Shown here in pieces: positions 1-64,000 of a stretch of 64,000 nucleotides of DNA. The notes beneath the pieces were generated by a model that searched no databases, was not told where the DNA came from, and saw only the letters and a list, made by a program, of their open reading frames with translations. Position 1 is the first letter of the stretch. Every line of letters starts with the position of its first letter. The translations under genes and the position numbers were made by a program. Origin of the DNA: Streptomyces sp. NBC_01276 (lineage in GTDB: Bacteria; Actinomycetota; Actinomycetes; Streptomycetales; Streptomycetaceae); assembly GCF_041435355.1 (NCBI RefSeq), contig NZ_CP108442.1, positions 5,020,501 through 5,084,500 on the forward strand, written 5' to 3'.

Positions 1-1531
1 GTTCCGCTTCCGCTTCGGCTTCCTGTACTGCTTCCGGTTCCGCGGCGAAGGGCACCAAGGCGACGGTGATGTTGTCGTGCCCGCCCCCGTCGAGGGCGTG
101 CCCGACCAGCACCTGCGCGCTGTGCAGGGGGCGGGCCGCGGCGTCCGGGGGGAGGATCTGGGCCATGTCCGTCGCGGACTCGGCGTAGTTCCACAGGCCG
201 TCCGTGCAGACCACGACCACACCGGGGTGGTCGGGCCGGAAGCTGGCCGTGTGCGGGTCGAGGTCGTAGGCGTCGGCCCCGAGCCAGCCGGTGATGGCGT
301 GGGCGCGGACGTCGGCGTACGCCTCGGCCTCGCCCATCAGACCCGCCGCCACCATCTGCGCGGCCCAGGAGTCGTCCTCGGTGAGGCGGCGCGGCAGGGC
401 GGCCCGGTCGTCCGGGACCCAGTAGGCGCGGCTGTCGCCGACCCAGCCGATGGTCAGGACCCCGCCGCTGACGACGGCGCCGACCAGGGTGCAGGCCGGG
501 GCGTTCTGCGCGCCGGGGGTCTCCGGGGCGAGGGCGTTCACGGCGGCGGCCGCCGCCAGGATCGCCCCGTGCATGGCCTCCGACGGGTGGGTGCCGCGGG
601 GGAGGGCGTCGAGCAGGGACTCGTTGGCGGCGCCGGCGGCCGCCGCCGACGCCTCGTCGGGGCGGCTCGCGGAGGACACCCCGTCGCAGACGATGGCCAC
701 GGTGGCGGCGGAGCCGTCGGGCAGCGCGGTGGCCGCGACGGCGAAGGAGTCCTCGTTGCGGTGGTGGCGCAGTCCGCGGTCGCTGACCGCGGCGACGCTG
801 CAGAGCTCCTCCTCCACGTGGTCGCGCTCGCGGGGCTGCGCGTGGCCGCAGTGCTCGCAGTACCCGTCGGTGTCCACGTGCCCGGCCCGGCAGGCGACGC
901 AGGTCTTGCCGCCGTCCCCCTGAGGGGCACCCGCGTACGGGTCCTCGGACGCGGGCGGCCCCTGCGGGGCCGCGGCGTACGGCTCCTCGGGCGCGGGCGG
1001 GCCCCAGGGCGTCCCGCCGGAGGGCGTTCCGGTCCCGCCGGGGAGGTCGTGGCGGACGGGATCCGCGCCGTACGGGGTCTCGTGCCCGGAGCCGGCGGAA
1101 CCCCACGGGCCGCCGCCGGGCCGTGCGGAGGCATCCCCGGCCAGGGTCGGGGCGTGCTCGTCGGTGCCGCCCCATCCGGGCGCGGGCACCCCGGAGAAGC
1201 CGGAGTGCGCGGCGGTGTCCCCGGCCGGGACCCCGCCCGCCGACGCCGGGGCCGACACCAGGGCGGCCCCCGCCGGGTCCGCCGCGGCGGCGTACCGGGG
1301 ACCCGCCGGCGCGGGGGAGCGGGCCCCGCCCACGAGGGCGGACTCCCCGGACTCCCCGGCGTCCCCGGCTCCCGCCCCGGCCCCGGCCACCGGGGTGACC
1401 GGGAGGGTCGGCGTCGGATCCGGGTCAGGAGGCGGCGAGGAGAGGGCGTATCCGCACACGCCGCAGAAACGGTCCCCCTCTTCGAGGGGCTCCGCGCAGC
1501 CGGGGCAGCCCGACAGCCGATGCATCGACAT
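1..1531 (-). CDS. PP2C-family Ser/Thr protein phosphatase with two zinc ribbons (C-terminus cut by window edge)
   Basis: Removes phosphate from Ser/Thr residues and probably counteracts the PknG-type kinase encoded 3 bases upstream. The start is ATG at 1531 (another ATG lies two codons in). An N-terminal zinc ribbon has Cys9, Cys12, Cys23 and Cys26. It is followed by a long Pro/Gly/Ala-rich linker, a second CxxC...CxxC ribbon near residue 210, and a PP2C domain from about residue 245. Metal-binding motifs visible are NEDS, VCDGVSS, GDSRAYW, CTDGLW and GGHDNITV. The reading frame runs off the left edge in a Glu-Ala repeat tail. It is cytoplasmic, as no signal or membrane segment is seen. The 3-base gap to the kinase implies co-transcription and a kinase/phosphatase pair. 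The family call is secure; substrates are unknown. Confidence 0.93.
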   Translation of the reverse strand, partial: MSMHRLSGCPGCAEPLEEGDRFCGVCGYALSSPPPDPDPTPTLPVTPVAGAGAGAGDAGESGESALVGGARSPAPAGPRYAAAADPAGAALVSAPASAGGVPAGDTAAHSGFSGVPAPGWGGTDEHAPTLAGDASARPGGGPWGSAGSGHETPYGADPVRHDLPGGTGTPSGGTPWGPPAPEEPYAAAPQGPPASEDPYAGAPQGDGGKTCVACRAGHVDTDGYCEHCGHAQPRERDHVEEELCSVAAVSDRGLRHHRNEDSFAVAATALPDGSAATVAIVCDGVSSASRPDEASAAAAGAANESLLDALPRGTHPSEAMHGAILAAAAAVNALAPETPGAQNAPACTLVGAVVSGGVLTIGWVGDSRAYWVPDDRAALPRRLTEDDSWAAQMVAAGLMGEAEAYADVRAHAITGWLGADAYDLDPHTASFRPDHPGVVVVCTDGLWNYAESATDMAQILPPDAAARPLHSAQVLVGHALDGGGHDNITVALVPFAAEPEAVQEAEAEAE

Positions 1532-1534
1532 CAA

Positions 1535-4333
1535 TCACACCCACGTCCGGGGTCGGAAACGGTTTGCCCGCTCCACCAGTTCGATCCTCTCCTCGCCCCG
1601 CTGCGCCAGCCGGGCGAGGACGCGGTAAGAGCGCTCCAGGCCGAAGCGCAGCCCCCGCTCGTCCAGTTGACTGCCGAGCAACGAGGTCCGGCCGGGGTCG
1701 GCACCCCGGCTACCCGACAGTACCCAGTCCAGGGCCGAGCCCAGAACCTCCGTCGCCAGCCGCTCCTGCCGCTCCGGATCCAGACCGAACCGGCGCAGCG
1801 CCTCCACCTGGTCCGACGCGGCCGAGAGATCGGCCAGCAGGGCCTCGTGAGGGGACCGGTCGCGCAGGCGTGCCCGTACGGCCGCCACCCGTGCGGCGGT
1901 GTAGTGGATCGAGGCCTCCGGCACGGACTCCAGGGTGAGCACCGCCGCCTCCCGGTCCCCGGCGGCCAGTTGCACCCGGGCCAGCCCGAAGGCCGCGCTG
2001 ACGAACCCCGGATCGGTGATCCAGACCAGCCGGTAGTACTCGGCGGCGTTGTCCAGTTGGCCCAGCACCTCCGCGCACAGCCCGAGGGCCAGCTTCGGGG
2101 CGGGCTCGCCGGGGAAGGCGTCGTAGATGGCGTCGAAGGACAGGGCCGCTATCTCGTCGTCGCCGGTGGCCAGCGAGGCGATCCCGCGGGCCCACACCAC
2201 CCGCCAGTCGTCCGGGTGCCGCTCCTCCAGTTCGGTCAGGGCCTCTCCGGCGACGGCCAGTTCGCCCAGTTCGAGCCGGGCGCGCAGCTCGCGCAGCCGC
2301 AGCTCGGCGGAGTCGGCCGGGGCCGAGCCGAGCGCGCCCAGCAGGTCGGCCGGGGCGGAGGCGAGGAGTCCGGCCAGGAAACCGGCGTTCGGGTCGGCCG
2401 GGTCCACCAGCGGCACCGGCAGGGCCAGCGCGGTGTCGTACGCGTCGAGCGGGGCGGGCCCGGTCGCCGCCGCCGGTGCGGCCGCCACGGCCCGCCCGGT
2501 CCCGGCCCCCGAAGCAAGAGGAACCGGAACCGGAAGCGGGTCCGGCGCCGCGCTCCCGCGCCGGGGCGTCGGTACCGCGGGGCCCGCCACGTGCGTGGCG
2601 GTGGTGCCGAGCGCGGGCACGATCCCGGCTCCGGACGCCGCCACCGGGGCGGGTGCGGCTCCGGCCCCCGACGGCTCCGGCGCGCCCGCGCCGGCCGCCC
2701 CGGCCCCCGCGGACCCGCCCGGAGACAGAAGCGGAGACGGAAGCGGAGCCTGCCCGGGAACCGCCGCCACCACCCGGCTCCGGCGCCCCCAGACGCGGCG
2801 CGGGATCTCCCGCACGCCCAGCCGGGACACCTCCGCCCCGTCCGCGTCGGCGTACAACCGGGTGTCGGGCACCCGCAGTTCCGGCCCGAACAGGGTCGAC
2901 GGCTGCGGCCGCGGCCGCCCCGTCTGGAGCGCGACCACCTCCCGCAGCACACCCGTCAGCTGGTCCGCCATCTCCTGCGCGGAGGCGAACCGCCGCCCGG
3001 GATCCGGGTCGGTCGCCCGTACGAGCAGCCGGTAGAAGGACTCGTACCGGCCGAAGACCTCGATGTGCTCCGGGTCCGGCAGCGAGTCCACGAACACGTT
3101 CGTGTAGCCCTGGAAGTCGAAGGTCAGCACCGCCAGGGTGCGCGCCACCGTGTACAGGTCCGAGGCCACCGAGGGGCCCAGCTCCGCCACCTCGGGTGCC
3201 TGGTAGCCCACCGTGCCGTAGATCGCGGACTCGTCGTCGTCCATCCGCCGGACCGCGCCCATGTCGATCAGCTTCAGCTGGTCCTGCTGCTGGATGGCGT
3301 TGTCGACCTTGAAGTCGCAGTACAGCAGGTTCCTGCTGTGCAGGTGGCCGAGGGCCTCCAGCGCCTCGATCCCGTACGCGCACGCCTGTTCCACCGGCAG
3401 CGGGTCCCGCCGTCCGTCGGGCCGGCGCCGCTCGTTCGCGATCTCCTTCAGCGACTTGCCGCCCACGTACTCCATGACGATGTACCCGTCGAGCGAACCC
3501 GTCCGCTGGTCCAGGTGCTCCACGAAGTTGTAGATCCGCACGATGTTGGAGTGCTCGATCTCCGCCAGGAAGCGGCGCTCGGAGATCGCCGCCTCCATCG
3601 CGTCCTGGTCGCCGGTGTCCAGCAGGCCCTTGAGGACCACCCACCGGTTCGAGACCGCCCGGTCCACCGCCAGGTAGACCCAGCCCAGGCCGCCGTGGGC
3701 CAGACAGCCCGCCACCTCGTACTGGCCGTGCACCACGTCGCCGGAACGCAGCTTCGGCACGAAGGAGTAAGGGTGCCCGCACTTGGTGCAGAACCCCTCC
3801 GTCCGGCCCGGCCGGTCGCCGCGCGCGCGGCCCACCGGCGCCCCGCAGTCCGAACGGGAGCAGAACCGCTTGCGCTCCGGCACCTCCGGGTTCTCCAGCA
3901 CCGCCGCCGAAGGATCGGGACGCGGCACCTCCGGCATGGTGACCAGCCCGGCGCCCAGCCTGCCGCGCCCCGAGGACGGGGCGGAGGAGCCCGAACTGCG
4001 CACCGAGACCGAACGGGTGGACGCGGCGCCCGTCAGGGACCGCGAGAGCCGCCCCGACACCGAACGGCGCGAGGACGAGGAGCGCGAGGACCGCGAGGAG
4101 CGCGCCGACGCCGAGGAGCGGCCCGAACCGCGCGAGCCCGCCGACCCCCGGGGATCCCCGTGCCGGGCGGCGCTCGTCATCCCCGTCGGCGGCGACACCA
4201 GCTCTTCCGCGCCCGCCGCGACCGCGCCGACGGGCGCGAGCCCGCAGGTGTCGCAGTAGACTTCCCCGCCGCCCATGTCCTCGTACGTCCCCGGGCAGCC
4301 GGGACGCACGCACGGCGTTCCGATCAGGCTCAC
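1535..4333 (-). CDS. pknG: PknG-like Ser/Thr protein kinase with zinc ribbons and TPR-like C-terminus
   Basis: Soluble kinase of 932 residues. In mycobacteria PknG phosphorylates the FHA protein GarA to control glutamate metabolism. The GTG start at 4333 overlaps the upstream stop by four bases (GTGA). Domains in order: a zinc ribbon (Cys8, Cys13, Cys27, Cys30); a Ser/Arg-rich disordered stretch; a rubredoxin-like ribbon near residue 150 (CSRSDC and CTKC); a kinase domain at about 200-460; a Pro/Ala/Gly-rich linker at about 490-640; and an alpha-helical TPR-like region to the end. The catalytic loop reads YCDFKVDN and the metal loop DMG, so it is a non-RD kinase as in PknG. It is longer than the roughly 750-residue mycobacterial protein because of the linker and the N-terminal ribbon. 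glnX and glnH upstream support the PknG assignment. Confidence 0.93.
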   Translation of the reverse strand: MSLIGTPCVRPGCPGTYEDMGGGEVYCDTCGLAPVGAVAAGAEELVSPPTGMTSAARHGDPRGSAGSRGSGRSSASARSSRSSRSSSSRRSVSGRLSRSLTGAASTRSVSVRSSGSSAPSSGRGRLGAGLVTMPEVPRPDPSAAVLENPEVPERKRFCSRSDCGAPVGRARGDRPGRTEGFCTKCGHPYSFVPKLRSGDVVHGQYEVAGCLAHGGLGWVYLAVDRAVSNRWVVLKGLLDTGDQDAMEAAISERRFLAEIEHSNIVRIYNFVEHLDQRTGSLDGYIVMEYVGGKSLKEIANERRRPDGRRDPLPVEQACAYGIEALEALGHLHSRNLLYCDFKVDNAIQQQDQLKLIDMGAVRRMDDDESAIYGTVGYQAPEVAELGPSVASDLYTVARTLAVLTFDFQGYTNVFVDSLPDPEHIEVFGRYESFYRLLVRATDPDPGRRFASAQEMADQLTGVLREVVALQTGRPRPQPSTLFGPELRVPDTRLYADADGAEVSRLGVREIPRRVWGRRSRVVAAVPGQAPLPSPLLSPGGSAGAGAAGAGAPEPSGAGAAPAPVAASGAGIVPALGTTATHVAGPAVPTPRRGSAAPDPLPVPVPLASGAGTGRAVAAAPAAATGPAPLDAYDTALALPVPLVDPADPNAGFLAGLLASAPADLLGALGSAPADSAELRLRELRARLELGELAVAGEALTELEERHPDDWRVVWARGIASLATGDDEIAALSFDAIYDAFPGEPAPKLALGLCAEVLGQLDNAAEYYRLVWITDPGFVSAAFGLARVQLAAGDREAAVLTLESVPEASIHYTAARVAAVRARLRDRSPHEALLADLSAASDQVEALRRFGLDPERQERLATEVLGSALDWVLSGSRGADPGRTSLLGSQLDERGLRFGLERSYRVLARLAQRGEERIELVERANRFRPRTWV

Positions 4334-5604
4334 GCGTCCTCCTCCCCCGGCCCGGCGGGCCGGTGGTCCTCCGGCAGGGGCTGCCCGGGCACCAGTGTCT
4401 CGGCCGTCGCCCTCTGGTAGCGCAGGACGGCCTGCTCGGCGGCGCGCAGGTCGCACGGCGCGCTCCACAGCATCCGCCGTGCCGCGTCGTACCGCTCGAT
4501 CAGCAGCGGGTCCTCCGCCATGCCGTGCCGGGCCACCTTCGCCTTGTACGCGTCCAGCCGGCCGCGCAGTTCCGCCCGCACCGCCAGCGGGGCCGTCACC
4601 GCGGTCAACGATTCGCGGGCCCGTCGGAGTTCCTCGTCGGCCCGGTCCTCCAGGGAGTCCAGCAGCGGCGACAGCCGGTGCCACTGGGACCGCCGCCGGT
4701 ACTCGGCCGCCGCCGCCAACTGCTCCTGCAGGGCCGTCGGCGGACCGCTGACCGCCGGGACCTCGGACGCCGCGATCTTCGCCAGTACCTCGCCGCGCGC
4801 CGTCCGCGCCTCCGCCAGGGTCCGGTCGGCCCGCGAGAGCACGTCCCGCACGCCGATCAGCCGCGCCTCAGCGTCCTGCCGCACGGTCAGCACCGCCTCC
4901 ACCTCACGGCGTACGTCGTCCAGCGCGCGGGCCGCCCGGTCGTAACGGCCGGTGTCGGGCCGGCCGCCGCCGGGGGCGGAGCTCCCCGCCACCGGGATCC
5001 AGAACCCCAGCGGGTCCGCGATCACCCGCGCGCGCAGCTCCACGAGCTCGATGGTGATCTCCTCCAGGTCGTCCCCCGAAGGGTGTTCGCCCGGCCGCAC
5101 CCCCACCGAGTGCGCGAGCGCGCGCGTGCGGTGCAGTTCGGCACCGAGCAGGTCGATCCGCGCGGGCAGCGCCGACCACACCGAGTCGGCGGCGACCACC
5201 ACGTCCAGCGAGCCGGCGTACAGCTCGTTCATCCGGGCCACCAGCTCGGCCAGCGAGAACCGCTCCGCGAGCGCGGCGCCCCCGGCTCCGGCCCCGGCGA
5301 TCACCACTCCGGGACCGCGCAGCCGCTCGGTCAGCTCGGCCAGGTCCTCCCGGGTGGGCCAGCGGCGCCGCTCCCGGATCTCCCGGGCCGCGGCCAGGGC
5401 CCCGCTGTAGGCGTCGAAGTACGTCCACAGCCGGGTGACCGCCGCGTCGGCGGCGGCCCAGCGCTCCTCGGTGACCCCGCTCAGCGCGGCGCCCTCCAGC
5501 AGCCGGCGGCCGGCGTGGTCCTGGAGCGCGAGCAGCGAGGTCTCCACCGCTTCGTGCTCCGCGCCCAGCCGCGCCAGCGCGCGGTCGACTTCGTCCCGGT
5601 CCAT
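4330..5604 (-). CDS. unknown alpha-helical cytoplasmic protein between glnH and pknG
   Basis: Not recognised. The product has about 424 residues if it starts at the ATG at 5604; a GTG at 5655 in the same frame would give 441. It is almost entirely predicted helix or coiled coil, rich in Ala, Arg, Glu and Leu, with no signal peptide, no membrane segment and no cysteine cluster. A Gly-rich patch lies near residue 100 and the C-terminus is acidic and proline-rich. It lies 56 bases after glnH and overlaps the pknG start by four bases, so it is probably translated with the kinase. Its position suggests an adaptor between the GlnX/GlnH sensor and the kinase, but this is inference from context only. 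Confidence 0.85.
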   Translation of the reverse strand: MDRDEVDRALARLGAEHEAVETSLLALQDHAGRRLLEGAALSGVTEERWAAADAAVTRLWTYFDAYSGALAAAREIRERRRWPTREDLAELTERLRGPGVVIAGAGAGGAALAERFSLAELVARMNELYAGSLDVVVAADSVWSALPARIDLLGAELHRTRALAHSVGVRPGEHPSGDDLEEITIELVELRARVIADPLGFWIPVAGSSAPGGGRPDTGRYDRAARALDDVRREVEAVLTVRQDAEARLIGVRDVLSRADRTLAEARTARGEVLAKIAASEVPAVSGPPTALQEQLAAAAEYRRRSQWHRLSPLLDSLEDRADEELRRARESLTAVTAPLAVRAELRGRLDAYKAKVARHGMAEDPLLIERYDAARRMLWSAPCDLRAAEQAVLRYQRATAETLVPGQPLPEDHRPAGPGEEDA

Positions 5605-5660
5605 CACGTCCCGCCCCGTCCCCGGATGGCTCGCGTACGGCTTCGATTCCGACACCGGCC

Positions 5661-6656
5661 TCAGCCGTTCCGGTACTTGGGCGCGGGCGGCTGGGCCGGG
5701 CTCGGCAGCACGTTCTCGAAGTGCTTGCGGTAGGAGGTCACCCAGGGGCTCTGCTCGCCGCCCGCGCGGTAGTTCTCCAGCACCTTGTTGACCCGGCGCA
5801 CCAGGTCGGAGGCGTCCTTGTTCATCGCCACCCCATAGAACTCGCGGGTGAAGGGCGCGCCGACCAGCTGCACCGACGGGTCCTGCGCCGCCTGGCCCGC
5901 GGCCAGGGCGTTGTCCGTGATGATGCCGTCCACCTCTCCCAGCTGCAGCCGCACCAGGCAGTCCAGCTGGTTGGGCACGGACACCGGCAGCGCGCCGTAC
6001 GACTTTGCCTTGAGCGCCGCCTCCGCCGTGGAACCGGCGGCGGTGCAGATCCGGCGGCCCTGCAGCGAGGCGTCGTAGCCGGTGATGTGCGAACCCTTGG
6101 GGGCCAGCACCTGCTGCCCGGCCTCGAAGTAGGCCGTGGAGAAGGCCACGTCCTCCAGCCGCTTGCAGTTGATCGTCATGGTCCGCACGACGATGTCGAC
6201 ACGGCCCTCCTGGAGCGCCGGGATGCGCTGGCTGGTGGGGATGGCCCGGTAGATGACCGCGTCCTCCCTGCCCAGGATGTCCTTGGCTATGGCCTTGACC
6301 AGGTCGATGTCGAAGCCGTCGAGGTGGCCGTCCGGATTGCGGTACCCCCACTTGAAGCTGTTCTGGTCCACACCCGCCACCAGCTTGCCCGCCTTGCGGA
6401 TCCGCTCGATCGTCGGACCGTCCAGACCGGACGGGGCCAGGCTGGCCTCCGGGTCCTGGCAGGTGTCGGCGGGGGCGAAGGGGGCCGCCGCCATCGTGGC
6501 CGGCTCCTGGACCGCGGTACGGTGCGCCGTGCCCGGCGAGGTCCCGGCCAGCGGCAGCAGCACCGCCGCCGCCGTCACCGCGCAGGCGGCGGCCATCGCG
6601 CTCACCCCGCCCCAGCCGCGCAGCCGGTGCACGGTCCGTGTCCGCCGTATCCGCAT
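5661..6656 (-). CDS. glnH: glutamate/aspartate-type ABC substrate-binding protein (GlnH)
   Basis: Extracytoplasmic amino-acid-binding protein of 331 residues (SBP_bac_3 family). The N-terminus has an Arg-rich head and a hydrophobic signal segment at about residues 15-40. The mature domain shows typical motifs: IRKAGKLVAGVDQNSF, GFDIDLVKAI, VDIVVRTMT, AAGSTAE and the ending KHFENVLP. ATG 6656 lies five bases after the glnX stop. No ABC permease or ATPase gene is nearby, so it probably acts as a ligand sensor that presents Asp or Glu to GlnX, as described for mycobacteria, not as part of an importer. That functional transfer is by analogy. Confidence 0.9.
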   Translation of the reverse strand: MRIRRTRTVHRLRGWGGVSAMAAACAVTAAAVLLPLAGTSPGTAHRTAVQEPATMAAAPFAPADTCQDPEASLAPSGLDGPTIERIRKAGKLVAGVDQNSFKWGYRNPDGHLDGFDIDLVKAIAKDILGREDAVIYRAIPTSQRIPALQEGRVDIVVRTMTINCKRLEDVAFSTAYFEAGQQVLAPKGSHITGYDASLQGRRICTAAGSTAEAALKAKSYGALPVSVPNQLDCLVRLQLGEVDGIITDNALAAGQAAQDPSVQLVGAPFTREFYGVAMNKDASDLVRRVNKVLENYRAGGEQSPWVTSYRKHFENVLPSPAQPPAPKYRNG

Positions 6657-6661
6657 CGATC

Positions 6662-8077
6662 TCACCTGTACTCCGAAAGCCTGCGACCGATGCCGAGGAG
6701 GGCGGCGGCCGCGCCGACGGCCGCCAGCGCCGCCGAGCCCGTGATCAGCCCGCCCAGTGCGCCGAGCCCGCCCCGGGCGGCCCGGGTGAACTGGTTCTGC
6801 TCGTGCGCCACGGCCCGTTCCAGGGAGGCGTCCACCGTGTCGAACGAGGCCCCGCTGCTGTCCGGGTGCCGCTCGTCCCCGATGACCTGGGGAAGGGCGA
6901 GCTCGTAGTCGCCCTTCATGTCCGATTCCCGGGCCGCCGCGTGCCGCTGCTTCCACTGCGCCACACCGGCCACGGCCTGCGAGACGGGCTCACGGCCGCT
7001 CGTGTCGTCGGCCAGGCGCAGGGCCCGCGCCAGCCCCTCGTCGAGCTGCTTCATGTTCTTCTCGTAGTCCACGTCGTACTTGTCGGACTTCTTGTCCGCG
7101 GCCAGTACGGCGCCCCGCGCGATCAGCGTCAGGTTCTCGTTGGCCCGCGCCTGGAGCGAGGCGATCCGCGCGTCGTTGAGCACCTTCAGCGACTCCTGGC
7201 CGTCGGTCCGCGCCTCGCTCAGCCCCGACCGGGCGAGCGTCTGGCCGACCGTCAGCCACAGCAGCACGACGGCGGCGGCGGCCGTCGCGGCGAGCAGCCC
7301 GTGGTTGAAGACCCGGTGGGTGCGCAGGTAGTTGCGGCGCTGGGCCCACACCAGGGCGGCGAGGGCCAGCAGCCCCGCGCCGGTCGAGGCCAGGGGCCAG
7401 GAGCGGGCCTCGTCGTAGTCCGTGTAGAGCCGGCCGGTCTCCGCCTCGTACAGGCGCTGCGCGGCGGGCAGCAGGACCGTGCTCATCTGCTCGTTGGCGT
7501 AGCGCAGGTAGGCGCCGCCGAGCGGCAGGCCCTGCCGGTTGGTCGCGCGGGCCTGCTCGATCAGGCCCGTGTAGCGGGGCAGCTGCTCGCCGAGGAGGGC
7601 GATCTCCTTGCGGGAGTCCCCGCCGGCGCCGGTGTTCGCGGCGGCGCTCACCAGCAGCCGCGAGGCGTTGGCGATGTCCTTCTCGTAGCGCAGGCGCACT
7701 TCGCGCGGCTCCTGGGCGCCCGCCAGGAAGCCGCTGGAGGAGGCCGTGTCGGCGTCCGCGAGGGAGCGGTAGATGCTCGCCGCGTCCGCGCTCAGCGGCT
7801 GGCTGCGGCCCACCACGTCGTCCGCGGCGGTGACGCGGCCGGAGACCTCCCACACCGCGACCGCGCCGAACAGGACGACCAGGGCGGCCAGCACCGCGCC
7901 GATGATCCGCAGGCGGCCCGGCTCGGTCGTGGCCGCGGCGCGCAGCCGCTCCACGCCCTCCGCCCAGGCGGTGCTCCGCCCCGGCGGCCCCGCCGGCGCG
8001 GGCGGCCCCGCGTCTGGTCCGGCGGGCAGCCCGGAGGCGGCGCTCCCGGGCGCGGCCGCGCGTGTCGTGATGGCCAC
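6662..8077 (-). CDS. glnX: GlnX-like transmembrane sensor protein
   Basis: Integral membrane protein of about 471 residues. The start is GTG 8077, five bases after a strong GGGGGAGG ribosome site. There is a Pro/Gly-rich cytoplasmic N-terminus, a first membrane helix near residue 80, and an extracytoplasmic helical region. A pair of membrane helices follows in the middle, then a second helical extracytoplasmic region and a final membrane helix near the C-terminus. It is the first gene of the five-gene operon glnX-glnH-unknown-pknG-phosphatase. In Mycobacterium, GlnX with GlnH relays extracellular Asp/Glu to PknG. The topology and gene order match; sequence identity could not be tested here. 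The 210 bases upstream should hold the operon promoter. Confidence 0.82.
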   Translation of the reverse strand: MAITTRAAAPGSAASGLPAGPDAGPPAPAGPPGRSTAWAEGVERLRAAATTEPGRLRIIGAVLAALVVLFGAVAVWEVSGRVTAADDVVGRSQPLSADAASIYRSLADADTASSSGFLAGAQEPREVRLRYEKDIANASRLLVSAAANTGAGGDSRKEIALLGEQLPRYTGLIEQARATNRQGLPLGGAYLRYANEQMSTVLLPAAQRLYEAETGRLYTDYDEARSWPLASTGAGLLALAALVWAQRRNYLRTHRVFNHGLLAATAAAAVVLLWLTVGQTLARSGLSEARTDGQESLKVLNDARIASLQARANENLTLIARGAVLAADKKSDKYDVDYEKNMKQLDEGLARALRLADDTSGREPVSQAVAGVAQWKQRHAAARESDMKGDYELALPQVIGDERHPDSSGASFDTVDASLERAVAHEQNQFTRAARGGLGALGGLITGSAALAAVGAAAALLGIGRRLSEYR

Positions 8078-8287
8078 CGTGACCTCCCCCTCGGTCCTCT
8101 GCTCCGGAGCAGTATGGCCGTAGTGGCGCCCGACCACAGCACCCGGAGCCCGATCTTGGGCGATCCGACGCCCCCGTGCGCCCCCTGCCGCCCCCGCGGC
8201 TTCCCGTCCCCCCTTCCCCCTCAATACGCCGGGCCACGCGCTTCGGTTCCCGACTCGCCCGCCCGCCAGGCGGGTTCACCCGAAGGT

Positions 8288-9295
8288 TCACCCGAAGTGG
8301 GCACGGAGCTTCGCGTGGGCCTCCGGCGGGGCGCCCACGGCGTCCAGGCCGAGGAGGGCGGCGCCCAGGACCGGCGGGGCCGTCACCACCGAGAGCCGGG
8401 CCAGCGGGGCCCGGGCGGCGAGGAGTTCCCCGATCCGGTCGTTGAGCTGCGGGTGCCGGGCCGCGAGGACGCTGCCGCCCAGCAGCACCGGCGCGTCCTC
8501 CCGCAGCAGACCCAGCCGCTCCAGCGCCACCACGGCCAGCGCCACCACCTCGCCGGCCTGCCGTTCCACGATCGCCGAGGCCACCGGGTCGCCCCCGGCG
8601 GCCACCGCGAACAGGACCGGTACCAGTTCGTGCATGCGCCCGCGGGCCACCGTGCCCAGGTGGAGGGCCTCGATCAGCGCGGCCATCGAGGCCAGCCCGA
8701 AGTGCGCGGGCAGGGCCTCCGCGAGGCCGGTGGGGCCGCCGCGTCCGTCCTCGGCCCGCGCGGCCCACCACATGGCGTCCTCCGCCAGGCCGCCCCCGCC
8801 GCCCCAGTCGCCGGAGATCACCCCGAGGGCGGGGAAGCGGGCGGTCCGGCCGTCGGGCAGCATCCCGACGCAGTTGATCCCCGCCCCGCACACCACCGCG
8901 ACCCCGCGCGGCAGGTCCGCGCCGGACAGTCCCGCCCGCAGGATCGCGAAGGTGTCGTTGCGCACCTCGGTCCGCGTGCCCCAGCCCCGCGCGCCGACCG
9001 CGGCGGTGAGCTGCCGTTCCTCCACCGGGAGGTCGGCGTTGGCCAGGCAGGCCGAGACGAGGCCGGCGCAGGGCGCGCCGGGCCGCAGCCCGGCGGCCGC
9101 GGCGGCCTCCGCGACGGCGTGGGCGAGCACGTCCACGGCCGCCCCGATCCCGACCCGGGGAGGCTGGAAGCCCCCCGAGCGCCCGGTGCCCAGGACGGTG
9201 CCGTCGGCGCCGATCAGGGCCACGTCGGTCTTGCTGTTGCCCGCGTCGATGGCGAGGACGGCCGTGGAGGGGCCGGTCGCGCCGGTCACGCCCAT
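8288..9295 (-). CDS. csnK: BadF/BadG-type sugar kinase (CsnK-like, N-acetylglucosamine/glucosamine kinase family)
   Basis: Cytoplasmic ATP-dependent kinase of 335 residues with the ASKHA fold. It is expected to phosphorylate the amino sugar released by the neighbouring GH4 enzyme. The phosphate motif IDAGNSKTDVAL is at residues 14-25, with VVCGAGINCVG and a Gly-rich SGDWGGGGG loop later; LLGGSVLAAR near the C-terminus fits the family. ATG 9295 overlaps the end of the GH4 gene by ten bases, so the two are translationally coupled. It is the last gene of the csn operon. A 12-base tandem duplication covers the stop region (about 8274-8297). Identity as csnK rests on operon order. Confidence 0.87.
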   Translation of the reverse strand: MGVTGATGPSTAVLAIDAGNSKTDVALIGADGTVLGTGRSGGFQPPRVGIGAAVDVLAHAVAEAAAAAGLRPGAPCAGLVSACLANADLPVEERQLTAAVGARGWGTRTEVRNDTFAILRAGLSGADLPRGVAVVCGAGINCVGMLPDGRTARFPALGVISGDWGGGGGLAEDAMWWAARAEDGRGGPTGLAEALPAHFGLASMAALIEALHLGTVARGRMHELVPVLFAVAAGGDPVASAIVERQAGEVVALAVVALERLGLLREDAPVLLGGSVLAARHPQLNDRIGELLAARAPLARLSVVTAPPVLGAALLGLDAVGAPPEAHAKLRAHFG

Positions 9296-10551
9296 GGCAG
9301 GTGCTCCTTGTTGTGTGCGAGCAGCCGGTCGGTCAGCCCCTCGGCGAGGTCGTACTGCCCGACCAGCGGATGCGCGAGGAGCGCCTTGAAGACCCGTTCG
9401 CGTCCGCCGCGCAGCGCCGCGTCGAGCGCGAGGTCCTCGTACGCGCTCACGTGCGCGGTCAGTCCGGCGAACAGGGGGTCCAGACGGGGCACGGGCAGCG
9501 GCGCGGGACCGGAGCCGTCGACGCGGGCCTGGACCTCGATGACGGCGTCGTCGGGCAGGAAGGGCAGGGTGCCGTCGTTGCGGGTGTTGACCACCTGCAC
9601 GGACGGGCCGCCGTCGCCCAGCAGGGCCGCGGCCAGGTCCACGGCGGCCTCCGAGTAGAACGCGCCGCCCCGCTTGGCCAGCAGCGCGGGCTTCTCGTCG
9701 AGCGCGGGGTCCCCGTACAGGGCGAGGAGCTCCTTCTCCATCGCGGCGACCTCGGCGGCCCGGGAGGGCTTCTCGCCGAGTTCCCGGACCACCTCGTCGT
9801 GGGCGTAGAAGTAGCGCAGGTAGTACGAGGGCACGACGCCGAGCCGGTCCAGGAGGGCGCGCGGCAGGCGCAGGTCGGCGGCGACGGCGTCGCCGTGCGC
9901 GCCCAGCAGCCGGGGCAGCACGTCGGTGCCGTCGGGGCCGCCGAGGCGCACCCCCGTCTCCCAGGTGAGGTGGTTGAGCCCGACGTGGTCGAGGTGGACC
10001 TCGGCGGGGGCCACGTCCAGCAGCGCGGCGAACTTCCGCTGGAGACCGATGGCGACGTTGCACAGTCCGACCGCCTTGTGGCCGGCCCCGAGCAGGGCCC
10101 GGGTGACGATCCCGACGGGGTTGGTGAAGTCGATGATCCAGGCGTCGGGGGCCCTCCGGCGGACCCGTTCGGCGATGTCCAGCACCACGGGGACGGTGCG
10201 CAGGGCCTTGGCCAGGCCGCCCGCGCCGGTGGTCTCCTGGCCGACGCAGCCGCACTCCAGCGGCCAGGTCTCGTCCCGGAGCCGGGCGGCCTGCCCGCCG
10301 ACGCGCAGTTGCAGCAGGACCGCGTCGGCCCCGGCCACCCCGGCGTCGAGGTCGCGGGTGGTGGTGACGACGCCCGGGTGGCCCTGGCGGGCGAGGATCC
10401 GCCGGGCCAGGCCGCCGATCAGCTCCAGTCGTTCGGTGGCGGGGTCGATGAGCACCAGTTCGGTGACCGGCAGGGTGTCGCGCATGCGCGCGAAGCCGTC
10501 GATCAGTTCGGGCGTGTAGGTGGAACCGCCGCCCACCACTGCGAGTTTCAT
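9286..10551 (-). CDS. csnH: GH4 family 6-phospho-beta-glucosidase-like enzyme (CsnH)
   Basis: NAD- and metal-dependent glycosidase of 421 residues, the usual length for GH4. The Rossmann motif VVGGGSTYTPELIDGF opens the protein. The GH4 metal and catalytic region is seen as FTNPVGI, GLCNVAIG (Cys ligand) and GLNHLTW (His ligand). It should cleave imported (phospho)disaccharides. In the S. coelicolor/S. lividans csn cluster the orthologue is placed in chitosan-oligosaccharide use. ATG 10551 follows the permease stop by only five bases. There is no sign of damage. Confidence 0.88.
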   Translation of the reverse strand: MKLAVVGGGSTYTPELIDGFARMRDTLPVTELVLIDPATERLELIGGLARRILARQGHPGVVTTTRDLDAGVAGADAVLLQLRVGGQAARLRDETWPLECGCVGQETTGAGGLAKALRTVPVVLDIAERVRRRAPDAWIIDFTNPVGIVTRALLGAGHKAVGLCNVAIGLQRKFAALLDVAPAEVHLDHVGLNHLTWETGVRLGGPDGTDVLPRLLGAHGDAVAADLRLPRALLDRLGVVPSYYLRYFYAHDEVVRELGEKPSRAAEVAAMEKELLALYGDPALDEKPALLAKRGGAFYSEAAVDLAAALLGDGGPSVQVVNTRNDGTLPFLPDDAVIEVQARVDGSGPAPLPVPRLDPLFAGLTAHVSAYEDLALDAALRGGRERVFKALLAHPLVGQYDLAEGLTDRLLAHNKEHLPWA

Positions 10552-10556
10552 CGGGC

Positions 10557-11465
10557 CTAGCCTTTCACTCCGGTCAGGGTGACGCCTTCGACGAACGCCT
10601 TCTGGGCGAAGAAGAAGAGGACGATCACCGGGGCCATGACGAGCACGGTCGCCGCCATGGTGAGGTTCCAGTTGGTCTGGTGCGCGCCCTTGAAGGACTC
10701 CAGGCCGTAGCTGAGGGTCCAGGCGGCCGGGTTGTCGGAGGCGTAGATCTGCGGGCCGAAGTAGTCGTTCCAGGCGTAGAAGAACTGGAACAGCGCGACG
10801 GCGGCGATGCCCGGCTTGGCCATGGGCAGCACCACGCGCAGCAGGGTGCGCAGCTCGCCGCAGCCGTCGACCCGGGCGGCGTCGAGGTATTCGTCGGGGA
10901 TGGTGAGCAGGAACTGGCGGAGCAGGAAGATGGAGAAGGCGTCGCCGAAGGCCATCGGGACGATCAGCGGCCACAGGGTGCCGGAGAGGTCGAGCTGCCT
11001 GGCCCAGAAGAGGTACATGGGGATGACGACCACCTGCGGCGGCAGCATCATCATGGCGATCACGAGCATCAGCGCGAGCCGCCGGCCGCGGAAGCGGAAC
11101 TTGGCGAGGGCGTAGGCGACGGGCAGCGAGGAGACCACGGTGAGCAGGGTGCCGAGGCCCGCGTACAGGAGGGTGTTGCGCCACCAGGTGAGGAACCCGG
11201 GGGTGTTCCAGACCTTGGCGTAGTTGCCCCACTCCCAGGTGCTGGGCCACAGGTCGCGGGTGAGTGTCTGGTGGTCGCCCATCAGGGAGGTGAGGAAGAG
11301 GAAGACGAAGGGGAGGACGAAGAACAGGGCGGCGGCCACCCCGAGGGCGTGGACGGCGATCCACCGCAGGACGGCCCCGCGGGTGTGCGGCCGGGCCGGC
11401 GGCGCCGGCTGCTCGGCGGGCAGCCGGGTGCGGGGGGCCTTCTCGGTCAGGGTCATCTCAGTCAC
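10557..11465 (-). CDS. csnG: carbohydrate ABC transporter permease, MalG type (CsnG)
   Basis: Inner-membrane permease subunit of about 302 residues with six predicted helices. The EAA-loop region is visible as EYLDAARVDGCGELRTLLRV, the contact for the ATPase. The family C-terminus is intact. The GTG at 11465 overlaps the upstream permease stop by eight bases; an in-frame ATG at 11456 is the alternative start. It pairs with the next gene to form the membrane channel. No ATPase gene lies in the operon, so a shared ATPase of the MsiK type elsewhere is expected, as is usual in Streptomyces sugar importers. Confidence 0.9.
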   Translation of the reverse strand: MTEMTLTEKAPRTRLPAEQPAPPARPHTRGAVLRWIAVHALGVAAALFFVLPFVFLFLTSLMGDHQTLTRDLWPSTWEWGNYAKVWNTPGFLTWWRNTLLYAGLGTLLTVVSSLPVAYALAKFRFRGRRLALMLVIAMMMLPPQVVVIPMYLFWARQLDLSGTLWPLIVPMAFGDAFSIFLLRQFLLTIPDEYLDAARVDGCGELRTLLRVVLPMAKPGIAAVALFQFFYAWNDYFGPQIYASDNPAAWTLSYGLESFKGAHQTNWNLTMAATVLVMAPVIVLFFFAQKAFVEGVTLTGVKG

Positions 11466-12399
11466 CGGCTCCGATCAGTCCGCCACGGCGGCGCATCAGG
11501 AGCGCGGTGAAGGCCATGGAGAGGGCGAACAGCACCAGGGCGACGACGCAGGCGGCTCCGTAGTCGAAACGCTGGAAGCCGACGTTGTAGACGAGCTGGG
11601 GCAGGGTCAGGGTGGACTTGTCGGGGTAGCCCGGTTCGAACTGCTGGCCCGAGCCGCCGATGACCCCGGCGGCCACCTTTCCGGCGACCAGCGGCTGCGT
11701 GTAGTACTGCATGGCCTGGATGACCCCGGTGACCACGGCGAACAGGACGATCGGGGAGATGTTCGGCAGGGTGATGTGCCGGAAGCGGGCCCAGGCGCCG
11801 GCCCCGTCGAGCTCGGCTGCCTCGTACTGCTCCTTCGGTACGTCGAGCAGCGCGGCCATGAAGATCACCATCAGGTCGCCGACCCCCCACAGCGCGAGGG
11901 CGGTGAGCGCGGGCTTGGACCAGGCGGCGTCGGTGAACCAGCCGGGCGTGGGCAGCCCCATGCCGTCGAGCAGGGTGTTGACGGGACCGGTGCCGGGGTT
12001 GAGGAGGAAGACGAAGGCGAGGGTCGCGGCCACCGGCGGGGCCAGGTAGGGCAGGTAGAACAGGGTGCGGAAGATCCCCGCCCCGGTCTTGATCTTCGTG
12101 ATGAGCAGGCCGACGCCGAGGCCGAAGACGACCCGGCAGCTCACCATGACGACCACCAGCCAGAGCGTGTTGCGCATGGCCGGCCAGAAGAGCGGATAGT
12201 CGGTGAAGACGTAGCTCCAGTTGGCCAGGCCGTTGAAGACGGGCGGGCGGAAGCCGTCGTAGCGGGTGAAGGAGAAGTACGCGGTCGACAGCAGCGGGTA
12301 GGCGAAGAAGACGGTGAAGCCGATCAGCCAGGGCGACATGAACGCGGCGGTCCGCAGGGCCGCCCGGCGCCGCTTGGCCCGCGGGGTGTACGGGGCCAC
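11458..12399 (-). CDS. csnF: carbohydrate ABC transporter permease, MalF type (CsnF)
   Basis: Second membrane subunit of the sugar importer, 313 residues, starting at GTG 12399 only four bases after the binding-protein gene. Six hydrophobic segments are visible. The EAA loop reads EQYEAAELDGAGAWARFRHI near residue 195. The N-terminus is basic (PRAKRRRAALR) as expected for a cytoplasmic leader. It is coupled to the MalG-type subunit by an eight-base overlap. Confidence 0.9.
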   Translation of the reverse strand: MAPYTPRAKRRRAALRTAAFMSPWLIGFTVFFAYPLLSTAYFSFTRYDGFRPPVFNGLANWSYVFTDYPLFWPAMRNTLWLVVVMVSCRVVFGLGVGLLITKIKTGAGIFRTLFYLPYLAPPVAATLAFVFLLNPGTGPVNTLLDGMGLPTPGWFTDAAWSKPALTALALWGVGDLMVIFMAALLDVPKEQYEAAELDGAGAWARFRHITLPNISPIVLFAVVTGVIQAMQYYTQPLVAGKVAAGVIGGSGQQFEPGYPDKSTLTLPQLVYNVGFQRFDYGAACVVALVLFALSMAFTALLMRRRGGLIGAGD

Positions 12400-12403
12400 C
12401 GGG

Positions 12404-13741
12404 CTACTTCGCCTTCGCGATGTCGGTGTCGATCTGCCGGTCGGTGGCGGCGAGACCGGCCTGGAGGTCGGTCACGTCGCCCTTCTCGAACCGGTACGCG
12501 AAGTCCTGGAGGGTCAGCTGGTAGGTGCCGCCGTCCGGCTGGGCCGGGGTGGTGTTCGACTTCGAGTTCCGGGCGATGTCGATGAAGGTCTTCAGCTCGG
12601 GGGTCATTTTGAGGTCCGGGGACTCCAGCGCGGCCAGCGTGGAGGGCACGTTGTGGATGGAGTTGGCGAAGGCGACGACGGCCGCGGTGTCGGTGGTCAT
12701 GTACTTCACCAGCTCCCAGGCGGCGTTCTGCTTGCGGCTCGCCGAGGAGATGCCCATGATCGTGCCGGAGAGGTAGCCCTTGCCGTAGTCGCCCACCTGG
12801 TCGTCCGGTACGGGCAGCGGGGCGGTGCCGATCTCGAAGCCGACCCCGGCCTCCCGGGCCATGGCGGCGCGCCATTCGCCGTCGATCTGCATGGCCACCT
12901 GACCCTTGTTGAAGGGGTGTTCGGTGCTCCACTCGTTACCGAAGCCGGCGCGGAACCTCTCCAGCTTCTCGTAGCCGCCGAGCTCGGCGATCAGGTCCTT
13001 CTGGGCGGTCAGCATCTTCGCGAAGGCCGGGTCCTTCGCGAGGTTGGAGCTGCCGTCGGCGGCGAAGTAGGTGGGGCTCCACTGCGCGGCCAGGCGCATC
13101 GGGGTGGTCTCGTAGCCGTGGAAGGTGGGCATCACGCCGAGCTGGTCGTAGGAGTCCCCGTTGGGCTTGGTCAGCTTCCGGGCGTCCTCGGCGAACTGGC
13201 TCCAGGTCACCGGGGGGGCGGTGATTCCCGCGTCCGCGAAGGCGGTCTTGTTGTAGACGAGGCCGTAGGCGTCGTGCAGCAGCGGGAGCGTGCACTGGTT
13301 GCCCTTGAACTGGGTGTACTCCAGCAGGATCTTGGGGAAGACCTTCGCCTTGTCGACGCCGGACTTGGCGAGGAAGGGGTTCAGGTCGGCGAAGGCGCCG
13401 GAGTTGCAGAACTTGCCGACGCTGTCGGTGCTGAAGGAGGAGACCACGTCGGGGGCCTTGTCCCCGCCCGCGCGCAGCGCCTGGTTGATCTTGTCGTCGG
13501 TCATGTCGCCGGTGACCTCGACCTTGATGTTCGGGTGCGCCTTCTCGAAGCGGGCGATGTTCTCCTCTATCGCCTTCACCTCGGAGGGCGCGGCCCAGCC
13601 GTGCCAGAACTTCAGGGTGACGTCCGCCTTCGGGTCGTCGGAGGCGGTGCCGGTGCTCTGTCCCGTACAGGAGGTGGCGAGTACGCAGAGGGCGGCCAGG
13701 GCGGTGGCCGCGGTGGTCAGGCGTCGTCCGGTTCTGGGCAT
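12404..13741 (-). CDS. csnE: extracellular sugar-binding lipoprotein of ABC importer (CsnE)
   Basis: Solute-binding protein of 445 residues (SBP_bac_1 type), start ATG 13741. The signal peptide has an Arg pair and a hydrophobic core, with a lipobox-like ATSC at Cys25, so it is probably anchored to the outer face of the membrane. Family motifs include LKFWHGWA, FEKAHPNIKVEV, KAPDVV, GLVYNK and GEWRAAMA. In the csn cluster the role is capture of chitosan (glucosamine) oligosaccharides. The ligand is inferred from gene order. The regulator gene ends 86 bases upstream. Confidence 0.9.
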   Translation of the reverse strand: MPRTGRRLTTAATALAALCVLATSCTGQSTGTASDDPKADVTLKFWHGWAAPSEVKAIEENIARFEKAHPNIKVEVTGDMTDDKINQALRAGGDKAPDVVSSFSTDSVGKFCNSGAFADLNPFLAKSGVDKAKVFPKILLEYTQFKGNQCTLPLLHDAYGLVYNKTAFADAGITAPPVTWSQFAEDARKLTKPNGDSYDQLGVMPTFHGYETTPMRLAAQWSPTYFAADGSSNLAKDPAFAKMLTAQKDLIAELGGYEKLERFRAGFGNEWSTEHPFNKGQVAMQIDGEWRAAMAREAGVGFEIGTAPLPVPDDQVGDYGKGYLSGTIMGISSASRKQNAAWELVKYMTTDTAAVVAFANSIHNVPSTLAALESPDLKMTPELKTFIDIARNSKSNTTPAQPDGGTYQLTLQDFAYRFEKGDVTDLQAGLAATDRQIDTDIAKAK

Positions 13742-13827
13742 GGGGGTGCTCGCTCTCTGGGGGAGGAACTTCCGGTGGGATTGCCGGTGAGGGGGTGCGG
13801 GGGCGGGTGCGGGAGGCGGGTGCGGGG

Positions 13828-15060
13828 TCAGCGGGAGGTGTCGAAGACTTCCTCACGGGTGGCGGCCAGGGCGCTCTCCAGCGCGCCGCGCAGGACGGGC
13901 CGTTCGCGCACCTCCCCGGCGACCAGCCGGGGCCGGGAGGGGGCGAGTTCGGCGAGCTCGTCCTGCAGGAGGGTGCGCAGGGGGTCGCCGCCCGCGCTGA
14001 TCGCGGCCCCGGACAGGACCACGAGCTCCGGGTCGAGGACGGCGACCAGCGAGGCGAGTCCGGTGGCGAGGACGGTCGCGTAGGACCGCAGGAAGTCCAG
14101 GTGGGGTCCCTCGGGTTCGGCGGCGGCCCGCCGCAGCAGGGCCACCGCGGCGGCCACCTGGGGTCCCGGCGCGGCGGGGCCGGTCCCGGTCGCCGCGCCG
14201 GGCGCGTCGGGGACCGGGACGCCGTGTTCGCGGGCGAGGCGGGGCAGCACCTGGGCGCCGGCCAGCTCCTGGTAGCCGCCGGAGTTGACCCGGGTGACCT
14301 GCCGGACCAGGGGGTGTCCGGGGACGGGCAGGAAGCCGACCTCGCCGGCGCCGCCGGTCCAGCCGCGGTGCAGCCGGCCGCCGAGCACCAGGGCGGCGCC
14401 GAGGCCCTCCTCGTTCCAGAGCAGGACGAAGTCCTCGTGGCCGCGGGCCGCGCCGAGGCGCTGCTCGGCGACGGCGGCGAGGTTCACGTCGTTCTCGTAC
14501 TCGACCGGCATGGGCAGGGCCGCGGCCAGTTCGTCGAGCAGGGTGGGGGAGTGCCAGCCGGGGAGGTGGCTGGCGTAGCGCAGCCGGCCGGTCTGCGGGT
14601 CGAAGGCGCCCGGGGTGGCGATGACGAGGCGGTGCAGGTCCTCGCGGTGGAGTCCGGCGGCCGCGACGGCTCCGTCGAGGGCCGCGGTGACCTGTGCGAC
14701 GGCTTCGGCGCCCTCGGCGTAGGGCAGCTCGAAGCAGCCGACGACGGTGCCGCTCAGATCGGCGACGGCCGCGACCACCCCCTCGGGGGTCACGTCGAGC
14801 CCGCCGACGTGCGCCGCGCGGGCGTTGAGGGTGTAGAGCTGGGCGTTCGGCCCGGGGCGGCCGCCGTCGGTGCCCGTGGCCACGACCAGCCCGGCGGCCT
14901 CCAGACGGGCGAGCAACTGCGAGGCGGTGGGCTTGGAGAGGCCGGTCAGGTGCCCGATCCGGGTCCGGGAGAGCGGGCCGTGGGTCAGCAGCAGCTCCAG
15001 GGCGGCGCGGTCGTTCATGGCGCGCAGCAGGCTGGGGGTTCCGGGCGTGGCGGCGGGCAT
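13828..15060 (-). CDS. csnR: ROK-family transcriptional repressor (CsnR-like)
   Basis: Sugar-responsive regulator of 410 residues. An N-terminal winged helix (residues about 10-65, LSRTRIGHLTGLSKPTASQL) is followed by a ROK ATPase-like fold with GGLDVTPEGV, ATPGAFDPQTG and YENDVNLAA. The canonical ROK zinc cluster is not obvious, so ligand sensing may differ from NagC. It heads the operon csnR-E-F-G-H-K. A dyad resembling CsnR operators lies 33-47 bases upstream of the start, fitting autoregulation of the whole unit. The same order is known from the chitosan cluster of S. coelicolor/S. lividans. Confidence 0.88.
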   Translation of the reverse strand: MPAATPGTPSLLRAMNDRAALELLLTHGPLSRTRIGHLTGLSKPTASQLLARLEAAGLVVATGTDGGRPGPNAQLYTLNARAAHVGGLDVTPEGVVAAVADLSGTVVGCFELPYAEGAEAVAQVTAALDGAVAAAGLHREDLHRLVIATPGAFDPQTGRLRYASHLPGWHSPTLLDELAAALPMPVEYENDVNLAAVAEQRLGAARGHEDFVLLWNEEGLGAALVLGGRLHRGWTGGAGEVGFLPVPGHPLVRQVTRVNSGGYQELAGAQVLPRLAREHGVPVPDAPGAATGTGPAAPGPQVAAAVALLRRAAAEPEGPHLDFLRSYATVLATGLASLVAVLDPELVVLSGAAISAGGDPLRTLLQDELAELAPSRPRLVAGEVRERPVLRGALESALAATREEVFDTSR

Positions 15061-15092
15061 GGGGCTGGGTCTCCCTCACCGAGGTGAACTGT

Positions 15093-15107
15093 TAGGTAAG
15101 TTTCCTA
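15093..15107. promoter_or_regulatory. candidate CsnR/ROK operator dyad
   Basis: TAGGTAAGTTTCCTA is a 7-base-arm dyad centred at 15100 with one mismatched pair. It is close to the AGGAAA/TTTCCT palindromes reported for CsnR-type ROK regulators. It sits just upstream of csnR in an AT-rich patch that stands out from its surroundings. Confidence 0.65.
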
Positions 15108-15201
15108 TTGGCGTCTGAGCCGTGTCAATGGCGGTGCCGGGGGCGGTCTCGGGGCGGTGCCGGGGTGGTGCGGGGGGTGTGCCGAACCGGGTGTGCGGAC
15201 G

Positions 15202-15237
15202 CCGCTGCCCCGCCGGTGGTGACCGGCGGGGCAGCGG
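15202..15237. terminator. perfect 16-bp hairpin, terminator of the MscS gene
   Basis: Arms 15202-15217 and 15222-15237 pair perfectly with a GGTG loop. It lies 43 bases beyond the MscS stop, between two minus-strand transcription units. No T-run follows, as is common in Streptomyces terminators. Confidence 0.75.
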
Positions 15238-15279
15238 GTGGAGGGTGAGGGGCGTGAGGTACGTGAGGTGCGTGAAGGG

Positions 15280-16350
15280 CTACTTGGAGATCCGGGGGTT
15301 GCCGGGCGAGGCCGGCGCCGGGATCGGGTTGGTGGCCATGGACTGCGGGGAGGAGGGGTTGGCCAGCGCCGACGGCGGGGCGACGGAGGCGGCCGGGTCC
15401 GGGCTCTCCTCCGGCTCGGAGGAGTCCGGCAGACCGCCGATGATCCGGATGCCCGCGGCGTCGAACGCCTCCTTGATCCGCCAGCGCAGCTCGCGCTCCA
15501 CGGCGAACTGCTGGCCCGGCATGGTCTTCGCCGACACCTTCACCGTCATCGAGGCCAGCAGCACCTCGTCCAGGCCCAGCACCTCCACCGGCCCCCACAG
15601 GCGCTCGTCCCACGGGGACTCCTTCGCCAGCGAGTCCGCGACACCCTGGACCACCCGGCGGATGTGCGCGAGGTTCTCCGTCGGCTTGACCTGCACGGCC
15701 ACGCCGGCGGTGGCCCAGCCCTGGCTGAGGTTGCCGATCCGCTTGATCTCGCCGTTGCGGACGTACCAGATCTCACCGTTGTCGCCGCGCAGCTTCGTCA
15801 CGCGCAGTCCGACCTCGATCACCTCGCCGGAGGCCACCCCGGCGTCGATCTTGTCGCCGACGCCGTACTGGTCCTCCATGATCATGAACACGCCGGAGAG
15901 GAAGTCCGTCACCAGGTTGCGGGCGCCGAAACCGATCGCGACACCCGCCACACCGGCACTCGCCAGCAGCGGGGCCAGGTCGATCTTCAGGGCGGCCAGC
16001 ACCATCAGCGCCGCCGTGCCGAGGATCAGGAACGAGGCCACCGACCGCAGCACCGAACCGATCGCCTCGGACCGCTGGCGCCGCCGCTCGGCATTGACCA
16101 GCAGCCCGCCCAGCGCGGTGCCCTCGACGGCCTCGGCGCTGGTGTTCATCCTGCTTATGAGCTTGGTCAGGGCCTTGCGGACCACCGAACGCAGCAGCGC
16201 CGCTATCACGACGATCAGCAGGATGCGCAGGCCGATGCTCAGCCAGGTGGCCCAGTTCTCCTCGATGAAGCTCGCGGCGTTGGTCACGCTCTCGGCGGCG
16301 TCGTCGGTGGTGTTCGCTGCCAACGGGAGCAGGGTGGCGGGCGAGGGCAC
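15280..16350 (-). CDS. MscS-type mechanosensitive ion channel
   Basis: Small-conductance mechanosensitive channel homologue of 356 residues that should vent solutes on hypo-osmotic shock. The start is GTG 16350, with a GGAGG site nine bases upstream. Three membrane helices are predicted (about 35-60, 90-115, 120-145). The pore-lining helix shows the MscS signature VAGVAIGFGARNLVTDFLSG, followed by the beta domain (GDKIDAGVASGEVIEVGLR). A Pro/Ser/Ala-rich cytoplasmic tail of about 50 residues is an extension on the E. coli type. It is divergent from the HNH gene and monocistronic. Confidence 0.93.
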   Translation of the reverse strand: MPSPATLLPLAANTTDDAAESVTNAASFIEENWATWLSIGLRILLIVVIAALLRSVVRKALTKLISRMNTSAEAVEGTALGGLLVNAERRRQRSEAIGSVLRSVASFLILGTAALMVLAALKIDLAPLLASAGVAGVAIGFGARNLVTDFLSGVFMIMEDQYGVGDKIDAGVASGEVIEVGLRVTKLRGDNGEIWYVRNGEIKRIGNLSQGWATAGVAVQVKPTENLAHIRRVVQGVADSLAKESPWDERLWGPVEVLGLDEVLLASMTVKVSAKTMPGQQFAVERELRWRIKEAFDAAGIRIIGGLPDSSEPEESPDPAASVAPPSALANPSSPQSMATNPIPAPASPGNPRISK

Positions 16351-16613
16351 GGCGGGGAACCTCCAGGCATAGCGGTCTGCCCGCGGGACGTGGGTGCGGG
16401 ACAGACCAACCACACTAACGGGGCACGGGCCCGACGCCGTTGTCGTGTTCGAGGGAGAGCCCCGACGCGCCGGGGGATGACAGGGGGTGTGGTCGAAAAC
16501 ACCTCGGACCCGTTACGGGCGCGTGGTGGCGCTTCGACCAGCCGTAAGGGGAGACTGGAGAGCAGATCGTCCCGGCGCGAGCCACGCGCCGCCGGCGTAC
16601 AAGGAGGCAGTCC

Positions 16614-17150
16614 GTGCCGCACGTCCTGGTCCTCAACGCGTCGTACGAGCCCCTCGGCGTCGTACCGCTCCGCCGCGCGCTCGTCCTCGTCCTGGAGAAC
16701 AAAGCGGTCTCCCTGGAAGAATCGGGCGCCTTTCTGCACAGCGCGACGAGAGCCGTCCCCGCTCCCAGCGTGGTCCGGCTCAAGCGCTTCGTGCGGGTCC
16801 CCTACCGGGGGCCCGTTCCACTCACCCGCCGCGCGCTCTTCGCCCGCGACGGTGGCCGCTGCATGTACTGCGGGGCCGTCGCCACCAGCGTCGACCACGT
16901 CATCCCGCGCAGCCGGGGCGGCCAGCACGCCTGGGACAACGTCGTCGCCGCGTGCCGCCGCTGCAACCACGTCAAGGCCGACCGGCACCTGCTGGAGCTC
17001 GGCTGGCGGCTGCGCCACCAGCCCGCCCCGCCGTCCGGCCTGGCCTGGCGGATCATCGGAACGGGCCACAGGGATCCCCGCTGGATGCCGTACCTCCAGC
17101 CGTACGGGGCGGACGACGCGCTGGAGCGCATCGGGGTCGCCGCGTCATAG
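16614..17150 (+). CDS. HNH endonuclease-domain protein
   Basis: Small cytoplasmic protein of 178 residues with a GTG start at 16614 and a near-ideal AAGGAGG site seven bases upstream. The HNH fold is seen at residues 80-125: CMYCG, then SVDHVIPRSRGG, then WDNVVAACRRCNHVKADR. Both zinc-knuckle CxxC pairs and the catalytic His are present. This is the widespread stand-alone actinobacterial HNH type (often next to housekeeping genes), with a conserved N-terminal VLNASYEPLGVVPLRRA segment. The biological substrate is unknown. It converges on the GH84 gene with a 14-base gap. Confidence 0.9.
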   Translation: MPHVLVLNASYEPLGVVPLRRALVLVLENKAVSLEESGAFLHSATRAVPAPSVVRLKRFVRVPYRGPVPLTRRALFARDGGRCMYCGAVATSVDHVIPRSRGGQHAWDNVVAACRRCNHVKADRHLLELGWRLRHQPAPPSGLAWRIIGTGHRDPRWMPYLQPYGADDALERIGVAAS

Positions 17151-17164
17151 GGGCGCGGACCCGG

Positions 17165-20155
17165 CTACGGGACCACCGAGAAGGCCGAGGCCGACCAGAG
17201 GCTGCAGCCGAAACGGGTAGCCCGGCGGTCGCAGGTGACACGGACGAACCGGGTGTCCGGAGCGTCCAGCCGGACGGTGTCCACACCGCCCCGCGAGGTC
17301 ACCGCGACGGCCGGGCGCCAGCTCACCCCGTCGGCGGACGTCTCGACCCGGTAGGCGGAGGGGTACGCCTCCTGCCAGTGCAGGCGCAGCAGCCCGATCC
17401 GGGCCGGGGCCGCCAGTTCCGCCCGCCACCAGGCGCCGTCCACCGCCGGCGAGGACCACCGGGTGGCGTCCGAACCGTCCACCGCCGCCGACGCCGGGAA
17501 GCGCGGGTCCTCGTCCGCCGAGGAGGACGCCCGCGCGCCGCGCAGCAGGTCCGGGCCACCGGTGCGCGGCACGGCCCGCACGGTCAGGGTGCGCGTCTCC
17601 CCGGCGAAGGCGACCGGGACGGCGTAGGTCCCGGCCGGGGTGCCCGCCGGCACCGTCACCTCCAGCGGGACGGACACCCGCGTGCCGCGCGGCACCACCA
17701 CGTCCCCCGGCACCCGGACGGCCACCCCGGCAGGCGGGGCCGCCGTGAACGGGCCGCGCACCTCGCCCGGTCCCAGCGCCGACAACTGCGCGGTCACCGT
17801 GCGCGGGCCGCCGCCGATCTCCACGTCGGCCGGCGCCCCGTCGGCCAGGTCCAGAGCGACCCGCGGCCCGTCCGCGAACCACGGCACCACCGCGTGGACC
17901 ACCGGGTCGGCGCCCGTCCACGACAGCCGCACGGCGTCGGCGCGCACCCCGGCCGCGTCGGCCTGGGTCCACCCGGAGACGGTCGCCTCGCCGATCCGGC
18001 GCCAGCCCTCGCCCGGCACCCGCACCTCCACCACCGCGCCCCGCGCGTCGGCGGCCGGCGGGTCCGTCATGACGGTGACCGCGGACAGCGGGCGCGCGGA
18101 GTCCAGCCGGACCGTCCAGGAGCCGGGCGCGTGCTCCACGGTGCCCTCCCGGCGGGCCGCGCCCGTCCAGCCGTCGGACTCCTCGGCCGCCCTCTTCAGG
18201 AAGGGGTCCAGCACGGAGGTGTCCACCCGGGCCCCGCCCTTCTCGGCCAGGGCCCGCCGTGCCGCGTCCAGTTCCCGAGAGGCCTGCCAGGCGGCGGCGC
18301 CGTCGCCGCGGGCCTCGGCCCGCAGCAGGTCCACGGCCAGCTCGCCCGCGGCCCCGTAGCGCGAGAGCCGCTCCAGCCAGGGGCCCGCCTCGGCGGCGTA
18401 CGAGGGCAGCCGGGCCGGGGCCTCCCGCAGCACGGTGAAGGCCGCCCGCAGCCGCTCGCCCGCCTTGGGGTCACCGGTGGCGCGGGCCCGCCAGAACTCC
18501 TCCACCAGCGGCTTCAGGTACGCGGACTCCTCCAGCTTGAGCCCCGAGGAGGCGGTGTTGCCGGCCAGGGCGGCCAGCGCCTCGCGGGTGCGCCGGTCGG
18601 GGCCCGCCAGTTCGCGCACGGCCGCGGCCCAGGATTCCCCGGCCCGGTAGCCGCGCGGGTTCCAGGCGTAGTCCGCCGCCGTGAACAGCGGGATCCGCGA
18701 CAGCGTGCCCTGTTCCATGGCGTTGGCCAGCACCCCGGCCGAGCCTCCGGCCACCGCCGGGTCGCGGCCCGCGTAGGGGCCGAGGAAGATGCGGCCCGGG
18801 TCCCAGTCGTTGACCGGGTAGTTGTCCATGGTGACCAGCGGGTGCCCGAGCGCGGACCGGGCTCCGGCCAGCTCCTTGCCCGTGATGGTGCGCGGCACCA
18901 CGCCCACGCCCGTCCAGGCCACCTCCACCCGGGGGTCCAGCGCGCCGGCCAGCGCCGTCCGGTAGGTGGTGGCGCCGTCCTGGAAGTACTCGGTCGGCAG
19001 CAGCGACAGCGGTGCGGCCCCCGGGTGCCGGGCGGCCAGGTGCGCCGCCAGTTCGCCCGCGACCTCCGCGTGCGCCTTCGCCGCCGCCGCGGGACCCGTG
19101 CCGTAGCGGACCCGGTCGGCCCGGCAGCCCCACTCCGTGTAGCTGACGTCCTGGAACTGCAGCTGGAAGGCCCGGAAACCCAGCTCCCACATGGCGTCCA
19201 CCTTGCGCAGCAGCGCCGCCCGCTCGTCCGCCGAGGCCAGGCACATGGACTGCCCCGGGGACACCGCCCAGCCGAGGACGACCCGGTTGGCGCGGGCCCG
19301 TTCCGCCAGGGCCCGGAACTCCTCCTGCCGCTCCGGCGGGTAGGGGTCGCGCCAGCCCGTCGTGCGGTACGGGTCGTCGCCGGGGGCCAGCAGCAGGCGG
19401 TTCTGCTTGGTGCGGCCCAGGAAGTCGATCTGGGCGAGCCGCTGCTCCCGCGACCAGGGCTGCCCGTAGAACCCCTCGGTGACCCCGCGCACGGGGGCGA
19501 TCGGCCAGTCGCGCACCAGCATCCCGGGCACCTTCCCGGGCCCGGCCGCCAGCAGTTGACGCAGCGTCTGCGCGGCGTGGAACAGCCCGTCCTCGCCCAC
19601 CCCGGCCAGCGCGACCGTGTCCCGGCCGCCGGTGCGGCCCACCGCCAGCCGGTACCCGCCGTCGGGCAGGTCGCCGGCGGCGGCCGCACCGAGGGAGCGC
19701 AGCGCGGCCTCGGCGTCGGGCCCCTGGAGCCGTACGACGAGGGCCCGTTCGGGCAGCGCGGCCCCGGGGGTCCGCTCGTGCAGGGTCCGTACGCCCGCCC
19801 CGCGCAGGGCGGTGCGCACCACCTCGGCGGCGTACGGGTCCACGTCGTGCGGCGCGACCAGCACGGCCTCCGCCCCCACCGGCAGCTCCCGTCCCGGATC
19901 GGCGACCGCCGACTGCGGCCGGGGCCACACGGCGGGCCCCTCGGCGGCGGTTCGCGGCGGATCGGAGCCCGGGTCGAGCAACGGTACGGGGACCGCGGCG
20001 GAAGCGGCGGCCGAGCCGCCGTCGGAACGCGGCGTACCGGAGGTCTTCGGCGTGGCGGTGATGCCCTGCGGGGTCGCGGCGACCGCCCCGCCCAGCAGGC
20101 TCCCGATGACGGCGACCGCCGCCGCGGTGCTCCGCTTCCTGCCCCTGAGCTGCAC
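17165..20155 (-). CDS. secreted GH84-like beta-N-acetylglucosaminidase with C-terminal F5/8-type domain
   Basis: Predicted extracellular glycosidase of 996 residues. The start is GTG 20155 behind GGGGAGG. A signal peptide covers residues 1-30. Then come an N-terminal GH84-associated domain (about 70-200), the NAGidase barrel (about 205-500), a helical region, a Gly/Val-rich beta region (NEW3-like) at about 780-860, and a coagulation-factor 5/8-type carbohydrate-binding domain at the end. The barrel opens with the family mark GVTEGFYGQPWS. The strand that normally carries the Asp-Asp pair reads FQLQFQDVSYTEWG, so the first Asp is Gln (see findings). It is likely to act on GlcNAc-containing glycans and may feed the amino-sugar operon nearby. 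Confidence 0.85.
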   Translation of the reverse strand: MQLRGRKRSTAAAVAVIGSLLGGAVAATPQGITATPKTSGTPRSDGGSAAASAAVPVPLLDPGSDPPRTAAEGPAVWPRPQSAVADPGRELPVGAEAVLVAPHDVDPYAAEVVRTALRGAGVRTLHERTPGAALPERALVVRLQGPDAEAALRSLGAAAAGDLPDGGYRLAVGRTGGRDTVALAGVGEDGLFHAAQTLRQLLAAGPGKVPGMLVRDWPIAPVRGVTEGFYGQPWSREQRLAQIDFLGRTKQNRLLLAPGDDPYRTTGWRDPYPPERQEEFRALAERARANRVVLGWAVSPGQSMCLASADERAALLRKVDAMWELGFRAFQLQFQDVSYTEWGCRADRVRYGTGPAAAAKAHAEVAGELAAHLAARHPGAAPLSLLPTEYFQDGATTYRTALAGALDPRVEVAWTGVGVVPRTITGKELAGARSALGHPLVTMDNYPVNDWDPGRIFLGPYAGRDPAVAGGSAGVLANAMEQGTLSRIPLFTAADYAWNPRGYRAGESWAAAVRELAGPDRRTREALAALAGNTASSGLKLEESAYLKPLVEEFWRARATGDPKAGERLRAAFTVLREAPARLPSYAAEAGPWLERLSRYGAAGELAVDLLRAEARGDGAAAWQASRELDAARRALAEKGGARVDTSVLDPFLKRAAEESDGWTGAARREGTVEHAPGSWTVRLDSARPLSAVTVMTDPPAADARGAVVEVRVPGEGWRRIGEATVSGWTQADAAGVRADAVRLSWTGADPVVHAVVPWFADGPRVALDLADGAPADVEIGGGPRTVTAQLSALGPGEVRGPFTAAPPAGVAVRVPGDVVVPRGTRVSVPLEVTVPAGTPAGTYAVPVAFAGETRTLTVRAVPRTGGPDLLRGARASSSADEDPRFPASAAVDGSDATRWSSPAVDGAWWRAELAAPARIGLLRLHWQEAYPSAYRVETSADGVSWRPAVAVTSRGGVDTVRLDAPDTRFVRVTCDRRATRFGCSLWSASAFSVVP

Positions 20156-20355
20156 GGAGCCTCCCCGTCCCGAGTCGTCCCCCGCCCGTACGAACGAGCC
20201 AGAGCCCACCACCCGTGCGGCTGAAGTGTCAATCGGGGCGGGTGATCTGACCTGGATCCGCCAGGAATGCGATGCCTCCGACTGGGTATGGCTGCGGTGT
20301 TCACCGGGGGTGTTGCATGGGCGCGTCCGACGGACCCGCACGAAGGAGTGCTCCC

Positions 20356-20610
20356 ATGAACGCCCGAACCGCCGCCCGAACCGCCGCCCGAACCGCCGCC
20401 CGCACCACCGCCGCCCGAACCACCGACCGCGCCCACGCCCCGCTCGCCCACCTGCCCGCCCCGTCCGGGCCGGCGCAGGGCCCCCTCACCAGCGAGCCCC
20501 CGCTGGCCGGCTCCGCGTACGCGCCGCTGACCAGCGAACCCCCGCTGCTGGAGGAGGCCCCGCTCACGAGCGAGCCGACCACCCCCGCACCGTCCGCCGC
20601 GGGCCTCTAG
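20356..20610 (+). CDS. small protein with tandem PLTSEP repeats
   Basis: Not recognised. The product has 84 residues, starting at ATG 20356 eight bases after AAGGAG. The first 25 residues are a basic AART repeat built on a 12-base tandem DNA repeat. The rest is Pro-rich and contains PLTSEP three times, separated by 9-13 residues. There is no signal peptide or membrane helix. It lies 41 bases upstream of malQ on the same strand, so it may be a leader gene of that operon. A peptide precursor is possible, but no modifying enzyme is adjacent. The good ribosome site argues that it is real. Confidence 0.6.
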   Translation: MNARTAARTAARTAARTTAARTTDRAHAPLAHLPAPSGPAQGPLTSEPPLAGSAYAPLTSEPPLLEEAPLTSEPTTPAPSAAGL

Positions 20611-20651
20611 GGCACCGGGCGGGCCGCCCCACCCCACGACAAGGGAGCTCC

Positions 20652-22610
20652 ATGGACGACCTCGCCCGGCTCGCGGCCCTGCACGGCGTCGCCACCCGCT
20701 ACCAGCCCGCCGAGGACGTCACCGTCGACGTCCCCGAGGCCACGGTCCGGGCCGTCCTCGGGCTGATCGGGGTACCGGTCGACACCGCCGGGGACGTCCG
20801 GGGCCTGGCCGACTCCGCCGAACGGGAGCGGGCCGCGCGGCTGCTGCCGGCCACGGTCGTGCAGTGGCGCGGGGAGGCCGTCCCGGCCGTCCTGGCCGCG
20901 CTGCCGCCCGGGACCCGGCTGCGGGTGGCCCCCGAGGACGGGGCGGCGCGGCGGGACTGGGACGCGCAGCTGCCCCTCGGGGTCCACCGGCTCACCGCGC
21001 AGGCCCCCGACGGGCGCACCGCGGAGGCCACCCTGATCGTGGCCCCGGACCGGGCGCCGGCCACCCCCGGCCGGGCCCACGGGCTCCTGGTCCAGCTGTA
21101 CTCGCTGCTCTCGGAGCGCTCCTGGGGCATGGGCGACCTCGGGGACCTGGCGGAGCTGGCCCGCTGGGCGGCCCGCACCCACGGCGCCGGGTTCGTCCAG
21201 GTCAACCCGGTGCACGCGGCCGTTCCGGGCACGCCGAGCGACCCCTCCCCGTACCGGCCGGCCTCGCGCCGCTTCCCCGACCCGGTGTACCTGCGGGTCG
21301 AGGACGTCCCCGAGTACGCGCACTGCCCGGAGCGGGCCGCCCTCGACGAACTGGCCTCCCGGGGCGGGCGGCTGCGCCGGGAGGTGCTGGAGAAGGGCGC
21401 CCTGATCGACCGGGACGCCGTCTGGGACCTCAAGCGCGCCGCCCTGGAACTGCTGTACGCCGTACCGCGTTCCCCCGTACGGCAGGCCGCCTACGAGGAG
21501 TTCCGCGCCGGGCAGGGCACCCTGCTGGAGCGGCACGCCGCCTGGTGCGCGGCGGCCGCGGGGGAGGATCCGGCGGAGCGCGCCGACTTCCACGCCTGGC
21601 TGGTGTGGCTGACGGACGAGCAGCTCACGGCCGCCCAGCGGGCCGCCCGGGAGGCCGGGATGGCGGTCGGGATCGTGCACGACCTCGCGGTGGGAGTGCA
21701 CCCCGAGGGCTCCGACGCCCGGACCGGGCCCTTCCACGCCCGGCACGTCTCGGTGGGCGCCCCGCCGGACGCCTTCAACGCGCGGGGCCAGGACTGGGGG
21801 CTGCCGCCCTGGCGCCCCGACGCCCTGGAGGAGTCCGCGTACGCGCCCTTCCGCGACCTGCTGCGCGGTGTGTTCCGCTACGCGGGCGCGGTGCGCGTCG
21901 ACCACGTCATGGGCCTGTTCCGGCTCTGGTGGATCCCCGAGGGTGCCCCGCCCGCCGACGGCACGTACGTCTCCTACGACGGCGAGGCGATGCTGGCCGT
22001 CCTGGTGCTGGAGGCCCATCGGGCCGGGGCGCCGGTGGTCGGGGAGGACCTCGGGACGGTGGAGCCGCGGGTGCGCCGCGCGCTGGCCCGGCGCGGGATC
22101 CTGGGCACCTCCGTGCTGTGGTTCGAGCGGGACTGGTCCGGCGACGGCGATCCGCTGCCGCCCGGGGCCTGGCGGGAGGACTGCCTGGCCACCGCCACCA
22201 CACACGACCTGCCGCCCAGCGCGGCGAAACTGGCCGGGGCGCACGTCGAACTGCGCGACCGGCTCGGCCTGCTGACCCGCCCGCCGGAGCGGGAGCGGGC
22301 CGAGGACGCCGCCGACACCGCGCAGTGGCTGCGGGTACTGGACGGGCTCGGGCTGGAGACCAAGGGCGAAGAGGCCGCCGTGCAGGCCCTGTACGCCTTC
22401 CTGCTGCGCACGCCCGCCCGGCTGGTCGGCGTGTGGCTGCCGGACGCGGTGGGGGACCGGCGGCCGCAGAACCTGCCGGGCACCTGGGACCAGTACCCCA
22501 ACTGGCGGCTGCCGGTCGCGGACGAGGCGGGCCGCCCGCTGACCCTGGAGGCACTCACGGCCTCGCCCCGGGCGAACGCCCTGCTGAGCGCGGTGCGGAA
22601 GGGGGCGTGA
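20652..22610 (+). CDS. malQ: 4-alpha-glucanotransferase (amylomaltase)
   Basis: Transfers alpha-1,4-glucan segments between malto-oligosaccharides in glycogen and maltodextrin metabolism (GH77). The 652-residue protein includes the N-terminal extension typical of actinobacterial MalQ. Catalytic motifs present: GIVHDLAVGVHPEGSDA, VRVDHVMGLFRLWW (nucleophile Asp), VGEDLG (acid/base Glu region) and TTHDLPPSAAKLAG (third acidic residue). ATG 20652 follows AAGGGAG. It is cytoplasmic and intact. Confidence 0.95.
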   Translation: MDDLARLAALHGVATRYQPAEDVTVDVPEATVRAVLGLIGVPVDTAGDVRGLADSAERERAARLLPATVVQWRGEAVPAVLAALPPGTRLRVAPEDGAARRDWDAQLPLGVHRLTAQAPDGRTAEATLIVAPDRAPATPGRAHGLLVQLYSLLSERSWGMGDLGDLAELARWAARTHGAGFVQVNPVHAAVPGTPSDPSPYRPASRRFPDPVYLRVEDVPEYAHCPERAALDELASRGGRLRREVLEKGALIDRDAVWDLKRAALELLYAVPRSPVRQAAYEEFRAGQGTLLERHAAWCAAAAGEDPAERADFHAWLVWLTDEQLTAAQRAAREAGMAVGIVHDLAVGVHPEGSDARTGPFHARHVSVGAPPDAFNARGQDWGLPPWRPDALEESAYAPFRDLLRGVFRYAGAVRVDHVMGLFRLWWIPEGAPPADGTYVSYDGEAMLAVLVLEAHRAGAPVVGEDLGTVEPRVRRALARRGILGTSVLWFERDWSGDGDPLPPGAWREDCLATATTHDLPPSAAKLAGAHVELRDRLGLLTRPPERERAEDAADTAQWLRVLDGLGLETKGEEAAVQALYAFLLRTPARLVGVWLPDAVGDRRPQNLPGTWDQYPNWRLPVADEAGRPLTLEALTASPRANALLSAVRKGA

Positions 22611-22666
22611 ACCCGTACGGCACCCCCGGGCGCGCGCCCGCTTCGGGTGTTCGCTACTTTGGCACC

Positions 22667-22897
22667 GTGGACAAGAAGAACGCTCTGCGCGCCGGCGCCG
22701 TCACGGCCGGATCGACGCTGATGATGCTGCTGATGACGTCTCCCGCCCTCGCGCTCACCCGCGACGACGGCGACGACCCGGGTCCGGGCCTGAGCATTGG
22801 CGAGACGATCGGCCTCTACGTGGCCCTGCCGATCGTGCTGTTCCTGGTCATCGCGGGTCTCGTGATGGTCACCGACAAGTCGCGCAAGCAGCAGTAA
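22667..22897 (+). CDS. small secreted/membrane protein of unknown function
   Basis: 76 residues from GTG 22667. A signal-like segment at residues 8-30 ends in ALAL. A short acidic Gly/Pro linker (DDGDDPGPG) follows, then one membrane helix at about 48-68 and a basic DKSRKQQ tail. This suggests a single-pass protein with a cleaved signal and a cytoplasmic tail. It follows malQ by 56 bases and could share its transcript. No family was recognised beyond conserved Streptomyces hypotheticals. Confidence 0.8.
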   Translation: MDKKNALRAGAVTAGSTLMMLLMTSPALALTRDDGDDPGPGLSIGETIGLYVALPIVLFLVIAGLVMVTDKSRKQQ

Positions 22898-22952
22898 CAC
22901 CAGAACGGACGTGGGCCGGCCCGACGGGGCGGCGCCACTCCCGAAGACTTCC

Positions 22953-23012
22953 GGGGCGCCGGGGGTCCATCCGCCCGGCTCCGGCCCGGCGCGGGCGGAC
23001 CTCCGGCGCCCC
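22953..23012. terminator. long hairpin between convergent genes
   Basis: Outer arms 22953-22968 and 22997-23012 pair with one mismatch. An inner TCCGCCCG/CGGGCGGA stem extends the structure. It lies between the ends of the small membrane-protein gene and the MarR gene and can serve both. Confidence 0.7.
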
Positions 23013-23043
23013 GTCGTGTCCGCGGCTGCCCGCAAGGGACGGC

Positions 23044-23562
23044 CTAGTGCTGCGGGACGTCGGCCAGCAGCTTGCGGAGCAGTCCCGTCAGGACCTCGAC
23101 CTCCTCGGCGCCGAAGCCCTTGAGGGCGGCGGCCTGCGTCTCCAGGCCGGCCCCGACCGCCTCGTCGATGAGCGCGAGTCCGCGCTCGGTGATGGTGACC
23201 TGGAGGCCGCGGCGGTCGTGCGGGTCCGGGCTGCGCGTGAGCAGTCCGGCCTTCTCCAGCTTGTCCAGGCGCCCGGTCATGCCGCCGGTGGTGAGCATGA
23301 GCGTGGCCGACAGCTGGCGGGGCGAGAGCGTGTACGGGGCCCCGGAGCGCCGCAGCGTGGCGACGACGTCGAACTCCCCGGTGGAGATCCCGTAGCGGTT
23401 GTAGACCCGCTCCATCGCGTCGCCCATGGCTCTGGCGATCCGGTAGATCCGGCCGAAGACGCTCATGGGGGCGGTGTCCAGGTCGGGTCGTACCGCGAAC
23501 CACTGTGCGGTGATCGCGTCGACGGCGTCCTTGCTGGTTTCTTCCCTGATGGCCTGGTTCAT
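23044..23562 (-). CDS. MarR-family transcriptional regulator
   Basis: DNA-binding repressor of 172 residues from ATG 23562 (a TTG at 23598 is possible but less likely). A winged helix-turn-helix is seen in the middle: FDVVATLRRSG, LSPRQLSATLMLTTGGMTGRLDKLE, then the wing PDPHDRRGLQVTITERG. N- and C-terminal dimerisation helices are intact. It is divergent from an EamA exporter gene. The intergenic region carries nested inverted repeats, so it probably represses itself and the exporter until an aromatic or toxic ligand binds. Confidence 0.92.
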   Translation of the reverse strand: MNQAIREETSKDAVDAITAQWFAVRPDLDTAPMSVFGRIYRIARAMGDAMERVYNRYGISTGEFDVVATLRRSGAPYTLSPRQLSATLMLTTGGMTGRLDKLEKAGLLTRSPDPHDRRGLQVTITERGLALIDEAVGAGLETQAAALKGFGAEEVEVLTGLLRKLLADVPQH

Positions 23563-23600
23563 GTCCGAAGTATCCAAGTTCCGCTTCCTCGTTCGCAAGG

Positions 23601-23639
23601 AAGTAGCTTGCGGAAAACTAGCTTAGTAGTAAGCTACTT
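23601..23639. promoter_or_regulatory. nested dyads in MarR/EamA divergent promoter
   Basis: TAGCTTA at 23619-23625 and TAAGCTA at 23630-23636 form a perfect dyad. In addition AAGTAGCTT at 23601-23609 is repeated inverted as AAGCTACTT at 23631-23639. The AT-rich nested arrangement fits MarR dimers covering both promoters. Confidence 0.65.
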
Positions 23640-23695
23640 ACGAGCGATCTAGTTGGGGGCAGCGGGCTCCCGGTCGCCGCCGCCGAGGAGTCGCC

Positions 23696-24661
23696 GTGAA
23701 CCGCGTCGCCACCATCGCACTGACCGCGCTGGCCCCCATCTCCTGGGGCTCCACGTACGTCGTCGCCAGCGAGCTACTGCCGCCCGACCGGCCGCTCTTC
23801 ACCGGGGCGATGCGGGCCCTGCCGGCCGGACTCCTGCTGATAGCCCTCTCCAGGACCCTCCCCAAGGGCGCCTGGTGGTGGAAGTCCGCCGTCCTCGGCA
23901 CCCTGAACATCGGGGCCTTCTTCCCCCTCCTCTTCCTCGCCGCCTACCGGCTGCCCGGCGGCGTCGCCGCCGTACTGGGCGCCGCGGGCCCGCTGTTCGT
24001 CGTGGGCCTCGCGGCCCTCCTCCTGGGGGAACGGGCCAGGCTGCGCAACGTGCTCGCCGCCGTGGTCGCCGCGTTCGGCGTGAGCATGGTGGTGCTGACC
24101 GCGGAGGCTGAGCTCGACCTCATCGGCGTCATCGCCGGCATCGTCTCCTCCGCCTCCATGGGAGCCGGCACCGTGATGACCAAGCGCTGGGGGCGCCCCG
24201 AGGGCGTCGGCCCGCTGGCCGTGACCGGCTGGCAGCTCACCGCGGGCGGACTCGTCATCATCCCCATCGCCGCCCTCGTCGAAGGGGCCCCGCCCGCCCT
24301 CGACGGCAAGGCCTTCCTCGGCTACGGCTACATGATGCTGATCAACACCGGCGCCGCCTACGTCCTCTGGTTCCGCGGCATCGGCAAGCTCTCCGCCACC
24401 TCCGTCACCCTGCTCGGCCCGCTCTCCCCGCTCACCGCCGCCGTCATCGGCTGGGCCGCGCTGGGCCAGGCGCTGACCCCGATCCAGCTGGTGGGCATGG
24501 CGGTCGCCTTCGGAGCCACCGTCTTCGGCCAGCTCCCGGGCCGCGCCGACCGCACCTCCCCGGCCCCCGCGGCCGCGGCACCCAAGGAACCGTTCAGTTC
24601 TCCTGAAGCAACCGATCGAAATGTTTCGATGGACCTGAGCAATGCGGAGATGCGACGGTAG
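23696..24661 (+). CDS. EamA-family (drug/metabolite transporter) membrane protein
   Basis: Ten-helix exporter of 321 residues with two EamA repeats. GTG 23696 follows GAGGAG by six bases. The start of repeat 1 shows APISWGSTYVVASELLPPDR, typical of DMT proteins. The C-terminal tail after the last helix is Ala/Pro-rich and polar. The divergent MarR gene is the likely regulator. Substrate unknown. Confidence 0.9.
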   Translation: MNRVATIALTALAPISWGSTYVVASELLPPDRPLFTGAMRALPAGLLLIALSRTLPKGAWWWKSAVLGTLNIGAFFPLLFLAAYRLPGGVAAVLGAAGPLFVVGLAALLLGERARLRNVLAAVVAAFGVSMVVLTAEAELDLIGVIAGIVSSASMGAGTVMTKRWGRPEGVGPLAVTGWQLTAGGLVIIPIAALVEGAPPALDGKAFLGYGYMMLINTGAAYVLWFRGIGKLSATSVTLLGPLSPLTAAVIGWAALGQALTPIQLVGMAVAFGATVFGQLPGRADRTSPAPAAAAPKEPFSSPEATDRNVSMDLSNAEMRR

Positions 24662-24704
24662 GGCACATCCAGACCAGCTCCAGAACCGAGGGGGAGACAC
24701 CCAG

Positions 24705-25646
24705 GTGGCCGTCACGGACCGCGCCCGAACCGTTTCGCAGGAACAGCAGCAGTCCGACGGCGGAGGCGGGAAGAAGGGGGCCGCCGGGGTCGGCGTCCTC
24801 CTCGCCCTGCTCGCGACGGTCGTCTGGTCCGGCAGTTTCGTGGCCACCCGGGGCATGGCCGGTTCCGTCCCGCCCGTCCAGGCCGTCTTCTGGCGCTGGA
24901 TCATCGCCGCCCTCGCGGTCGCCCCCTTCGCGGCCCGGCAGGCCTGGCAGCAGCGGGCCCTGATCCGCAAGCACCTCGGCTACGTCAGCCTCGCCACCCT
25001 CTTCGGCGTCACCCTCTACAACACCCTCGTCCACCAGGCCGGACTGACCACCTCCGCCTCCAACATGGGCATGATCATGGCTGCTTCGCCGGTCGTCATG
25101 GCCCTCTACGCCCGCCTCGGCGGCGAACGGCTCGGCATCCGGCGGACCTTCGGGATGCTGCTCGCGGCCTTCGGGGTCCTGCTCCTCGTCGGAGACGGCT
25201 CGCTCGGCTTCGACTTCACCGCCGGCGACCTGTGGATGTTCGCCGCCGCACTCTCCTTCGCCACCTACAGCGCGCTCCTGAAGCGCAAGCCCGCCGAGAT
25301 CGGCGGCCTCGCCTTCCTGATCACCACCTTCGTGCTCGGCGCGCTGATGCTCGCCCCCGCCTACGCCGTCTCCCTCCACGTGCAGGGCGGCTTCGAGGCC
25401 ACCGCCGGGACGGTCGGACCGCTGCTCTACGTCGGCGTGTTCTCCTCCGCCGTCGCCTTCTTCGCCTGGAACAAGGCCATCTCGATCATCGGCGCCGCCC
25501 GCGCGGGAGTCGTCTACTACCTCCAGCCGGTCTGCGTGGCGGGCCTGGGCCTGCTGCTCCTCGGCGAGCGCACCGGCCCGGCCGAACTGCTCAGCATGGT
25601 GCTGATCCTCGGCGGAGTCGGGCTGGCGAGTGTCACCCGGAGGTAG
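24705..25646 (+). CDS. second EamA-family transporter
   Basis: Ten predicted helices in 313 residues, with duplicated EamA domains. The start is GTG 24705, preceded by GGGGGAG. The signature ATVVWSGSFVATRGMAGSVP opens the first repeat. The 44-base gap to the previous EamA gene suggests one transcript, although the two proteins differ clearly in sequence. A LysR gene begins ten bases after its stop and may regulate it. Substrate unknown; amino-acid or metabolite export is usual in the family. Confidence 0.9.
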   Translation: MAVTDRARTVSQEQQQSDGGGGKKGAAGVGVLLALLATVVWSGSFVATRGMAGSVPPVQAVFWRWIIAALAVAPFAARQAWQQRALIRKHLGYVSLATLFGVTLYNTLVHQAGLTTSASNMGMIMAASPVVMALYARLGGERLGIRRTFGMLLAAFGVLLLVGDGSLGFDFTAGDLWMFAAALSFATYSALLKRKPAEIGGLAFLITTFVLGALMLAPAYAVSLHVQGGFEATAGTVGPLLYVGVFSSAVAFFAWNKAISIIGAARAGVVYYLQPVCVAGLGLLLLGERTGPAELLSMVLILGGVGLASVTRR

Positions 25647-25656
25647 GTTCGGGGGC

Positions 25657-26550
25657 GTGATCGAGTGGGACATCAAGAAGCTGCGGATCCTGCGGACCCT
25701 GGCCCACCGGGGGACCGTCACCGCGACGGCCGAGGCGCTGCACATGACGCCCTCGGCCGTTTCGCAGCAGCTGACCAACCTCGCCCGGCAGCTGGGGGTC
25801 CCGCTGCTGGAGGCCCAGGGGCGCCGGGTCCGGCTCACCGATGCCGCCCACCTGGTGCTGCGTCACACCGAGGACGTCTTCGCCCAGCTGGAGCGGGCCG
25901 ACGCCGAACTCACCGGGTACCTCGCCGGGGAGGCCGGGGAGGTACGGATCGGCGCCTTCTCGACCGCCGTTCCGGTGCTCGTCGTCCCCGCCGTCGCGGC
26001 CCTGCGGCGCAGCCACCCCGGGATCGAGGTCCGGATCCGGGAGACCGAGGCCGCCGAGTCCTACGAACTCCTCTCCGCCGGGGTCGTCGACCTGGCGCTG
26101 TCCCTCGCGGCCCACGCCCCGGGCGCCGGCGACCCCCGCTTCACCCGGGTCACCCTGCTGGAGGACCCCCTGGACGTCGCGCTGCCGCCCGGCCATCCGC
26201 TGGCCTCGGCGCGGGGCCTGCGGCTGGCCGACCTGGCCGGGGAGCGGTGGATCTACGGGGGCAGCGGACCCTGGTCGGAGATCACCCGCAGCGCGTGCGA
26301 GGCGGCGGGGTTCGTACCGGAGCAGGCGCACTCGGCGTCCGGGTGGACGGCGATCCTGTCGATGGTGGAGGCGGGGATGGGGGTCGCGCTCGTACCGCGG
26401 ATGGTGTCGGGGCGGGCGGAGGGGGTCGCGGTGCGGATCCTGTACCAGGACCGGCCCACGCGGCACGTGATCGCCGCCCTGCGGCGGGGCTCGGAATCGG
26501 CCCCCGCCCTGGCCCGCGTCCTGACGGCCCTCCAGACCACGGCCGCCTGA
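25657..26550 (+). CDS. LysR-family transcriptional regulator
   Basis: 297 residues from GTG 25657. The N-terminal helix-turn-helix is at residues 5-65 (LRTLAHRGTVTATAEALHMT, then SAVSQQLTNLARQLG). The rest is a LysR substrate-binding fold (RIGAFSTAVPVLVVPAVAAL and GMGVALVPRMV). It is co-directional with, and almost touching, the EamA gene, unlike the usual divergent LysR layout, so it is probably co-expressed. The effector is unknown. Confidence 0.92.
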   Translation: MIEWDIKKLRILRTLAHRGTVTATAEALHMTPSAVSQQLTNLARQLGVPLLEAQGRRVRLTDAAHLVLRHTEDVFAQLERADAELTGYLAGEAGEVRIGAFSTAVPVLVVPAVAALRRSHPGIEVRIRETEAAESYELLSAGVVDLALSLAAHAPGAGDPRFTRVTLLEDPLDVALPPGHPLASARGLRLADLAGERWIYGGSGPWSEITRSACEAAGFVPEQAHSASGWTAILSMVEAGMGVALVPRMVSGRAEGVAVRILYQDRPTRHVIAALRRGSESAPALARVLTALQTTAA

Positions 26551-26562
26551 CCGCGGGCGTCG

Positions 26563-26805
26563 CCGCTGCGCGGGGCCCGTCCCCTACCCGCCCTTCCACC
26601 GTTCCCGCCTCAGGCGCCGACGCGGCTGAAGGACCCGGGCGCGGCCCGTACCCGGGCCGGGCACCCACCGGGCGGGCAATCCCGGCGGGGCGGAAATCCA
26701 GCCCCGGCGTTTGAGGCGCGGGGTCCGGGGGCGGAGCCCCCGAAGGGTCCGGGCGGAGCCCGGGGAACGGTGGAAGGGCGGGTAGGGGACAGCCCCGCGC
26801 AGCGG
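26563..26805. repeat. 243-bp intergenic element with 43-bp terminal inverted repeats
   Basis: The left end 26563-26606 and right end 26763-26805 are inverted copies that differ only at one short site. The interior holds GC-rich sub-palindromes such as the GGGGGCGGAGCCCCC type seen in many Streptomyces intergenic regions. No reading frame fits local codon usage. It could be a non-autonomous repeat (MITE-like) or a folding element. It fills the gap between the LysR and pepN stops. Confidence 0.65.
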
Positions 26806-26812
26806 CCACCCA

Positions 26813-26874
26813 CCCGCACCCGGCCCGGGACCCGCACCCGGCCCGGGACCCGCACCCGGCCCGGGACCCGCACC
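26813..26874. repeat. 18-bp tandem repeat, about 3.4 copies
   Basis: Unit CCCGCACCCGGCCCGGGA at 26813, 26831 and 26849, with a partial fourth copy ending at 26874. Copies are identical. It lies directly beside the 243-bp inverted-repeat element. Confidence 0.9.
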
Positions 26875-26897
26875 GCGGCGCAGCTCCGGACGCGGAA

Positions 26898-26934
26898 CGG
26901 CCCCGCCCGGCCCCCGGAGGGGCGGGCGGGGCCG
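26898..26934. terminator. GC-rich hairpin downstream of pepN
   Basis: Arms of about 16 bases (CGGCCCCGCCC... / ...GGGCGGGGCCG) with one bulged G and a short loop, 20 bases past the pepN stop. Confidence 0.6.
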
Positions 26935-26954
26935 GGGGCGTCAGCCCGGGGGTG

Positions 26955-29534
26955 TCAGCCCTGGGTGGCGGCGGCCGCGTCGGCGGCCTGGGCCTTCAGG
27001 GCGCGCTCGACCCCCGCCCGGGACTCCGACACCAGCCGCCGCAGCCCCGCGTTCGGCTCGGCCGAGGCCAGCCACGCGTCGGTCGCGTCGAGCGTCTCCC
27101 GCGAGACCTGCAGCGACGGGTACAGACCCACCGCGATCTGCTGCGCGATCTCGTGGCTCCGGGTGTCCCAGATCTCCTTGACCACGGCGAAGTACTTCGC
27201 CGCGTACGGCGCGAGCAGCTCCCGCTGGTCGGTCTGGACGAAGCCGCCGATCACGGCCTCCTGCACCGCGTTCGGCAGGTCCGCGGAGTCGATGACCGAC
27301 GCCCACGTCTCCGCCTTGGCGGCCGCCGTCGGCCGCGCCGCACGGGCCGTCGCCGCGTGGCGCTCGCCCGCCGCCGTCGCGTCCCGCTCCAGCTCGGCCG
27401 CGATGGCCGGCTCGTCCGCGACACCGGTGGCGACCAGGCGCTCCAGGAACGCCCACCGCAGCTCGGTGTCCACGACCAGGCCCTCGACGGTCTCGGAGCC
27501 GTCCAGCAGCGCCGCCAGGTACGCGAGCTGCTCTTCGGTGCGGGCCGTCGCCGCGAAGGCCCGCGCCCACGCCAGCTGGTGGTCGCTGCCCGCCTCGGCC
27601 GTCCGCAGGTGGTCCCGCGTGGCCTCGGTCCAGGCGGCCAGGCCCCGCTCCCGCCACGCCGGGTCGGCGTACAGGTCCACGGCCAGCTTCACCTGGCGGT
27701 GCAGGGACTGCACGACGCCGATGTCGGACTCCTTGCCGATGCCCGACAGGACCAGCGCCAGGTAGTCGCGGGCGGCGAGCTCGCCGTCGCGGGTCATGTC
27801 CCAGGCGGAGGCCCAGCACAGGGCGCGCGGCAGCGACTCGGTGAAGTCGCCCAGGTGCGCGGTGACGTTGGCCAGCGAGACCTCGTCCAGGCGGACCTTG
27901 GCGTAGGACAGGTCGTCGTCGTTGAGCAGCACCACGGCCGGACGGGCGCGGCCCACCAGCTCCGGCACCGCCGTCCGCTCGCCGTCGATGTCCAGCTCGA
28001 CGCGGTCCGTGCGGACCAGCTTGCCGTCCTGGAGCTCGTACAGGCCGACCGCGATGCGGTGCGGGCGCAGCACCGGCTCGCCCTTGGCGCCCGCGGGCAG
28101 GGCCGGGGCCTCCTGGCGGACGGCGAAGGCGGTGATCACGCCGTTCTCGTCCGTCTCGACCTCCGGGCGCAGGATGTTGATGCCCGCCGTCTCCAGCCAC
28201 GCCTTCGACCAGGCGGTCAGGTCGCGGCCGGAGGTCTCCTCCAGCGCGCCCAGCAGGTCGGACAGCCGGGTGTTGCCGAACGCGTGCGCCTTGAAGTAGG
28301 CCTGCACGCCCTTGAAGAAGGCGTCCATGCCGACGTAGGCGACGAGCTGCTTGAGGACCGAGGCGCCCTTGGCGTACGTGATCCCGTCGAAGTTGACCAG
28401 GACGTCGTCCAGGTCACGGATGTCCGCCATGATCGGGTGCGTCGACGGCAGCTGGTCCTGGCGGTACGCCCAGGTCTTCATGGAGTTGGCGAAGGTGGTC
28501 CAGGCGTGCGGCCACTTCGAGCCCTCCGCGTACGCCTGGCAGGCGATGGAGGTGTACGTCGCGAACGACTCGTTCAGCCACAGGTCGTTCCACCACTCCA
28601 TGGTGACCAGGTCGCCGAACCACATGTGCGCGAGCTCGTGGAGGATCGTCTCCGCGCGGACCTCGTACGCCGCGTCCGTCACCTTGGAGCGGAAGACGTA
28701 CTGGTCGCGGATGGTGACCGCGCCGGCGTTCTCCATCGCGCCCGCGTTGAACTCCGGTACGAAGAGCTGGTCGTACTTGGCGAAGGGGTAGTCGTAGGCG
28801 AACTTCTCCTGGAACCAGTCGAAGCCCTGCCGGGTCACGTCGAAGATCGCGTCCGCGTCGAGGAACTCGGCGAGCGAGGGGCGGCAGTAGATGCCGAGCG
28901 GGACGGACTGGCCGTCCTTGCCCTCGTACGAGCTGTGGACGGCGTGGTACGGGCCGACGATCAGCGCGGTGATGTACGAGGAGATCCGCGGGGTCGGCTC
29001 GAAGGCCCACACCCGGTCCTTCGGCTCCGGCGTCGGGGAGTTCGAGATGACCGTCCAGCCCTCCGGGGCCGTCACGGTGAAACGGAACGTCGCCTTCAGG
29101 TCGGGCTGCTCGAAGCTGGCGAAGACCCGCCGCGCGTCCGGCACCTCGAACTGGGTGTACAGGTAGGCCTGCTGGTCGACCGGGTCGACGAAGCGGTGCA
29201 GGCCCTCGCCGGTGTTGGTGTAGGCGCAGTCGGCGACCACGCGGAGCTCGTTGGCCCCGGCGGCGAGCCCGGACAGGGCGATCCGCGAGTCGTGGAAGAC
29301 GGCGGCGGCGTCCAGCGCCACGCCGTTCAGGACGACCTCGTGCACGGCCGGGGCGACCAGGTCGATGAAGGTCTCGGCGCCGGCCTCGGCCGACTCGAAG
29401 CGCACGGTGGTCACGGACGGGAAGGTGCCGCCCTCCTGCGCACCGCTGAGATCCAGTTCGACCTCGTACGAGTCGACGGTGAGCAGCTTCGCCCGCTGCT
29501 GAGCCTCTTCACGGGTGAGATTCGTGCCAGGCAC
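26955..29534 (-). CDS. pepN: aminopeptidase N (M1 zinc metallopeptidase), copy 1
   Basis: Cleaves N-terminal residues from peptides in the cytoplasm. 859 residues, GTG 29534 eight bases after AAGGAG. The M1 N-terminal beta domain leads to the GAMENAG exopeptidase motif near residue 265 and the zinc site HELAHMWFGDLV near residue 299, with NESFAT providing the third ligand. A long helical C-terminal (ERAP1-like) domain follows. The protein is intact. A second full-length paralogue lies about 9 kb away at 38722-41268. Confidence 0.96.
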   Translation of the reverse strand: MPGTNLTREEAQQRAKLLTVDSYEVELDLSGAQEGGTFPSVTTVRFESAEAGAETFIDLVAPAVHEVVLNGVALDAAAVFHDSRIALSGLAAGANELRVVADCAYTNTGEGLHRFVDPVDQQAYLYTQFEVPDARRVFASFEQPDLKATFRFTVTAPEGWTVISNSPTPEPKDRVWAFEPTPRISSYITALIVGPYHAVHSSYEGKDGQSVPLGIYCRPSLAEFLDADAIFDVTRQGFDWFQEKFAYDYPFAKYDQLFVPEFNAGAMENAGAVTIRDQYVFRSKVTDAAYEVRAETILHELAHMWFGDLVTMEWWNDLWLNESFATYTSIACQAYAEGSKWPHAWTTFANSMKTWAYRQDQLPSTHPIMADIRDLDDVLVNFDGITYAKGASVLKQLVAYVGMDAFFKGVQAYFKAHAFGNTRLSDLLGALEETSGRDLTAWSKAWLETAGINILRPEVETDENGVITAFAVRQEAPALPAGAKGEPVLRPHRIAVGLYELQDGKLVRTDRVELDIDGERTAVPELVGRARPAVVLLNDDDLSYAKVRLDEVSLANVTAHLGDFTESLPRALCWASAWDMTRDGELAARDYLALVLSGIGKESDIGVVQSLHRQVKLAVDLYADPAWRERGLAAWTEATRDHLRTAEAGSDHQLAWARAFAATARTEEQLAYLAALLDGSETVEGLVVDTELRWAFLERLVATGVADEPAIAAELERDATAAGERHAATARAARPTAAAKAETWASVIDSADLPNAVQEAVIGGFVQTDQRELLAPYAAKYFAVVKEIWDTRSHEIAQQIAVGLYPSLQVSRETLDATDAWLASAEPNAGLRRLVSESRAGVERALKAQAADAAAATQG

Positions 29535-29673
29535 GCGGTCATCTCCTTTGATGGTGACGTTGCCCCGCCATCCTTCCACGCGCTCCGCGTCGCCGCGCCG
29601 GACTAATCCACGGGCGAACGCGAGGTCCGATTCCCGCCAGCCCCGTCGGACCGGACGGGGCACGATCGCAGCC

Positions 29674-30204
29674 ATGACCTCCTCCACGGTCCGCGCCGCC
29701 GGACCCCCTCCCGCCGTCCTGCCCCGCCCCCTCACCCCCGACGTCCTCGCCGAGCTGCGCCGGCGCGACGACGCGGGCCGGCCCTGCCTGCCGTACGAGG
29801 ACCCGGAGGGCGGGGCCCCGCTGCGCTGCTGCCTGCGCCGCAGCCGGGCGGGCGAGCGCATCGCCCTGGTCTCCTACGCGCCGCTGCGCCGCTGGGCGGC
29901 CGGGGCCGGCGTGGATCCGGGGGCGTACGACGAGCAGGGGCCGGTGTTCGTGCACGCCGCCCCCTGCGCGGGTCCGCCGCGAGAAGGCGGCCTGCCGTTC
30001 GGGACGCCGGGGGCACTGCGCGTCGCCCGGCGCTACGACGCTGGCGGCCGGATCCTCGGCGGCCGCGTACTGGACCTCGGCGAGGAACCCGACGCGGTCG
30101 TCCGGCAGGCGCTGGCCGAGGCCTTCGACGACCCGGAGGTCGCCCTCGTGCACGTCCGCGCGGTGGAGTACGGCTGCTTCCTCTACGAGGTGCGGCGGCC
30201 GTGA
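29674..30204 (+). CDS. DUF1203-family protein
   Basis: 176 residues from ATG 29674 with only a weak ribosome site. The sequence matches the DUF1203 pattern in order: a CRRSRAGERIALVSYAP strand near the middle, then GPVFVHAAPC and a C-terminal VEYGCFLYEVRR. It is a soluble protein with no known biochemical role. It is divergent from pepN and convergent with asd, and monocistronic. Confidence 0.82.
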   Translation: MTSSTVRAAGPPPAVLPRPLTPDVLAELRRRDDAGRPCLPYEDPEGGAPLRCCLRRSRAGERIALVSYAPLRRWAAGAGVDPGAYDEQGPVFVHAAPCAGPPREGGLPFGTPGALRVARRYDAGGRILGGRVLDLGEEPDAVVRQALAEAFDDPEVALVHVRAVEYGCFLYEVRRP

Positions 30205-30209
30205 AACGG

Positions 30210-30245
30210 GGGAGGGGCGGGCGCCGTACGGCACCCGCCCCTCCC
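30210..30245. terminator. strong hairpin between DUF1203 gene and asd
   Basis: Perfect 12-base arms 30210-30221 and 30234-30245; the loop itself contains the self-complementary GCCGTACGGC, so nearly the whole segment can pair. Confidence 0.8.
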
Positions 30246-30261
30246 GCGCCCGGGGCCCGGA

Positions 30262-31823
<1,562 letters not shown>

Positions 31824-31856
31824 CGCGGCCCCGGCCCGAGGGGGCGGGTACGGCGA

Positions 31857-31889
31857 AGGGGCGGGCGCCCGATGCGGGCGCCCGCCCCT
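31857..31889. terminator. perfect 14-bp hairpin between peptidase remnant and subtilase
   Basis: Arms 31857-31870 and 31876-31889 with loop GATGC; it serves both converging transcripts. Confidence 0.8.
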
Positions 31890-31917
31890 CCGTCATGCCG
31901 TCACACCCCGGAGGGAG

Positions 31918-34900
31918 TTACGGGAGGACCTTCTCGATCTGCACGCTGCCGAGGCCGGCGGCGGTGCCGCGGGCGTTGAGCAGCTGGACCTGGCCGAAGA
32001 ACTGACGGCCCTCGGGGGCCGCGCTGCTGACCAGGACGTTCGCCGAGACGTTCGCCGAGGCGCCGGTGGCGAGGTTCACCTTGGCGGCCTCGTCGACCTG
32101 GACGGAGCCCAGGGCGGAGGAGAAGTACACGTCGCGGTAGTCGTACGTGGTGGAGCCGGACGGGACCGCGTAGCCGATCACCTTGATGGTGTACGTACCG
32201 GCGGCGGGCTTGGCCAGGCTCACGGCCTCCTCGGAGTCGCCGTCGGCGGAGGAAGCGACCTTGACGCCGTCCTTGTAGACCTCGAGGTCGAGGTCCGCGG
32301 CGGTGTCGGAGGTCTTGCCGATGGCGACGTCGAGGCGGGAGACGCCCTCGCCGACGGTGACCTCGGTGGTCTGCGTCTCACCGGCCGCGATGGTCGGCTT
32401 GGCGACCTTCGCGGAGCCGAGCGGGCCGCCCTGGAGCGTGCCGCCGGAGATGGCCGCGCCGTCGTTCTTCACGGTCCACTGGACCGGCGCCGGGGTGCCC
32501 TGCTTGACCTCGGGGAGGACCTTGACGGCCGGGTCGAAGCCCGCGCCGAGGACCGAGACGTCCAGCTTGAACGGGTTGTCGAGCAGCGGCGACGTGCGGC
32601 GCGACTCGACCTCGATCTCCCAGACGCCCGGCTGCGGGTCGGCGTACGAGCGCAGGTCGGGGCGGCAGGTGTTCGCCGGGTTGTCGTAGTTCGGGTAGCA
32701 CTGGGTGGTCGCGCTGTCCTCGACGCCCGTGCCGTACGGGTGGATCGAGATGAAGCGGGTCTGGCTGCCCGGCTTCAGACCGCCGAGGGCGACCTCAAGG
32801 GTCTTGGCGCCCTGCGGGACGGTCACGAAGTACGACTTGTGGCTGTTGCGCTGCACGGAGGAGGTGTCCGACAGCGTGAACGACGGCTTCGCCAGCGGGG
32901 TGGAGGCGACGACCGTGGCCAGGACCTGCTTGTCGATGCCCTCGGTGGTCGGGTCGTCGAGCTGCAGGATGCCGCTGTGCACGCCGGCCGACTTGACGTT
33001 GGCCTCGACCTTGATGGTGACGGGCTTGTTCAGCGGGAGCGTGACGTAGTCGTAGCCGCCGACGACCTTGAAGGTGCCGTCGTTGTTGCGCCAGCTCAGG
33101 TTGTGCCGGGTGCCGTACTTGACGCCCGTGGTGCGGGTGACGACGACGTCGTAGACCTTCTTCTGGCCGACCTTGAGGCCGCCCTCGCGGTCGTACAGGC
33201 CGGTGCCGAAGCCCGGGGTCTTCAGGAACTGGTCGAGCGCGGTGTCGACCGGGGCCTTGACGGTGAACTCTTCGGCCTTCGCGCCGCGCTGGATGGACTT
33301 CCAGGCGTCGACGATGTTGATGAGACCGGCACCCTGGGCGTGCGCCGGGACGTCGTCGATCTTCTTCGCGGTGCTGGTCAGCGCCACGCGCAGGTTCGCC
33401 GGGGTCAGCGCGATCTTCTGCTGCTTGGCGGCCGAGATCAGCAGGGCGCTGGCGCCCGTCGCCTGCGGCGAGGACATCGAGGTGCCCTGGAGCATCGAGT
33501 AACCGGCCGGCAGGTTGTAGCCGGCCTCCTTGACCGGGCTGCCGGGCAGCCAGGTCTGGGTGGTGTTGATCGCCGCGCCGGGGGCGGTGATGGTCGGCGT
33601 GAACCCGCCGTCCTCACGCGGACCGCGCGAGGAGAAGGGGAACATGTTGTACTTCTTCGACACGCCGGAGCCGTAGTTGGCCGCCCAGGTGTCCTTGGAG
33701 ACCGCCGCGCCCACGGAGATGACCTTGTCCGCGAGGCCGGGGTCGCCGATGGTGTTGACGCCGGGGCCCTCGTTGCCCGCCGAGATGACGAGCTGGACGC
33801 CGTAGGTGTCGATGAGGTTCTTGTACAGCTCCGAACGGGCGTTGTTGCCGTCGTTCAGCGCCGGGAGACCACCGATGGACATGTTGACGATGTCCACGCC
33901 GCGGTTGACGACGAGGTCGATCATGCCCTCGGTCAGCGCGATGTTGGTGCAGCCGCCGGACCAGGAGCAGGCGCGCGAGGAGACGAGCTTGGCGCCGGGC
34001 GCCTCACCGTTCATCTTGCCGCCGAAGAGGCTGTTGGCGGCCGTGATGCCGGCGACGTGCGTGCCGTGCTCCGACTCGATGATGCCGATGTTGACGAAGT
34101 CGGCCTTCTTGCCCACCCAGTCCCCGCCGAAGGGGTCCATCGGGACGTCCTTGCGGATCTGGATCACGAACGGGATGCGCTCGGCGACGTCGGTCGCCGG
34201 GTTGTCCGTGCCGAAGTAGCCGACCTGGTAGCCGTCCTTGTACGGCTTCATCGGCTCGTTGTTGGTGAAGTCGCCGTCCTGGTCGGTGTCGACGCGGACG
34301 GTGCCGGCCACCGGGTCGTACAGCATGCCGAACTTGTCGGTGGTGTCGCCGTCGCGGTTGACGTCGCCCTTCATGTCACCGGTGGCGGTGATCGACTCGC
34401 TGAAGCGGCTCCACTGGAAGTTGCCCTCGGGCGCCTTCCAGTTCTGGCCGCCCGCGGCGAAGGTGCCGCCGGCGGCGGTGACCGGGGTGACCTGGGGGCG
34501 CCAGGTGGCGTCGTTGTCCAGGATCGGGTCGGTCGCGGTGACCCAGTCGACGATCTTGCGCTCGCCGGTGGTGGTCTTCTGGAGGGCCGGGTGCGCGACG
34601 TCGACGCCCGAGTCCAGGATGCCGATGGTGACGCCGCGGCCGTCGGCCTGCGGGTTCTTCTGGACGAAGTCCACCGCGCCGGTCTCGAAGGACGGGTTGT
34701 ACGGGTTCTTCGCCGGGGTGTTCTTGTCCGGGCCCGGGAAGGAGCCGTCGGCGGTCTTCTTGACCGAGCCGGCGTCCTTGCCCGCGTCGGGGCGCGGGTC
34801 CGGCAGCTGGATCTCCTGCCGCAGGTCCATGCCGTGTACGGATTCGAGCTTGGCGGCGGCCTTGAGCGCGGCCTCGGCCTTGTCGGTCGGCAGGGTCGCG

Positions 34901-35250
34901 CGGACGTAGCCGAGCTTGTCGTACGTCTGGCCCACCGAGGCGCCGTGGACGGCGTCGAGCTGGTCGGCCACCTGCTTGGTCTGCCCGGGGGCGGTGGCGA
35001 CCATGACGGTGACGGTCGCGTCACCCTTGGCCTTGGCCTCCTGGAGCAGCTCGGCGTCGACCGAACCGAGCTTCTGGTCGGCGGACTTGACCGGCGGGGT
35101 GTTCCGCGGGTCATCGCCGGCCGCCGCGAAGGCGGGGACGGCGCCGGTGGCGCAGAGGGCGGCCACCAGGCCCGCGGCCGCCGCGACGCGGGCGGCACGC
35201 CGCGCGCCGGGTATGGCCCCGGTGGTGGAGCTGGGGGAGTCGAGGGTCAT
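31918..35250 (-). CDS. secreted S8 (subtilisin/TPP-like) serine protease
   Basis: Large extracellular protease of 1,110 residues. ATG 35250 is preferred because AGGG lies six bases upstream; ATG 35256 is the alternative. A signal peptide ends near residue 43 (VPAFAAA), followed by an I9-like prodomain. The catalytic triad is visible: Asp in GILDSGVDVAHP (about 214), His in SEHGTHVAG (about 395) and Ser in GTSMSSPQATG (about 590). The roughly 180-residue gap between Asp and His resembles the insert of tripeptidyl-peptidase-type subtilases. Two or three beta domains follow, ending with a PPC-like domain (LDLEVYKDGVKVASS). It probably degrades external protein. Confidence 0.93.
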   Translation of the reverse strand: MTLDSPSSTTGAIPGARRAARVAAAAGLVAALCATGAVPAFAAAGDDPRNTPPVKSADQKLGSVDAELLQEAKAKGDATVTVMVATAPGQTKQVADQLDAVHGASVGQTYDKLGYVRATLPTDKAEAALKAAAKLESVHGMDLRQEIQLPDPRPDAGKDAGSVKKTADGSFPGPDKNTPAKNPYNPSFETGAVDFVQKNPQADGRGVTIGILDSGVDVAHPALQKTTTGERKIVDWVTATDPILDNDATWRPQVTPVTAAGGTFAAGGQNWKAPEGNFQWSRFSESITATGDMKGDVNRDGDTTDKFGMLYDPVAGTVRVDTDQDGDFTNNEPMKPYKDGYQVGYFGTDNPATDVAERIPFVIQIRKDVPMDPFGGDWVGKKADFVNIGIIESEHGTHVAGITAANSLFGGKMNGEAPGAKLVSSRACSWSGGCTNIALTEGMIDLVVNRGVDIVNMSIGGLPALNDGNNARSELYKNLIDTYGVQLVISAGNEGPGVNTIGDPGLADKVISVGAAVSKDTWAANYGSGVSKKYNMFPFSSRGPREDGGFTPTITAPGAAINTTQTWLPGSPVKEAGYNLPAGYSMLQGTSMSSPQATGASALLISAAKQQKIALTPANLRVALTSTAKKIDDVPAHAQGAGLINIVDAWKSIQRGAKAEEFTVKAPVDTALDQFLKTPGFGTGLYDREGGLKVGQKKVYDVVVTRTTGVKYGTRHNLSWRNNDGTFKVVGGYDYVTLPLNKPVTIKVEANVKSAGVHSGILQLDDPTTEGIDKQVLATVVASTPLAKPSFTLSDTSSVQRNSHKSYFVTVPQGAKTLEVALGGLKPGSQTRFISIHPYGTGVEDSATTQCYPNYDNPANTCRPDLRSYADPQPGVWEIEVESRRTSPLLDNPFKLDVSVLGAGFDPAVKVLPEVKQGTPAPVQWTVKNDGAAISGGTLQGGPLGSAKVAKPTIAAGETQTTEVTVGEGVSRLDVAIGKTSDTAADLDLEVYKDGVKVASSADGDSEEAVSLAKPAAGTYTIKVIGYAVPSGSTTYDYRDVYFSSALGSVQVDEAAKVNLATGASANVSANVLVSSAAPEGRQFFGQVQLLNARGTAAGLGSVQIEKVLP

Positions 35251-35524
35251 CAGCATCCCTGGCTAAGTGAAAGATACGGTCCGGAATTCGGTGCCGGATG
35301 ACCGGTCAGCTTTGCGCAAGTGACAGCTGTTTGGGGAGGGTTGTTATTGACCGAGACCTGACATGGCGGACTCTCGCCAGTGCGTACTACCCGCCAGTAG
35401 GGACATGCCGGGGCAAGGCGGGGCGACTCGCAGCGGTATACGAGTCGACTTGTCGACTTTCCAGCCTCGCGCGGAGTGGGGCGCGGGCCTCCGTCTCATG
35501 ACGGGTGTGACAGATTCCGACCGT

Positions 35525-36094
35525 TCAGCGCTCGCGCGTGCGCGCGTAGTGCCGCGAGGCCTTGGCGCGGTTGCCGCAGACGGCCATGGAGCACCAGCGC
35601 CGGGTGCCGTTGCGCGAGGTGTCGTGGAAGTGCAGGATGCACGTCTCCGAGGCGCACTTGCGGATCCGGTCGGGCGCCGACCGCAGCAGCTCCAGGTAGT
35701 CGCGGGCCGCGGTCCAGGCGGGCCCCCAGGAAGGGTCGTCGAACTCCGCCCGCTCGCCCGGACCTTCGGCCGTGAGGGTGGCCCGGATGCGGCCGTGCTC
35801 CAGTACGGCGTCGATCAGCTCGCGGGCGCCGGCGTCGGCCGGGTCCGTGACGGCGCGGGCGAGGGCCTCGCGCGCGGTCAGCAGGTGGACCAGGGTCGAC
35901 TTGTCGGCGCGGAAGCGGCCGTCCAGCCCCGTGCTCCGCAGCCACAGGGCCAGCCCCTCCAGCCGGCTCAGACCGAAGGCCCCGGCGAAGAGGTCGGTGG
36001 GCACGCCCTCCGGCATCCAGCGCGTGTTCACCAGGTCGAGGGCGAGCGGCTCCCCGGTGAGCGGACGGGGGTCCGTCGTCGGTACTGCCGTCAT
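35525..36094 (-). CDS. CGNR zinc-finger (ABATE domain) regulator
   Basis: 189 residues, ATG 36094 behind GGAGG. The N-terminal ABATE stress-response domain (LALDLVNTRW) is followed by a C-terminal CGNR zinc finger: CASETCILHFHD, then RRWCSMAVCGNRAKASRH, with four Cys ligands. Such proteins are putative transcription factors. The gene is divergent from a VOC-family gene. The shared upstream region holds a dyad, so it probably controls that operon. Confidence 0.9.
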   Translation of the reverse strand: MTAVPTTDPRPLTGEPLALDLVNTRWMPEGVPTDLFAGAFGLSRLEGLALWLRSTGLDGRFRADKSTLVHLLTAREALARAVTDPADAGARELIDAVLEHGRIRATLTAEGPGERAEFDDPSWGPAWTAARDYLELLRSAPDRIRKCASETCILHFHDTSRNGTRRWCSMAVCGNRAKASRHYARTRER

Positions 36095-36153
36095 GTCCGC
36101 CTCCTCGCGCCGCTAACCCCTCAAGGGTACGTGACCGGTTGACGCCCGGATGT

Positions 36154-36184
36154 CTAACCTCTAATCTCGATTTAGAAGGTTAGG
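36154..36184. promoter_or_regulatory. dyad operator between CGNR regulator and VOC gene
   Basis: CTAACCTCTAAT and TTTAGAAGGTTAG face each other across CTCGA in an AT-rich island. It starts 60 bases from the CGNR start and ends 20 bases before the VOC start, fitting control of both genes. Confidence 0.55.
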
Positions 36185-36203
36185 ACCACTGAAGGGAACC
36201 CTC

Positions 36204-36665
36204 ATGACCGCCACCACCGTCGGCACGCTCCGCACGGGCCACGTGGGCCTCAACGTCACCGACCTGGACCGCTCGCTCGCCTTCTACCGCGACGCCCTGG
36301 ACTTCGAGCTCCTCGGTGAGGGCAAGGAGGACGGCCGCCGCTTCGCCTTCCTGGGCCGCGACGGGGAGCTCGTCCTCACCCTCTGGCAGCAGGCGCGGGA
36401 CCGGTACGCCCCGCAGGCCGCCGGACTGCACCACCTGGCCTTCTCCGCCGGCGCGATCGAGGAGGTCCGGGCGTACGAGGACCGGCTGCGCGGCCTGGGC
36501 GTCGACTTCGCCCACGAGGGCGTCGTCGCCCACCGCGAGGGCGCCGCCTCCGGCGGGATCTTCTTCCACGACCCGGACGGGACCCGGCTGGAGATCTCCG
36601 TGCCGACCGGTGCCGAGGGTGCTCCCGCCCCGACCGCAGGCGCTCCGACCTGCGGGTTCTTCTAG
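36204..36665 (+). CDS. VOC-superfamily (glyoxalase/dioxygenase fold) protein
   Basis: 153 residues from ATG 36204, with GAAGGGA upstream. The VOC fold is seen as HVGLNVTDLDRSLAFYRDAL, GLHHLAFSAG and FFHDPDGTRLEI, with His, Glu and His/Asp metal positions retained. Possible roles are glyoxalase, dioxygenase or antibiotic binding. It is followed 40 bases later by a flavin-binding-type protein gene, suggesting a small detoxification operon under the CGNR regulator. Confidence 0.9.
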   Translation: MTATTVGTLRTGHVGLNVTDLDRSLAFYRDALDFELLGEGKEDGRRFAFLGRDGELVLTLWQQARDRYAPQAAGLHHLAFSAGAIEEVRAYEDRLRGLGVDFAHEGVVAHREGAASGGIFFHDPDGTRLEISVPTGAEGAPAPTAGAPTCGFF

Positions 36666-36705
36666 GCCCTCACGGCTTGTAGGCCCTCAAGGAAGGGGAG
36701 TCGCC

Positions 36706-37605
36706 ATGGACACGTACCACCGGGGCTCGCTGGCAGTGCAGGAACGGGTCGGAGTCCGCGACCTCGCCGACCACGTCGGCCGCTCGATCGGCAGCGGCAT
36801 CCGGGACGTCGCCGCGGCCTTCCTCGCCGGGCAGCCCCACCTCGTGGCCGGCGCGGCCGACGGGGAGGGCCGGCTGTGGGCCTCGATGCTCACCGGGCCG
36901 CCCGGTTTCGTACGGGCCGAGGGGCGCGGCCGGATCACCGTCTCGGGCGGCCTGCCCGACGGGGATCCGCTGGCCGGGGCGCTGGCCGTGGCCGGCACCC
37001 GGGTCGGCACCATCGCGCTCGATCCGCGCACCCGGCGCCGGATGCGGCTGGGCGGGTCGCTGGCAGTGACGGCCGGCGGGTTCGCGGTCGAGGCCGAGCG
37101 GGTCTTCTCCAACTGCCCGAAGTACCTCCAGAAGCGGCAGCCGCTGGAGCTGGTGGCCGAAGGGCCCGGGGTCCTGTGGCGCGGACCGGCGCTCACCCCC
37201 GGCCAGGAACGGGCGGTCCGCGCGGCCGACACCTTCTTCATCGCCACCACGGCGGGGGCGGAGGGGGCCGACGCGAGCCACCGGGGCGGCATGCCGGGCT
37301 TCGTGGAGGTGCTCTCGCCGACCGAGCTGGCCTGGCCGGACTATCCGGGGAACGCGATGTTCCTGACCCTGGGCAACCTCGTCGCCGACGACCGGGCCGG
37401 GCTGCTCTTCCCCCAGTGGGAGAGCGGCGCGCTGCTCCAGCTGAGCGGGCGGGCCCGGACCGAGTTCGGCGGCGCCGGGGAGCGCCGGGTGCGGTTCACC
37501 GTCGAAGCGGTGGTGGAGGGCCTGCATCCGGGGCGGCTGCGCTGGAGCGCCCCGGAGTACTCGCCGGCCAACCCGCCGGTTCACCGGGGCAGTACGACCA
37601 GGTAG
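36706..37605 (+). CDS. pyridoxamine 5'-phosphate oxidase-like (flavin split-barrel) protein
   Basis: 299 residues, ATG 36706 behind GGAAGGGG. Split-barrel motifs include FFIATT near residue 182, HRGGMPGFVEVL and NAMFLTLGNLVADDRAGLLF, the pattern of the PNPOx-like family acting with FMN or F420. The N-terminal half is a second degenerate barrel. The last 25 bases overlap the convergent AbiEi-like gene. Substrate unknown. Confidence 0.85.
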   Translation: MDTYHRGSLAVQERVGVRDLADHVGRSIGSGIRDVAAAFLAGQPHLVAGAADGEGRLWASMLTGPPGFVRAEGRGRITVSGGLPDGDPLAGALAVAGTRVGTIALDPRTRRRMRLGGSLAVTAGGFAVEAERVFSNCPKYLQKRQPLELVAEGPGVLWRGPALTPGQERAVRAADTFFIATTAGAEGADASHRGGMPGFVEVLSPTELAWPDYPGNAMFLTLGNLVADDRAGLLFPQWESGALLQLSGRARTEFGGAGERRVRFTVEAVVEGLHPGRLRWSAPEYSPANPPVHRGSTTR

Positions 37606-38540
37606 GCGGCGGGCTCGCGGTCGGCGGAAGCCGTCAGGGCGGTCCGGACGACCGCGGCCTGCTGCTCGGGCCAGTCGCGCAGCTTGCGCGGGGTCAGGTG
37701 CAGCACGGTCACCCCGAGGCGCTCCAGGGTCTCCCGCTTGCGGACGGCCTCGGCCCAGTCCTCGTCCTCGCCCTGGCGGGGTGCGCGGGTGTCGATCTCG
37801 ATGGCGACGGCCTGCTCGGGCCAGTAGGCGTCCACACCACCGAGGTGCGGGCCGCCGGGCAGCCGCAGGTCCACGTTCCAGACGGGCTCGGGGAGTTCGT
37901 AGCCCCGGACGAGCTGGTACAGCCGGTCCTCGGCGATGGCCCGGCCCTCGGCGAGCAGGGCCTCCACCGCGTCCACCACGTGCGGCCGGTTCAGCAGCCG
38001 GGCGACGGTCAGCTCCCGTACGACGGCCGCCGGTTCGCAGTGACCGGCGCGGACGGCCTCGCTCAGCAGGCGGCGTACGGCGTCGGCGTCGGAGAGCTGG
38101 GCGACGGCGTCGGCGACGGCCCGCGCCACCGGGGCCACGGGCAGGCCCGTCACCTCCAGCGGCCGGGGCGGGGTGTGGGCGCGGACGATCCGGACGTCGC
38201 CGGTGGAACGCAGTCGGCGCGTGCCGGGCACGAGGACGTCGATGTGCGAGAGGCCGAGCAGGGCGGGAGCCGCGGAGAACCGGTAGAGCGCGAGCGCCGC
38301 CAGCCCGGTGATCATGACCTCGCCGCCGCGCCGGCCCGCGTACAGCAGGGCGGCGTGCAGCCGCTCCTCGCTCGTCGCGGGGCCGGAGTGCAGGAGGAAC
38401 ACCCCGGGCAGCACCTGCTGCCAGGGACGCCCGGCGGCCTCGGCGGCGCTGACGCCGTGCTCCCGCAGCTGCGCGAGGGTCAGCACGCGGGGGCGGCTGG
38501 CGGTGAGGTGGGCCAGGGGGAGGGGTGCGTTCTGGTTCAT
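37581..38540 (-). CDS. AbiEi-antitoxin-like N-terminus fused to endonuclease-like (DUF559/Vsr) domain
   Basis: 319 residues from ATG 38540. The N-terminus resembles the winged-helix AbiEi-type regulator (VLTLAQLREHGVSAAEAAGR, then PGVFLLH). The C-terminus has the DUF559/Vsr-like pattern LGGVDAYWPEQAVAIEIDTR followed by KRETLERLGVTVLHLTPRKL, with Asp and Glu residues at the nuclease-like core. No AbiEii toxin is adjacent. Such orphan proteins are common and uncharacterised in actinomycetes. It could be a regulator or a nuclease; the role is not assignable. Confidence 0.75.
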   Translation of the reverse strand: MNQNAPLPLAHLTASRPRVLTLAQLREHGVSAAEAAGRPWQQVLPGVFLLHSGPATSEERLHAALLYAGRRGGEVMITGLAALALYRFSAAPALLGLSHIDVLVPGTRRLRSTGDVRIVRAHTPPRPLEVTGLPVAPVARAVADAVAQLSDADAVRRLLSEAVRAGHCEPAAVVRELTVARLLNRPHVVDAVEALLAEGRAIAEDRLYQLVRGYELPEPVWNVDLRLPGGPHLGGVDAYWPEQAVAIEIDTRAPRQGEDEDWAEAVRKRETLERLGVTVLHLTPRKLRDWPEQQAAVVRTALTASADREPAAYLVVLPR

Positions 38541-38680
38541 GACGCGGTGATTCCCTCAGGCCATGGCCTTGCTAACGCCTGTTACACGTTCGTCGGCAAA
38601 TCCGGACAAGACGGGGCTAAAGTACGGGCGTTCGACTGCCGATGACGTGCCCTCGCCTGTCGCCGCGTCGCCTGTCGCCG

Positions 38681-38714
38681 CGTCGGCGGGGCCGGAAGAC
38701 CGGCCCCGCCGACG
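38681..38714. terminator. perfect 15-bp hairpin downstream of second pepN
   Basis: Arms 38681-38695 and 38700-38714 with loop AAGA, eight bases past the stop. On its left side a 15-base unit (TCGCCTGTCGCCGCG) is duplicated in tandem at 38654-38683. Confidence 0.8.
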
Positions 38715-38721
38715 GCCGGGG

Positions 38722-41268
38722 TCAGGCGCCGTCGCGGGCCTGGGCGCGCAGGGCGCGGGCCAGGTCGTCGCGGGACTCCAGGACCAGCCGCCGCAGCGCG
38801 GGCGCCGCCTCCGGGTGACCGGCCAGCCAGGCGTCGGTCGCCGCCACCGTGGCCGGGGAGTCCTGCAGCATGGGGTAGAGCCCCTTCACCACGTGGATCC
38901 CGATCTGGATCGAGCGCTGCGCCCAGATCCGCTCGATCACCTCGAAGTACCGGTCGGCGTACGGGGCGAGCAGGTCGCGCCGCGAGGGCTGCTGCATCCC
39001 GTCGATGGTGGCCTCGACCAGCGCGTTCGACAGCGCGTCCGATTCGACGACCGCCGCCCACGCCTGGTCCTTGACGGCCGCCGACGGCCGCGCCGCCAGG
39101 CACCGCACCTGGTGCCGCTTGCCCGACGCCGTGTCGTCGCGGGCGAGTTCGGCGCCCAGCACGCCCTCGTCCACCGACCCGTGTGCCGCCAGCGGCAGCA
39201 GGAAGTCCCAGCGCAGCTCCTGGTCGACGTCCAGTCCGTCGATCCGGGCCGTCCCGTCGAGCAGGCCCAGCAGCAGCTGGAAGTCGCCCTCGGTCGCGGC
39301 GCTCGCCGCGAAGAACCGGGCCCAGGTCAGCTGGTGCTCCGACCCCGGCTCGGCCAGCCGCAGCTCGCGCAGGGCACCCGCCGCCAGGTCCCGGCCGCTC
39401 TGCTCGCGCCGCCCGTCCGCCGCGTAGTGGGTGACCGCGCTCAGCGCCTGCCCGTGCAGCATCTGGAGCACGCCGACGTCGGTCTCCCGGCCGGCGTGGG
39501 CGAGGAACAGCGCGAGGAAGTCCCGGGCCGGCATCAGCGCGTCGCGCGTCAGGTTCCACAGCGCCGACCAGCACAGGGCCCGCGCCAACGGGTCCGTGAG
39601 GTCGCCGAGGTGGCCGCGGAGCGTCTCCAGGGAGGCCTCGTCGAAGCGGATCTTGCAGTAGGTGAGGTCCTCGTCGTTGACCAGGACCAGGTCGGGACGG
39701 TCCAGCCCGGCCAGTTCCGCGGCCACCGTCCGCGCCCCGGCCACGTCCGCCTCGGCCCGCGCGTAGCGCACCAGCGTGCCCGCCTCGATCCGGTACAGGC
39801 CCACGCAGACCCGGTGCGGGCGCAGCTCGTCACCCTCCTGGAGCACCGCCAGTTCGGTGATCCGGCCGTCCGCGTCCGTGGTGACCACCGGGGTGAGCGC
39901 GTTCACGCCGGCCGTCTGGAGCCAGGCCCGCGACCACTCGGCCATGTCCCGCCCGGAGACCTCCCCGAGCACCGACAGCAGGTCGTCCAGGGTGGTGTTG
40001 CCGTAGGCGTGGGCCTTGAAGTAGCGCCGCGCGCCGTCCAGGAACGCCTCCCGGCCCACGTACGCCACGAGCTGCTTGAGGACCGCGGCGCCCTTGGCGT
40101 ACGTGATCCCGTCGAAGTTCAGCTTGGCGTCCTCCAGGTCACGGATGTCGGCCGTGACCGGGTGGGTGGAGGGGAGCTGGTCGGCCCGGTACGCCCACGC
40201 CTTGCGGCTGTTGGCGAAGGTGACCCACGCCTGGTCGAAGCGGGTGGCCTCGACGAGCCCGAAGGATCCCATGAAGTCCGCGAAGGACTCCTTCAGCCAC
40301 AGGTCGTCCCACCACTTCATGGTGACCAGGTCGCCGAACCACATGTGCGCCATCTCGTGCAGGATGACGTTCGCGCGCCGCTCGTAGGACGCCTGGGTGA
40401 CCTTCCCGCGGAAGATGTACTCCTCGCGGAAGGTGACCATTCCCGGGTTCTCCATCGCGCCCAGGTTGTACTCCGGGACGAAGGCCTGGTCGTACTTCCC
40501 GAAGGGGTACGGGTAGTCGAAGATCTCGTGGAAGAGGTCGAAGCCCTGCTTGGTGACGAGGAACACGTCGTCGGCGTCGAAGTGCTTCGCCAGCCCCTTG
40601 CGGCACATGGCGCCGAGCGGGATCGTCAGGTCCCCGCGGGTGTAGGTGTCCGTCACGTAGTGGTACGGCCCGGCCACCACGCAGGTGATGTACGTGGAGA
40701 TGGGCGCGGTCTCGGCGAAGCGCCGGACCTGCCCCTCGCGGGACTCCTCCGCGCCGTTGCTCCACACCTGCCAGGCCTCGGGCGCCGTGACCTCGAAGCG
40801 GTAGGGGGCCTTCAGGTCGGGCTGCTCGAAGTTGGCGTACACCCGGCGGGCGTCCGCCGGCTCGTACTGCGTGTAGAGGTAGACCTCGCCGTCCTCAGGG
40901 TCCACGAAGCGGTGCATGCCCTCGCCGGTCCGGCTGTACGCGCAGTTCGCATCCACGACCAGGACGTTCTCGGAGGCGAGCCCCTCCAGGGTGATCCGGG
41001 CCCCGTCGAAGACGGCGGCCGGGTCGAGGGCGCGGCCGTTGAGCGTGACGGAGTTCACCGAGGGGGCGATCAGGTCCGCGAAGGAGGAGGCGCCCGGCGT
41101 CGCGGCCCGGAAGCGGATGGTGGTCACCGAGCGGAAGGTCCGGGGGCCTTCGACCGGTTCGGCCTCGTCCACGGCGGACCTCAGGTCGAGGGCCACCTCG
41201 TACCCGTCGACGGACAGCAGTCCGGCCCGCTCGCGGGCCTCGTCTCGGGACAGGTTCTCTCCGGGCAC
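38722..41268 (-). CDS. pepN: aminopeptidase N (M1 zinc metallopeptidase), copy 2
   Basis: 848 residues. GTG 41268 sits five bases after GAAGGAG (a GTG two codons upstream overlaps the ribosome site). GAMENPG lies near residue 269 and HEMAHMWFGDLV near residue 303, with KESFAD as the third zinc ligand, so catalysis should be intact. It is colinear over its full length with the protein at 26955-29534 but clearly diverged. It is therefore an old paralogue, not a recent duplication. It is divergent from the nitroreductase-like gene. Confidence 0.95.
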   Translation of the reverse strand: MPGENLSRDEARERAGLLSVDGYEVALDLRSAVDEAEPVEGPRTFRSVTTIRFRAATPGASSFADLIAPSVNSVTLNGRALDPAAVFDGARITLEGLASENVLVVDANCAYSRTGEGMHRFVDPEDGEVYLYTQYEPADARRVYANFEQPDLKAPYRFEVTAPEAWQVWSNGAEESREGQVRRFAETAPISTYITCVVAGPYHYVTDTYTRGDLTIPLGAMCRKGLAKHFDADDVFLVTKQGFDLFHEIFDYPYPFGKYDQAFVPEYNLGAMENPGMVTFREEYIFRGKVTQASYERRANVILHEMAHMWFGDLVTMKWWDDLWLKESFADFMGSFGLVEATRFDQAWVTFANSRKAWAYRADQLPSTHPVTADIRDLEDAKLNFDGITYAKGAAVLKQLVAYVGREAFLDGARRYFKAHAYGNTTLDDLLSVLGEVSGRDMAEWSRAWLQTAGVNALTPVVTTDADGRITELAVLQEGDELRPHRVCVGLYRIEAGTLVRYARAEADVAGARTVAAELAGLDRPDLVLVNDEDLTYCKIRFDEASLETLRGHLGDLTDPLARALCWSALWNLTRDALMPARDFLALFLAHAGRETDVGVLQMLHGQALSAVTHYAADGRREQSGRDLAAGALRELRLAEPGSEHQLTWARFFAASAATEGDFQLLLGLLDGTARIDGLDVDQELRWDFLLPLAAHGSVDEGVLGAELARDDTASGKRHQVRCLAARPSAAVKDQAWAAVVESDALSNALVEATIDGMQQPSRRDLLAPYADRYFEVIERIWAQRSIQIGIHVVKGLYPMLQDSPATVAATDAWLAGHPEAAPALRRLVLESRDDLARALRAQARDGA

Positions 41269-41395
41269 GTGCACTCCTTCGTGCGTGATCGTGGTCTTCG
41301 GTTCGAATCCTCCCACGGGGGAATGAGCGCGGGCCCGGCCCGGTTGGCCAGGGGGATGGCCGGTGAGCAACGCTTTGGCTGACTTGAGGAGAGAC

Positions 41396-42043
41396 ATGGC
41401 CGACACGCAGGTGCGCGAGAAGACCCCCGTCGACTTCTGGTTCGACCCGCTGTGCCCCTGGGCGTGGATGACGTCGCGCTGGGTGCTGGAGGTCGAGAAG
41501 CTCCGCGACATCGAGGTCCGCTGGCACGTGATGAGCCTGGGCGTGCTCAACGAGAACAAGCTCGACGAGCTGCCCGAGGCCTACCGCGAGATGCTCGGCC
41601 CCCAGGCCTGGATCCCCGTGCGCGTGGTGACCGCCGCCGAGCAGAAGTTCGGCAAGGAGATCACCGGCAAGCTCTACACGGCGCTCGGCACCCGCATCCA
41701 CAACGAGGGCCGCGGCAACACCCCCGAGGTGATCGCCGAGGCGCTGGCCGAGGTCGGTCTGCCGGCGGAGCTCGCCGCGTTCGGCCTGAAGGACACCTTC
41801 GACGCGGAGCTGCGCGCCTCCCACGAGGACGGCATCGAGCGGGTCGGCCAGGAGGTCGGCACCCCGGTGATCTCCGTGCCCGGCGCCGACGGCAAGGACG
41901 TCGCCTTCTTCGGGCCGGTCGTCACCCCGGCCCCGCGCGGCGAGGACGCCGCGCGGCTGTGGGACGGCACCCTGCTCGTGGCCTCCATCCCGGGCTTCTT
42001 CGAGCTCAAGCGGACCCGTACCCGGGGCCCGTCCTTCGAGTAG
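41396..42043 (+). CDS. mycothiol-dependent nitroreductase-like DsbA-family protein (Rv2466c type)
   Basis: 215 residues from ATG 41396, GAGGAG five bases upstream. The thioredoxin-fold active site is CPWAW near residue 22 (FWFDPLCPWAWMTSRWV), as in mycobacterial Rv2466c, which reduces nitro compounds using mycothiol. Later motifs GTPVISVPG and FGPVV fit the cis-Pro region. It is cytoplasmic (no signal), consistent with an actinomycete thiol redox role. Confidence 0.9.
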   Translation: MADTQVREKTPVDFWFDPLCPWAWMTSRWVLEVEKLRDIEVRWHVMSLGVLNENKLDELPEAYREMLGPQAWIPVRVVTAAEQKFGKEITGKLYTALGTRIHNEGRGNTPEVIAEALAEVGLPAELAAFGLKDTFDAELRASHEDGIERVGQEVGTPVISVPGADGKDVAFFGPVVTPAPRGEDAARLWDGTLLVASIPGFFELKRTRTRGPSFE

Positions 42044-42060
42044 TCCCGGCGAACACGGAT

Positions 42061-42091
42061 GACCCCCGCGAGTCACGTCCTCGCGGGGGTC
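42061..42091. terminator. 12-bp hairpin with T-rich tail after nitroreductase-like gene
   Basis: GACCCCCGCGAG (42061-42072) pairs perfectly with CTCGCGGGGGTC (42080-42091); TTCTGCT follows. Confidence 0.85.
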
Positions 42092-42160
42092 TTCTGCTGG
42101 ACACGCCCGCACGCGAAGGTTGAGAAGACGATCACGAGGCGGACGGGCTTGCGGGTGTGA

Positions 42161-42817
42161 TCAGCCCTTGGCGGGGATCAGCAGCGGGGTGTTCGCCTTG
42201 GCGTCGGCGTAGCGCCCGGCCACGTCCTGCCAGTTGACGACGTTCCACATCGCCTCGATGAAGTCCACCTTCTGGTTCTTGTACTGAAGGTAGAAGGCGT
42301 GCTCCCAGGCGTCGAAGACCAGGATCGGCGTGCTGGCGACGCCCACGTTGCCCTGGTGGTCGTAGACCTGCTCGACGACCAGCCGGCCGCTGACCGGCTC
42401 GTAGGCGAGCACGCCCCAGCCGGAACCCTGCGTCGCGGAGGACGCGAAGGTCAGCTGCTTCTTGAACTTCGCGAAGGAGCCGAAGGACTCGGTGATCGCG
42501 TCCGCCAGGTCGCCCAGCCCGTCGGCCGCGGTCGGCTCGCCGCCGCCCTCGCCGGTCTTCGGGCTGGCCATGTTGTGCCAGTAGATGCTGTGCAGGATGT
42601 GGCCGGAGAGGTGGAACGCGAGGTTCTTCTCCAGGCCGTTGAGGGCGCCCCAGTTCTCCTTGTCCCGGGCCTCCTCCAGCTGCTCCAGCGTGGTGTTGGC
42701 GCCCGTGACGTAGGCCGCGTGGTGCTTGTCGTGGTGCAGCTCGATGATCTGCGGATTGATCACCGGCTCCAGCGCCGCGTAGTCGTAAGGAAGCTCAGGA
42801 AGCGTGTAGATGGCCAT
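42161..42817 (-). CDS. sodF: iron/manganese-type superoxide dismutase
   Basis: Converts superoxide to peroxide and oxygen in the cytoplasm. 218 residues from ATG 42817. Metal ligands are seen in [20 protein letters not shown] and [12 protein letters not shown]. The Gly-rich [10 protein letters not shown] loop fits the Fe type known as SodF in Streptomyces, where it is repressed by nickel through Nur when the Ni-dismutase is active. A Nur-box-like dyad lies upstream at 42854-42870. The gene is intact. Confidence 0.95.
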
Positions 42818-42853
42818 GCGTGTGTCCGGTCCCCTCGGCGTGCCAATCGCTTA

Positions 42854-42870
42854 TTGCAATTAATGCGCAA
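42854..42870. promoter_or_regulatory. Nur-box-like dyad upstream of superoxide dismutase
   Basis: TTGCAATTAATGCGCAA reads TTGC-N9-GCAA on both strands and is in an AT-rich promoter patch 37 bases upstream of the start. Nickel-responsive Nur repression of sodF is known in S. coelicolor; the match to the box is by eye. Confidence 0.5.
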
Positions 42871-42942
42871 CTGCACGCTAGCAGTATCTATTCTGTGCTT
42901 CGAGTAAGGGTCGCCTCTCTTGAGCGGACCTCCGGAACGCCG

Positions 42943-42978
42943 GAGGCCGGGCTCATGCGATCGCATGAGCCCGGCCTC
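42943..42978. terminator. perfect 36-bp palindrome downstream of permease 1
   Basis: Two 18-base arms meet with no spacer at 42960/42961, 24 bases after the permease stop. It can act as a terminator for the permease and blocks readthrough toward the sodF promoter. Confidence 0.75.
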
Positions 42979-43001
42979 TGACGTGCCGTCGGGTGGGGGT
43001 G

Positions 43002-44423
43002 TTACACCCGGACGGAGTCTTCGCGCGCCGCCGCCCGCCGCTGGACCAGGTACCCGGTCGCGGCCAGGGCCACGGTCAGCCCGCCGGTGAACAGGACCTG
43101 CACCCGGGTGTCCTCGCCCAGGGCCATCAGCACCAGCACCGCGGCGACACCGGCCAGCGCCACCCAGGTCAGGTACGGGAAGCCCCACATCTTCACGACC
43201 AGCCGCTCGGGAGCCTCCCGCTCCAGGCGCCGGCGCAGCACGAACTGGGAGACCGCGATGAAGCCCCAGACGACGAGGATGACCCCGCCGACCATGTTCA
43301 GCAGCCAGGCGAACAGGGTGTCGGGATACCAGTACGAGAGCAGGACGGTGACGAACCCGAAGCCGCAGGAGGCGAGCACCGCCCGGCGCGGCACCCCGCC
43401 GGTGGCCTTGCCCAGCGCCCTGGGGCCCTGGCCCCGGGCGACGAGGGAGTGGGCCATGCGCGAGGAGCCGTAGATGTTGGCGTTCATCGCGGAGAGCAGG
43501 GCGATCAGGATGACCACGTTCATGATCTCGCCGGCGGCCGGGATGCCCAGGTGGTCCAGGGTGGCGGCGTAGGGGCCGACCTCGGTGACCGCGGGGTCGT
43601 TCCAGGGCAGCAGGGTCACGATCATCAGCATCGAGCCGACGTAGACGACCGCGATCCTCCACATGGTGGTCTTCACGGCCTTGGCCACGCCCTTGACCGG
43701 GTCGTCGGACTCGGCGGCGGCGATGGTCACCGTCTCCAGTCCGCCGTACGCGACCACCGAGGCGAGCAGGCCGACCAGCAGGCCGTCGACCCCGTTGGGC
43801 AGGAGGCCGCCGTCGCTGACCAGGTTGGCGGTCCCCGGGGAGGAGGTGCCGGGCAGCAGGCCCAGGACGGCGAGGGTGCCCAGGCCCAGGAAGAGGGCGA
43901 TGGCCCCGATCTTCAGGGCGGCGAACCAGAACTCGAACTCCCCGAAGCGCGAGACGGCACCCAGGTTGCTGCCGCAGAAGACGGCCATGAAGACGAGCAC
44001 CCACATCCACGAAGGGGTGCCGGGGAACCAGCCCGTCATGATGTGCGCCGCGCCGATCGCCTCGATGGCCACGCCCACGCACAGCAGGATCCAGAACATC
44101 CAGCCCGCCGTGAAGCCGGCCCACGGGCCGATCGCCCGGTCGGCGTGCACCGAGAAGGAGCCGGAGGCGGGGTTGGCGGCGGACATCTCGCCGAGCATCC
44201 GCATCACGAACATCACCAGCAGCCCGGAGACGGCGTACGCGAGCACGATCGAGGGCCCCGCCGCCGCGATCCCGGCGCCCGAGCCCACGAAGAGCCCGGC
44301 GCCGATGACCCCGCCGAGGGCGATCATCGAGAGGTGGCGCTGCTTGAGGCCGTTGCCCAGGGGGGATCCGGCGGGGGCCTGCTGCCCTGGGGGCGGCGCG
44401 AGGGTGCTGCTGCTCTGGCTCAT
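43002..44423 (-). CDS. amino-acid permease (AAT/APC family), copy 1
   Basis: Twelve-helix proton-coupled amino-acid importer of 473 residues from ATG 44423. The APC signature GLKQRHLSMIALGGVIGAGL followed by FVGSGAGI opens the membrane domain; GEFEFWFAALKI and SGSFSVHADRAIG are typical of the AnsP/GabP group. It is one of three paralogues in about 6.3 kb. Substrate unknown. It is divergent from an SDR gene. Confidence 0.93.
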   Translation of the reverse strand: MSQSSSTLAPPPGQQAPAGSPLGNGLKQRHLSMIALGGVIGAGLFVGSGAGIAAAGPSIVLAYAVSGLLVMFVMRMLGEMSAANPASGSFSVHADRAIGPWAGFTAGWMFWILLCVGVAIEAIGAAHIMTGWFPGTPSWMWVLVFMAVFCGSNLGAVSRFGEFEFWFAALKIGAIALFLGLGTLAVLGLLPGTSSPGTANLVSDGGLLPNGVDGLLVGLLASVVAYGGLETVTIAAAESDDPVKGVAKAVKTTMWRIAVVYVGSMLMIVTLLPWNDPAVTEVGPYAATLDHLGIPAAGEIMNVVILIALLSAMNANIYGSSRMAHSLVARGQGPRALGKATGGVPRRAVLASCGFGFVTVLLSYWYPDTLFAWLLNMVGGVILVVWGFIAVSQFVLRRRLEREAPERLVVKMWGFPYLTWVALAGVAAVLVLMALGEDTRVQVLFTGGLTVALAATGYLVQRRAAAREDSVRV

Positions 44424-44613
44424 GGGGGTGTGCCTGTCCGGTGTGCGGCGTGTGCGGGGGTTGGTGCGAAGGGCCCCAGTGTGCCGAGTGTCCGCTCACC
44501 GGACGTTTCGTGTCCGGTATGCGGACGGACGATTCACGGATCGTGATCACGTCCGTACGCTCGCGGCAGACCGGGCGGGCCGCGCCCGGCAACGCGCCGA
44601 GAGGGGCCGCACG

Positions 44614-45396
44614 ATGGACCGGACCGCGACACCACTGCCCGCCACCGGCCGGGGCGTCCTCGTCACCGGCGCCTCCCGGGGCATCGGGCGGGCGATCGCC
44701 GCCGCGTTCGCCGCGCAGGGCGACCGGGTCGCCGTGCACTGCTCCGCCCGCGGGGCGGAGGCCGAGGAGACCCTCGCCGCACTGGAGGGGGAAGGGCACG
44801 CGCTGTTCGCCGCGGACCTCGCGGACCCGGCCCGCGTCGCCGAGCTGGCGGACGAGGCCGACGCGGCCCTGGGCGGGGTGGACGTGCTGGTCAACAACGC
44901 CGCCGTGATGGTCGGGCACCCCCTGGCGGACACCTCCTGGGAGGCCTGGCAGGAGGCCTGGCGGCGCACCGTCGACGTGAACCTCCTCGGCGCGGCCCAC
45001 CTGAGCCACCGCGTCGCCCACCGCATGATCGGAGCCGGCCGGGGCGGCCGCATCGTCAACGTCGGCTCCCGCGGCGCGTTCCGCGGCGAACCCGACCACC
45101 CCGCCTACGGAGCCACCAAGGCCGCGCTCCACGCGCTGGGCCAGTCCCTGGCCGTCTCCCTGGCCCCGCACGGCATCGCGGTGGCCTCCGTCGCCCCCGG
45201 GTTCGTCGCCACCGAACGGGTCGCCGGCCGCCTGGAGGGCCCCGAGGGCGAGGCGATCCGCGCCCAGAGCCCCTTCGGCCGGGTCGCGGACCCCGCCGAG
45301 ATCGCCTCCGCCGTGCTCTACCTGGCCTCTCCGGCGGCGCTCTGGAGCTCCGGCACCGTCCTCGACGTCAACGGAGCCTCCTACCTGCGCACCTGA
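44614..45396 (+). CDS. short-chain dehydrogenase/reductase (SDR)
   Basis: 260 residues from ATG 44614, GAGAGGGG upstream. The cofactor site GASRGIGRAIA, the NNAAV motif, the catalytic Ser in VNVGSRG and the YGATK dyad are all present, so it is a classical SDR reducing or oxidising an unknown carbonyl/alcohol. It lies between two permease genes and converges on the second. Confidence 0.93.
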   Translation: MDRTATPLPATGRGVLVTGASRGIGRAIAAAFAAQGDRVAVHCSARGAEAEETLAALEGEGHALFAADLADPARVAELADEADAALGGVDVLVNNAAVMVGHPLADTSWEAWQEAWRRTVDVNLLGAAHLSHRVAHRMIGAGRGGRIVNVGSRGAFRGEPDHPAYGATKAALHALGQSLAVSLAPHGIAVASVAPGFVATERVAGRLEGPEGEAIRAQSPFGRVADPAEIASAVLYLASPAALWSSGTVLDVNGASYLRT

Positions 45397-45402
45397 GGAC
45401 GC

Positions 45403-45436
45403 CCGGGACCCCCGCGCCACGGCACGGGGGTCCCGG
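45403..45436. terminator. 12-bp hairpin between SDR and permease 2
   Basis: CCGGGACCCCCG (45403-45414) and CGGGGGTCCCGG (45425-45436), ten-base loop. Confidence 0.8.
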
Positions 45437-45479
45437 TATCCGCTCGTCCCCGCGCGGGGACGGGCGTACGCGCGCGGGG

Positions 45480-46931
45480 CTACGCCCTGTCGGCCGCCAC
45501 CGTCCCGGCCCGGCGCTCGCGCACCTCCCGCAGCCACGCCACCAGCAGCACCGCGGCCGCCGCACCCGACGACCACAGCAGCTGCGGCCGCGCCGAGTCG
45601 TCGAACAGCATCAGCACCAGCACGGCCGCCATCCCCAGCAGCGCCGCCCACGTCAGGTACGGGAACAGCCACATCCGAAGCGTCAGCCGCTCCGGCATCT
45701 CCCGCTCCAGGATCCGGCGCAGCCGCAGCTGCGAGACCGCGATCAGCGCCCACACGAACAGCAGCACCGCGCCGACCGCGTTGAGCATGTACAGGAACAC
45801 CGTGTCCGGCCACAGCAGGTTCAGCACGACGGACACGAACCCGAAGGCCACCGAGGCGAACACCGCCCGGCGCGGCACCCCGCCGCCGGACACCTTCAGC
45901 AGGGCCCCGGGCGCCTCGCCGCGCTCGGCCAGGGAGAACACCATGCGCGAGGAGCCGTAGAGGTTGGCGTTCAGCGCCGACAGCAGCGCCACGAACACCA
46001 CGATGTTCATGATCTGCCCGGCGGCCGGGATCCCGATGGAGTCCAGCACCGCGACGTAGGGGCTCTCGCCCGGCTTCAGCGAGTCCCACGGCAGCAGGGT
46101 CACGATGACCAGCATCGAGCCGACGTAGAAGAAGAGGATGCGCCACACCGCGCTGCGCACCGCGCGGGCCACCGAGCGGGCCGGGTCGTCCGACTCGGCG
46201 GCGGCGATCGTGACGACCTCCAGGCCGCCGAAGGCGAAGATCACCGCGAGCATGCCGGCGACCACCCCGCCGAAGCCGGCCGGGAAGAAGCCGCCGTGGC
46301 CGGTCAGGTTGGCCGCGCCCACGGGATCCGTGTCGGGGAGCATGCCGAAGATCGCCAGGGTACCCAGGACCAGGAACAGGACGATGGCCCCGACCTTGAG
46401 GGCCGCGAACCAGAACTCGAACTCGCCGAAGTTCTTCACGGCCGCCAGGTTGCTCACGGTGAAGACCACCATGAAGATCAGCACCCACACCCACTGGTCG
46501 ACCGAGGGGACCCAGCCGTTCGCGATCTTCGCGGCGCCGGTCGCCTCCACGGCGAGCACCACGACCAGCAGGAACCAGTAGAGCCAGCCGGCCGAGAATC
46601 CGGCCCAGCGTCCCAGGGCCTTCTCCGCGTACACGGAGAAGGAACCGGAGGCGGGCATCGCGGCCGACATCTCGCCGAGCGCCCGCATCACCAGCATCGC
46701 GAGGACGCCCGCGAGCAGGTAGGAGCAGATGATCGCGGGTCCGGCGATGCCGACGCCGGCGCCGGAGCCGACGAAGAGCCCGGCGCCGATCACGCCGCCG
46801 AGGCCCAGCATGGTCAGGTGGCGCTGCTTGAGGCTGTGGCTGAGGGGTTCCGGGGGCAGGTCGCCCCCGGTGACGTTCGGGTCGGGCAGGTGGTCGCGCA
46901 TGAGGAGATGCTCGTACTCTCGGTCGGCCAA
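45480..46931 (-). CDS. amino-acid permease (AAT/APC family), copy 2
   Basis: Up to 483 residues if it starts at TTG 46931; ATG 46901 gives 473 and is equally plausible, since neither has a clear ribosome site. Twelve helices; LKQRHLTMLGLGGVIGAGLF and FGEFEFWFAALKVGAI match the paralogue at 43002-44423 along the whole length. Amino-acid uptake; substrate not predictable. It is divergent from bioY. Confidence 0.9.
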   Translation of the reverse strand: MADREYEHLLMRDHLPDPNVTGGDLPPEPLSHSLKQRHLTMLGLGGVIGAGLFVGSGAGVGIAGPAIICSYLLAGVLAMLVMRALGEMSAAMPASGSFSVYAEKALGRWAGFSAGWLYWFLLVVVLAVEATGAAKIANGWVPSVDQWVWVLIFMVVFTVSNLAAVKNFGEFEFWFAALKVGAIVLFLVLGTLAIFGMLPDTDPVGAANLTGHGGFFPAGFGGVVAGMLAVIFAFGGLEVVTIAAAESDDPARSVARAVRSAVWRILFFYVGSMLVIVTLLPWDSLKPGESPYVAVLDSIGIPAAGQIMNIVVFVALLSALNANLYGSSRMVFSLAERGEAPGALLKVSGGGVPRRAVFASVAFGFVSVVLNLLWPDTVFLYMLNAVGAVLLFVWALIAVSQLRLRRILEREMPERLTLRMWLFPYLTWAALLGMAAVLVLMLFDDSARPQLLWSSGAAAAVLLVAWLREVRERRAGTVAADRA

Positions 46932-47186
46932 GCGGCGCTGGCGGCTGCACGGGGGATTGGCGGGAACCTACAGTCTCGCCGGAGGACACCCGCAGGAGCA
47001 AAAAGGACGTGTGGTCGAATCTGGCCCGTGACGAGGATCACTCCGACTCGGGTGTAGGGGCGGGACTTTGTCCGGTCTCCACCAAACCGGGGAGTATGCC
47101 TTTGTCCCGCCCGGCGGTGGGGCGGCGCCACGGCCCGCCGTAGCCTCACGGTGTCCTGTCGATCACCACCCCGCGGAGCCCCCCCG

Positions 47187-47771
47187 ATGAGCACTGCTTC
47201 CGTCTCCTTCCGGCCCGGCGCCGTCCTCGCCGACCTGCTGCCCGCGAGCCGCGTCCGCGACATCGCGCTCGTCGTCGGCGGAGCCGCGCTCACCGGCCTC
47301 GCCGCGCAGATCTCGGTCCCCGTTCCCGGCTCGCCCGTCCCGGTCACCGGCCAGACCTTCGCCGCCCTGCTCGTGGGCACCGCCTTCGGCGCCCGCCGCG
47401 GCTTCCTCTCGCTGGCCCTGTACGCCCTGGTCGGCATGGCCGGCGTGCCGTGGTTCGCGGGCGGCACCTCCGGCGCGGGCGGTGCCTCCTTCGGCTACGT
47501 GCTCGGCATGCTGCTCGCCGCCACCGTCGTCGGCGCGCTCGCGCGGCGCGGGGCCGACCGCTCGGTGCCGCGCACCGCGGGCACCATGGTGCTGGGCTCG
47601 GCCGTCATCTACGCGGTCGGCGTGCCGTACCTGATGGCCGCCACCGGCATGTCCCTGAGCGCCGCCGTCGCGGCGGGTCTGGTCCCGTTCCTGATCGGCG
47701 ACGCCCTCAAGGCCGCGCTCGCCATGGGCGCCCTGCCGGCCGCCTGGAAGCTGGCGGGCCGCCGGGGCTGA
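47187..47771 (+). CDS. bioY: BioY biotin transporter substrate-binding subunit
   Basis: 194 residues, five or six membrane helices, ATG 47187 after GCGGAG. BioY motifs: PVPGSPVPVTGQTFAALLVG, GMAGVPWFAGG, SFGYVLGMLLAA and the C-terminal VPFLIGDALKAALA. It is the S component of an ECF importer. No bioM or bioN genes are adjacent, so it works either with a shared energising module or alone. Confidence 0.93.
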   Translation: MSTASVSFRPGAVLADLLPASRVRDIALVVGGAALTGLAAQISVPVPGSPVPVTGQTFAALLVGTAFGARRGFLSLALYALVGMAGVPWFAGGTSGAGGASFGYVLGMLLAATVVGALARRGADRSVPRTAGTMVLGSAVIYAVGVPYLMAATGMSLSAAVAAGLVPFLIGDALKAALAMGALPAAWKLAGRRG

Positions 47772-47790
47772 GCCCCGTACCGCTCCCCTG

Positions 47791-47832
47791 CACGGCAGCC
47801 CCGGACCGCGAGCGCGGTCCGGGGCTGCCGTG
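47791..47832. terminator. perfect 20-bp hairpin between bioY and permease 3
   Basis: CACGGCAGCCCCGGACCGCG at 47791-47810 pairs with 47813-47832 across a two-base spacer. The strongest hairpin in the window. Confidence 0.85.
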
Positions 47833-47847
47833 TGTGTGCCGGGAAGG

Positions 47848-49308
47848 CTAGGCGTCGACGGAGGCGTCGGCGACGGCCTCGACGGCGTCCTTGCGGCGCA
47901 GCGCCGAGCGGAGCACGCCGATCACCACGACGACGGCGGCGACCAGCAGCGAGAGCATGACGGTCTCGCGGTTGTCCTTGTCGTAGACCATGTAGCCCAG
48001 GACGAAGGTGATCATCGCGGCGGTGGCCCAGGTCAGGTACGGGAAGAGCCACATCTTCACCGTGACCTTCTCCGGCGCCTCGCGCATCAGGATCCCGCGC
48101 ATCCGCAGCTGGGTCAGGCAGATCACCAGCCACACGAAGAGCGCGATCGCTCCCGAGGAGTTCAGCAGGAAGTTGAAGACCGTGTCGGGGGAGGTGTAGT
48201 TGAAGTAGACCGCGGCGAAGCCGAAGACGACCGAGCCGAGGATGGCGGCCACCGGCACGCCCCGCTTGCTGACCTTGGCGAAGGCCTTGGGCGCGTCGCC
48301 GCGCTCACCGAGCGAGAAGGCCATGCGCGAGGCGGTGTACATGCCCGAGTTCAGGCAGGACAGGACGGCCGTCAGGACGATCACGTTCATGATCTGACCG
48401 GCGTGCGCGATGCCGATCGAGTCCAGGGCGGCGACGTAGGAGCCCTTGTCGACGATCGACTTGTCGTTCCACGGCAGCAGCGTGAGGACGATGAAGATCG
48501 AGCCCAGGTAGAAGACGCCGATGCGCCAGATCACCGAGTTGGTGGCCTTGGTGACGGCGCGGCGCGGGTCCTCGGACTCGCCGGCGGCCAGGGTGACGAT
48601 CTCGCTGCCCATGAAGGAGAAGACGACCATCAGCACGCCGGTGAGGACCGAGCCCCAGCCGTTCGGCATGAAGCCGCCGGTGTCCGTCAGGTGTGCGAAG
48701 CCCGCGCCCGGGTTGTCCGAGCCCGGCAGCACGCCGAAGACGGCGAGCATGCCGACGATCACGAAGGCGCCGATGGCGACGACCTTGATGCCCGCGAACC
48801 AGAACTCGAACTCGCCGTAGGAGGCGACCGAGCCGAGGTTCGTGACGGTCAGGACCGCCATGACGATCAGGGCCCAGCCCCACTGCGGGACGGCCGGGAC
48901 CCAGCCTTCGAGGATCTTCGCGCCCGCGGTGGCCTCGACGGCCAGCACGACGACCCAGAAGAACCAGTAGAGCCAGCCGATGGAGAAGCCGGCCCAGCGG
49001 CCCAGCGCCCGGTCGGCGTAGGCGGAGAAGGAGCCCGAGTTCGGGCTCGCGGCGGCCATCTCACCCAGCATCCGCATGACGAAGACGACCATGGCGCCGA
49101 CGAGCAGGTAGGACAGGAGGATGGCCGGACCGGCCTTGGCGATGCCTCCGCCGGAGCCGACGAAGAGGCCGGCGCCGATGACGCCGCCAATGGCGATCAT
49201 GGACAGGTGCCGGTTCTTGAGACCGGCCTTCAGACCGTCGGAGGGCTTGGCGGATCCGGGTTCACCGGTCGGGTCGCCTGCCTTCTGAAGGGTCGTCGTG
49301 GTGCTCAT
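47848..49308 (-). CDS. amino-acid permease (GABA permease-like APC family), copy 3
   Basis: 486 residues from ATG 49308, AAGGAA seven bases upstream. Twelve helices; LKNRHLSMIAIGGVIGAGLF, SYGEFEFWFAGIKV and SRMAFSLGERGDAPK are close to GabP/AnsP-type permeases. It is the most diverged of the three paralogues. The 218 bases between it and rpiB hold both promoters. Substrate unknown. Confidence 0.93.
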   Translation of the reverse strand: MSTTTTLQKAGDPTGEPGSAKPSDGLKAGLKNRHLSMIAIGGVIGAGLFVGSGGGIAKAGPAILLSYLLVGAMVVFVMRMLGEMAAASPNSGSFSAYADRALGRWAGFSIGWLYWFFWVVVLAVEATAGAKILEGWVPAVPQWGWALIVMAVLTVTNLGSVASYGEFEFWFAGIKVVAIGAFVIVGMLAVFGVLPGSDNPGAGFAHLTDTGGFMPNGWGSVLTGVLMVVFSFMGSEIVTLAAGESEDPRRAVTKATNSVIWRIGVFYLGSIFIVLTLLPWNDKSIVDKGSYVAALDSIGIAHAGQIMNVIVLTAVLSCLNSGMYTASRMAFSLGERGDAPKAFAKVSKRGVPVAAILGSVVFGFAAVYFNYTSPDTVFNFLLNSSGAIALFVWLVICLTQLRMRGILMREAPEKVTVKMWLFPYLTWATAAMITFVLGYMVYDKDNRETVMLSLLVAAVVVVIGVLRSALRRKDAVEAVADASVDA

Positions 49309-49526
49309 GGACGATTCCTTAGGTTCTCGGGTTTCGAGTTGCGGCATTCAAACCCGAATTCCGGCCAGTGCGGAAGACCTTCCTCCGATAGTTGCCTGAG
49401 GCCCGGAAGTCGGGATCAAGGTCCCGACCCGTCCCGTCTGGGTTCTTTGGGTTTACTTGAGGTTTAGAAGTGACATACGCGACACCCTCTGAGGATCTTC
49501 GAGAGCCCTCGTGCCACACTCGACCC

Positions 49527-50015
49527 ATGCGCGTGTATCTCGGATCCGACCATGCCGGCTTTGAGCTCAAGAACCACCTGGTGGACTGGCTCAAGAACAA
49601 CGGCCACGAGCCCGTCGACTGCGGGCCCCACATCTACGACGAGGTGGACGACTACCCGCCCTTCTGCCTCCGCGCCGCCGAGCGGACCGCCGCGGACGAG
49701 GACAGCCTCGGCATCGTGATCGGCGGCTCCGGCAACGGCGAGCAGATCGCCGCCAACAAGGTCAAGGGCATCCGCGCCATCCTGGCCTGGAGCGTCCAGA
49801 CGGCCGAGCTGGGCCGCGAGCACAACAACGCCAACGTCATCTCCGTCGGCGGCCGCATGCACACCCAGGACGAGGTCGTCGCCTTCATCGACGCCTTCCT
49901 GAAGACCCCGTACTCCGGAGCGGAGCGCCACACCCGCCGCATCGACATGCTCACCGCCTACGAGCAGACCGGCGAGCTCCCCCCGATCCCCGCCCACCAC
50001 CCGCAGGACCAGTAG
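49527..50015 (+). CDS. rpiB: ribose-5-phosphate isomerase B
   Basis: Interconverts ribose-5-P and ribulose-5-P in the pentose phosphate pathway. 162 residues from ATG 49527. The opening YLGSDHAGFELK, the active-site loop IGGSGNGEQIAANK and the GGRMHT segment are diagnostic of the RpiB/LacAB family. The Gly-Ser-Gly-Asn loop (not the Cys form) is the actinobacterial type. It is followed by a Nei-type glycosylase gene on the same strand. Confidence 0.95.
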   Translation: MRVYLGSDHAGFELKNHLVDWLKNNGHEPVDCGPHIYDEVDDYPPFCLRAAERTAADEDSLGIVIGGSGNGEQIAANKVKGIRAILAWSVQTAELGREHNNANVISVGGRMHTQDEVVAFIDAFLKTPYSGAERHTRRIDMLTAYEQTGELPPIPAHHPQDQ

Positions 50016-50037
50016 GCAGGTTCATCGGTGAGCCGCC

Positions 50038-50064
50038 GCGCCGCCGGACCCCGTCCGGCGGCGC
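50038..50064. terminator. 12-bp hairpin between rpiB and glycosylase gene
   Basis: GCGCCGCCGGAC (50038-50049) and GTCCGGCGGCGC (50053-50064), loop CCC. Only 27 bases before the next start, so it may be a terminator or part of the leader. Confidence 0.6.
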
Positions 50065-50091
50065 GACCCACCCGGACGTAGGAGCAGTGCC

Positions 50092-50898
50092 GTGCCCGAG
50101 GGGCATACGATCCACCGCCTCGCCCAGGACCACACCGAGCGCTTCGCCGCCCGGACGGTCCGGGTCAGCAGCCCCCAGGGCCGGTTCGCCGAGAGCGCGG
50201 CCCTCCTCGACGGGCGCGAGCTGGAGAGCGCCGAGGCCCACGGCAAGCACCTCTTCCTGGAACTCGGCGACGCCTGGATCCACATCCATCTCGGCCTCTT
50301 CGGCAAGCTCGGCTTCGGCCCCGCCCCGGCCCCTCCGGCCACCGACACGGTCCGGCTGCGGCTGCTGAACGAGGAGCACTACGCCGACCTGCGCGGCCCC
50401 ACCGCGTGCGCCGTCGTCGCCGAGGGCGAGAAGAAGGCGATACACGACCGGCTCGGCCCCGACCCGCTGCGCCCGGCCGACGACCCGGACCGCGCCTGGA
50501 GGCGGATCTCCCGCTCCCGCACCACCGTCGCCGCCCTGCTCATGGACCAGAAGGTCGTCGCGGGCGTCGGCAACGTCTACCGAGCCGAGGTCCTCTTCCG
50601 GCACGGCATCGACCCGTACCGGCTCGGCAAGGACCTCGCGCGGAGCGAGTGGGACGCGATCTGGACCGACCTCGTGGCGCTGATGCGCGAGGGCGTGCGG
50701 AACAACCGGATCGACACCGTCCGCGACGAGCACCTGCCCGAGGCGATGGGCCGCCCGCCGCGCGTGGACGACCACGGCGGCGAGGTGTACGTCTACCGGC
50801 GCGCCGCCATGCCCTGCCACGTCTGCGGGAGCGAGATCCGCACCGCCGGCCTCGCCGCCCGCAACCTCTTCTGGTGCCCCGGCTGCCAGTCCCGCTGA
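50092..50898 (+). CDS. Fpg/Nei-family DNA glycosylase/AP lyase
   Basis: Base-excision repair of oxidised bases. 268 residues from GTG 50092. After removal of Met the catalytic Pro-Glu (PEGHTIHRLAQ) becomes the N-terminus, the Nei (endonuclease VIII) form. The helix-two-turn-helix (LMDQKVVAGVGNVYRAEVLF) with its DNA-binding Asn is present. The C-terminal zinc finger has CHVCGSEI and WCPGCQSR, all four Cys. It is intact, most like the actinobacterial Nei2 group. Confidence 0.95.
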   Translation: MPEGHTIHRLAQDHTERFAARTVRVSSPQGRFAESAALLDGRELESAEAHGKHLFLELGDAWIHIHLGLFGKLGFGPAPAPPATDTVRLRLLNEEHYADLRGPTACAVVAEGEKKAIHDRLGPDPLRPADDPDRAWRRISRSRTTVAALLMDQKVVAGVGNVYRAEVLFRHGIDPYRLGKDLARSEWDAIWTDLVALMREGVRNNRIDTVRDEHLPEAMGRPPRVDDHGGEVYVYRRAAMPCHVCGSEIRTAGLAARNLFWCPGCQSR

Positions 50899-50907
50899 CC
50901 GCCCGCG

Positions 50908-50986
50908 GCCTCCCGTCCCGCTGCGGCGGACCCGGAAGCCTCCCGTCCCGCTGCGGGCGAACCCAGCCCCCCGGCCTCCCGTCCCG
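50908..50986. repeat. short minisatellite, three imperfect copies
   Basis: GCCTCCCGTCCCG recurs at 50908, 50938 and 50974, the first two extended by CTGCGG. It fills the gap between the convergent glycosylase and acetyltransferase genes. Confidence 0.75.
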
Positions 50987-50998
50987 CCCTGGGCGACC

Positions 50999-52237
50999 CT
51001 AGAAGCCGTGCGGGAGCCAGGGCGCGACGTCCCCGGCGAAGGCGCGGGAAGCCCGCGTCAGGGCGCCCGGACGCAGCTCGCGCACCAGGCCCGCCGCCGC
51101 CAGCGAGGCCAGGGTGATCCCGCCGAGGTACGCCGAGCCCAGCTCCCGGACCGACAGCGCCAGGTCCGCCCCGTCCTCGGTCCGCTCGCACCGCACCGCG
51201 CCGTCCGCGCCCGCCGTCAGCCGCCACCGGCCCGCGTTCCACGGGCAGAAGGCGTCCTCGACCTCCAGGACCGCGTCCAGCGGGGCCCCGTAGGCCCGCG
51301 CACCGAGCGCCGCCGGCAGGTCCACCAGCCGCACGTGCAGCGAGTCCCGCTGCCGCGTCCGGATCCGCCGGATGTCGCTGACCAGGTGCAGCAGCGGATC
51401 GTCCACCGGCCGCCCGAACGCGCGCACGCTCCAGGTGAGGTCGATCCCGAAGAGGTAGCGCCACAGCGCCGCGTACGCCGCCGGGTGCAGCGCGTCCACG
51501 TCCTGGACCTGGACCTTGCCGTCCGAGCCGCTCTGCTCCCAGTCCGGCGCGACCCGGTAACGGGCGTATCCGACGACCTCGCCGTCCGCGTCCTCGGCCA
51601 CCACGCACTTCAGCGGCGAGGCCCCGCCCCGGTGCCCCTCCGGGTCGAGCAGCGTCTTGAGGTCCCAGCCGGGCTGCCGGGCCGGCATGCCGGGACGCCG
51701 GGCGACCAGCCGGGCGTAGACCCGCTCGCAGTCGGGCAGGGCCTTCTCCGGGTCGACCAGGCGCAGCCGTACGTCGTCCGTCCCCGGGGGCACGGAGAGT
51801 CGCACCCGGGTCGTGTCGACGTCCACGGAGAGGGCGTAGGTGGCGGTGCCGTAGCCGAAGCGTCCGTAGATCGCCGGATCCGAGGCCGTCAGCACGGCGA
51901 TCGGCTCGCCACCCGCACGGACGTCGTCCAATTGGCGCCGCATCAGCGAGGTGAGCACCCCGTGGCGGCGGTGCGTCGGGGCGACGCCCACCATCGTCAC
52001 GCCGGCCGCCGGAACCGGCGCGCCGCCGCCCGGCACCGAGAGCCGGAAACTGAAGGCCGAGGCCGAGCCGACGCAGTTCTCACCGTCCCACACGCCGAGT
52101 GAACGTTCCGGCTCGGTCAGGGACCGGAAGGTCTTGCGGTGCTGCGGGGATTCGGGCACGCCGCCGAACGCCAGTTCCAGATGATCGAACCAGACGTCCC
52201 AGTCATCCATTGACAAAACGCGCATCTCAAGAGCCAT
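50999..52237 (-). CDS. Eis-like GNAT N-acetyltransferase with SCP2-like C-terminus
   Basis: 412 residues from ATG 52237 (AAGGA upstream); an internal ATG at 52225 is possible. The first half is a GNAT fold with the acetyl-CoA loop VGVAPTHRRHGVLTSLMRR. A second degenerate GNAT domain and a sterol-carrier-like C-terminal domain follow, the three-part architecture of the Eis family. Eis proteins acetylate amines such as aminoglycosides or lysines. The natural substrate here is unknown. Confidence 0.9.
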   Translation of the reverse strand: MALEMRVLSMDDWDVWFDHLELAFGGVPESPQHRKTFRSLTEPERSLGVWDGENCVGSASAFSFRLSVPGGGAPVPAAGVTMVGVAPTHRRHGVLTSLMRRQLDDVRAGGEPIAVLTASDPAIYGRFGYGTATYALSVDVDTTRVRLSVPPGTDDVRLRLVDPEKALPDCERVYARLVARRPGMPARQPGWDLKTLLDPEGHRGGASPLKCVVAEDADGEVVGYARYRVAPDWEQSGSDGKVQVQDVDALHPAAYAALWRYLFGIDLTWSVRAFGRPVDDPLLHLVSDIRRIRTRQRDSLHVRLVDLPAALGARAYGAPLDAVLEVEDAFCPWNAGRWRLTAGADGAVRCERTEDGADLALSVRELGSAYLGGITLASLAAAGLVRELRPGALTRASRAFAGDVAPWLPHGF

Positions 52238-52354
52238 GTGATCATCCTTACCAGGGCATTCCGTCGCGGTCGAAGTGTTTTCGACCGTCGAAGGCCACGT
52301 GGTCCGGGGGTACCCCTGCGCGGGCACAGCCAGGATGGATAGGGTCCCGATGCA

Positions 52355-53497
52355 ATGGCCGGAGCACGTGTGGAGACGCTCATGGCCCGGACGCGCATGC
52401 TGTGGCACCGGGCCCGCACAGCGCTGCGCAAATCCGCCGTCGACTACTTCCGCGGCGACGCCTCCGACTGGCTCGCCTTCGCCGGACTCCTGCTGACCGT
52501 CCCCGCCATCGCCTGCGGCACCATGATGCTGCCGGTCTGGTTCTCCCCGTCGGCCCTGGTCCTGCCCATCGTGGCCGGTGGCCTGCTGCTGCGGCCCGCG
52601 AGCCTGATCGCCCTCTACGCCGCCTCCGCGACCGCCCTGATCGTCGAGGCCCTGGTGCTCGGCCCGTACACCGAAGGGCCCGCCCGGGTCACCCCGGGAA
52701 CCGTCCTGGTGGTCGCCGCCTGCGGCTTCTTCGGGCTGGTCATCGCCCAGTTCCGCAGCCGCGTCGGCGTGCCCTGGCGGCGCGGCGGCACCATGCTCTT
52801 CGACCTGCGCGAACGGATCCGGGTCCAGAGCAAGCTGCCCGCCCTGCCGCGGGGCTGGCACCGCGAGATGGCCCTGAGGCCGGCCGGGGGCCAGTCCTTC
52901 TCCGGCGACTTCGTGGTCGCCGCCCGCACCGACGGCGGCCGCACCCTGGAGATCGTCCTCACCGACGTCTCCGGCAAGGGCATGGAGGCGGGCTCGCGGG
53001 CCCTCCTGCTCAGCGGGGCCTTCGGCGGCCTCCTCGGCGCCCTCCCGCACCGGGACTTCCTCCCCGCCGCCAACGGCTACCTGCTGCGCCAGGACTGGGA
53101 CGAGGGCTTCGCCACCTCCATCCACCTCGTCCTGGACCTGGAGACCGGCGACTACGAACTGCTCTCCGCCGGCCACCTCCCCGCCCTCCAGCTCTCCGCC
53201 GGCACCGGCCGCTGGCGGGAGGTCACCGGGGAGGGACCGCTGCTCGGCGTCTACGACGGCGCGGAGTTCACCCCGGCCCGGGGCAACCTGCGGCGGGGCG
53301 ACGTCCTGATGCTGTTCACCGACGGGCTCGTCGAGACGGCGGAGCGAGAGATCAGCGAGGGCATCGACCGCCTCACGGGCGAGGCCGACCGCTACGTCGC
53401 CGCGGGGTGGGAGGGCGCGGCGTGGCACCTGATCGAGAAGGTGGCCAAGGACGTCAACGACGACCGCGCCCTCCTCCTCATCCGCCGCTCCCCCTGA
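52355..53497 (+). CDS. membrane-bound PP2C/SpoIIE-type phosphatase
   Basis: 380 residues from ATG 52355 (an in-frame ATG nine codons on is possible). Three membrane helices lie at about 40-130. The cytoplasmic SpoIIE domain from about 160 has the metal motifs SFSGDFVVAAR, LTDVSGKGMEAGS, LFTDGLVET and DDRALLLI. In Streptomyces such proteins dephosphorylate anti-anti-sigma factors or related partners. No anti-sigma gene is adjacent. It is divergent from the Eis-like gene. Confidence 0.93.
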   Translation: MAGARVETLMARTRMLWHRARTALRKSAVDYFRGDASDWLAFAGLLLTVPAIACGTMMLPVWFSPSALVLPIVAGGLLLRPASLIALYAASATALIVEALVLGPYTEGPARVTPGTVLVVAACGFFGLVIAQFRSRVGVPWRRGGTMLFDLRERIRVQSKLPALPRGWHREMALRPAGGQSFSGDFVVAARTDGGRTLEIVLTDVSGKGMEAGSRALLLSGAFGGLLGALPHRDFLPAANGYLLRQDWDEGFATSIHLVLDLETGDYELLSAGHLPALQLSAGTGRWREVTGEGPLLGVYDGAEFTPARGNLRRGDVLMLFTDGLVETAEREISEGIDRLTGEADRYVAAGWEGAAWHLIEKVAKDVNDDRALLLIRRSP

Positions 53498-53570
53498 GGG
53501 GACCGGCCTCTGGCGGGGTCCCGGCCCCCGGCGGAGCCGCCCCGCCCCCGGCGGAACCGCTCGGCCGGGC

Positions 53571-53594
53571 GGGCCAATCAGCGGGGATTGGCCC
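53571..53594. promoter_or_regulatory. palindrome in promoter of the PLP decarboxylase gene
   Basis: GGGCCAATC (53571-53579) and GATTGGCCC (53586-53594) are perfect inverted repeats with a six-base centre, 36 bases before the start. Could be an operator or the end of a terminator for the preceding phosphatase. Confidence 0.45.
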
Positions 53595-53629
53595 GTCCCC
53601 CGCGACCGCCGGAGGCCTACCGTGCCGCC

Positions 53630-55024
53630 ATGGACCGCACCCTCGCCGCCGATCTGGCCCGTCTGCCCGACCTCCTCGACGCCACCCGCCGCGCCGCCAC
53701 CGAGGCCCTCGCCGCGCTCGACGCGCGGCCCGTCGTACCGGCCGCCGCGGCCGCCGCCCCGCCCGCCCCCGAGCCGCTGCCCGAGCACGGCAGCGGCACC
53801 GAGGCGGCCCTGGAGGCCTTCCGGTCCCGCTGGGCCCTCCGGTTCTCGGCCTCCGCCGGCCCCCGCTACCTCGGCTTCGTCACCGGCGGAGCCACCCCCG
53901 CCGCCCTCGCCGGCGACTGGCTGACCGCCGCCCACGACCAGAACTCCAACTCCGCCTTCGACGGTGCGGGCCAGCACCTCGAACGCGAGACCACCGGCTG
54001 GCTGCGCGGCCTCTTCGGCCTCTCCGACGCCCACACCGGCACCTTCGTCAGCGGCGCCACCATGTCCAACACCGTCGGCCTGGCCATCGCCCGCGAATGG
54101 CTCGGCGAACGCCTCGGCGTCTCCCCGGCCGAGGACGGCGCGGCGGCCCTCGGGCCCGTCCGCGTCCTGTCCGGCGCTCCGCACTCCTCCATCGCCAAGG
54201 CCCTCTCCGTCCTCGGTCTCGGCCGGGCGAGTCTCGTACGGGTCCCCACGCTCCCCGGCCGGGAGGCCGTCGACCCCGCCGCGCTCGACCGCGCGCTCGC
54301 CGACGGCTCCGGACCGGCCGTGGTCGTCGCCAACGCCGGCACCGTCAACACCGTCGACTTCGACGACCTCCCCGCCCTCGACGCCCTGCGCCCCCGCCAC
54401 GACTTCTGGCTGCACACCGACGCCGCCTTCGGCGCCTTCGCCGCCCTCTCCCCGCGCCACGCCCACCTCACCGCCGGCCTCGACGCCTCCGACTCCGTCT
54501 GCGTCGACCTGCACAAGTGGCTCAACGTCCCCTACGACAGCGCCGTCCAGTTCACCCGCCGCCGCGACCTGCAGACCCGTGTCTTCCAGAACTCCGCGGC
54601 CTACCTCGGCCCCCTCGGCGACGACCCCGACCTCGTCCACCTCACCCCCGAGAACTCCCACCGGCTGCGGGCGCTGGCCGCCTGGTTCACGCTCCGCGCC
54701 TACGGCCGCGCGGGCCACCGCGAGATCGTCGAACGCGACGTCGACTGCGCCCGCGCCCTCGCCGAGGAAGTGGAACGCGAACCGGCCCTGCGCCTGCTCG
54801 CCCCGGTCCGGCTCAACGTCGTCTGCTTCACCCTCGCCACCGCCCCCACCCCCGAACGCCTGACCGCCCTGCACGAGGCCGCCGGCGCCGAGGTCTTCGT
54901 GACCCCCACCGTCTACGGGGGAACCCCCGCCCTGCGCGCGGCGTTCTCCAACTGGCGTACCACGCAGGCGGATGTGCGCCGGGCCGCCCAGGCCCTCCGA
55001 ACGGCAGCGAAGGGGATCGCATGA
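53630..55024 (+). CDS. pyridoxal-phosphate-dependent decarboxylase (group II)
   Basis: 464 residues from ATG 53630 (GGAGG lies 14 bases upstream). The PLP fold is seen in order: GATMSNTVGLAIARE, GAPHSSIAKAL (His stacking on PLP), HTDAAFGAFAAL (Asp to the pyridine N) and DLHKWLNVPYDSA (Schiff-base Lys near residue 296). It is related to glutamate/aromatic amino-acid decarboxylases; substrate unknown. The stop overlaps the start of an HD hydrolase gene (ATGA), implying coupling. Confidence 0.92.
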   Translation: MDRTLAADLARLPDLLDATRRAATEALAALDARPVVPAAAAAAPPAPEPLPEHGSGTEAALEAFRSRWALRFSASAGPRYLGFVTGGATPAALAGDWLTAAHDQNSNSAFDGAGQHLERETTGWLRGLFGLSDAHTGTFVSGATMSNTVGLAIAREWLGERLGVSPAEDGAAALGPVRVLSGAPHSSIAKALSVLGLGRASLVRVPTLPGREAVDPAALDRALADGSGPAVVVANAGTVNTVDFDDLPALDALRPRHDFWLHTDAAFGAFAALSPRHAHLTAGLDASDSVCVDLHKWLNVPYDSAVQFTRRRDLQTRVFQNSAAYLGPLGDDPDLVHLTPENSHRLRALAAWFTLRAYGRAGHREIVERDVDCARALAEEVEREPALRLLAPVRLNVVCFTLATAPTPERLTALHEAAGAEVFVTPTVYGGTPALRAAFSNWRTTQADVRRAAQALRTAAKGIA

Positions 55025-55476
55025 CACAGCAACCGCTGACCCTCCTGGAGGTCGAAGCCCTCGCCCGCGGGGCGCACGAGGGCCAGACCGACAAGGCCGG
55101 CCGGCCCTACGCCGAGCACCTCGCGGCCGTGGCCGAGGGCGTCCGCCTGCGCGGCGGCACCCCGGCGCAGCAGGCGGCGGCCTGGCTCCACGACGCCGTC
55201 GAGGACGAGGCCCTCACCCCCGCCGAGCTCGCCGCCACGCCTGTCCCGCAGGAGGTCAAGGCCATGGTGCTGGCCCTCACCAAACGCCCCGGGGAGCCGG
55301 TGGAGGAGTACGCGGCCCGCATCCTCGCCACCCCCGGCGCGGCCCTCGTCAAGGAGGCCGACCTCGCGCACAACGCCGACCCCGTACGCCTCTCCGTACT
55401 GGACGCCCCCACCCGCGACCGGCTGACCGCGAAGTACGCGTACGTGCGCTCCCTCCTCGGCATCACCACCCCGTGA
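55021..55476 (+). CDS. small HD-domain hydrolase (RelA/SpoT-HD or Mesh1-like)
   Basis: 151 residues from ATG 55021, overlapping the previous stop. HD motifs: GAHEGQTDKAGRPYAEH, AAWLHDAVEDEALT and LVKEADLAHNADPVR, resembling the hydrolase half of (p)ppGpp enzymes but without a synthetase or TGS domain. The Mesh1 type degrades ppGpp or NADPH in other organisms; activity here is inference. It is translationally coupled to the PLP decarboxylase. Confidence 0.9.
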   Translation: MTQQPLTLLEVEALARGAHEGQTDKAGRPYAEHLAAVAEGVRLRGGTPAQQAAAWLHDAVEDEALTPAELAATPVPQEVKAMVLALTKRPGEPVEEYAARILATPGAALVKEADLAHNADPVRLSVLDAPTRDRLTAKYAYVRSLLGITTP

Positions 55477-55652
55477 CCCGTACCCCATGCCCGAAATGCG
55501 CCGAGTGCGGGTCCGCTTGGCGGGAATGAGGCGATGGCGATTCGTCACGGGACGGGTAGCCGGGCCCGGTTGGTGGGAGGATGGTGCATGTGGGGGTGTG
55601 CGCCGCCGTACGCCCCGGGCCGGCCAGGGGACGACCGAAGGTGTGATCAGTA

Positions 55653-55847
55653 GTGGCCATTTCGCTGTCAGTGGTGGTTCTGTTGGCGGTCATCCTGGTG
55701 ATCCTCATCCGCGGCAAGCACATGAAGGCCGGCCCCGCGATCGTCGCGGTCCTCTTCGGCTTCTTCCTCGCGTCCAGCTCCATCGCCCCGGACGTCAACC
55801 GCTTCCTGAACTCCCTCGCCGACACCATCGCGGGGATCAAGCTCTAG
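55653..55847 (+). CDS. small conserved membrane protein
   Basis: 64 residues from GTG 55653. There are two hydrophobic segments (about 3-20 and 28-45) joined by a short basic RGKHMK loop, and an amphipathic tail. It is followed by 157 bases without a gene and then the terminator of the displaced tRNA. It is typical of unnamed Streptomyces small membrane proteins; function unknown. Confidence 0.75.
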   Translation: MAISLSVVVLLAVILVILIRGKHMKAGPAIVAVLFGFFLASSSIAPDVNRFLNSLADTIAGIKL

Positions 55848-56004
55848 CGAAACGACCCGGCTCCGGGCCCGGGGAGACGCCGCCCGGGATCCTGGATGCC
55901 GGCGGAACGGGTGGGGCGCTGGGCAGACCTCCGGTGGTTCCCCCTCCGGCCGATCGACCCAGTGCCACCCCACGTCCGCGTTGAACGCCGCCCCGGGAAC
56001 GACG

Positions 56005-56043
56005 AAGGGCCAGGTCGAGGAAATCTCCTCTGACCTGGCCCTT
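56005..56043 (-). terminator. terminator of the displaced tRNA-Gly
   Basis: AAGGGCCAGGTC (56005-56016) and GACCTGGCCCTT (56032-56043) pair perfectly, giving a hairpin with a T-rich side ten bases beyond the 3' end of the tRNA fragment. It marks the chromosomal side of the integration junction. Confidence 0.75.
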
Positions 56044-56053
56044 TGTGCTTCAG

Positions 56054-56095
56054 AGCGGGTGACGGGAATCGAACCCGCGTAGCTAGTTTGGAAGA
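56054..56095 (-). other. 3' fragment of tRNA-Gly(TCC): attachment site of an integrated element
   Basis: On the minus strand the sequence reads from the anticodon loop (CTTCCAA, anticodon TCC) through the 3' anticodon stem ACTAG, variable loop, T-arm GCGGG-TTCGATT-CCCGT and acceptor CACCCGC plus discriminator T. The 5' half is absent: the base-paired partner CTAGT and the D-arm do not follow, and similarity stops near 56095. This is the classic duplicate left when an element integrates into a tRNA 3' end. No CCA is encoded. Confidence 0.85.
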
Positions 56096-56306
56096 TCGCG
56101 TACGCCCTTCCCCGCCCACCAGCCAAGCCCCTGACCTGCACGCCCCCGCCCGCCTGCCCGCCATTCCCCGAGGCTCCCCACAGAAGCCCTCCCGTCCGGG
56201 CACGCGGGGGACACGGCCTTTTGCACCCTGGGACAGCGGTAGCGCGGGCTAAACGCGGTTGTGGCACACCGCTGCCACATCGCAGGATGCCAGCCAGGGA
56301 GGGACG

Positions 56307-56660
56307 ATGGAACGACACGAGTTGATGCGGCTGCTGGCCGGTGACGACGCGGCGTCCAAGGCTGCTCTGGCGGCCCTCGTCGACGGCGGCGAGTACGTCG
56401 TGACGGAGGACTGGATCATCTCCTCGGAGGTCCACGCCCGCGTCCTGACGAAGCGACTTCCAAGCATGCGGCGGAGGGGCGTGGAAACGCTGGAGGTGGA
56501 GCGGGCGGTGCAGATCCTCGGCGAGCGCGCCCAGCCGATCCTCTGCGGAATTGTCAGAGACTCCGATGGCTCGTGGCTCTTCAGGTTCTTCCTCACCGAA
56601 GACGGCGGCGCACTGGTGGCCTGCATCGGCATGCGGCGGCCCGACAAGCGGCCATCGTAG
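56307..56660 (+). CDS. unknown small protein of the element
   Basis: 117 residues from ATG 56307, GGGAGGGA upstream. The amino half is alpha-helical with an ELMRLLAGDDAASKAAL start; the middle carries SSEVHARVLTKRLPSMRRRG and the end is a beta hairpin (GSWLFRFFLTEDGGALVACI). No domain recognised. First gene inside the junction, convergent with the GntR gene. Confidence 0.7.
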   Translation: MERHELMRLLAGDDAASKAALAALVDGGEYVVTEDWIISSEVHARVLTKRLPSMRRRGVETLEVERAVQILGERAQPILCGIVRDSDGSWLFRFFLTEDGGALVACIGMRRPDKRPS

Positions 56661-56752
56661 GAGTCCGGCCAGCGGGGTCAGACGTCGCCCTGAGCCGCCT
56701 CAAGGCCTTCCACGAACGCATTGTGGAAGGCCCCTTTTCTCCGACGGCCGCT

Positions 56753-57508
56753 CTAGCGGCTGACAGGGATCTCGTAGACGATCTCGCAGAGCGCGGCGGG
56801 GATGACGATGTCCGCAGTCTCCACGGGCTGCCCCTGGTCGCTGTAGTACGTCCGCCGGATGTGCGTAACCAGTGCGGCCTTCTGGATCCCGAGGAGTGAT
56901 GCCTCCTCGGCGGTCGCCTGCCGCGGCTCCGGTTGCTCCACGGCATGGCTGACGCTGATCCCGATCGCGGCCATCCGGTTCACGACGCCAACCCCCGCAT
57001 GCGGCCCGCCCTCTGGCAGGACGACTAGCGTGCCCGCGGTGAGCTCGTACGGCTCCCAACTCGTCGACAACTGCACCGGCCGACCGTCAGCGAGGAACTC
57101 GTAAACGGTCCGGACGCACAGCTCGCCCTCGGCAATCCCGAGCCGCGCCGCAATCTCGCCCGGGGCCGGCACCTTCGCTTCGGTCCGGCTCTCCCAGTTG
57201 CCCTGCTTGCCCAAGGCCTGCATGTCTGCCCGGAACGGAGAACCGCCGGGCTGCTCACGCGCCGAGGACCGAACCACCCGCACACGCCGCCGAGGCTCCG
57301 CGACGTACGTACCCGAACCCGCCCGCCCCTCAAGCACACCCTGGGAGATCAGCAACTCCTGCGCCCGGCGGACCACGTTCTCGCCCACACCGCACTCCTC
57401 GGCGATCTGGGCGCGCGACGGCAGTCGATCGCCGGCCGTCCACTCGTGCTCCGCGATCCGCTGCCGCAGGACGTCGGCGATGCGGAGATAAGGCGGCTGC
57501 TCAGGCAT
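56753..57508 (-). CDS. GntR-family regulator with UTRA domain (KorSA-like)
   Basis: 251 residues from ATG 57508. The winged helix is at residues 5-75 (YLRIADVLRQRIAEHEW, then GENVVRRAQELL). A UTRA ligand domain follows (LCVRTVYEFLADGRPVQ, then ISVSHAVEQPEPRQAT). In pSAM2-type elements such proteins (KorSA) repress transfer and replication genes. Two identical-type palindromes lie directly upstream of its start and cover the divergent promoter of the small genes at 57587 onward. Confidence 0.9.
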   Translation of the reverse strand: MPEQPPYLRIADVLRQRIAEHEWTAGDRLPSRAQIAEECGVGENVVRRAQELLISQGVLEGRAGSGTYVAEPRRRVRVVRSSAREQPGGSPFRADMQALGKQGNWESRTEAKVPAPGEIAARLGIAEGELCVRTVYEFLADGRPVQLSTSWEPYELTAGTLVVLPEGGPHAGVGVVNRMAAIGISVSHAVEQPEPRQATAEEASLLGIQKAALVTHIRRTYYSDQGQPVETADIVIPAALCEIVYEIPVSR

Positions 57509-57517
57509 GTGGAAAAT

Positions 57518-57548
57518 CTAGTCCACTAGCTCTAATCTAGTTAACTAG
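57518..57548. promoter_or_regulatory. twin GntR operator palindromes
   Basis: CTAGTCCACTAG (57518-57529) and CTAGTTAACTAG (57537-57548) are perfect palindromes with centres 19 bases apart, about two helical turns. They lie between the GntR gene and the divergent small-gene cluster. Confidence 0.75.
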
Positions 57549-57586
57549 CTTCACGCAACGTGTTCAATCGGCGACGGAGGCCCTCG

Positions 57587-57865
57587 GTGCCCGCTTCGGA
57601 AGCAAGGGCCAAGGACCTCGCCACCCGGCTCTCAGCCCTTGGGCTGACCACACGAGTGGAGCCGCACGCCACATACACCTCGATCGAAGCGGAGGTACCG
57701 GAAGCGCTGCCCGCCGAATCGTGGCGGGAGGTCCTGAACGTGGTGGCAGAGGCCGACCGGTTCGGTCTCCTCGCCAGCAGCTTGACCGGCCGCACCCTCT
57801 GGGCCGCCGTAAACGAAGCGGTCCCCGCGACGCGCGACGTCCGGGGACCCGGCCATCAGCGATAG
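57587..57865 (+). CDS. unknown small protein of the element
   Basis: 92 residues from GTG 57587, chosen because GGAGG lies six bases upstream; a GTG at 57560 in frame is weaker. The sequence EARAKDLATRLSALGLTTRV suggests a helix followed by an alternating beta pattern and a second helix (WREVLNVVAEADRFGLLASS). No family recognised. First gene of a tightly packed set running to 59393. Confidence 0.7.
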   Translation: MPASEARAKDLATRLSALGLTTRVEPHATYTSIEAEVPEALPAESWREVLNVVAEADRFGLLASSLTGRTLWAAVNEAVPATRDVRGPGHQR

Positions 57866-57877
57866 GAGCTGATCAGC

Positions 57878-58120
57878 GTGCACAACCGTATGGGCACCCC
57901 TGCCACCCCCACCAGTGGGCTGCAACTCCCCGCGCTCTCCTACGCCACACACGCGAGGGTCCCCTACTGGTCGAGCTCGTGCGCGATCGGCACGCACTCC
58001 CAGTGCACCCAGTCGATCCCCGTCAAGCCGCCCGCGGGTATCCCGGTGAGGTACGAGGCCTGCGCCTGCTCCTGCCACACCCCGAACGATGCGACGGAAC
58101 CGCAGCAGGTGGACCAGTGA
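57878..58120 (+). CDS. unknown Cys-containing small protein of the element
   Basis: 80 residues from GTG 57878, AGGAG upstream. It contains four clustered Cys residues in two groups (SSSCAIGTHSQC and EACACSCH), so metal binding or disulfides are possible. Pro-rich ends. Its stop overlaps the next GTG (GTGA). Function unknown. Confidence 0.65.
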   Translation: MHNRMGTPATPTSGLQLPALSYATHARVPYWSSSCAIGTHSQCTQSIPVKPPAGIPVRYEACACSCHTPNDATEPQQVDQ

Positions 58121-58341
58121 GCGGGTGGGCCCCCAACGGCTCACTCGCCGCCAGTGTCGAGATCACATCGATCAGCGTGCAGCGTGGCGACGTCATCGAG
58201 ATCGGCGGCCAGCCGTGCCGCGTCGCCGACCTCGTCCAGCTGACTGCAGGCGCCAAGCGTCTGTTCTTCGAGTCGGGCGAAGTGCTGACGATGCACCCGC
58301 AGAGCCAATTCACCGCGATCCGAATGATGAAGAAGTGGTGA
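58117..58341 (+). CDS. unknown small beta-barrel-like protein of the element
   Basis: 74 residues from GTG 58117, overlapping the preceding stop by four bases. A run of strands (VEITSISVQRGDVIEIGGQP, then RLFFESGEVLTMH) looks like a small SH3/OB-type barrel, with a basic MMKKW tail. It overlaps the following GntR gene by four bases. It could bind nucleic acid or a partner; this is only a guess from pattern. Confidence 0.65.
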   Translation: MSGWAPNGSLAASVEITSISVQRGDVIEIGGQPCRVADLVQLTAGAKRLFFESGEVLTMHPQSQFTAIRMMKKW

Positions 58342-59393
58342 TCCGGCCCGTGCCTTCCCGCCGCCAGGCCATCGCCGACGACATCCGCCACCAGATCTCG
58401 ACGAGCCACTTCAAGGCCGGCGAACGCCTCCCGTCCGAGGCCCAACTCGCCGCCCGCTACAAGGTCAGCACACCAACCCTCCGAAGCGCCCTCGCGCTCC
58501 TCGAAGGCGAAGGCCTGGTCGAGAAGATCCACGGCAGCGGCAACTTCGTCCGCCACCCACTCCGCAAGATCACGTATGTCGGTGGCGGAGTCGCAGAGGC
58601 AATCGCGCCCAGAGGGGCGACTGTCCGCCGCACGGCGCAGCTTCAAGCACACGGCCACTTGGCCGACCTTCTGAACGTCCCACCCCTCAGCCCGCTCACC
58701 GAAATCATCTACGTCACCCACGAAGGGAAGTCGCCACACAGCCTGGCTCGCATCTACATCCCCGGCGACTTGACGCCGACCGACTCACCAGTCGGCTCGT
58801 CCGTGCCCGTGACCATCGCGACCCGCTTCGTAGACCGCCGTCCTCCGCTGGCCGAAATCCAAGAGCGGCTCAGTGCCCGCCTTCCTACTCAGGAGGAGGC
58901 AGCGGCCCTTCGGATCAGCACGTCCTTGGCCGTCCTTTCCCTCACCCGCGTGGCGACCGACGTCACCGGCCGGGTGGTCGAGGCGGCCCTCCTGGTTCTT
59001 CCGGGCGACAGGGCGGATGCCCTCTTCACCACCCGCGTCATGGCCGCGGATGAGGAGCGCGAAGAAATGACGTCGGGCAACGAACTGCGTCTCCTCCCGT
59101 GGTCAGGCCCCGACAACAAGCCGTGCTTCCTGAGTACTGAGGACGCCGCCGGCTACCTGTCCCGCCTGGCGGACGACATTGAAGAGACCCAACTCGACTT
59201 GGGGTCCGCCCTCCTAGCCCACGCCCTCGAAGTCCTCGCCGAAGCGGATCCAGACCCGGAGGAACTTCACCTCCTGGCGACGGACCTGACCGGAGCCCTC
59301 CGAGACGCGGTCCGCGTAGCAACCAGCCGCGGCCACCGCCTCCCGCACCCGGCACACTCCGCACACGATGGGCCGCCGGCGGACTCCAGCTAG
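58338..59393 (+). CDS. GntR-family regulator with UTRA domain and C-terminal extension
   Basis: 351 residues from GTG 58338, overlapping the previous stop. Winged helix at residues 8-72 (RQAIADDIRHQISTSHFKAG, then RSALALLEGEGLVEKIHGSG). UTRA domain at about 90-235 (IIYVTHEGKSPHSLARIYI). The last 110 residues form an extra helical domain (GYLSRLADDIEETQLDLGSA, then HALEVLAEADPDPEELHLLA) not part of ordinary GntR-UTRA proteins. Its tight coupling to the three small genes suggests an autoregulated unit. It is followed by a terminator. Confidence 0.88.
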   Translation: MIRPVPSRRQAIADDIRHQISTSHFKAGERLPSEAQLAARYKVSTPTLRSALALLEGEGLVEKIHGSGNFVRHPLRKITYVGGGVAEAIAPRGATVRRTAQLQAHGHLADLLNVPPLSPLTEIIYVTHEGKSPHSLARIYIPGDLTPTDSPVGSSVPVTIATRFVDRRPPLAEIQERLSARLPTQEEAAALRISTSLAVLSLTRVATDVTGRVVEAALLVLPGDRADALFTTRVMAADEEREEMTSGNELRLLPWSGPDNKPCFLSTEDAAGYLSRLADDIEETQLDLGSALLAHALEVLAEADPDPEELHLLATDLTGALRDAVRVATSRGHRLPHPAHSAHDGPPADSS

Positions 59394-59416
59394 TCAGGCC
59401 TCACACGAGACACCGG

Positions 59417-59445
59417 AGCGGCCCCCGACTGAGTCTGGGGCCGCT
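59417..59445. terminator. 9-bp hairpin after the second GntR gene
   Basis: AGCGGCCCC (59417-59425) and GGGGCCGCT (59437-59445), followed by TCGG; 24 bases past the stop. Confidence 0.65.
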
Positions 59446-59647
59446 TCGGCACACACGGCTCCGGAGGCCCCGTGCGTCTAAGCCGTTTGTGCACGTCAGG
59501 AGCTAGCCAGCGGATGCAGCGCCGCTGCTCGTCCACGGATAGGCCGCGAAGTTACAGGTCTGACTCTCACCGGATGGGGGAGGACGGGGGGTGGAGATCG
59601 GGTCCAAGCCCCGTGGGACTGTCGGTGTGATGATCTAGGGTCGCCCC

Positions 59648-60757
59648 ATGACCGCTAGCGTTGAAGAGATCAACCCGGGCGATGTTCGCACGCGGACTCA
59701 GATCCGTGCAGTCTTCGGGGGAAGTCCGCAGGGAGGGATCTGCCCTTCAGAGGACATGCACAGCGTCAGTCTCTACTCCGACCCCGACGTGGGGGAGCGC
59801 GCCGGCTACTACGACGGCTGGCTGGCCGAGGATGACGAGCTGGGCGCCGTGTACGAGTACACCGGTGCCGGCAAGACTGGTAACCAGACCTTCGACGGCG
59901 TCGCTGGCTCCGGGAACCGGGCGATCCTGCGGCATGCTGAGCAGGGCCGGGTCCTTCGCGTCTTCACCCGCGTCGGCAAGCTGCCCGGAAGCGACACGAA
60001 GACGCATCGATATCTTGGGGAATTTACCCTGGATGGCCTGCAACCGTACGAATGGCGCAGGGTCCACGGGGAAGACGACATCGAGCGCAACGTCATCGTT
60101 TTCAGGCTTCGTCCCGAAGGTGTCATCCGGCGCGAGGAGCAGGATGTCATCCCAGCCGCCGAGGAAACATTCGCCGAGTTTGTGTCCTTCCAGCCTGTGA
60201 CGGCGGCAATGTTTCAGTCGGACCCAGCCACGAGCGGAGCCTTGCCGCTCCCGAAGCAGCGCGTCCGCACAGGAACCACCAGGGGAAAGGCCGCCCCGAA
60301 CACGGAGACAAGCGGCACCTTCGTAGTGCCCGAGGCCTTCGGTACCAAGCTGAGTATTCGTGCAGCCACCGCTGCTACGGTCGCCGTCAGGCACGAAGCT
60401 GAGCTCACGCAGGAGTACAAAGAGTTGCTGGAGTCCGCCGGCCATCAGACCGGGGCCTTCCAGATCAAGGTGAAGGGGCTCACTTCAACCCTGCGCACTG
60501 ACCTGTACGACGCGACAGATCATGTCCTGTACGAAGCTAAGGGGTCGAATTCGCGGGAAGACATCCGGATGGCCTTGGGGCAGATCCTGGATTACAGCCG
60601 CTATGTCACGGCACCAGGTCGTGAAGACGAACCCAGGCGCGCGATCCTGCTGCCAGCGGCCCCCACTCCCGACATGTACGCCCTGCTCGACCGCTACGAC
60701 GTCGCGGTGGTGTATCGCTCCGCCGACGGCAAGTTCGTAGGACCGTTGGTTCCCTAG
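59648..60757 (+). CDS. SRA/YDG-domain protein with C-terminal PD-(D/E)XK nuclease (putative modification-dependent restriction enzyme)
   Basis: 369 residues from ATG 59648. The first 160 residues match the SRA (YDG) fold that flips modified cytosines: GGSPQGGICPS, then YYDGWLAEDD, VYEYTGAGKTGNQTF and GNRAILRHAEQGRVLRV. A linker of about 80 residues leads to a nuclease-like core with DLYDATDHVLYEAKGS at about 284-299, giving the D-x(n)-E-x-K triad, and a helix EDIRMALGQILDYSRYV typical of restriction-endonuclease folds. Order SRA then nuclease is like MspJI. Expected role: cut DNA with modified bases (type IV restriction). Specificity unknown. Confidence 0.82.
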   Translation: MTASVEEINPGDVRTRTQIRAVFGGSPQGGICPSEDMHSVSLYSDPDVGERAGYYDGWLAEDDELGAVYEYTGAGKTGNQTFDGVAGSGNRAILRHAEQGRVLRVFTRVGKLPGSDTKTHRYLGEFTLDGLQPYEWRRVHGEDDIERNVIVFRLRPEGVIRREEQDVIPAAEETFAEFVSFQPVTAAMFQSDPATSGALPLPKQRVRTGTTRGKAAPNTETSGTFVVPEAFGTKLSIRAATAATVAVRHEAELTQEYKELLESAGHQTGAFQIKVKGLTSTLRTDLYDATDHVLYEAKGSNSREDIRMALGQILDYSRYVTAPGREDEPRRAILLPAAPTPDMYALLDRYDVAVVYRSADGKFVGPLVP

Positions 60758-60765
60758 CTCACCTC

Positions 60766-60806
60766 GCCGCGGGCTCGCATCTCTCCACGAGTGCGGAGCC
60801 CGCGGC
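60766..60806. terminator. 11-bp hairpin between the two cargo nuclease genes
   Basis: GCCGCGGGCTC (60766-60776) and GAGCCCGCGGC (60796-60806), 19-base loop, exactly between the two convergent stops. Confidence 0.7.
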
Positions 60807-60812
60807 AGTCGA

Positions 60813-61619
60813 CTAGACCGTCCAGGTCTTAACCAGCCGACCCAGCGGCGCGGCCCCCGCATATGGAACTAGGTCGAGCGGATTCATCCATGCATCCGAG
60901 AAATGGATGTTGAGGTGGAGCGCTAGCGCGAGAAGGATGTCCTGGTCGGGTTCGGCATCGACTTGGACGAGCGACGCCCCAGCCACCGGGGATCTGAGGA
61001 GAGAGCCCGTTCGCGGGTCGCCCCACTGCAGGTGCCCCTTTCCCGCTACCCACACACTGTCTGGCCATTCGATCGGGTTGCGAGTCCGACACCATTGCAC
61101 GAGGTGGTTTCCAATGGTCTCCAGATTGAGGCCGCCAAAGGCAACAATCATGCCCGAGGTTGGAAAGAAGTCGTGGGTCTTCCCATAAGCTTTCGTGTTT
61201 CGGGGAACGGTTCCTGGGATGGGGCGGTACGCCGTCTTGGGCATGATGCGCATCCGGCTGATTTTGGTGCAGGCGTCAACCAGCTGTACCCCGTCAAGCT
61301 TCGTCTTTACTTCGACAACGCCATATACGCATTCATTGGGGATGATCCGGAACCCCTTTAGGGTCGTGAACGGCGGTGTCCCTCGATCAATGAGGACGAT
61401 GTCCGACTGGGGTGAGACGTCGCCATTTGCCGAGATTACCTCTACGTTATGCACCGCTTCCACGTGCGCCGGCAAATATCCGGAAAGGAACTGCTGGATA
61501 AGCACTTCGCGAGACGTTCCGGCTTCGCCGTTGTGATTAAAATTCTGGGATTGCTCGAAGTCGGCACGCATTCTGCTTGCGACTGAGCGAAGGATCTTTC
61601 CGAGTTTCTCCTGTGTCAC
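60813..61619 (-). CDS. DUF6602-like protein with possible PD-(D/E)XK nuclease fold
   Basis: 268 residues from GTG 61619. The pattern resembles DUF6602 proteins: GTSREVLIQQFLSGYLPAHV near residue 35, then SDIVLIDRGTPPF (Asp at about 71) and ECVYGVVEVKTKLD (Glu and Lys at about 101-104), the D...ExK arrangement of PD-(D/E)XK nucleases. The C-terminal half is a mixed alpha/beta region. Base composition is lower in GC than the core chromosome. Related proteins occur near phage-defence genes; activity is unproved. Convergent with the SRA nuclease. Confidence 0.7.
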   Translation of the reverse strand: MTQEKLGKILRSVASRMRADFEQSQNFNHNGEAGTSREVLIQQFLSGYLPAHVEAVHNVEVISANGDVSPQSDIVLIDRGTPPFTTLKGFRIIPNECVYGVVEVKTKLDGVQLVDACTKISRMRIMPKTAYRPIPGTVPRNTKAYGKTHDFFPTSGMIVAFGGLNLETIGNHLVQWCRTRNPIEWPDSVWVAGKGHLQWGDPRTGSLLRSPVAGASLVQVDAEPDQDILLALALHLNIHFSDAWMNPLDLVPYAGAAPLGRLVKTWTV

Positions 61620-62050
61620 GCGGCGATCTTAGAGACGCTCATTGCTCGCCGTAAGATCAGAAATGACGCCAGTATGGCCGGAAACCGCCCACTTGGGCGT
61701 CCTGCTCGGCCGGGGGTGGCGGGGGCGTCGAGGTCCGACAGGTCACCGTTCGGGCTCACGCTTGGGTTCGGCCGCTGGTGAATGGGGGGCGACGGAGGAA
61801 CTGCGTGCGGCCCGGTGGGTGGCCAAAGGCGCTGTTGTGCGCCCCCCCTTGCGTCTGACGCCCTCTTGCGCGACACACGTTCCCAGCTGCACGGTTTCTT
61901 TGATGCTGCTTCGGCGCTTCGGTGCCGCGAGGGGGAGGGCGATGCCATGGGGTCAGCTACCGCGTGGGCGCGGAGGGCTTTTGGGGAGGTTGTGGATGAT
62001 CTGGTGGACATCATCCCGGCTTACCTCCGGCGGGCTTCAGATCCAGTCTG
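61620..62050. other. 431-bp stretch without a confident gene
   Basis: Several overlapping frames are open but none has good codon pattern and ribosome site along its length. The best is a 40-residue frame from ATG 61947 to 62069 with GGGGGAGGG eight bases upstream (ending VVDDLVDIIPAYLRRA). The DUF6602-like gene's promoter should be at the left end. Confidence 0.5.
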
Positions 62051-62728
62051 TCAGAAGAGCCGTGGCTGATCGCCAAAGGCTTGAAGCCAGTCGATCAGTT
62101 CCCTGGAGCTCCGTACGAAGGCCCGTGCTGCCCTCGTGCTGACCACTTGCTCGCCGTGCGCTGCGCGGTTGCGGTGCTGGCTCATCTCGACAATGGAAGC
62201 CCTGATGTCGTGAGGCAGCGACAAAGCCTCCACAAGGTGTCTGGTCGGCAACCGGTGAAGCTCAGCCGGCCGCTCAGCTGCCTCCAGGCGGCGCAGCTCG
62301 GCCTCCACTCCGATGAACGCCGCGACAACGGCGGCGTCGGGATGGCTCTCCGCCAGTGTCAGAAGGGCGTCATCTTCTACAGGCGCTGTCCTGTAGTGCC
62401 CGCGGACATAGTGCCCACGCACGCGACGTCGTGGGGCCTGCTCAGAAGCCGCCTCATCGGGCCCGCCCGGCAACTCGGCTGCGTCGGATCCCGGTAGCTG
62501 AGGGTCAGTCACCTCGATCGGTGGGTGGCTGAGGAGAGCCGCCTCCACCCCCTCGCTCGCTTCAAGCACGCGCTCAGAGAACTCGGCATCGATTCCCGGG
62601 CCGCTAAGCATCCTTACTCGATGTATGAGGTCCCGGAATTGCCCACGGAACCCGTACACGATGGCCAACGTGGTAGCGGGCCAGATCAGGACCTTTAGGT
62701 ACTCCAGCACCATGCGGGCAACATCCAC
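62051..62728 (-). CDS. membrane-anchored protein with HEPN-like RX4H motif
   Basis: About 225 residues if started at GTG 62728 (ATG 62713 and TTG 62752 are alternatives; no clear ribosome site). One N-terminal membrane helix (KVLIWPATTLAIVYGF) is followed by a helical segment, an acidic/Pro linker, an Arg/His patch (RRRVRGHYVRGHYR), and a helical C-terminal domain. That domain contains the RNRAAH motif near residue 190, the RX4H signature of HEPN ribonucleases and related all-helical domains. Possible abortive-infection RNase tethered to the membrane. Family not identified; motif-level evidence only. Confidence 0.7.
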   Translation of the reverse strand: MDVARMVLEYLKVLIWPATTLAIVYGFRGQFRDLIHRVRMLSGPGIDAEFSERVLEASEGVEAALLSHPPIEVTDPQLPGSDAAELPGGPDEAASEQAPRRRVRGHYVRGHYRTAPVEDDALLTLAESHPDAAVVAAFIGVEAELRRLEAAERPAELHRLPTRHLVEALSLPHDIRASIVEMSQHRNRAAHGEQVVSTRAARAFVRSSRELIDWLQAFGDQPRLF

Positions 62729-62820
62729 TTGAGCATCATGCCGGACCGACAATCTCTGCGTGGCAGTTTGAGGGCTTCCCTAGGTAGGGGAGCTGTCCTC
62801 GGGCGTGACAGGAAACTACG

Positions 62821-63012
62821 ACCTCAACCACCACTCACCCAAACTCCCATCCCGTCCGCCGTCGACCCACACGTATGTGGAGCGGACGCGGTGCCGGGCG
62901 TCCAGGTGGAGCGCGCCACTGTACGAACGACCTGGACGCCCGGTGCCGTGTCTGCTCGGCTTGCCTGGGTCGACGGTGGACGGGATGGGAGTTCCCCACC
63001 TCAACCCACCAC
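62821..63012. repeat. large nested inverted repeat flanked by imperfect direct repeats
   Basis: The outer arms 62842-62869 and 62966-62993 (28 bases, one mismatch) enclose inner arms 62890-62907 and 62930-62947 (18 bases, two mismatches). Outside, ACCTCAACCACCAC (62821-62834) recurs with one inserted base at 62998-63012. No convincing reading frame spans it. It lies within a 374-bp gene-free stretch, 62753-63126, whose remainder shows nothing else recognisable. Confidence 0.8.
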
Positions 63013-63126
63013 GACCGGCACCCGCGAGCGGCGCCCCGTCCATCCCGGAGTCGGAGCGCCCCCGCCGGAGGCATGTCGGTGAGGGAGGGAATCCGCGCGC
63101 TCAGGGTTCAGCTCATGCCCTTGGGC

Positions 63127-63627
63127 CTATCCCGCCTTGCAGGGGCGGGCGTCGGCGGAGCGTGCGCGGAGCGGGCCGAAGGCAGGAGCGTCGCGCGGAG
63201 CGGCGCCGGGAAGCCCGCCCGGCGGAGCGGAGCGCAGCCGGGTGCTTGATGAAGTAGGGAAAGTCTTACCGCAGCGTTCGGCGCGGAACTTGTCGAGCAG
63301 CTCGAAGAAGAGATCCATCGGCGGCACGCCTCGGTCCTTGGCTTCGAGCTCGATGGCGTAGCCCCAGATCAGGCAGCCGTATTGGCCGTTGATCTGATGA
63401 CGGAGCCACTCGTGAAAGGCTCCTTCGGCATCGAAGGCAGTCGAGCCCGCGGTGCCATGTATCTCTACAGCCACGTTGAAGCCGAGCAGGATCGATTGCA
63501 GGTGTAGGACCGAGGACTGGAAGGCGTACATGCCTGGTCGTAGGCGTATGTCTTCCAAGAAGTCGTACACGTCGCGCATCTCGTGAAACGGTCGGGGTGC
63601 GCGCCGCTTGCCCTCGGGTGCCGTCAC
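63127..63627 (-). CDS. unknown protein with IRLRPGMY motif, coupled to Nudix gene
   Basis: 166 residues from GTG 63627, overlapping the Nudix stop by four bases. The N-terminal 115 residues look like a recurrent actinomycete family with IRLRPGMYAFQSSVLHLQSI and a hydrophobic/aromatic QYGCLIWGYAIEL segment. The last 45 residues (after RCGKTF) are low-complexity Pro/Arg/Ala and may be read-through into non-coding GC-rich DNA. Similar proteins often sit beside toxins or Nudix genes; function unknown. Confidence 0.65.
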   Translation of the reverse strand: MTAPEGKRRAPRPFHEMRDVYDFLEDIRLRPGMYAFQSSVLHLQSILLGFNVAVEIHGTAGSTAFDAEGAFHEWLRHQINGQYGCLIWGYAIELEAKDRGVPPMDLFFELLDKFRAERCGKTFPTSSSTRLRSAPPGGLPGAAPRDAPAFGPLRARSADARPCKAG

Positions 63628-64000
63628 GCCGAGGCCTGGAGGAGCTGGCGGCCGTCGTGGCTGCGGACGTGGGGGCCGTCTTCGTCCAGGGCGTCCAGGA
63701 GGCGGATCGCGTAGACCTCGGACATCTGGGACGAGATCTCTTCCGGGGTGAGCCACGTGACTGCGGTCGACTCCGCTGAGGTGCGCTCGGTGCCGCCCGT
63801 CGGGGTGCAGCGGAAGACCAGGGCGACGATGCCGCGGGTGGTGTTCTTGTAGACCCCGGTGAGGTCGTTGACCTCGACCTCGATGCCCGTCTCCTCCAGG
63901 ACCTCGCGGCGAACGCCGGCCTCCGGGGGTTCGGTGAGTTCGAGGACTCCGCCCGGCAGTTCCCAAGTCCCGTTGTCCGCTCGGCGGATCGCCAGGAGTC
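63624..64000 (-). CDS. Nudix hydrolase (N-terminus beyond window)
   Basis: 125 residues are visible, ending at 63624; the start lies past the right edge. The Nudix box is complete: GGVLELTEPPEAGVRREVLE followed by ETGIEV (G-x5-E-x7-RE-x2-EE-x-G). It hydrolyses nucleoside diphosphate-linked substrates. In pSAM2-type elements a Nudix-containing protein (Pif) prevents redundant transfer, which fits the mobile-element setting, but a generic housekeeping Nudix enzyme cannot be excluded. Confidence 0.88.
   Translation of the reverse strand, partial: LLAIRRADNGTWELPGGVLELTEPPEAGVRREVLEETGIEVEVNDLTGVYKNTTRGIVALVFRCTPTGGTERTSAESTAVTWLTPEEISSQMSEVYAIRLLDALDEDGPHVRSHDGRQLLQASA

Follow-up and report, generated by a model that had tools for sequence, protein, structure and literature searches.

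A type IV-like SRA–PD-(D/E)XK protein and a convergent NucC-family nuclease form a recurrent gene pair, carried in Streptomyces sp. NBC_01276 by an integrative conjugative element

Type IV restriction enzymes cut modified DNA and spare unmodified DNA. Enzymes of the MspJI family act as tetramers, cleaving at a fixed distance from 5mC in an NTP-independent manner, and nucleases of the NucC family bind cA3 and form hexamers. In MspJI and AspBHI, an SRA domain is followed by a PD-(D/E)XK nuclease domain (PMC6212794 and PMC10101028). ScoMcrA, by comparison, is a type IV enzyme of the SBD-SRA-HNH type, and SauUSI, a PLD-helicase protein, represents a separate type. An SRA nuclease is also borne by a virus in the case of HHPV4I, an SRA-wH-HNH protein whose SRA domain is, according to PMC10101028, not responsible for its m6A-dependent activity. 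Streptomyces is known to contain several type IV enzymes with 5mC-dependent restriction, including Sco4631 and Sco2863 (PMC3874153), and NucC is described in PMC9704534 as a suicide nuclease that CBASS and type III CRISPR systems activate through cyclic nucleotides.

Here, we analysed a 64,000-nucleotide stretch of the Streptomyces sp. NBC_01276 genome (NZ_CP108442.1, positions 5,020,501 to 5,084,500; hereafter the window). It contains a gene for a 369-aa protein (59648..60757, + strand) in which, as an earlier note on this sequence had observed, an SRA domain is joined to a PD-(D/E)XK nuclease domain. A convergent gene next to it (60813..61619, - strand) encodes a 268-aa DUF6602 protein (PF20247) of the NucC family. 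We consider it possible, with a probability of roughly 0.4, that the two genes constitute a defence cargo of a conjugative element, in which both nucleases serve one response and the NucC-like protein is freed from cyclic-nucleotide control. The individual components have precedents, since the domain order and fold are known from MspJI and AspBHI, the SRA type from ScoMcrA and the partner from NucC. We encountered no SRA-NucC pair in the literature searched, which yielded no publication on DUF6602 or on NucC together with 'SRA domain'.

In the structure model of the window protein, supported by conservation, the SRA domain (aa 1-185; 59648..60202, +) and the nuclease domain (aa 242-369; 60371..60754, +) are connected by a mostly disordered linker (aa 186-241; 60203..60370, +), with pLDDT values <50 at aa 200-205 and 211-239. 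This linker comprises 55-60 aa in the DUF6602-linked branch of the family versus 17-45 aa in the remaining loci. The SRA signature consists of Y54, D56, D63, Y71-T-G-x-G75 and N90, with D56 and D63 both being candidates for the pocket carboxylate, and the nuclease motif is intact (D285/D288, E296-A-K298, Q312). Structure prediction and comparison with MspJI and ScoMcrA, part of the check proposed in the earlier note, recovered both the SRA signature and the D..ExK nuclease core. The SRA domain is homologous to the ScoMcrA-like SRA (PF26348), whereas the sulphur-binding and HNH domains of ScoMcrA are lacking; since the C-terminal domain models as PD-(D/E)XK rather than HNH, classification as an SRA-HNH enzyme of the TagI or ScoMcrA type was rejected. 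Fold, motif and conservation therefore lend good support to the proposed type IV-like protein distinct from the SRA-HNH enzymes. Its architecture, by contrast, proved not to be new. Among the folds reported by Foldseek, MspJI and AspBHI align across both domains, with the same N- to C-terminal order and a common D..ExK core. The window protein differs from them in domain placement (rmsd about 20 A), in an SRA domain that is nearer to that of ScoMcrA and in its NucC-family neighbour. At the sequence level, a single-sequence search against PDB sequences gave 0 matches, and a profile search found ScoMcrA and neither MspJI nor AspBHI. HHPV4I (PMC10101028) differs in both its nuclease and its reader arrangement. 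Judging from homology and the intact motifs, the SRA protein probably reads modified cytosine and cuts the DNA containing it, and it may plausibly hinder the entry of methylated DNA, as the note predicted.

The earlier note also regarded the gene as stand-alone, a view that is refuted by its genomic context, given the adjoining NucC-family gene and the integrative conjugative element around it. We searched 91 family loci for DUF6602 genes (78 from genomes, nine from viral contigs, three from the window genome and one from a phage; the set is partly redundant, as L028 and L089, and likewise L048 and L092, agree in the encoded protein). Such a gene was found in 18 loci, always convergent with and immediately adjoining the family gene. 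These 18 loci represent all testable members of the branch sharing >=49% identity with the window protein; at the nineteenth branch locus, L012, the contig stops 164 bp past the gene. A DUF6602 neighbour was absent from the other 72 loci, six of which (L039, L047, L051, L064, L068, L071) have <2 kb of downstream sequence, with L068 in effect providing no test because only 66 bp follow the gene. Sixteen of the 18 paired loci have 15-75 bp between the two genes; in the remaining two, the frames overlap by ~23 bp. In the window, the 55-bp gap (60758..60812) coincides with a strong hairpin on either strand (60755-60818; z -4.6 and -4.4), a candidate shared terminator. The gaps of L011 and L020, which differ in sequence, form comparably strong hairpins (z -6.4 and -5.9), and a weaker one is present in L029 (z -2.2). 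Being convergent and separated by a terminator-like hairpin, the paired genes do not form one operon.

The same association emerged from a survey of 295 Streptomyces genomes. The SRA–PD-(D/E)XK family (E<=1e-15) occurs in 50 of them and the long form found in the window (63-100% identity) in six; DUF6602 at 70-100% identity is present in exactly these six, adjacent every time, a co-occurrence with a chance of ~1e-12 if the genomes were independent, which they are not. No genome contains one of the two genes at high identity without the other. More distant DUF6602 genes (27-44%) were detected in three further genomes, with no SRA gene found beside them. A seventh genome, G285, carries remnants of both pair genes side by side, interrupted by stops (L100:4889-6076), suggesting that the pair decays together. 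Across the 18 loci, moreover, the pairwise distances of the two proteins are correlated (r 0.88; 0/2000 permutations). All Fisher and hypergeometric values given here ignore relatedness, dS is near saturation in the dN/dS analysis, and G078 is 78% complete. Further along the element, an ORF for a 233-aa protein (62054-62752, -) shows an HEPN_Swt1 match below the cut-off; a search of the other 90 loci at E<=1e-3 returned nothing for it, and it was rejected as a third conserved neighbour.

As a tentative alternative, the SRA protein may be a complete MspJI-like type IV enzyme on its own and the NucC-like gene an independent defence gene that is co-inherited in the same cassette. On a quick tree, pairing corresponds to one change, so that co-inheritance of neighbours contributes to the pattern, and the convergent order with its intervening hairpin, the intact nuclease motif of the window protein and the existence of family members without the neighbour are all in line with such independence. 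Conversely, it is at odds with the fact that none of the 18 testable branch loci lacks the neighbour and that 0/295 genomes have one of the genes alone at high identity.

The fate of the SRA-side nuclease motif bears on this question from both directions. Scoring of E296 and K298 covered 86 of the 91 loci, leaving out four that have no alignment rows and L075, which contains stops. Both residues are intact in 51/51 loci with neither a SauUSI-like nor a DUF6602 gene, as expected for a self-sufficient enzyme, with one of these lone loci, L096, retaining both residues and having D288 replaced by Ile. The motif is lost in 12 of the 17 loci with a SauUSI-like gene and no DUF6602 gene, and in one of the 18 DUF6602-branch loci. 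SauUSI-linked and lone loci differ in this respect (Fisher 8e-10, uncorrected for relatedness), and the losses amount to three changes on the tree, two of them in SauUSI-linked clades. Among the database matches listed, 100 members were assigned to the DUF6602-linked branch by identity and rank (P0001-P0099 and P0117; P0020 represents the window protein itself in shorter form). Of these, 99 have a complete SRA signature and one a partly gapped signature; the nuclease motif reads E.K in 79, E.Q in 16 and is otherwise varied in five. Thus, the SRA side has changed in part of the branch and the partner's motif has not, an asymmetry that speaks against two independently maintained enzymes. Six of the 16 E.Q members lie on a contig equal in length to that of a listed DUF6602 protein, the criterion by which the context of database proteins without loci was judged, and ten do not; a query with one of them (P0086; E<=1e-80) in 392 Streptomyces genomes returned only the six known pair genomes, with 49-53% matches, and thus no E.Q member. 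With E296/K298 retained in 79/100 members and 17/18 branch loci, the SRA protein may need no nuclease beyond its own. Elsewhere in the family, E296 or K298 is missing from 39/87 database members among the matches listed, all with the SRA signature kept, so that motif loss may also occur where there is no partner nuclease. The loci fit the notion of an SRA protein that can be reduced to reading DNA when a partner nuclease takes over catalysis; the database sequences leave room for doubt.

The SauUSI-like genes encode PLD-ResIII-DUF3427 proteins (PADLOC PDLC03659, mREase_IV; 1485 bits). They are located <=3 kb from 17/56 family loci in the 295 genomes, the most distant ones counted as near lying up to ~3 kb away (L043-L045). 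Proteins that have lost the E/K motif and kept the SRA signature are encoded close to such genes in L033, L037, L039, L040, L042-L047, L073 and L076, and they may be subunits with a reading function in a type IV helicase-nuclease. The idea that the pair always requires a SauUSI-like gene as a third component was rejected, as only 7/18 pair loci have one and the window genome yielded no match at E<=1e-80.

The partner shows the NucC fold over its entire length, with the active-site residues at the corresponding positions (D73, E103, K105). The catalytic D, E and K are found in 107/108 DUF6602 proteins, the remaining one being gapped there, and in 57/57 sequences of alignment A4. It differs from NucC in its link to an SRA reader and in the R53 column, which we take to bear on cA3 binding or hexamer formation and in which the Arg of cyclase-linked DUF6602 proteins is replaced by His. 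The possibility that it is an orphan effector, driven by a cyclic oligonucleotide from a cyclase elsewhere in the cell and only incidentally neighboured by the SRA gene, would agree with the complete NucC fold and with the position of other DUF6602 genes after cyclase, HORMA and TRIP13 genes. Similarly, two DUF6602 genes on the Streptomyces plasmids pNA13 and CFMR 7 (L107 and L108; 38-39% identical to the partner) have an annotated diguanylate cyclase or GGDEF gene a few kb away, and L107 additionally a Pycsar effector gene. We nevertheless consider this scenario improbable. In the window, no cyclase, HORMA/TRIP13 or Cas10 gene is linked to the NucC-like gene. A search with the SMODS cyclase profile (PF18144) found no CBASS-type CD-NTase gene linked to the partner, giving 0 matches in the window genome and a match in only one of the six pair genomes, on a different contig from the pair. 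Cas10 (PF22335) was detected in 0/6 pair genomes, which argues against a type III CRISPR-associated NucC. The Arg-to-His exchange and the linkage to the SRA gene point in the same direction. On an Acetobacter oryzoeni plasmid (L111:4989-6161), a DUF6602 gene directly follows an annotated type I restriction subunit R gene, possibly another cyclase-free wiring of a NucC-like nuclease. In total, DUF6602 is represented by 51 plasmid records, each with <60% identity, and none were found in phages.

A pSAM2-like AICE carries the pair as cargo. A 110-bp direct repeat (55986..56095), its left attachment-site repeat, matches the 3' end region of a tRNA-Gly gene 15 kb to the right with four mismatches, perfectly in the core (56047-56095), and joins the tRNA end to the left boundary of an element of ~15 kb. 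Inside it lie two GntR/UTRA regulator genes, one at 56753..57508 (-) and one of uncertain start upstream of the SRA gene (58335..59393, +), and a NUDIX hydrolase gene that extends beyond the window end (63624..64000, -). To the right of the window, these are followed by GntR, FtsK-type Tra (FtsK_SpoIIIE), RepSA (490 bits), a small candidate Xis-like ORF, an integrase (Phage_integrase) and the tRNA-Gly gene. Several branch members likewise adjoin AICE genes. The window genome harbours two more family copies, each again associated with mobile DNA: the first lies within a prophage, flanked by portal and minor-capsid genes (L007:7732-8751; C1:4236740), the second in an AICE-like region with candidate FtsK-type transfer, primase-polymerase-like and integrase genes (L008:7053-8060; C1:4811070). 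Location within an AICE might suggest a maintenance module, in which the SRA protein restrains a NucC-like toxin and element loss or a change in methylation kills the cell, but this is less probable still, given the convergent, non-operonic gene order, the seven of 18 loci that adjoin a SauUSI-like gene and show no AICE markers in the fetched flanks, the SRA signature and nuclease motif, which point to DNA reading, and the lack of any indication that the NucC-like protein is neutralised.

Returning to the two-gene defence cargo, we envisage that the SRA protein would flip out and read modified cytosine in incoming DNA from a phage, a plasmid or a rival element and could cut this DNA by means of its PD-(D/E)XK domain. 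The NucC-family protein encoded next to it would act as a second DNA nuclease in the same response, activated not by a cyclic-nucleotide cyclase but by the SRA protein itself or by the effect of that protein on DNA, either through direct contact or through cleavage products, two routes that are indistinguishable from the present data. We infer the cooperation of the two proteins from their linkage, their joint decay and the pattern of motif loss. It is tempting to go further and speculate that the binding or cutting of modified DNA directly activates the DNA-destroying nuclease, such that a type IV reader replaces the second messenger and mediates modified-DNA-triggered abortive infection on a conjugative element, with SRA proteins of this family able to drift from enzyme to sensor as catalysis passes to a NucC-like or SauUSI-like partner; as a whole, we regard this extended scheme as rather unlikely. 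If true, the coupling of a NucC to a reader of modified bases, with no linked cyclase, would represent a new trigger mode, tractable with two small genes, type IV restriction would be joined to abortive infection, and conjugative elements would employ modification sensing against their rivals. The system would also be relevant to the rejection of methylated DNA by some Streptomyces, a practical obstacle in strain engineering.

The wider family shows further links to mobile DNA. Its plasmid members comprise 17 records, each with <60% identity, and its phage members two records from one phage. One phage relative, gp63 of Gordonia phage Sidious, is encoded directly before two annotated methyltransferase genes (L006:4989-5885). 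In 11 prophage or viral-contig loci, including duplicates, a short-form gene lies in reverse orientation between portal and minor-capsid genes (L007, L028, L034, L048, L054, L088, L089, L091-L094); as these short forms fall into two separate clades of the tree, this slot appears as if it had been refilled. Finally, some members are fused to additional N-terminal domains. A ScoMcrA-type domain (PF26345), absent from the window protein, precedes the SRA domain in P0100, which also has an HTH, and in P0148, and an EVE domain (PF01878, as labelled in P0187; P0185 and P0186 have the same length) precedes the SRA–PD-(D/E)XK module.
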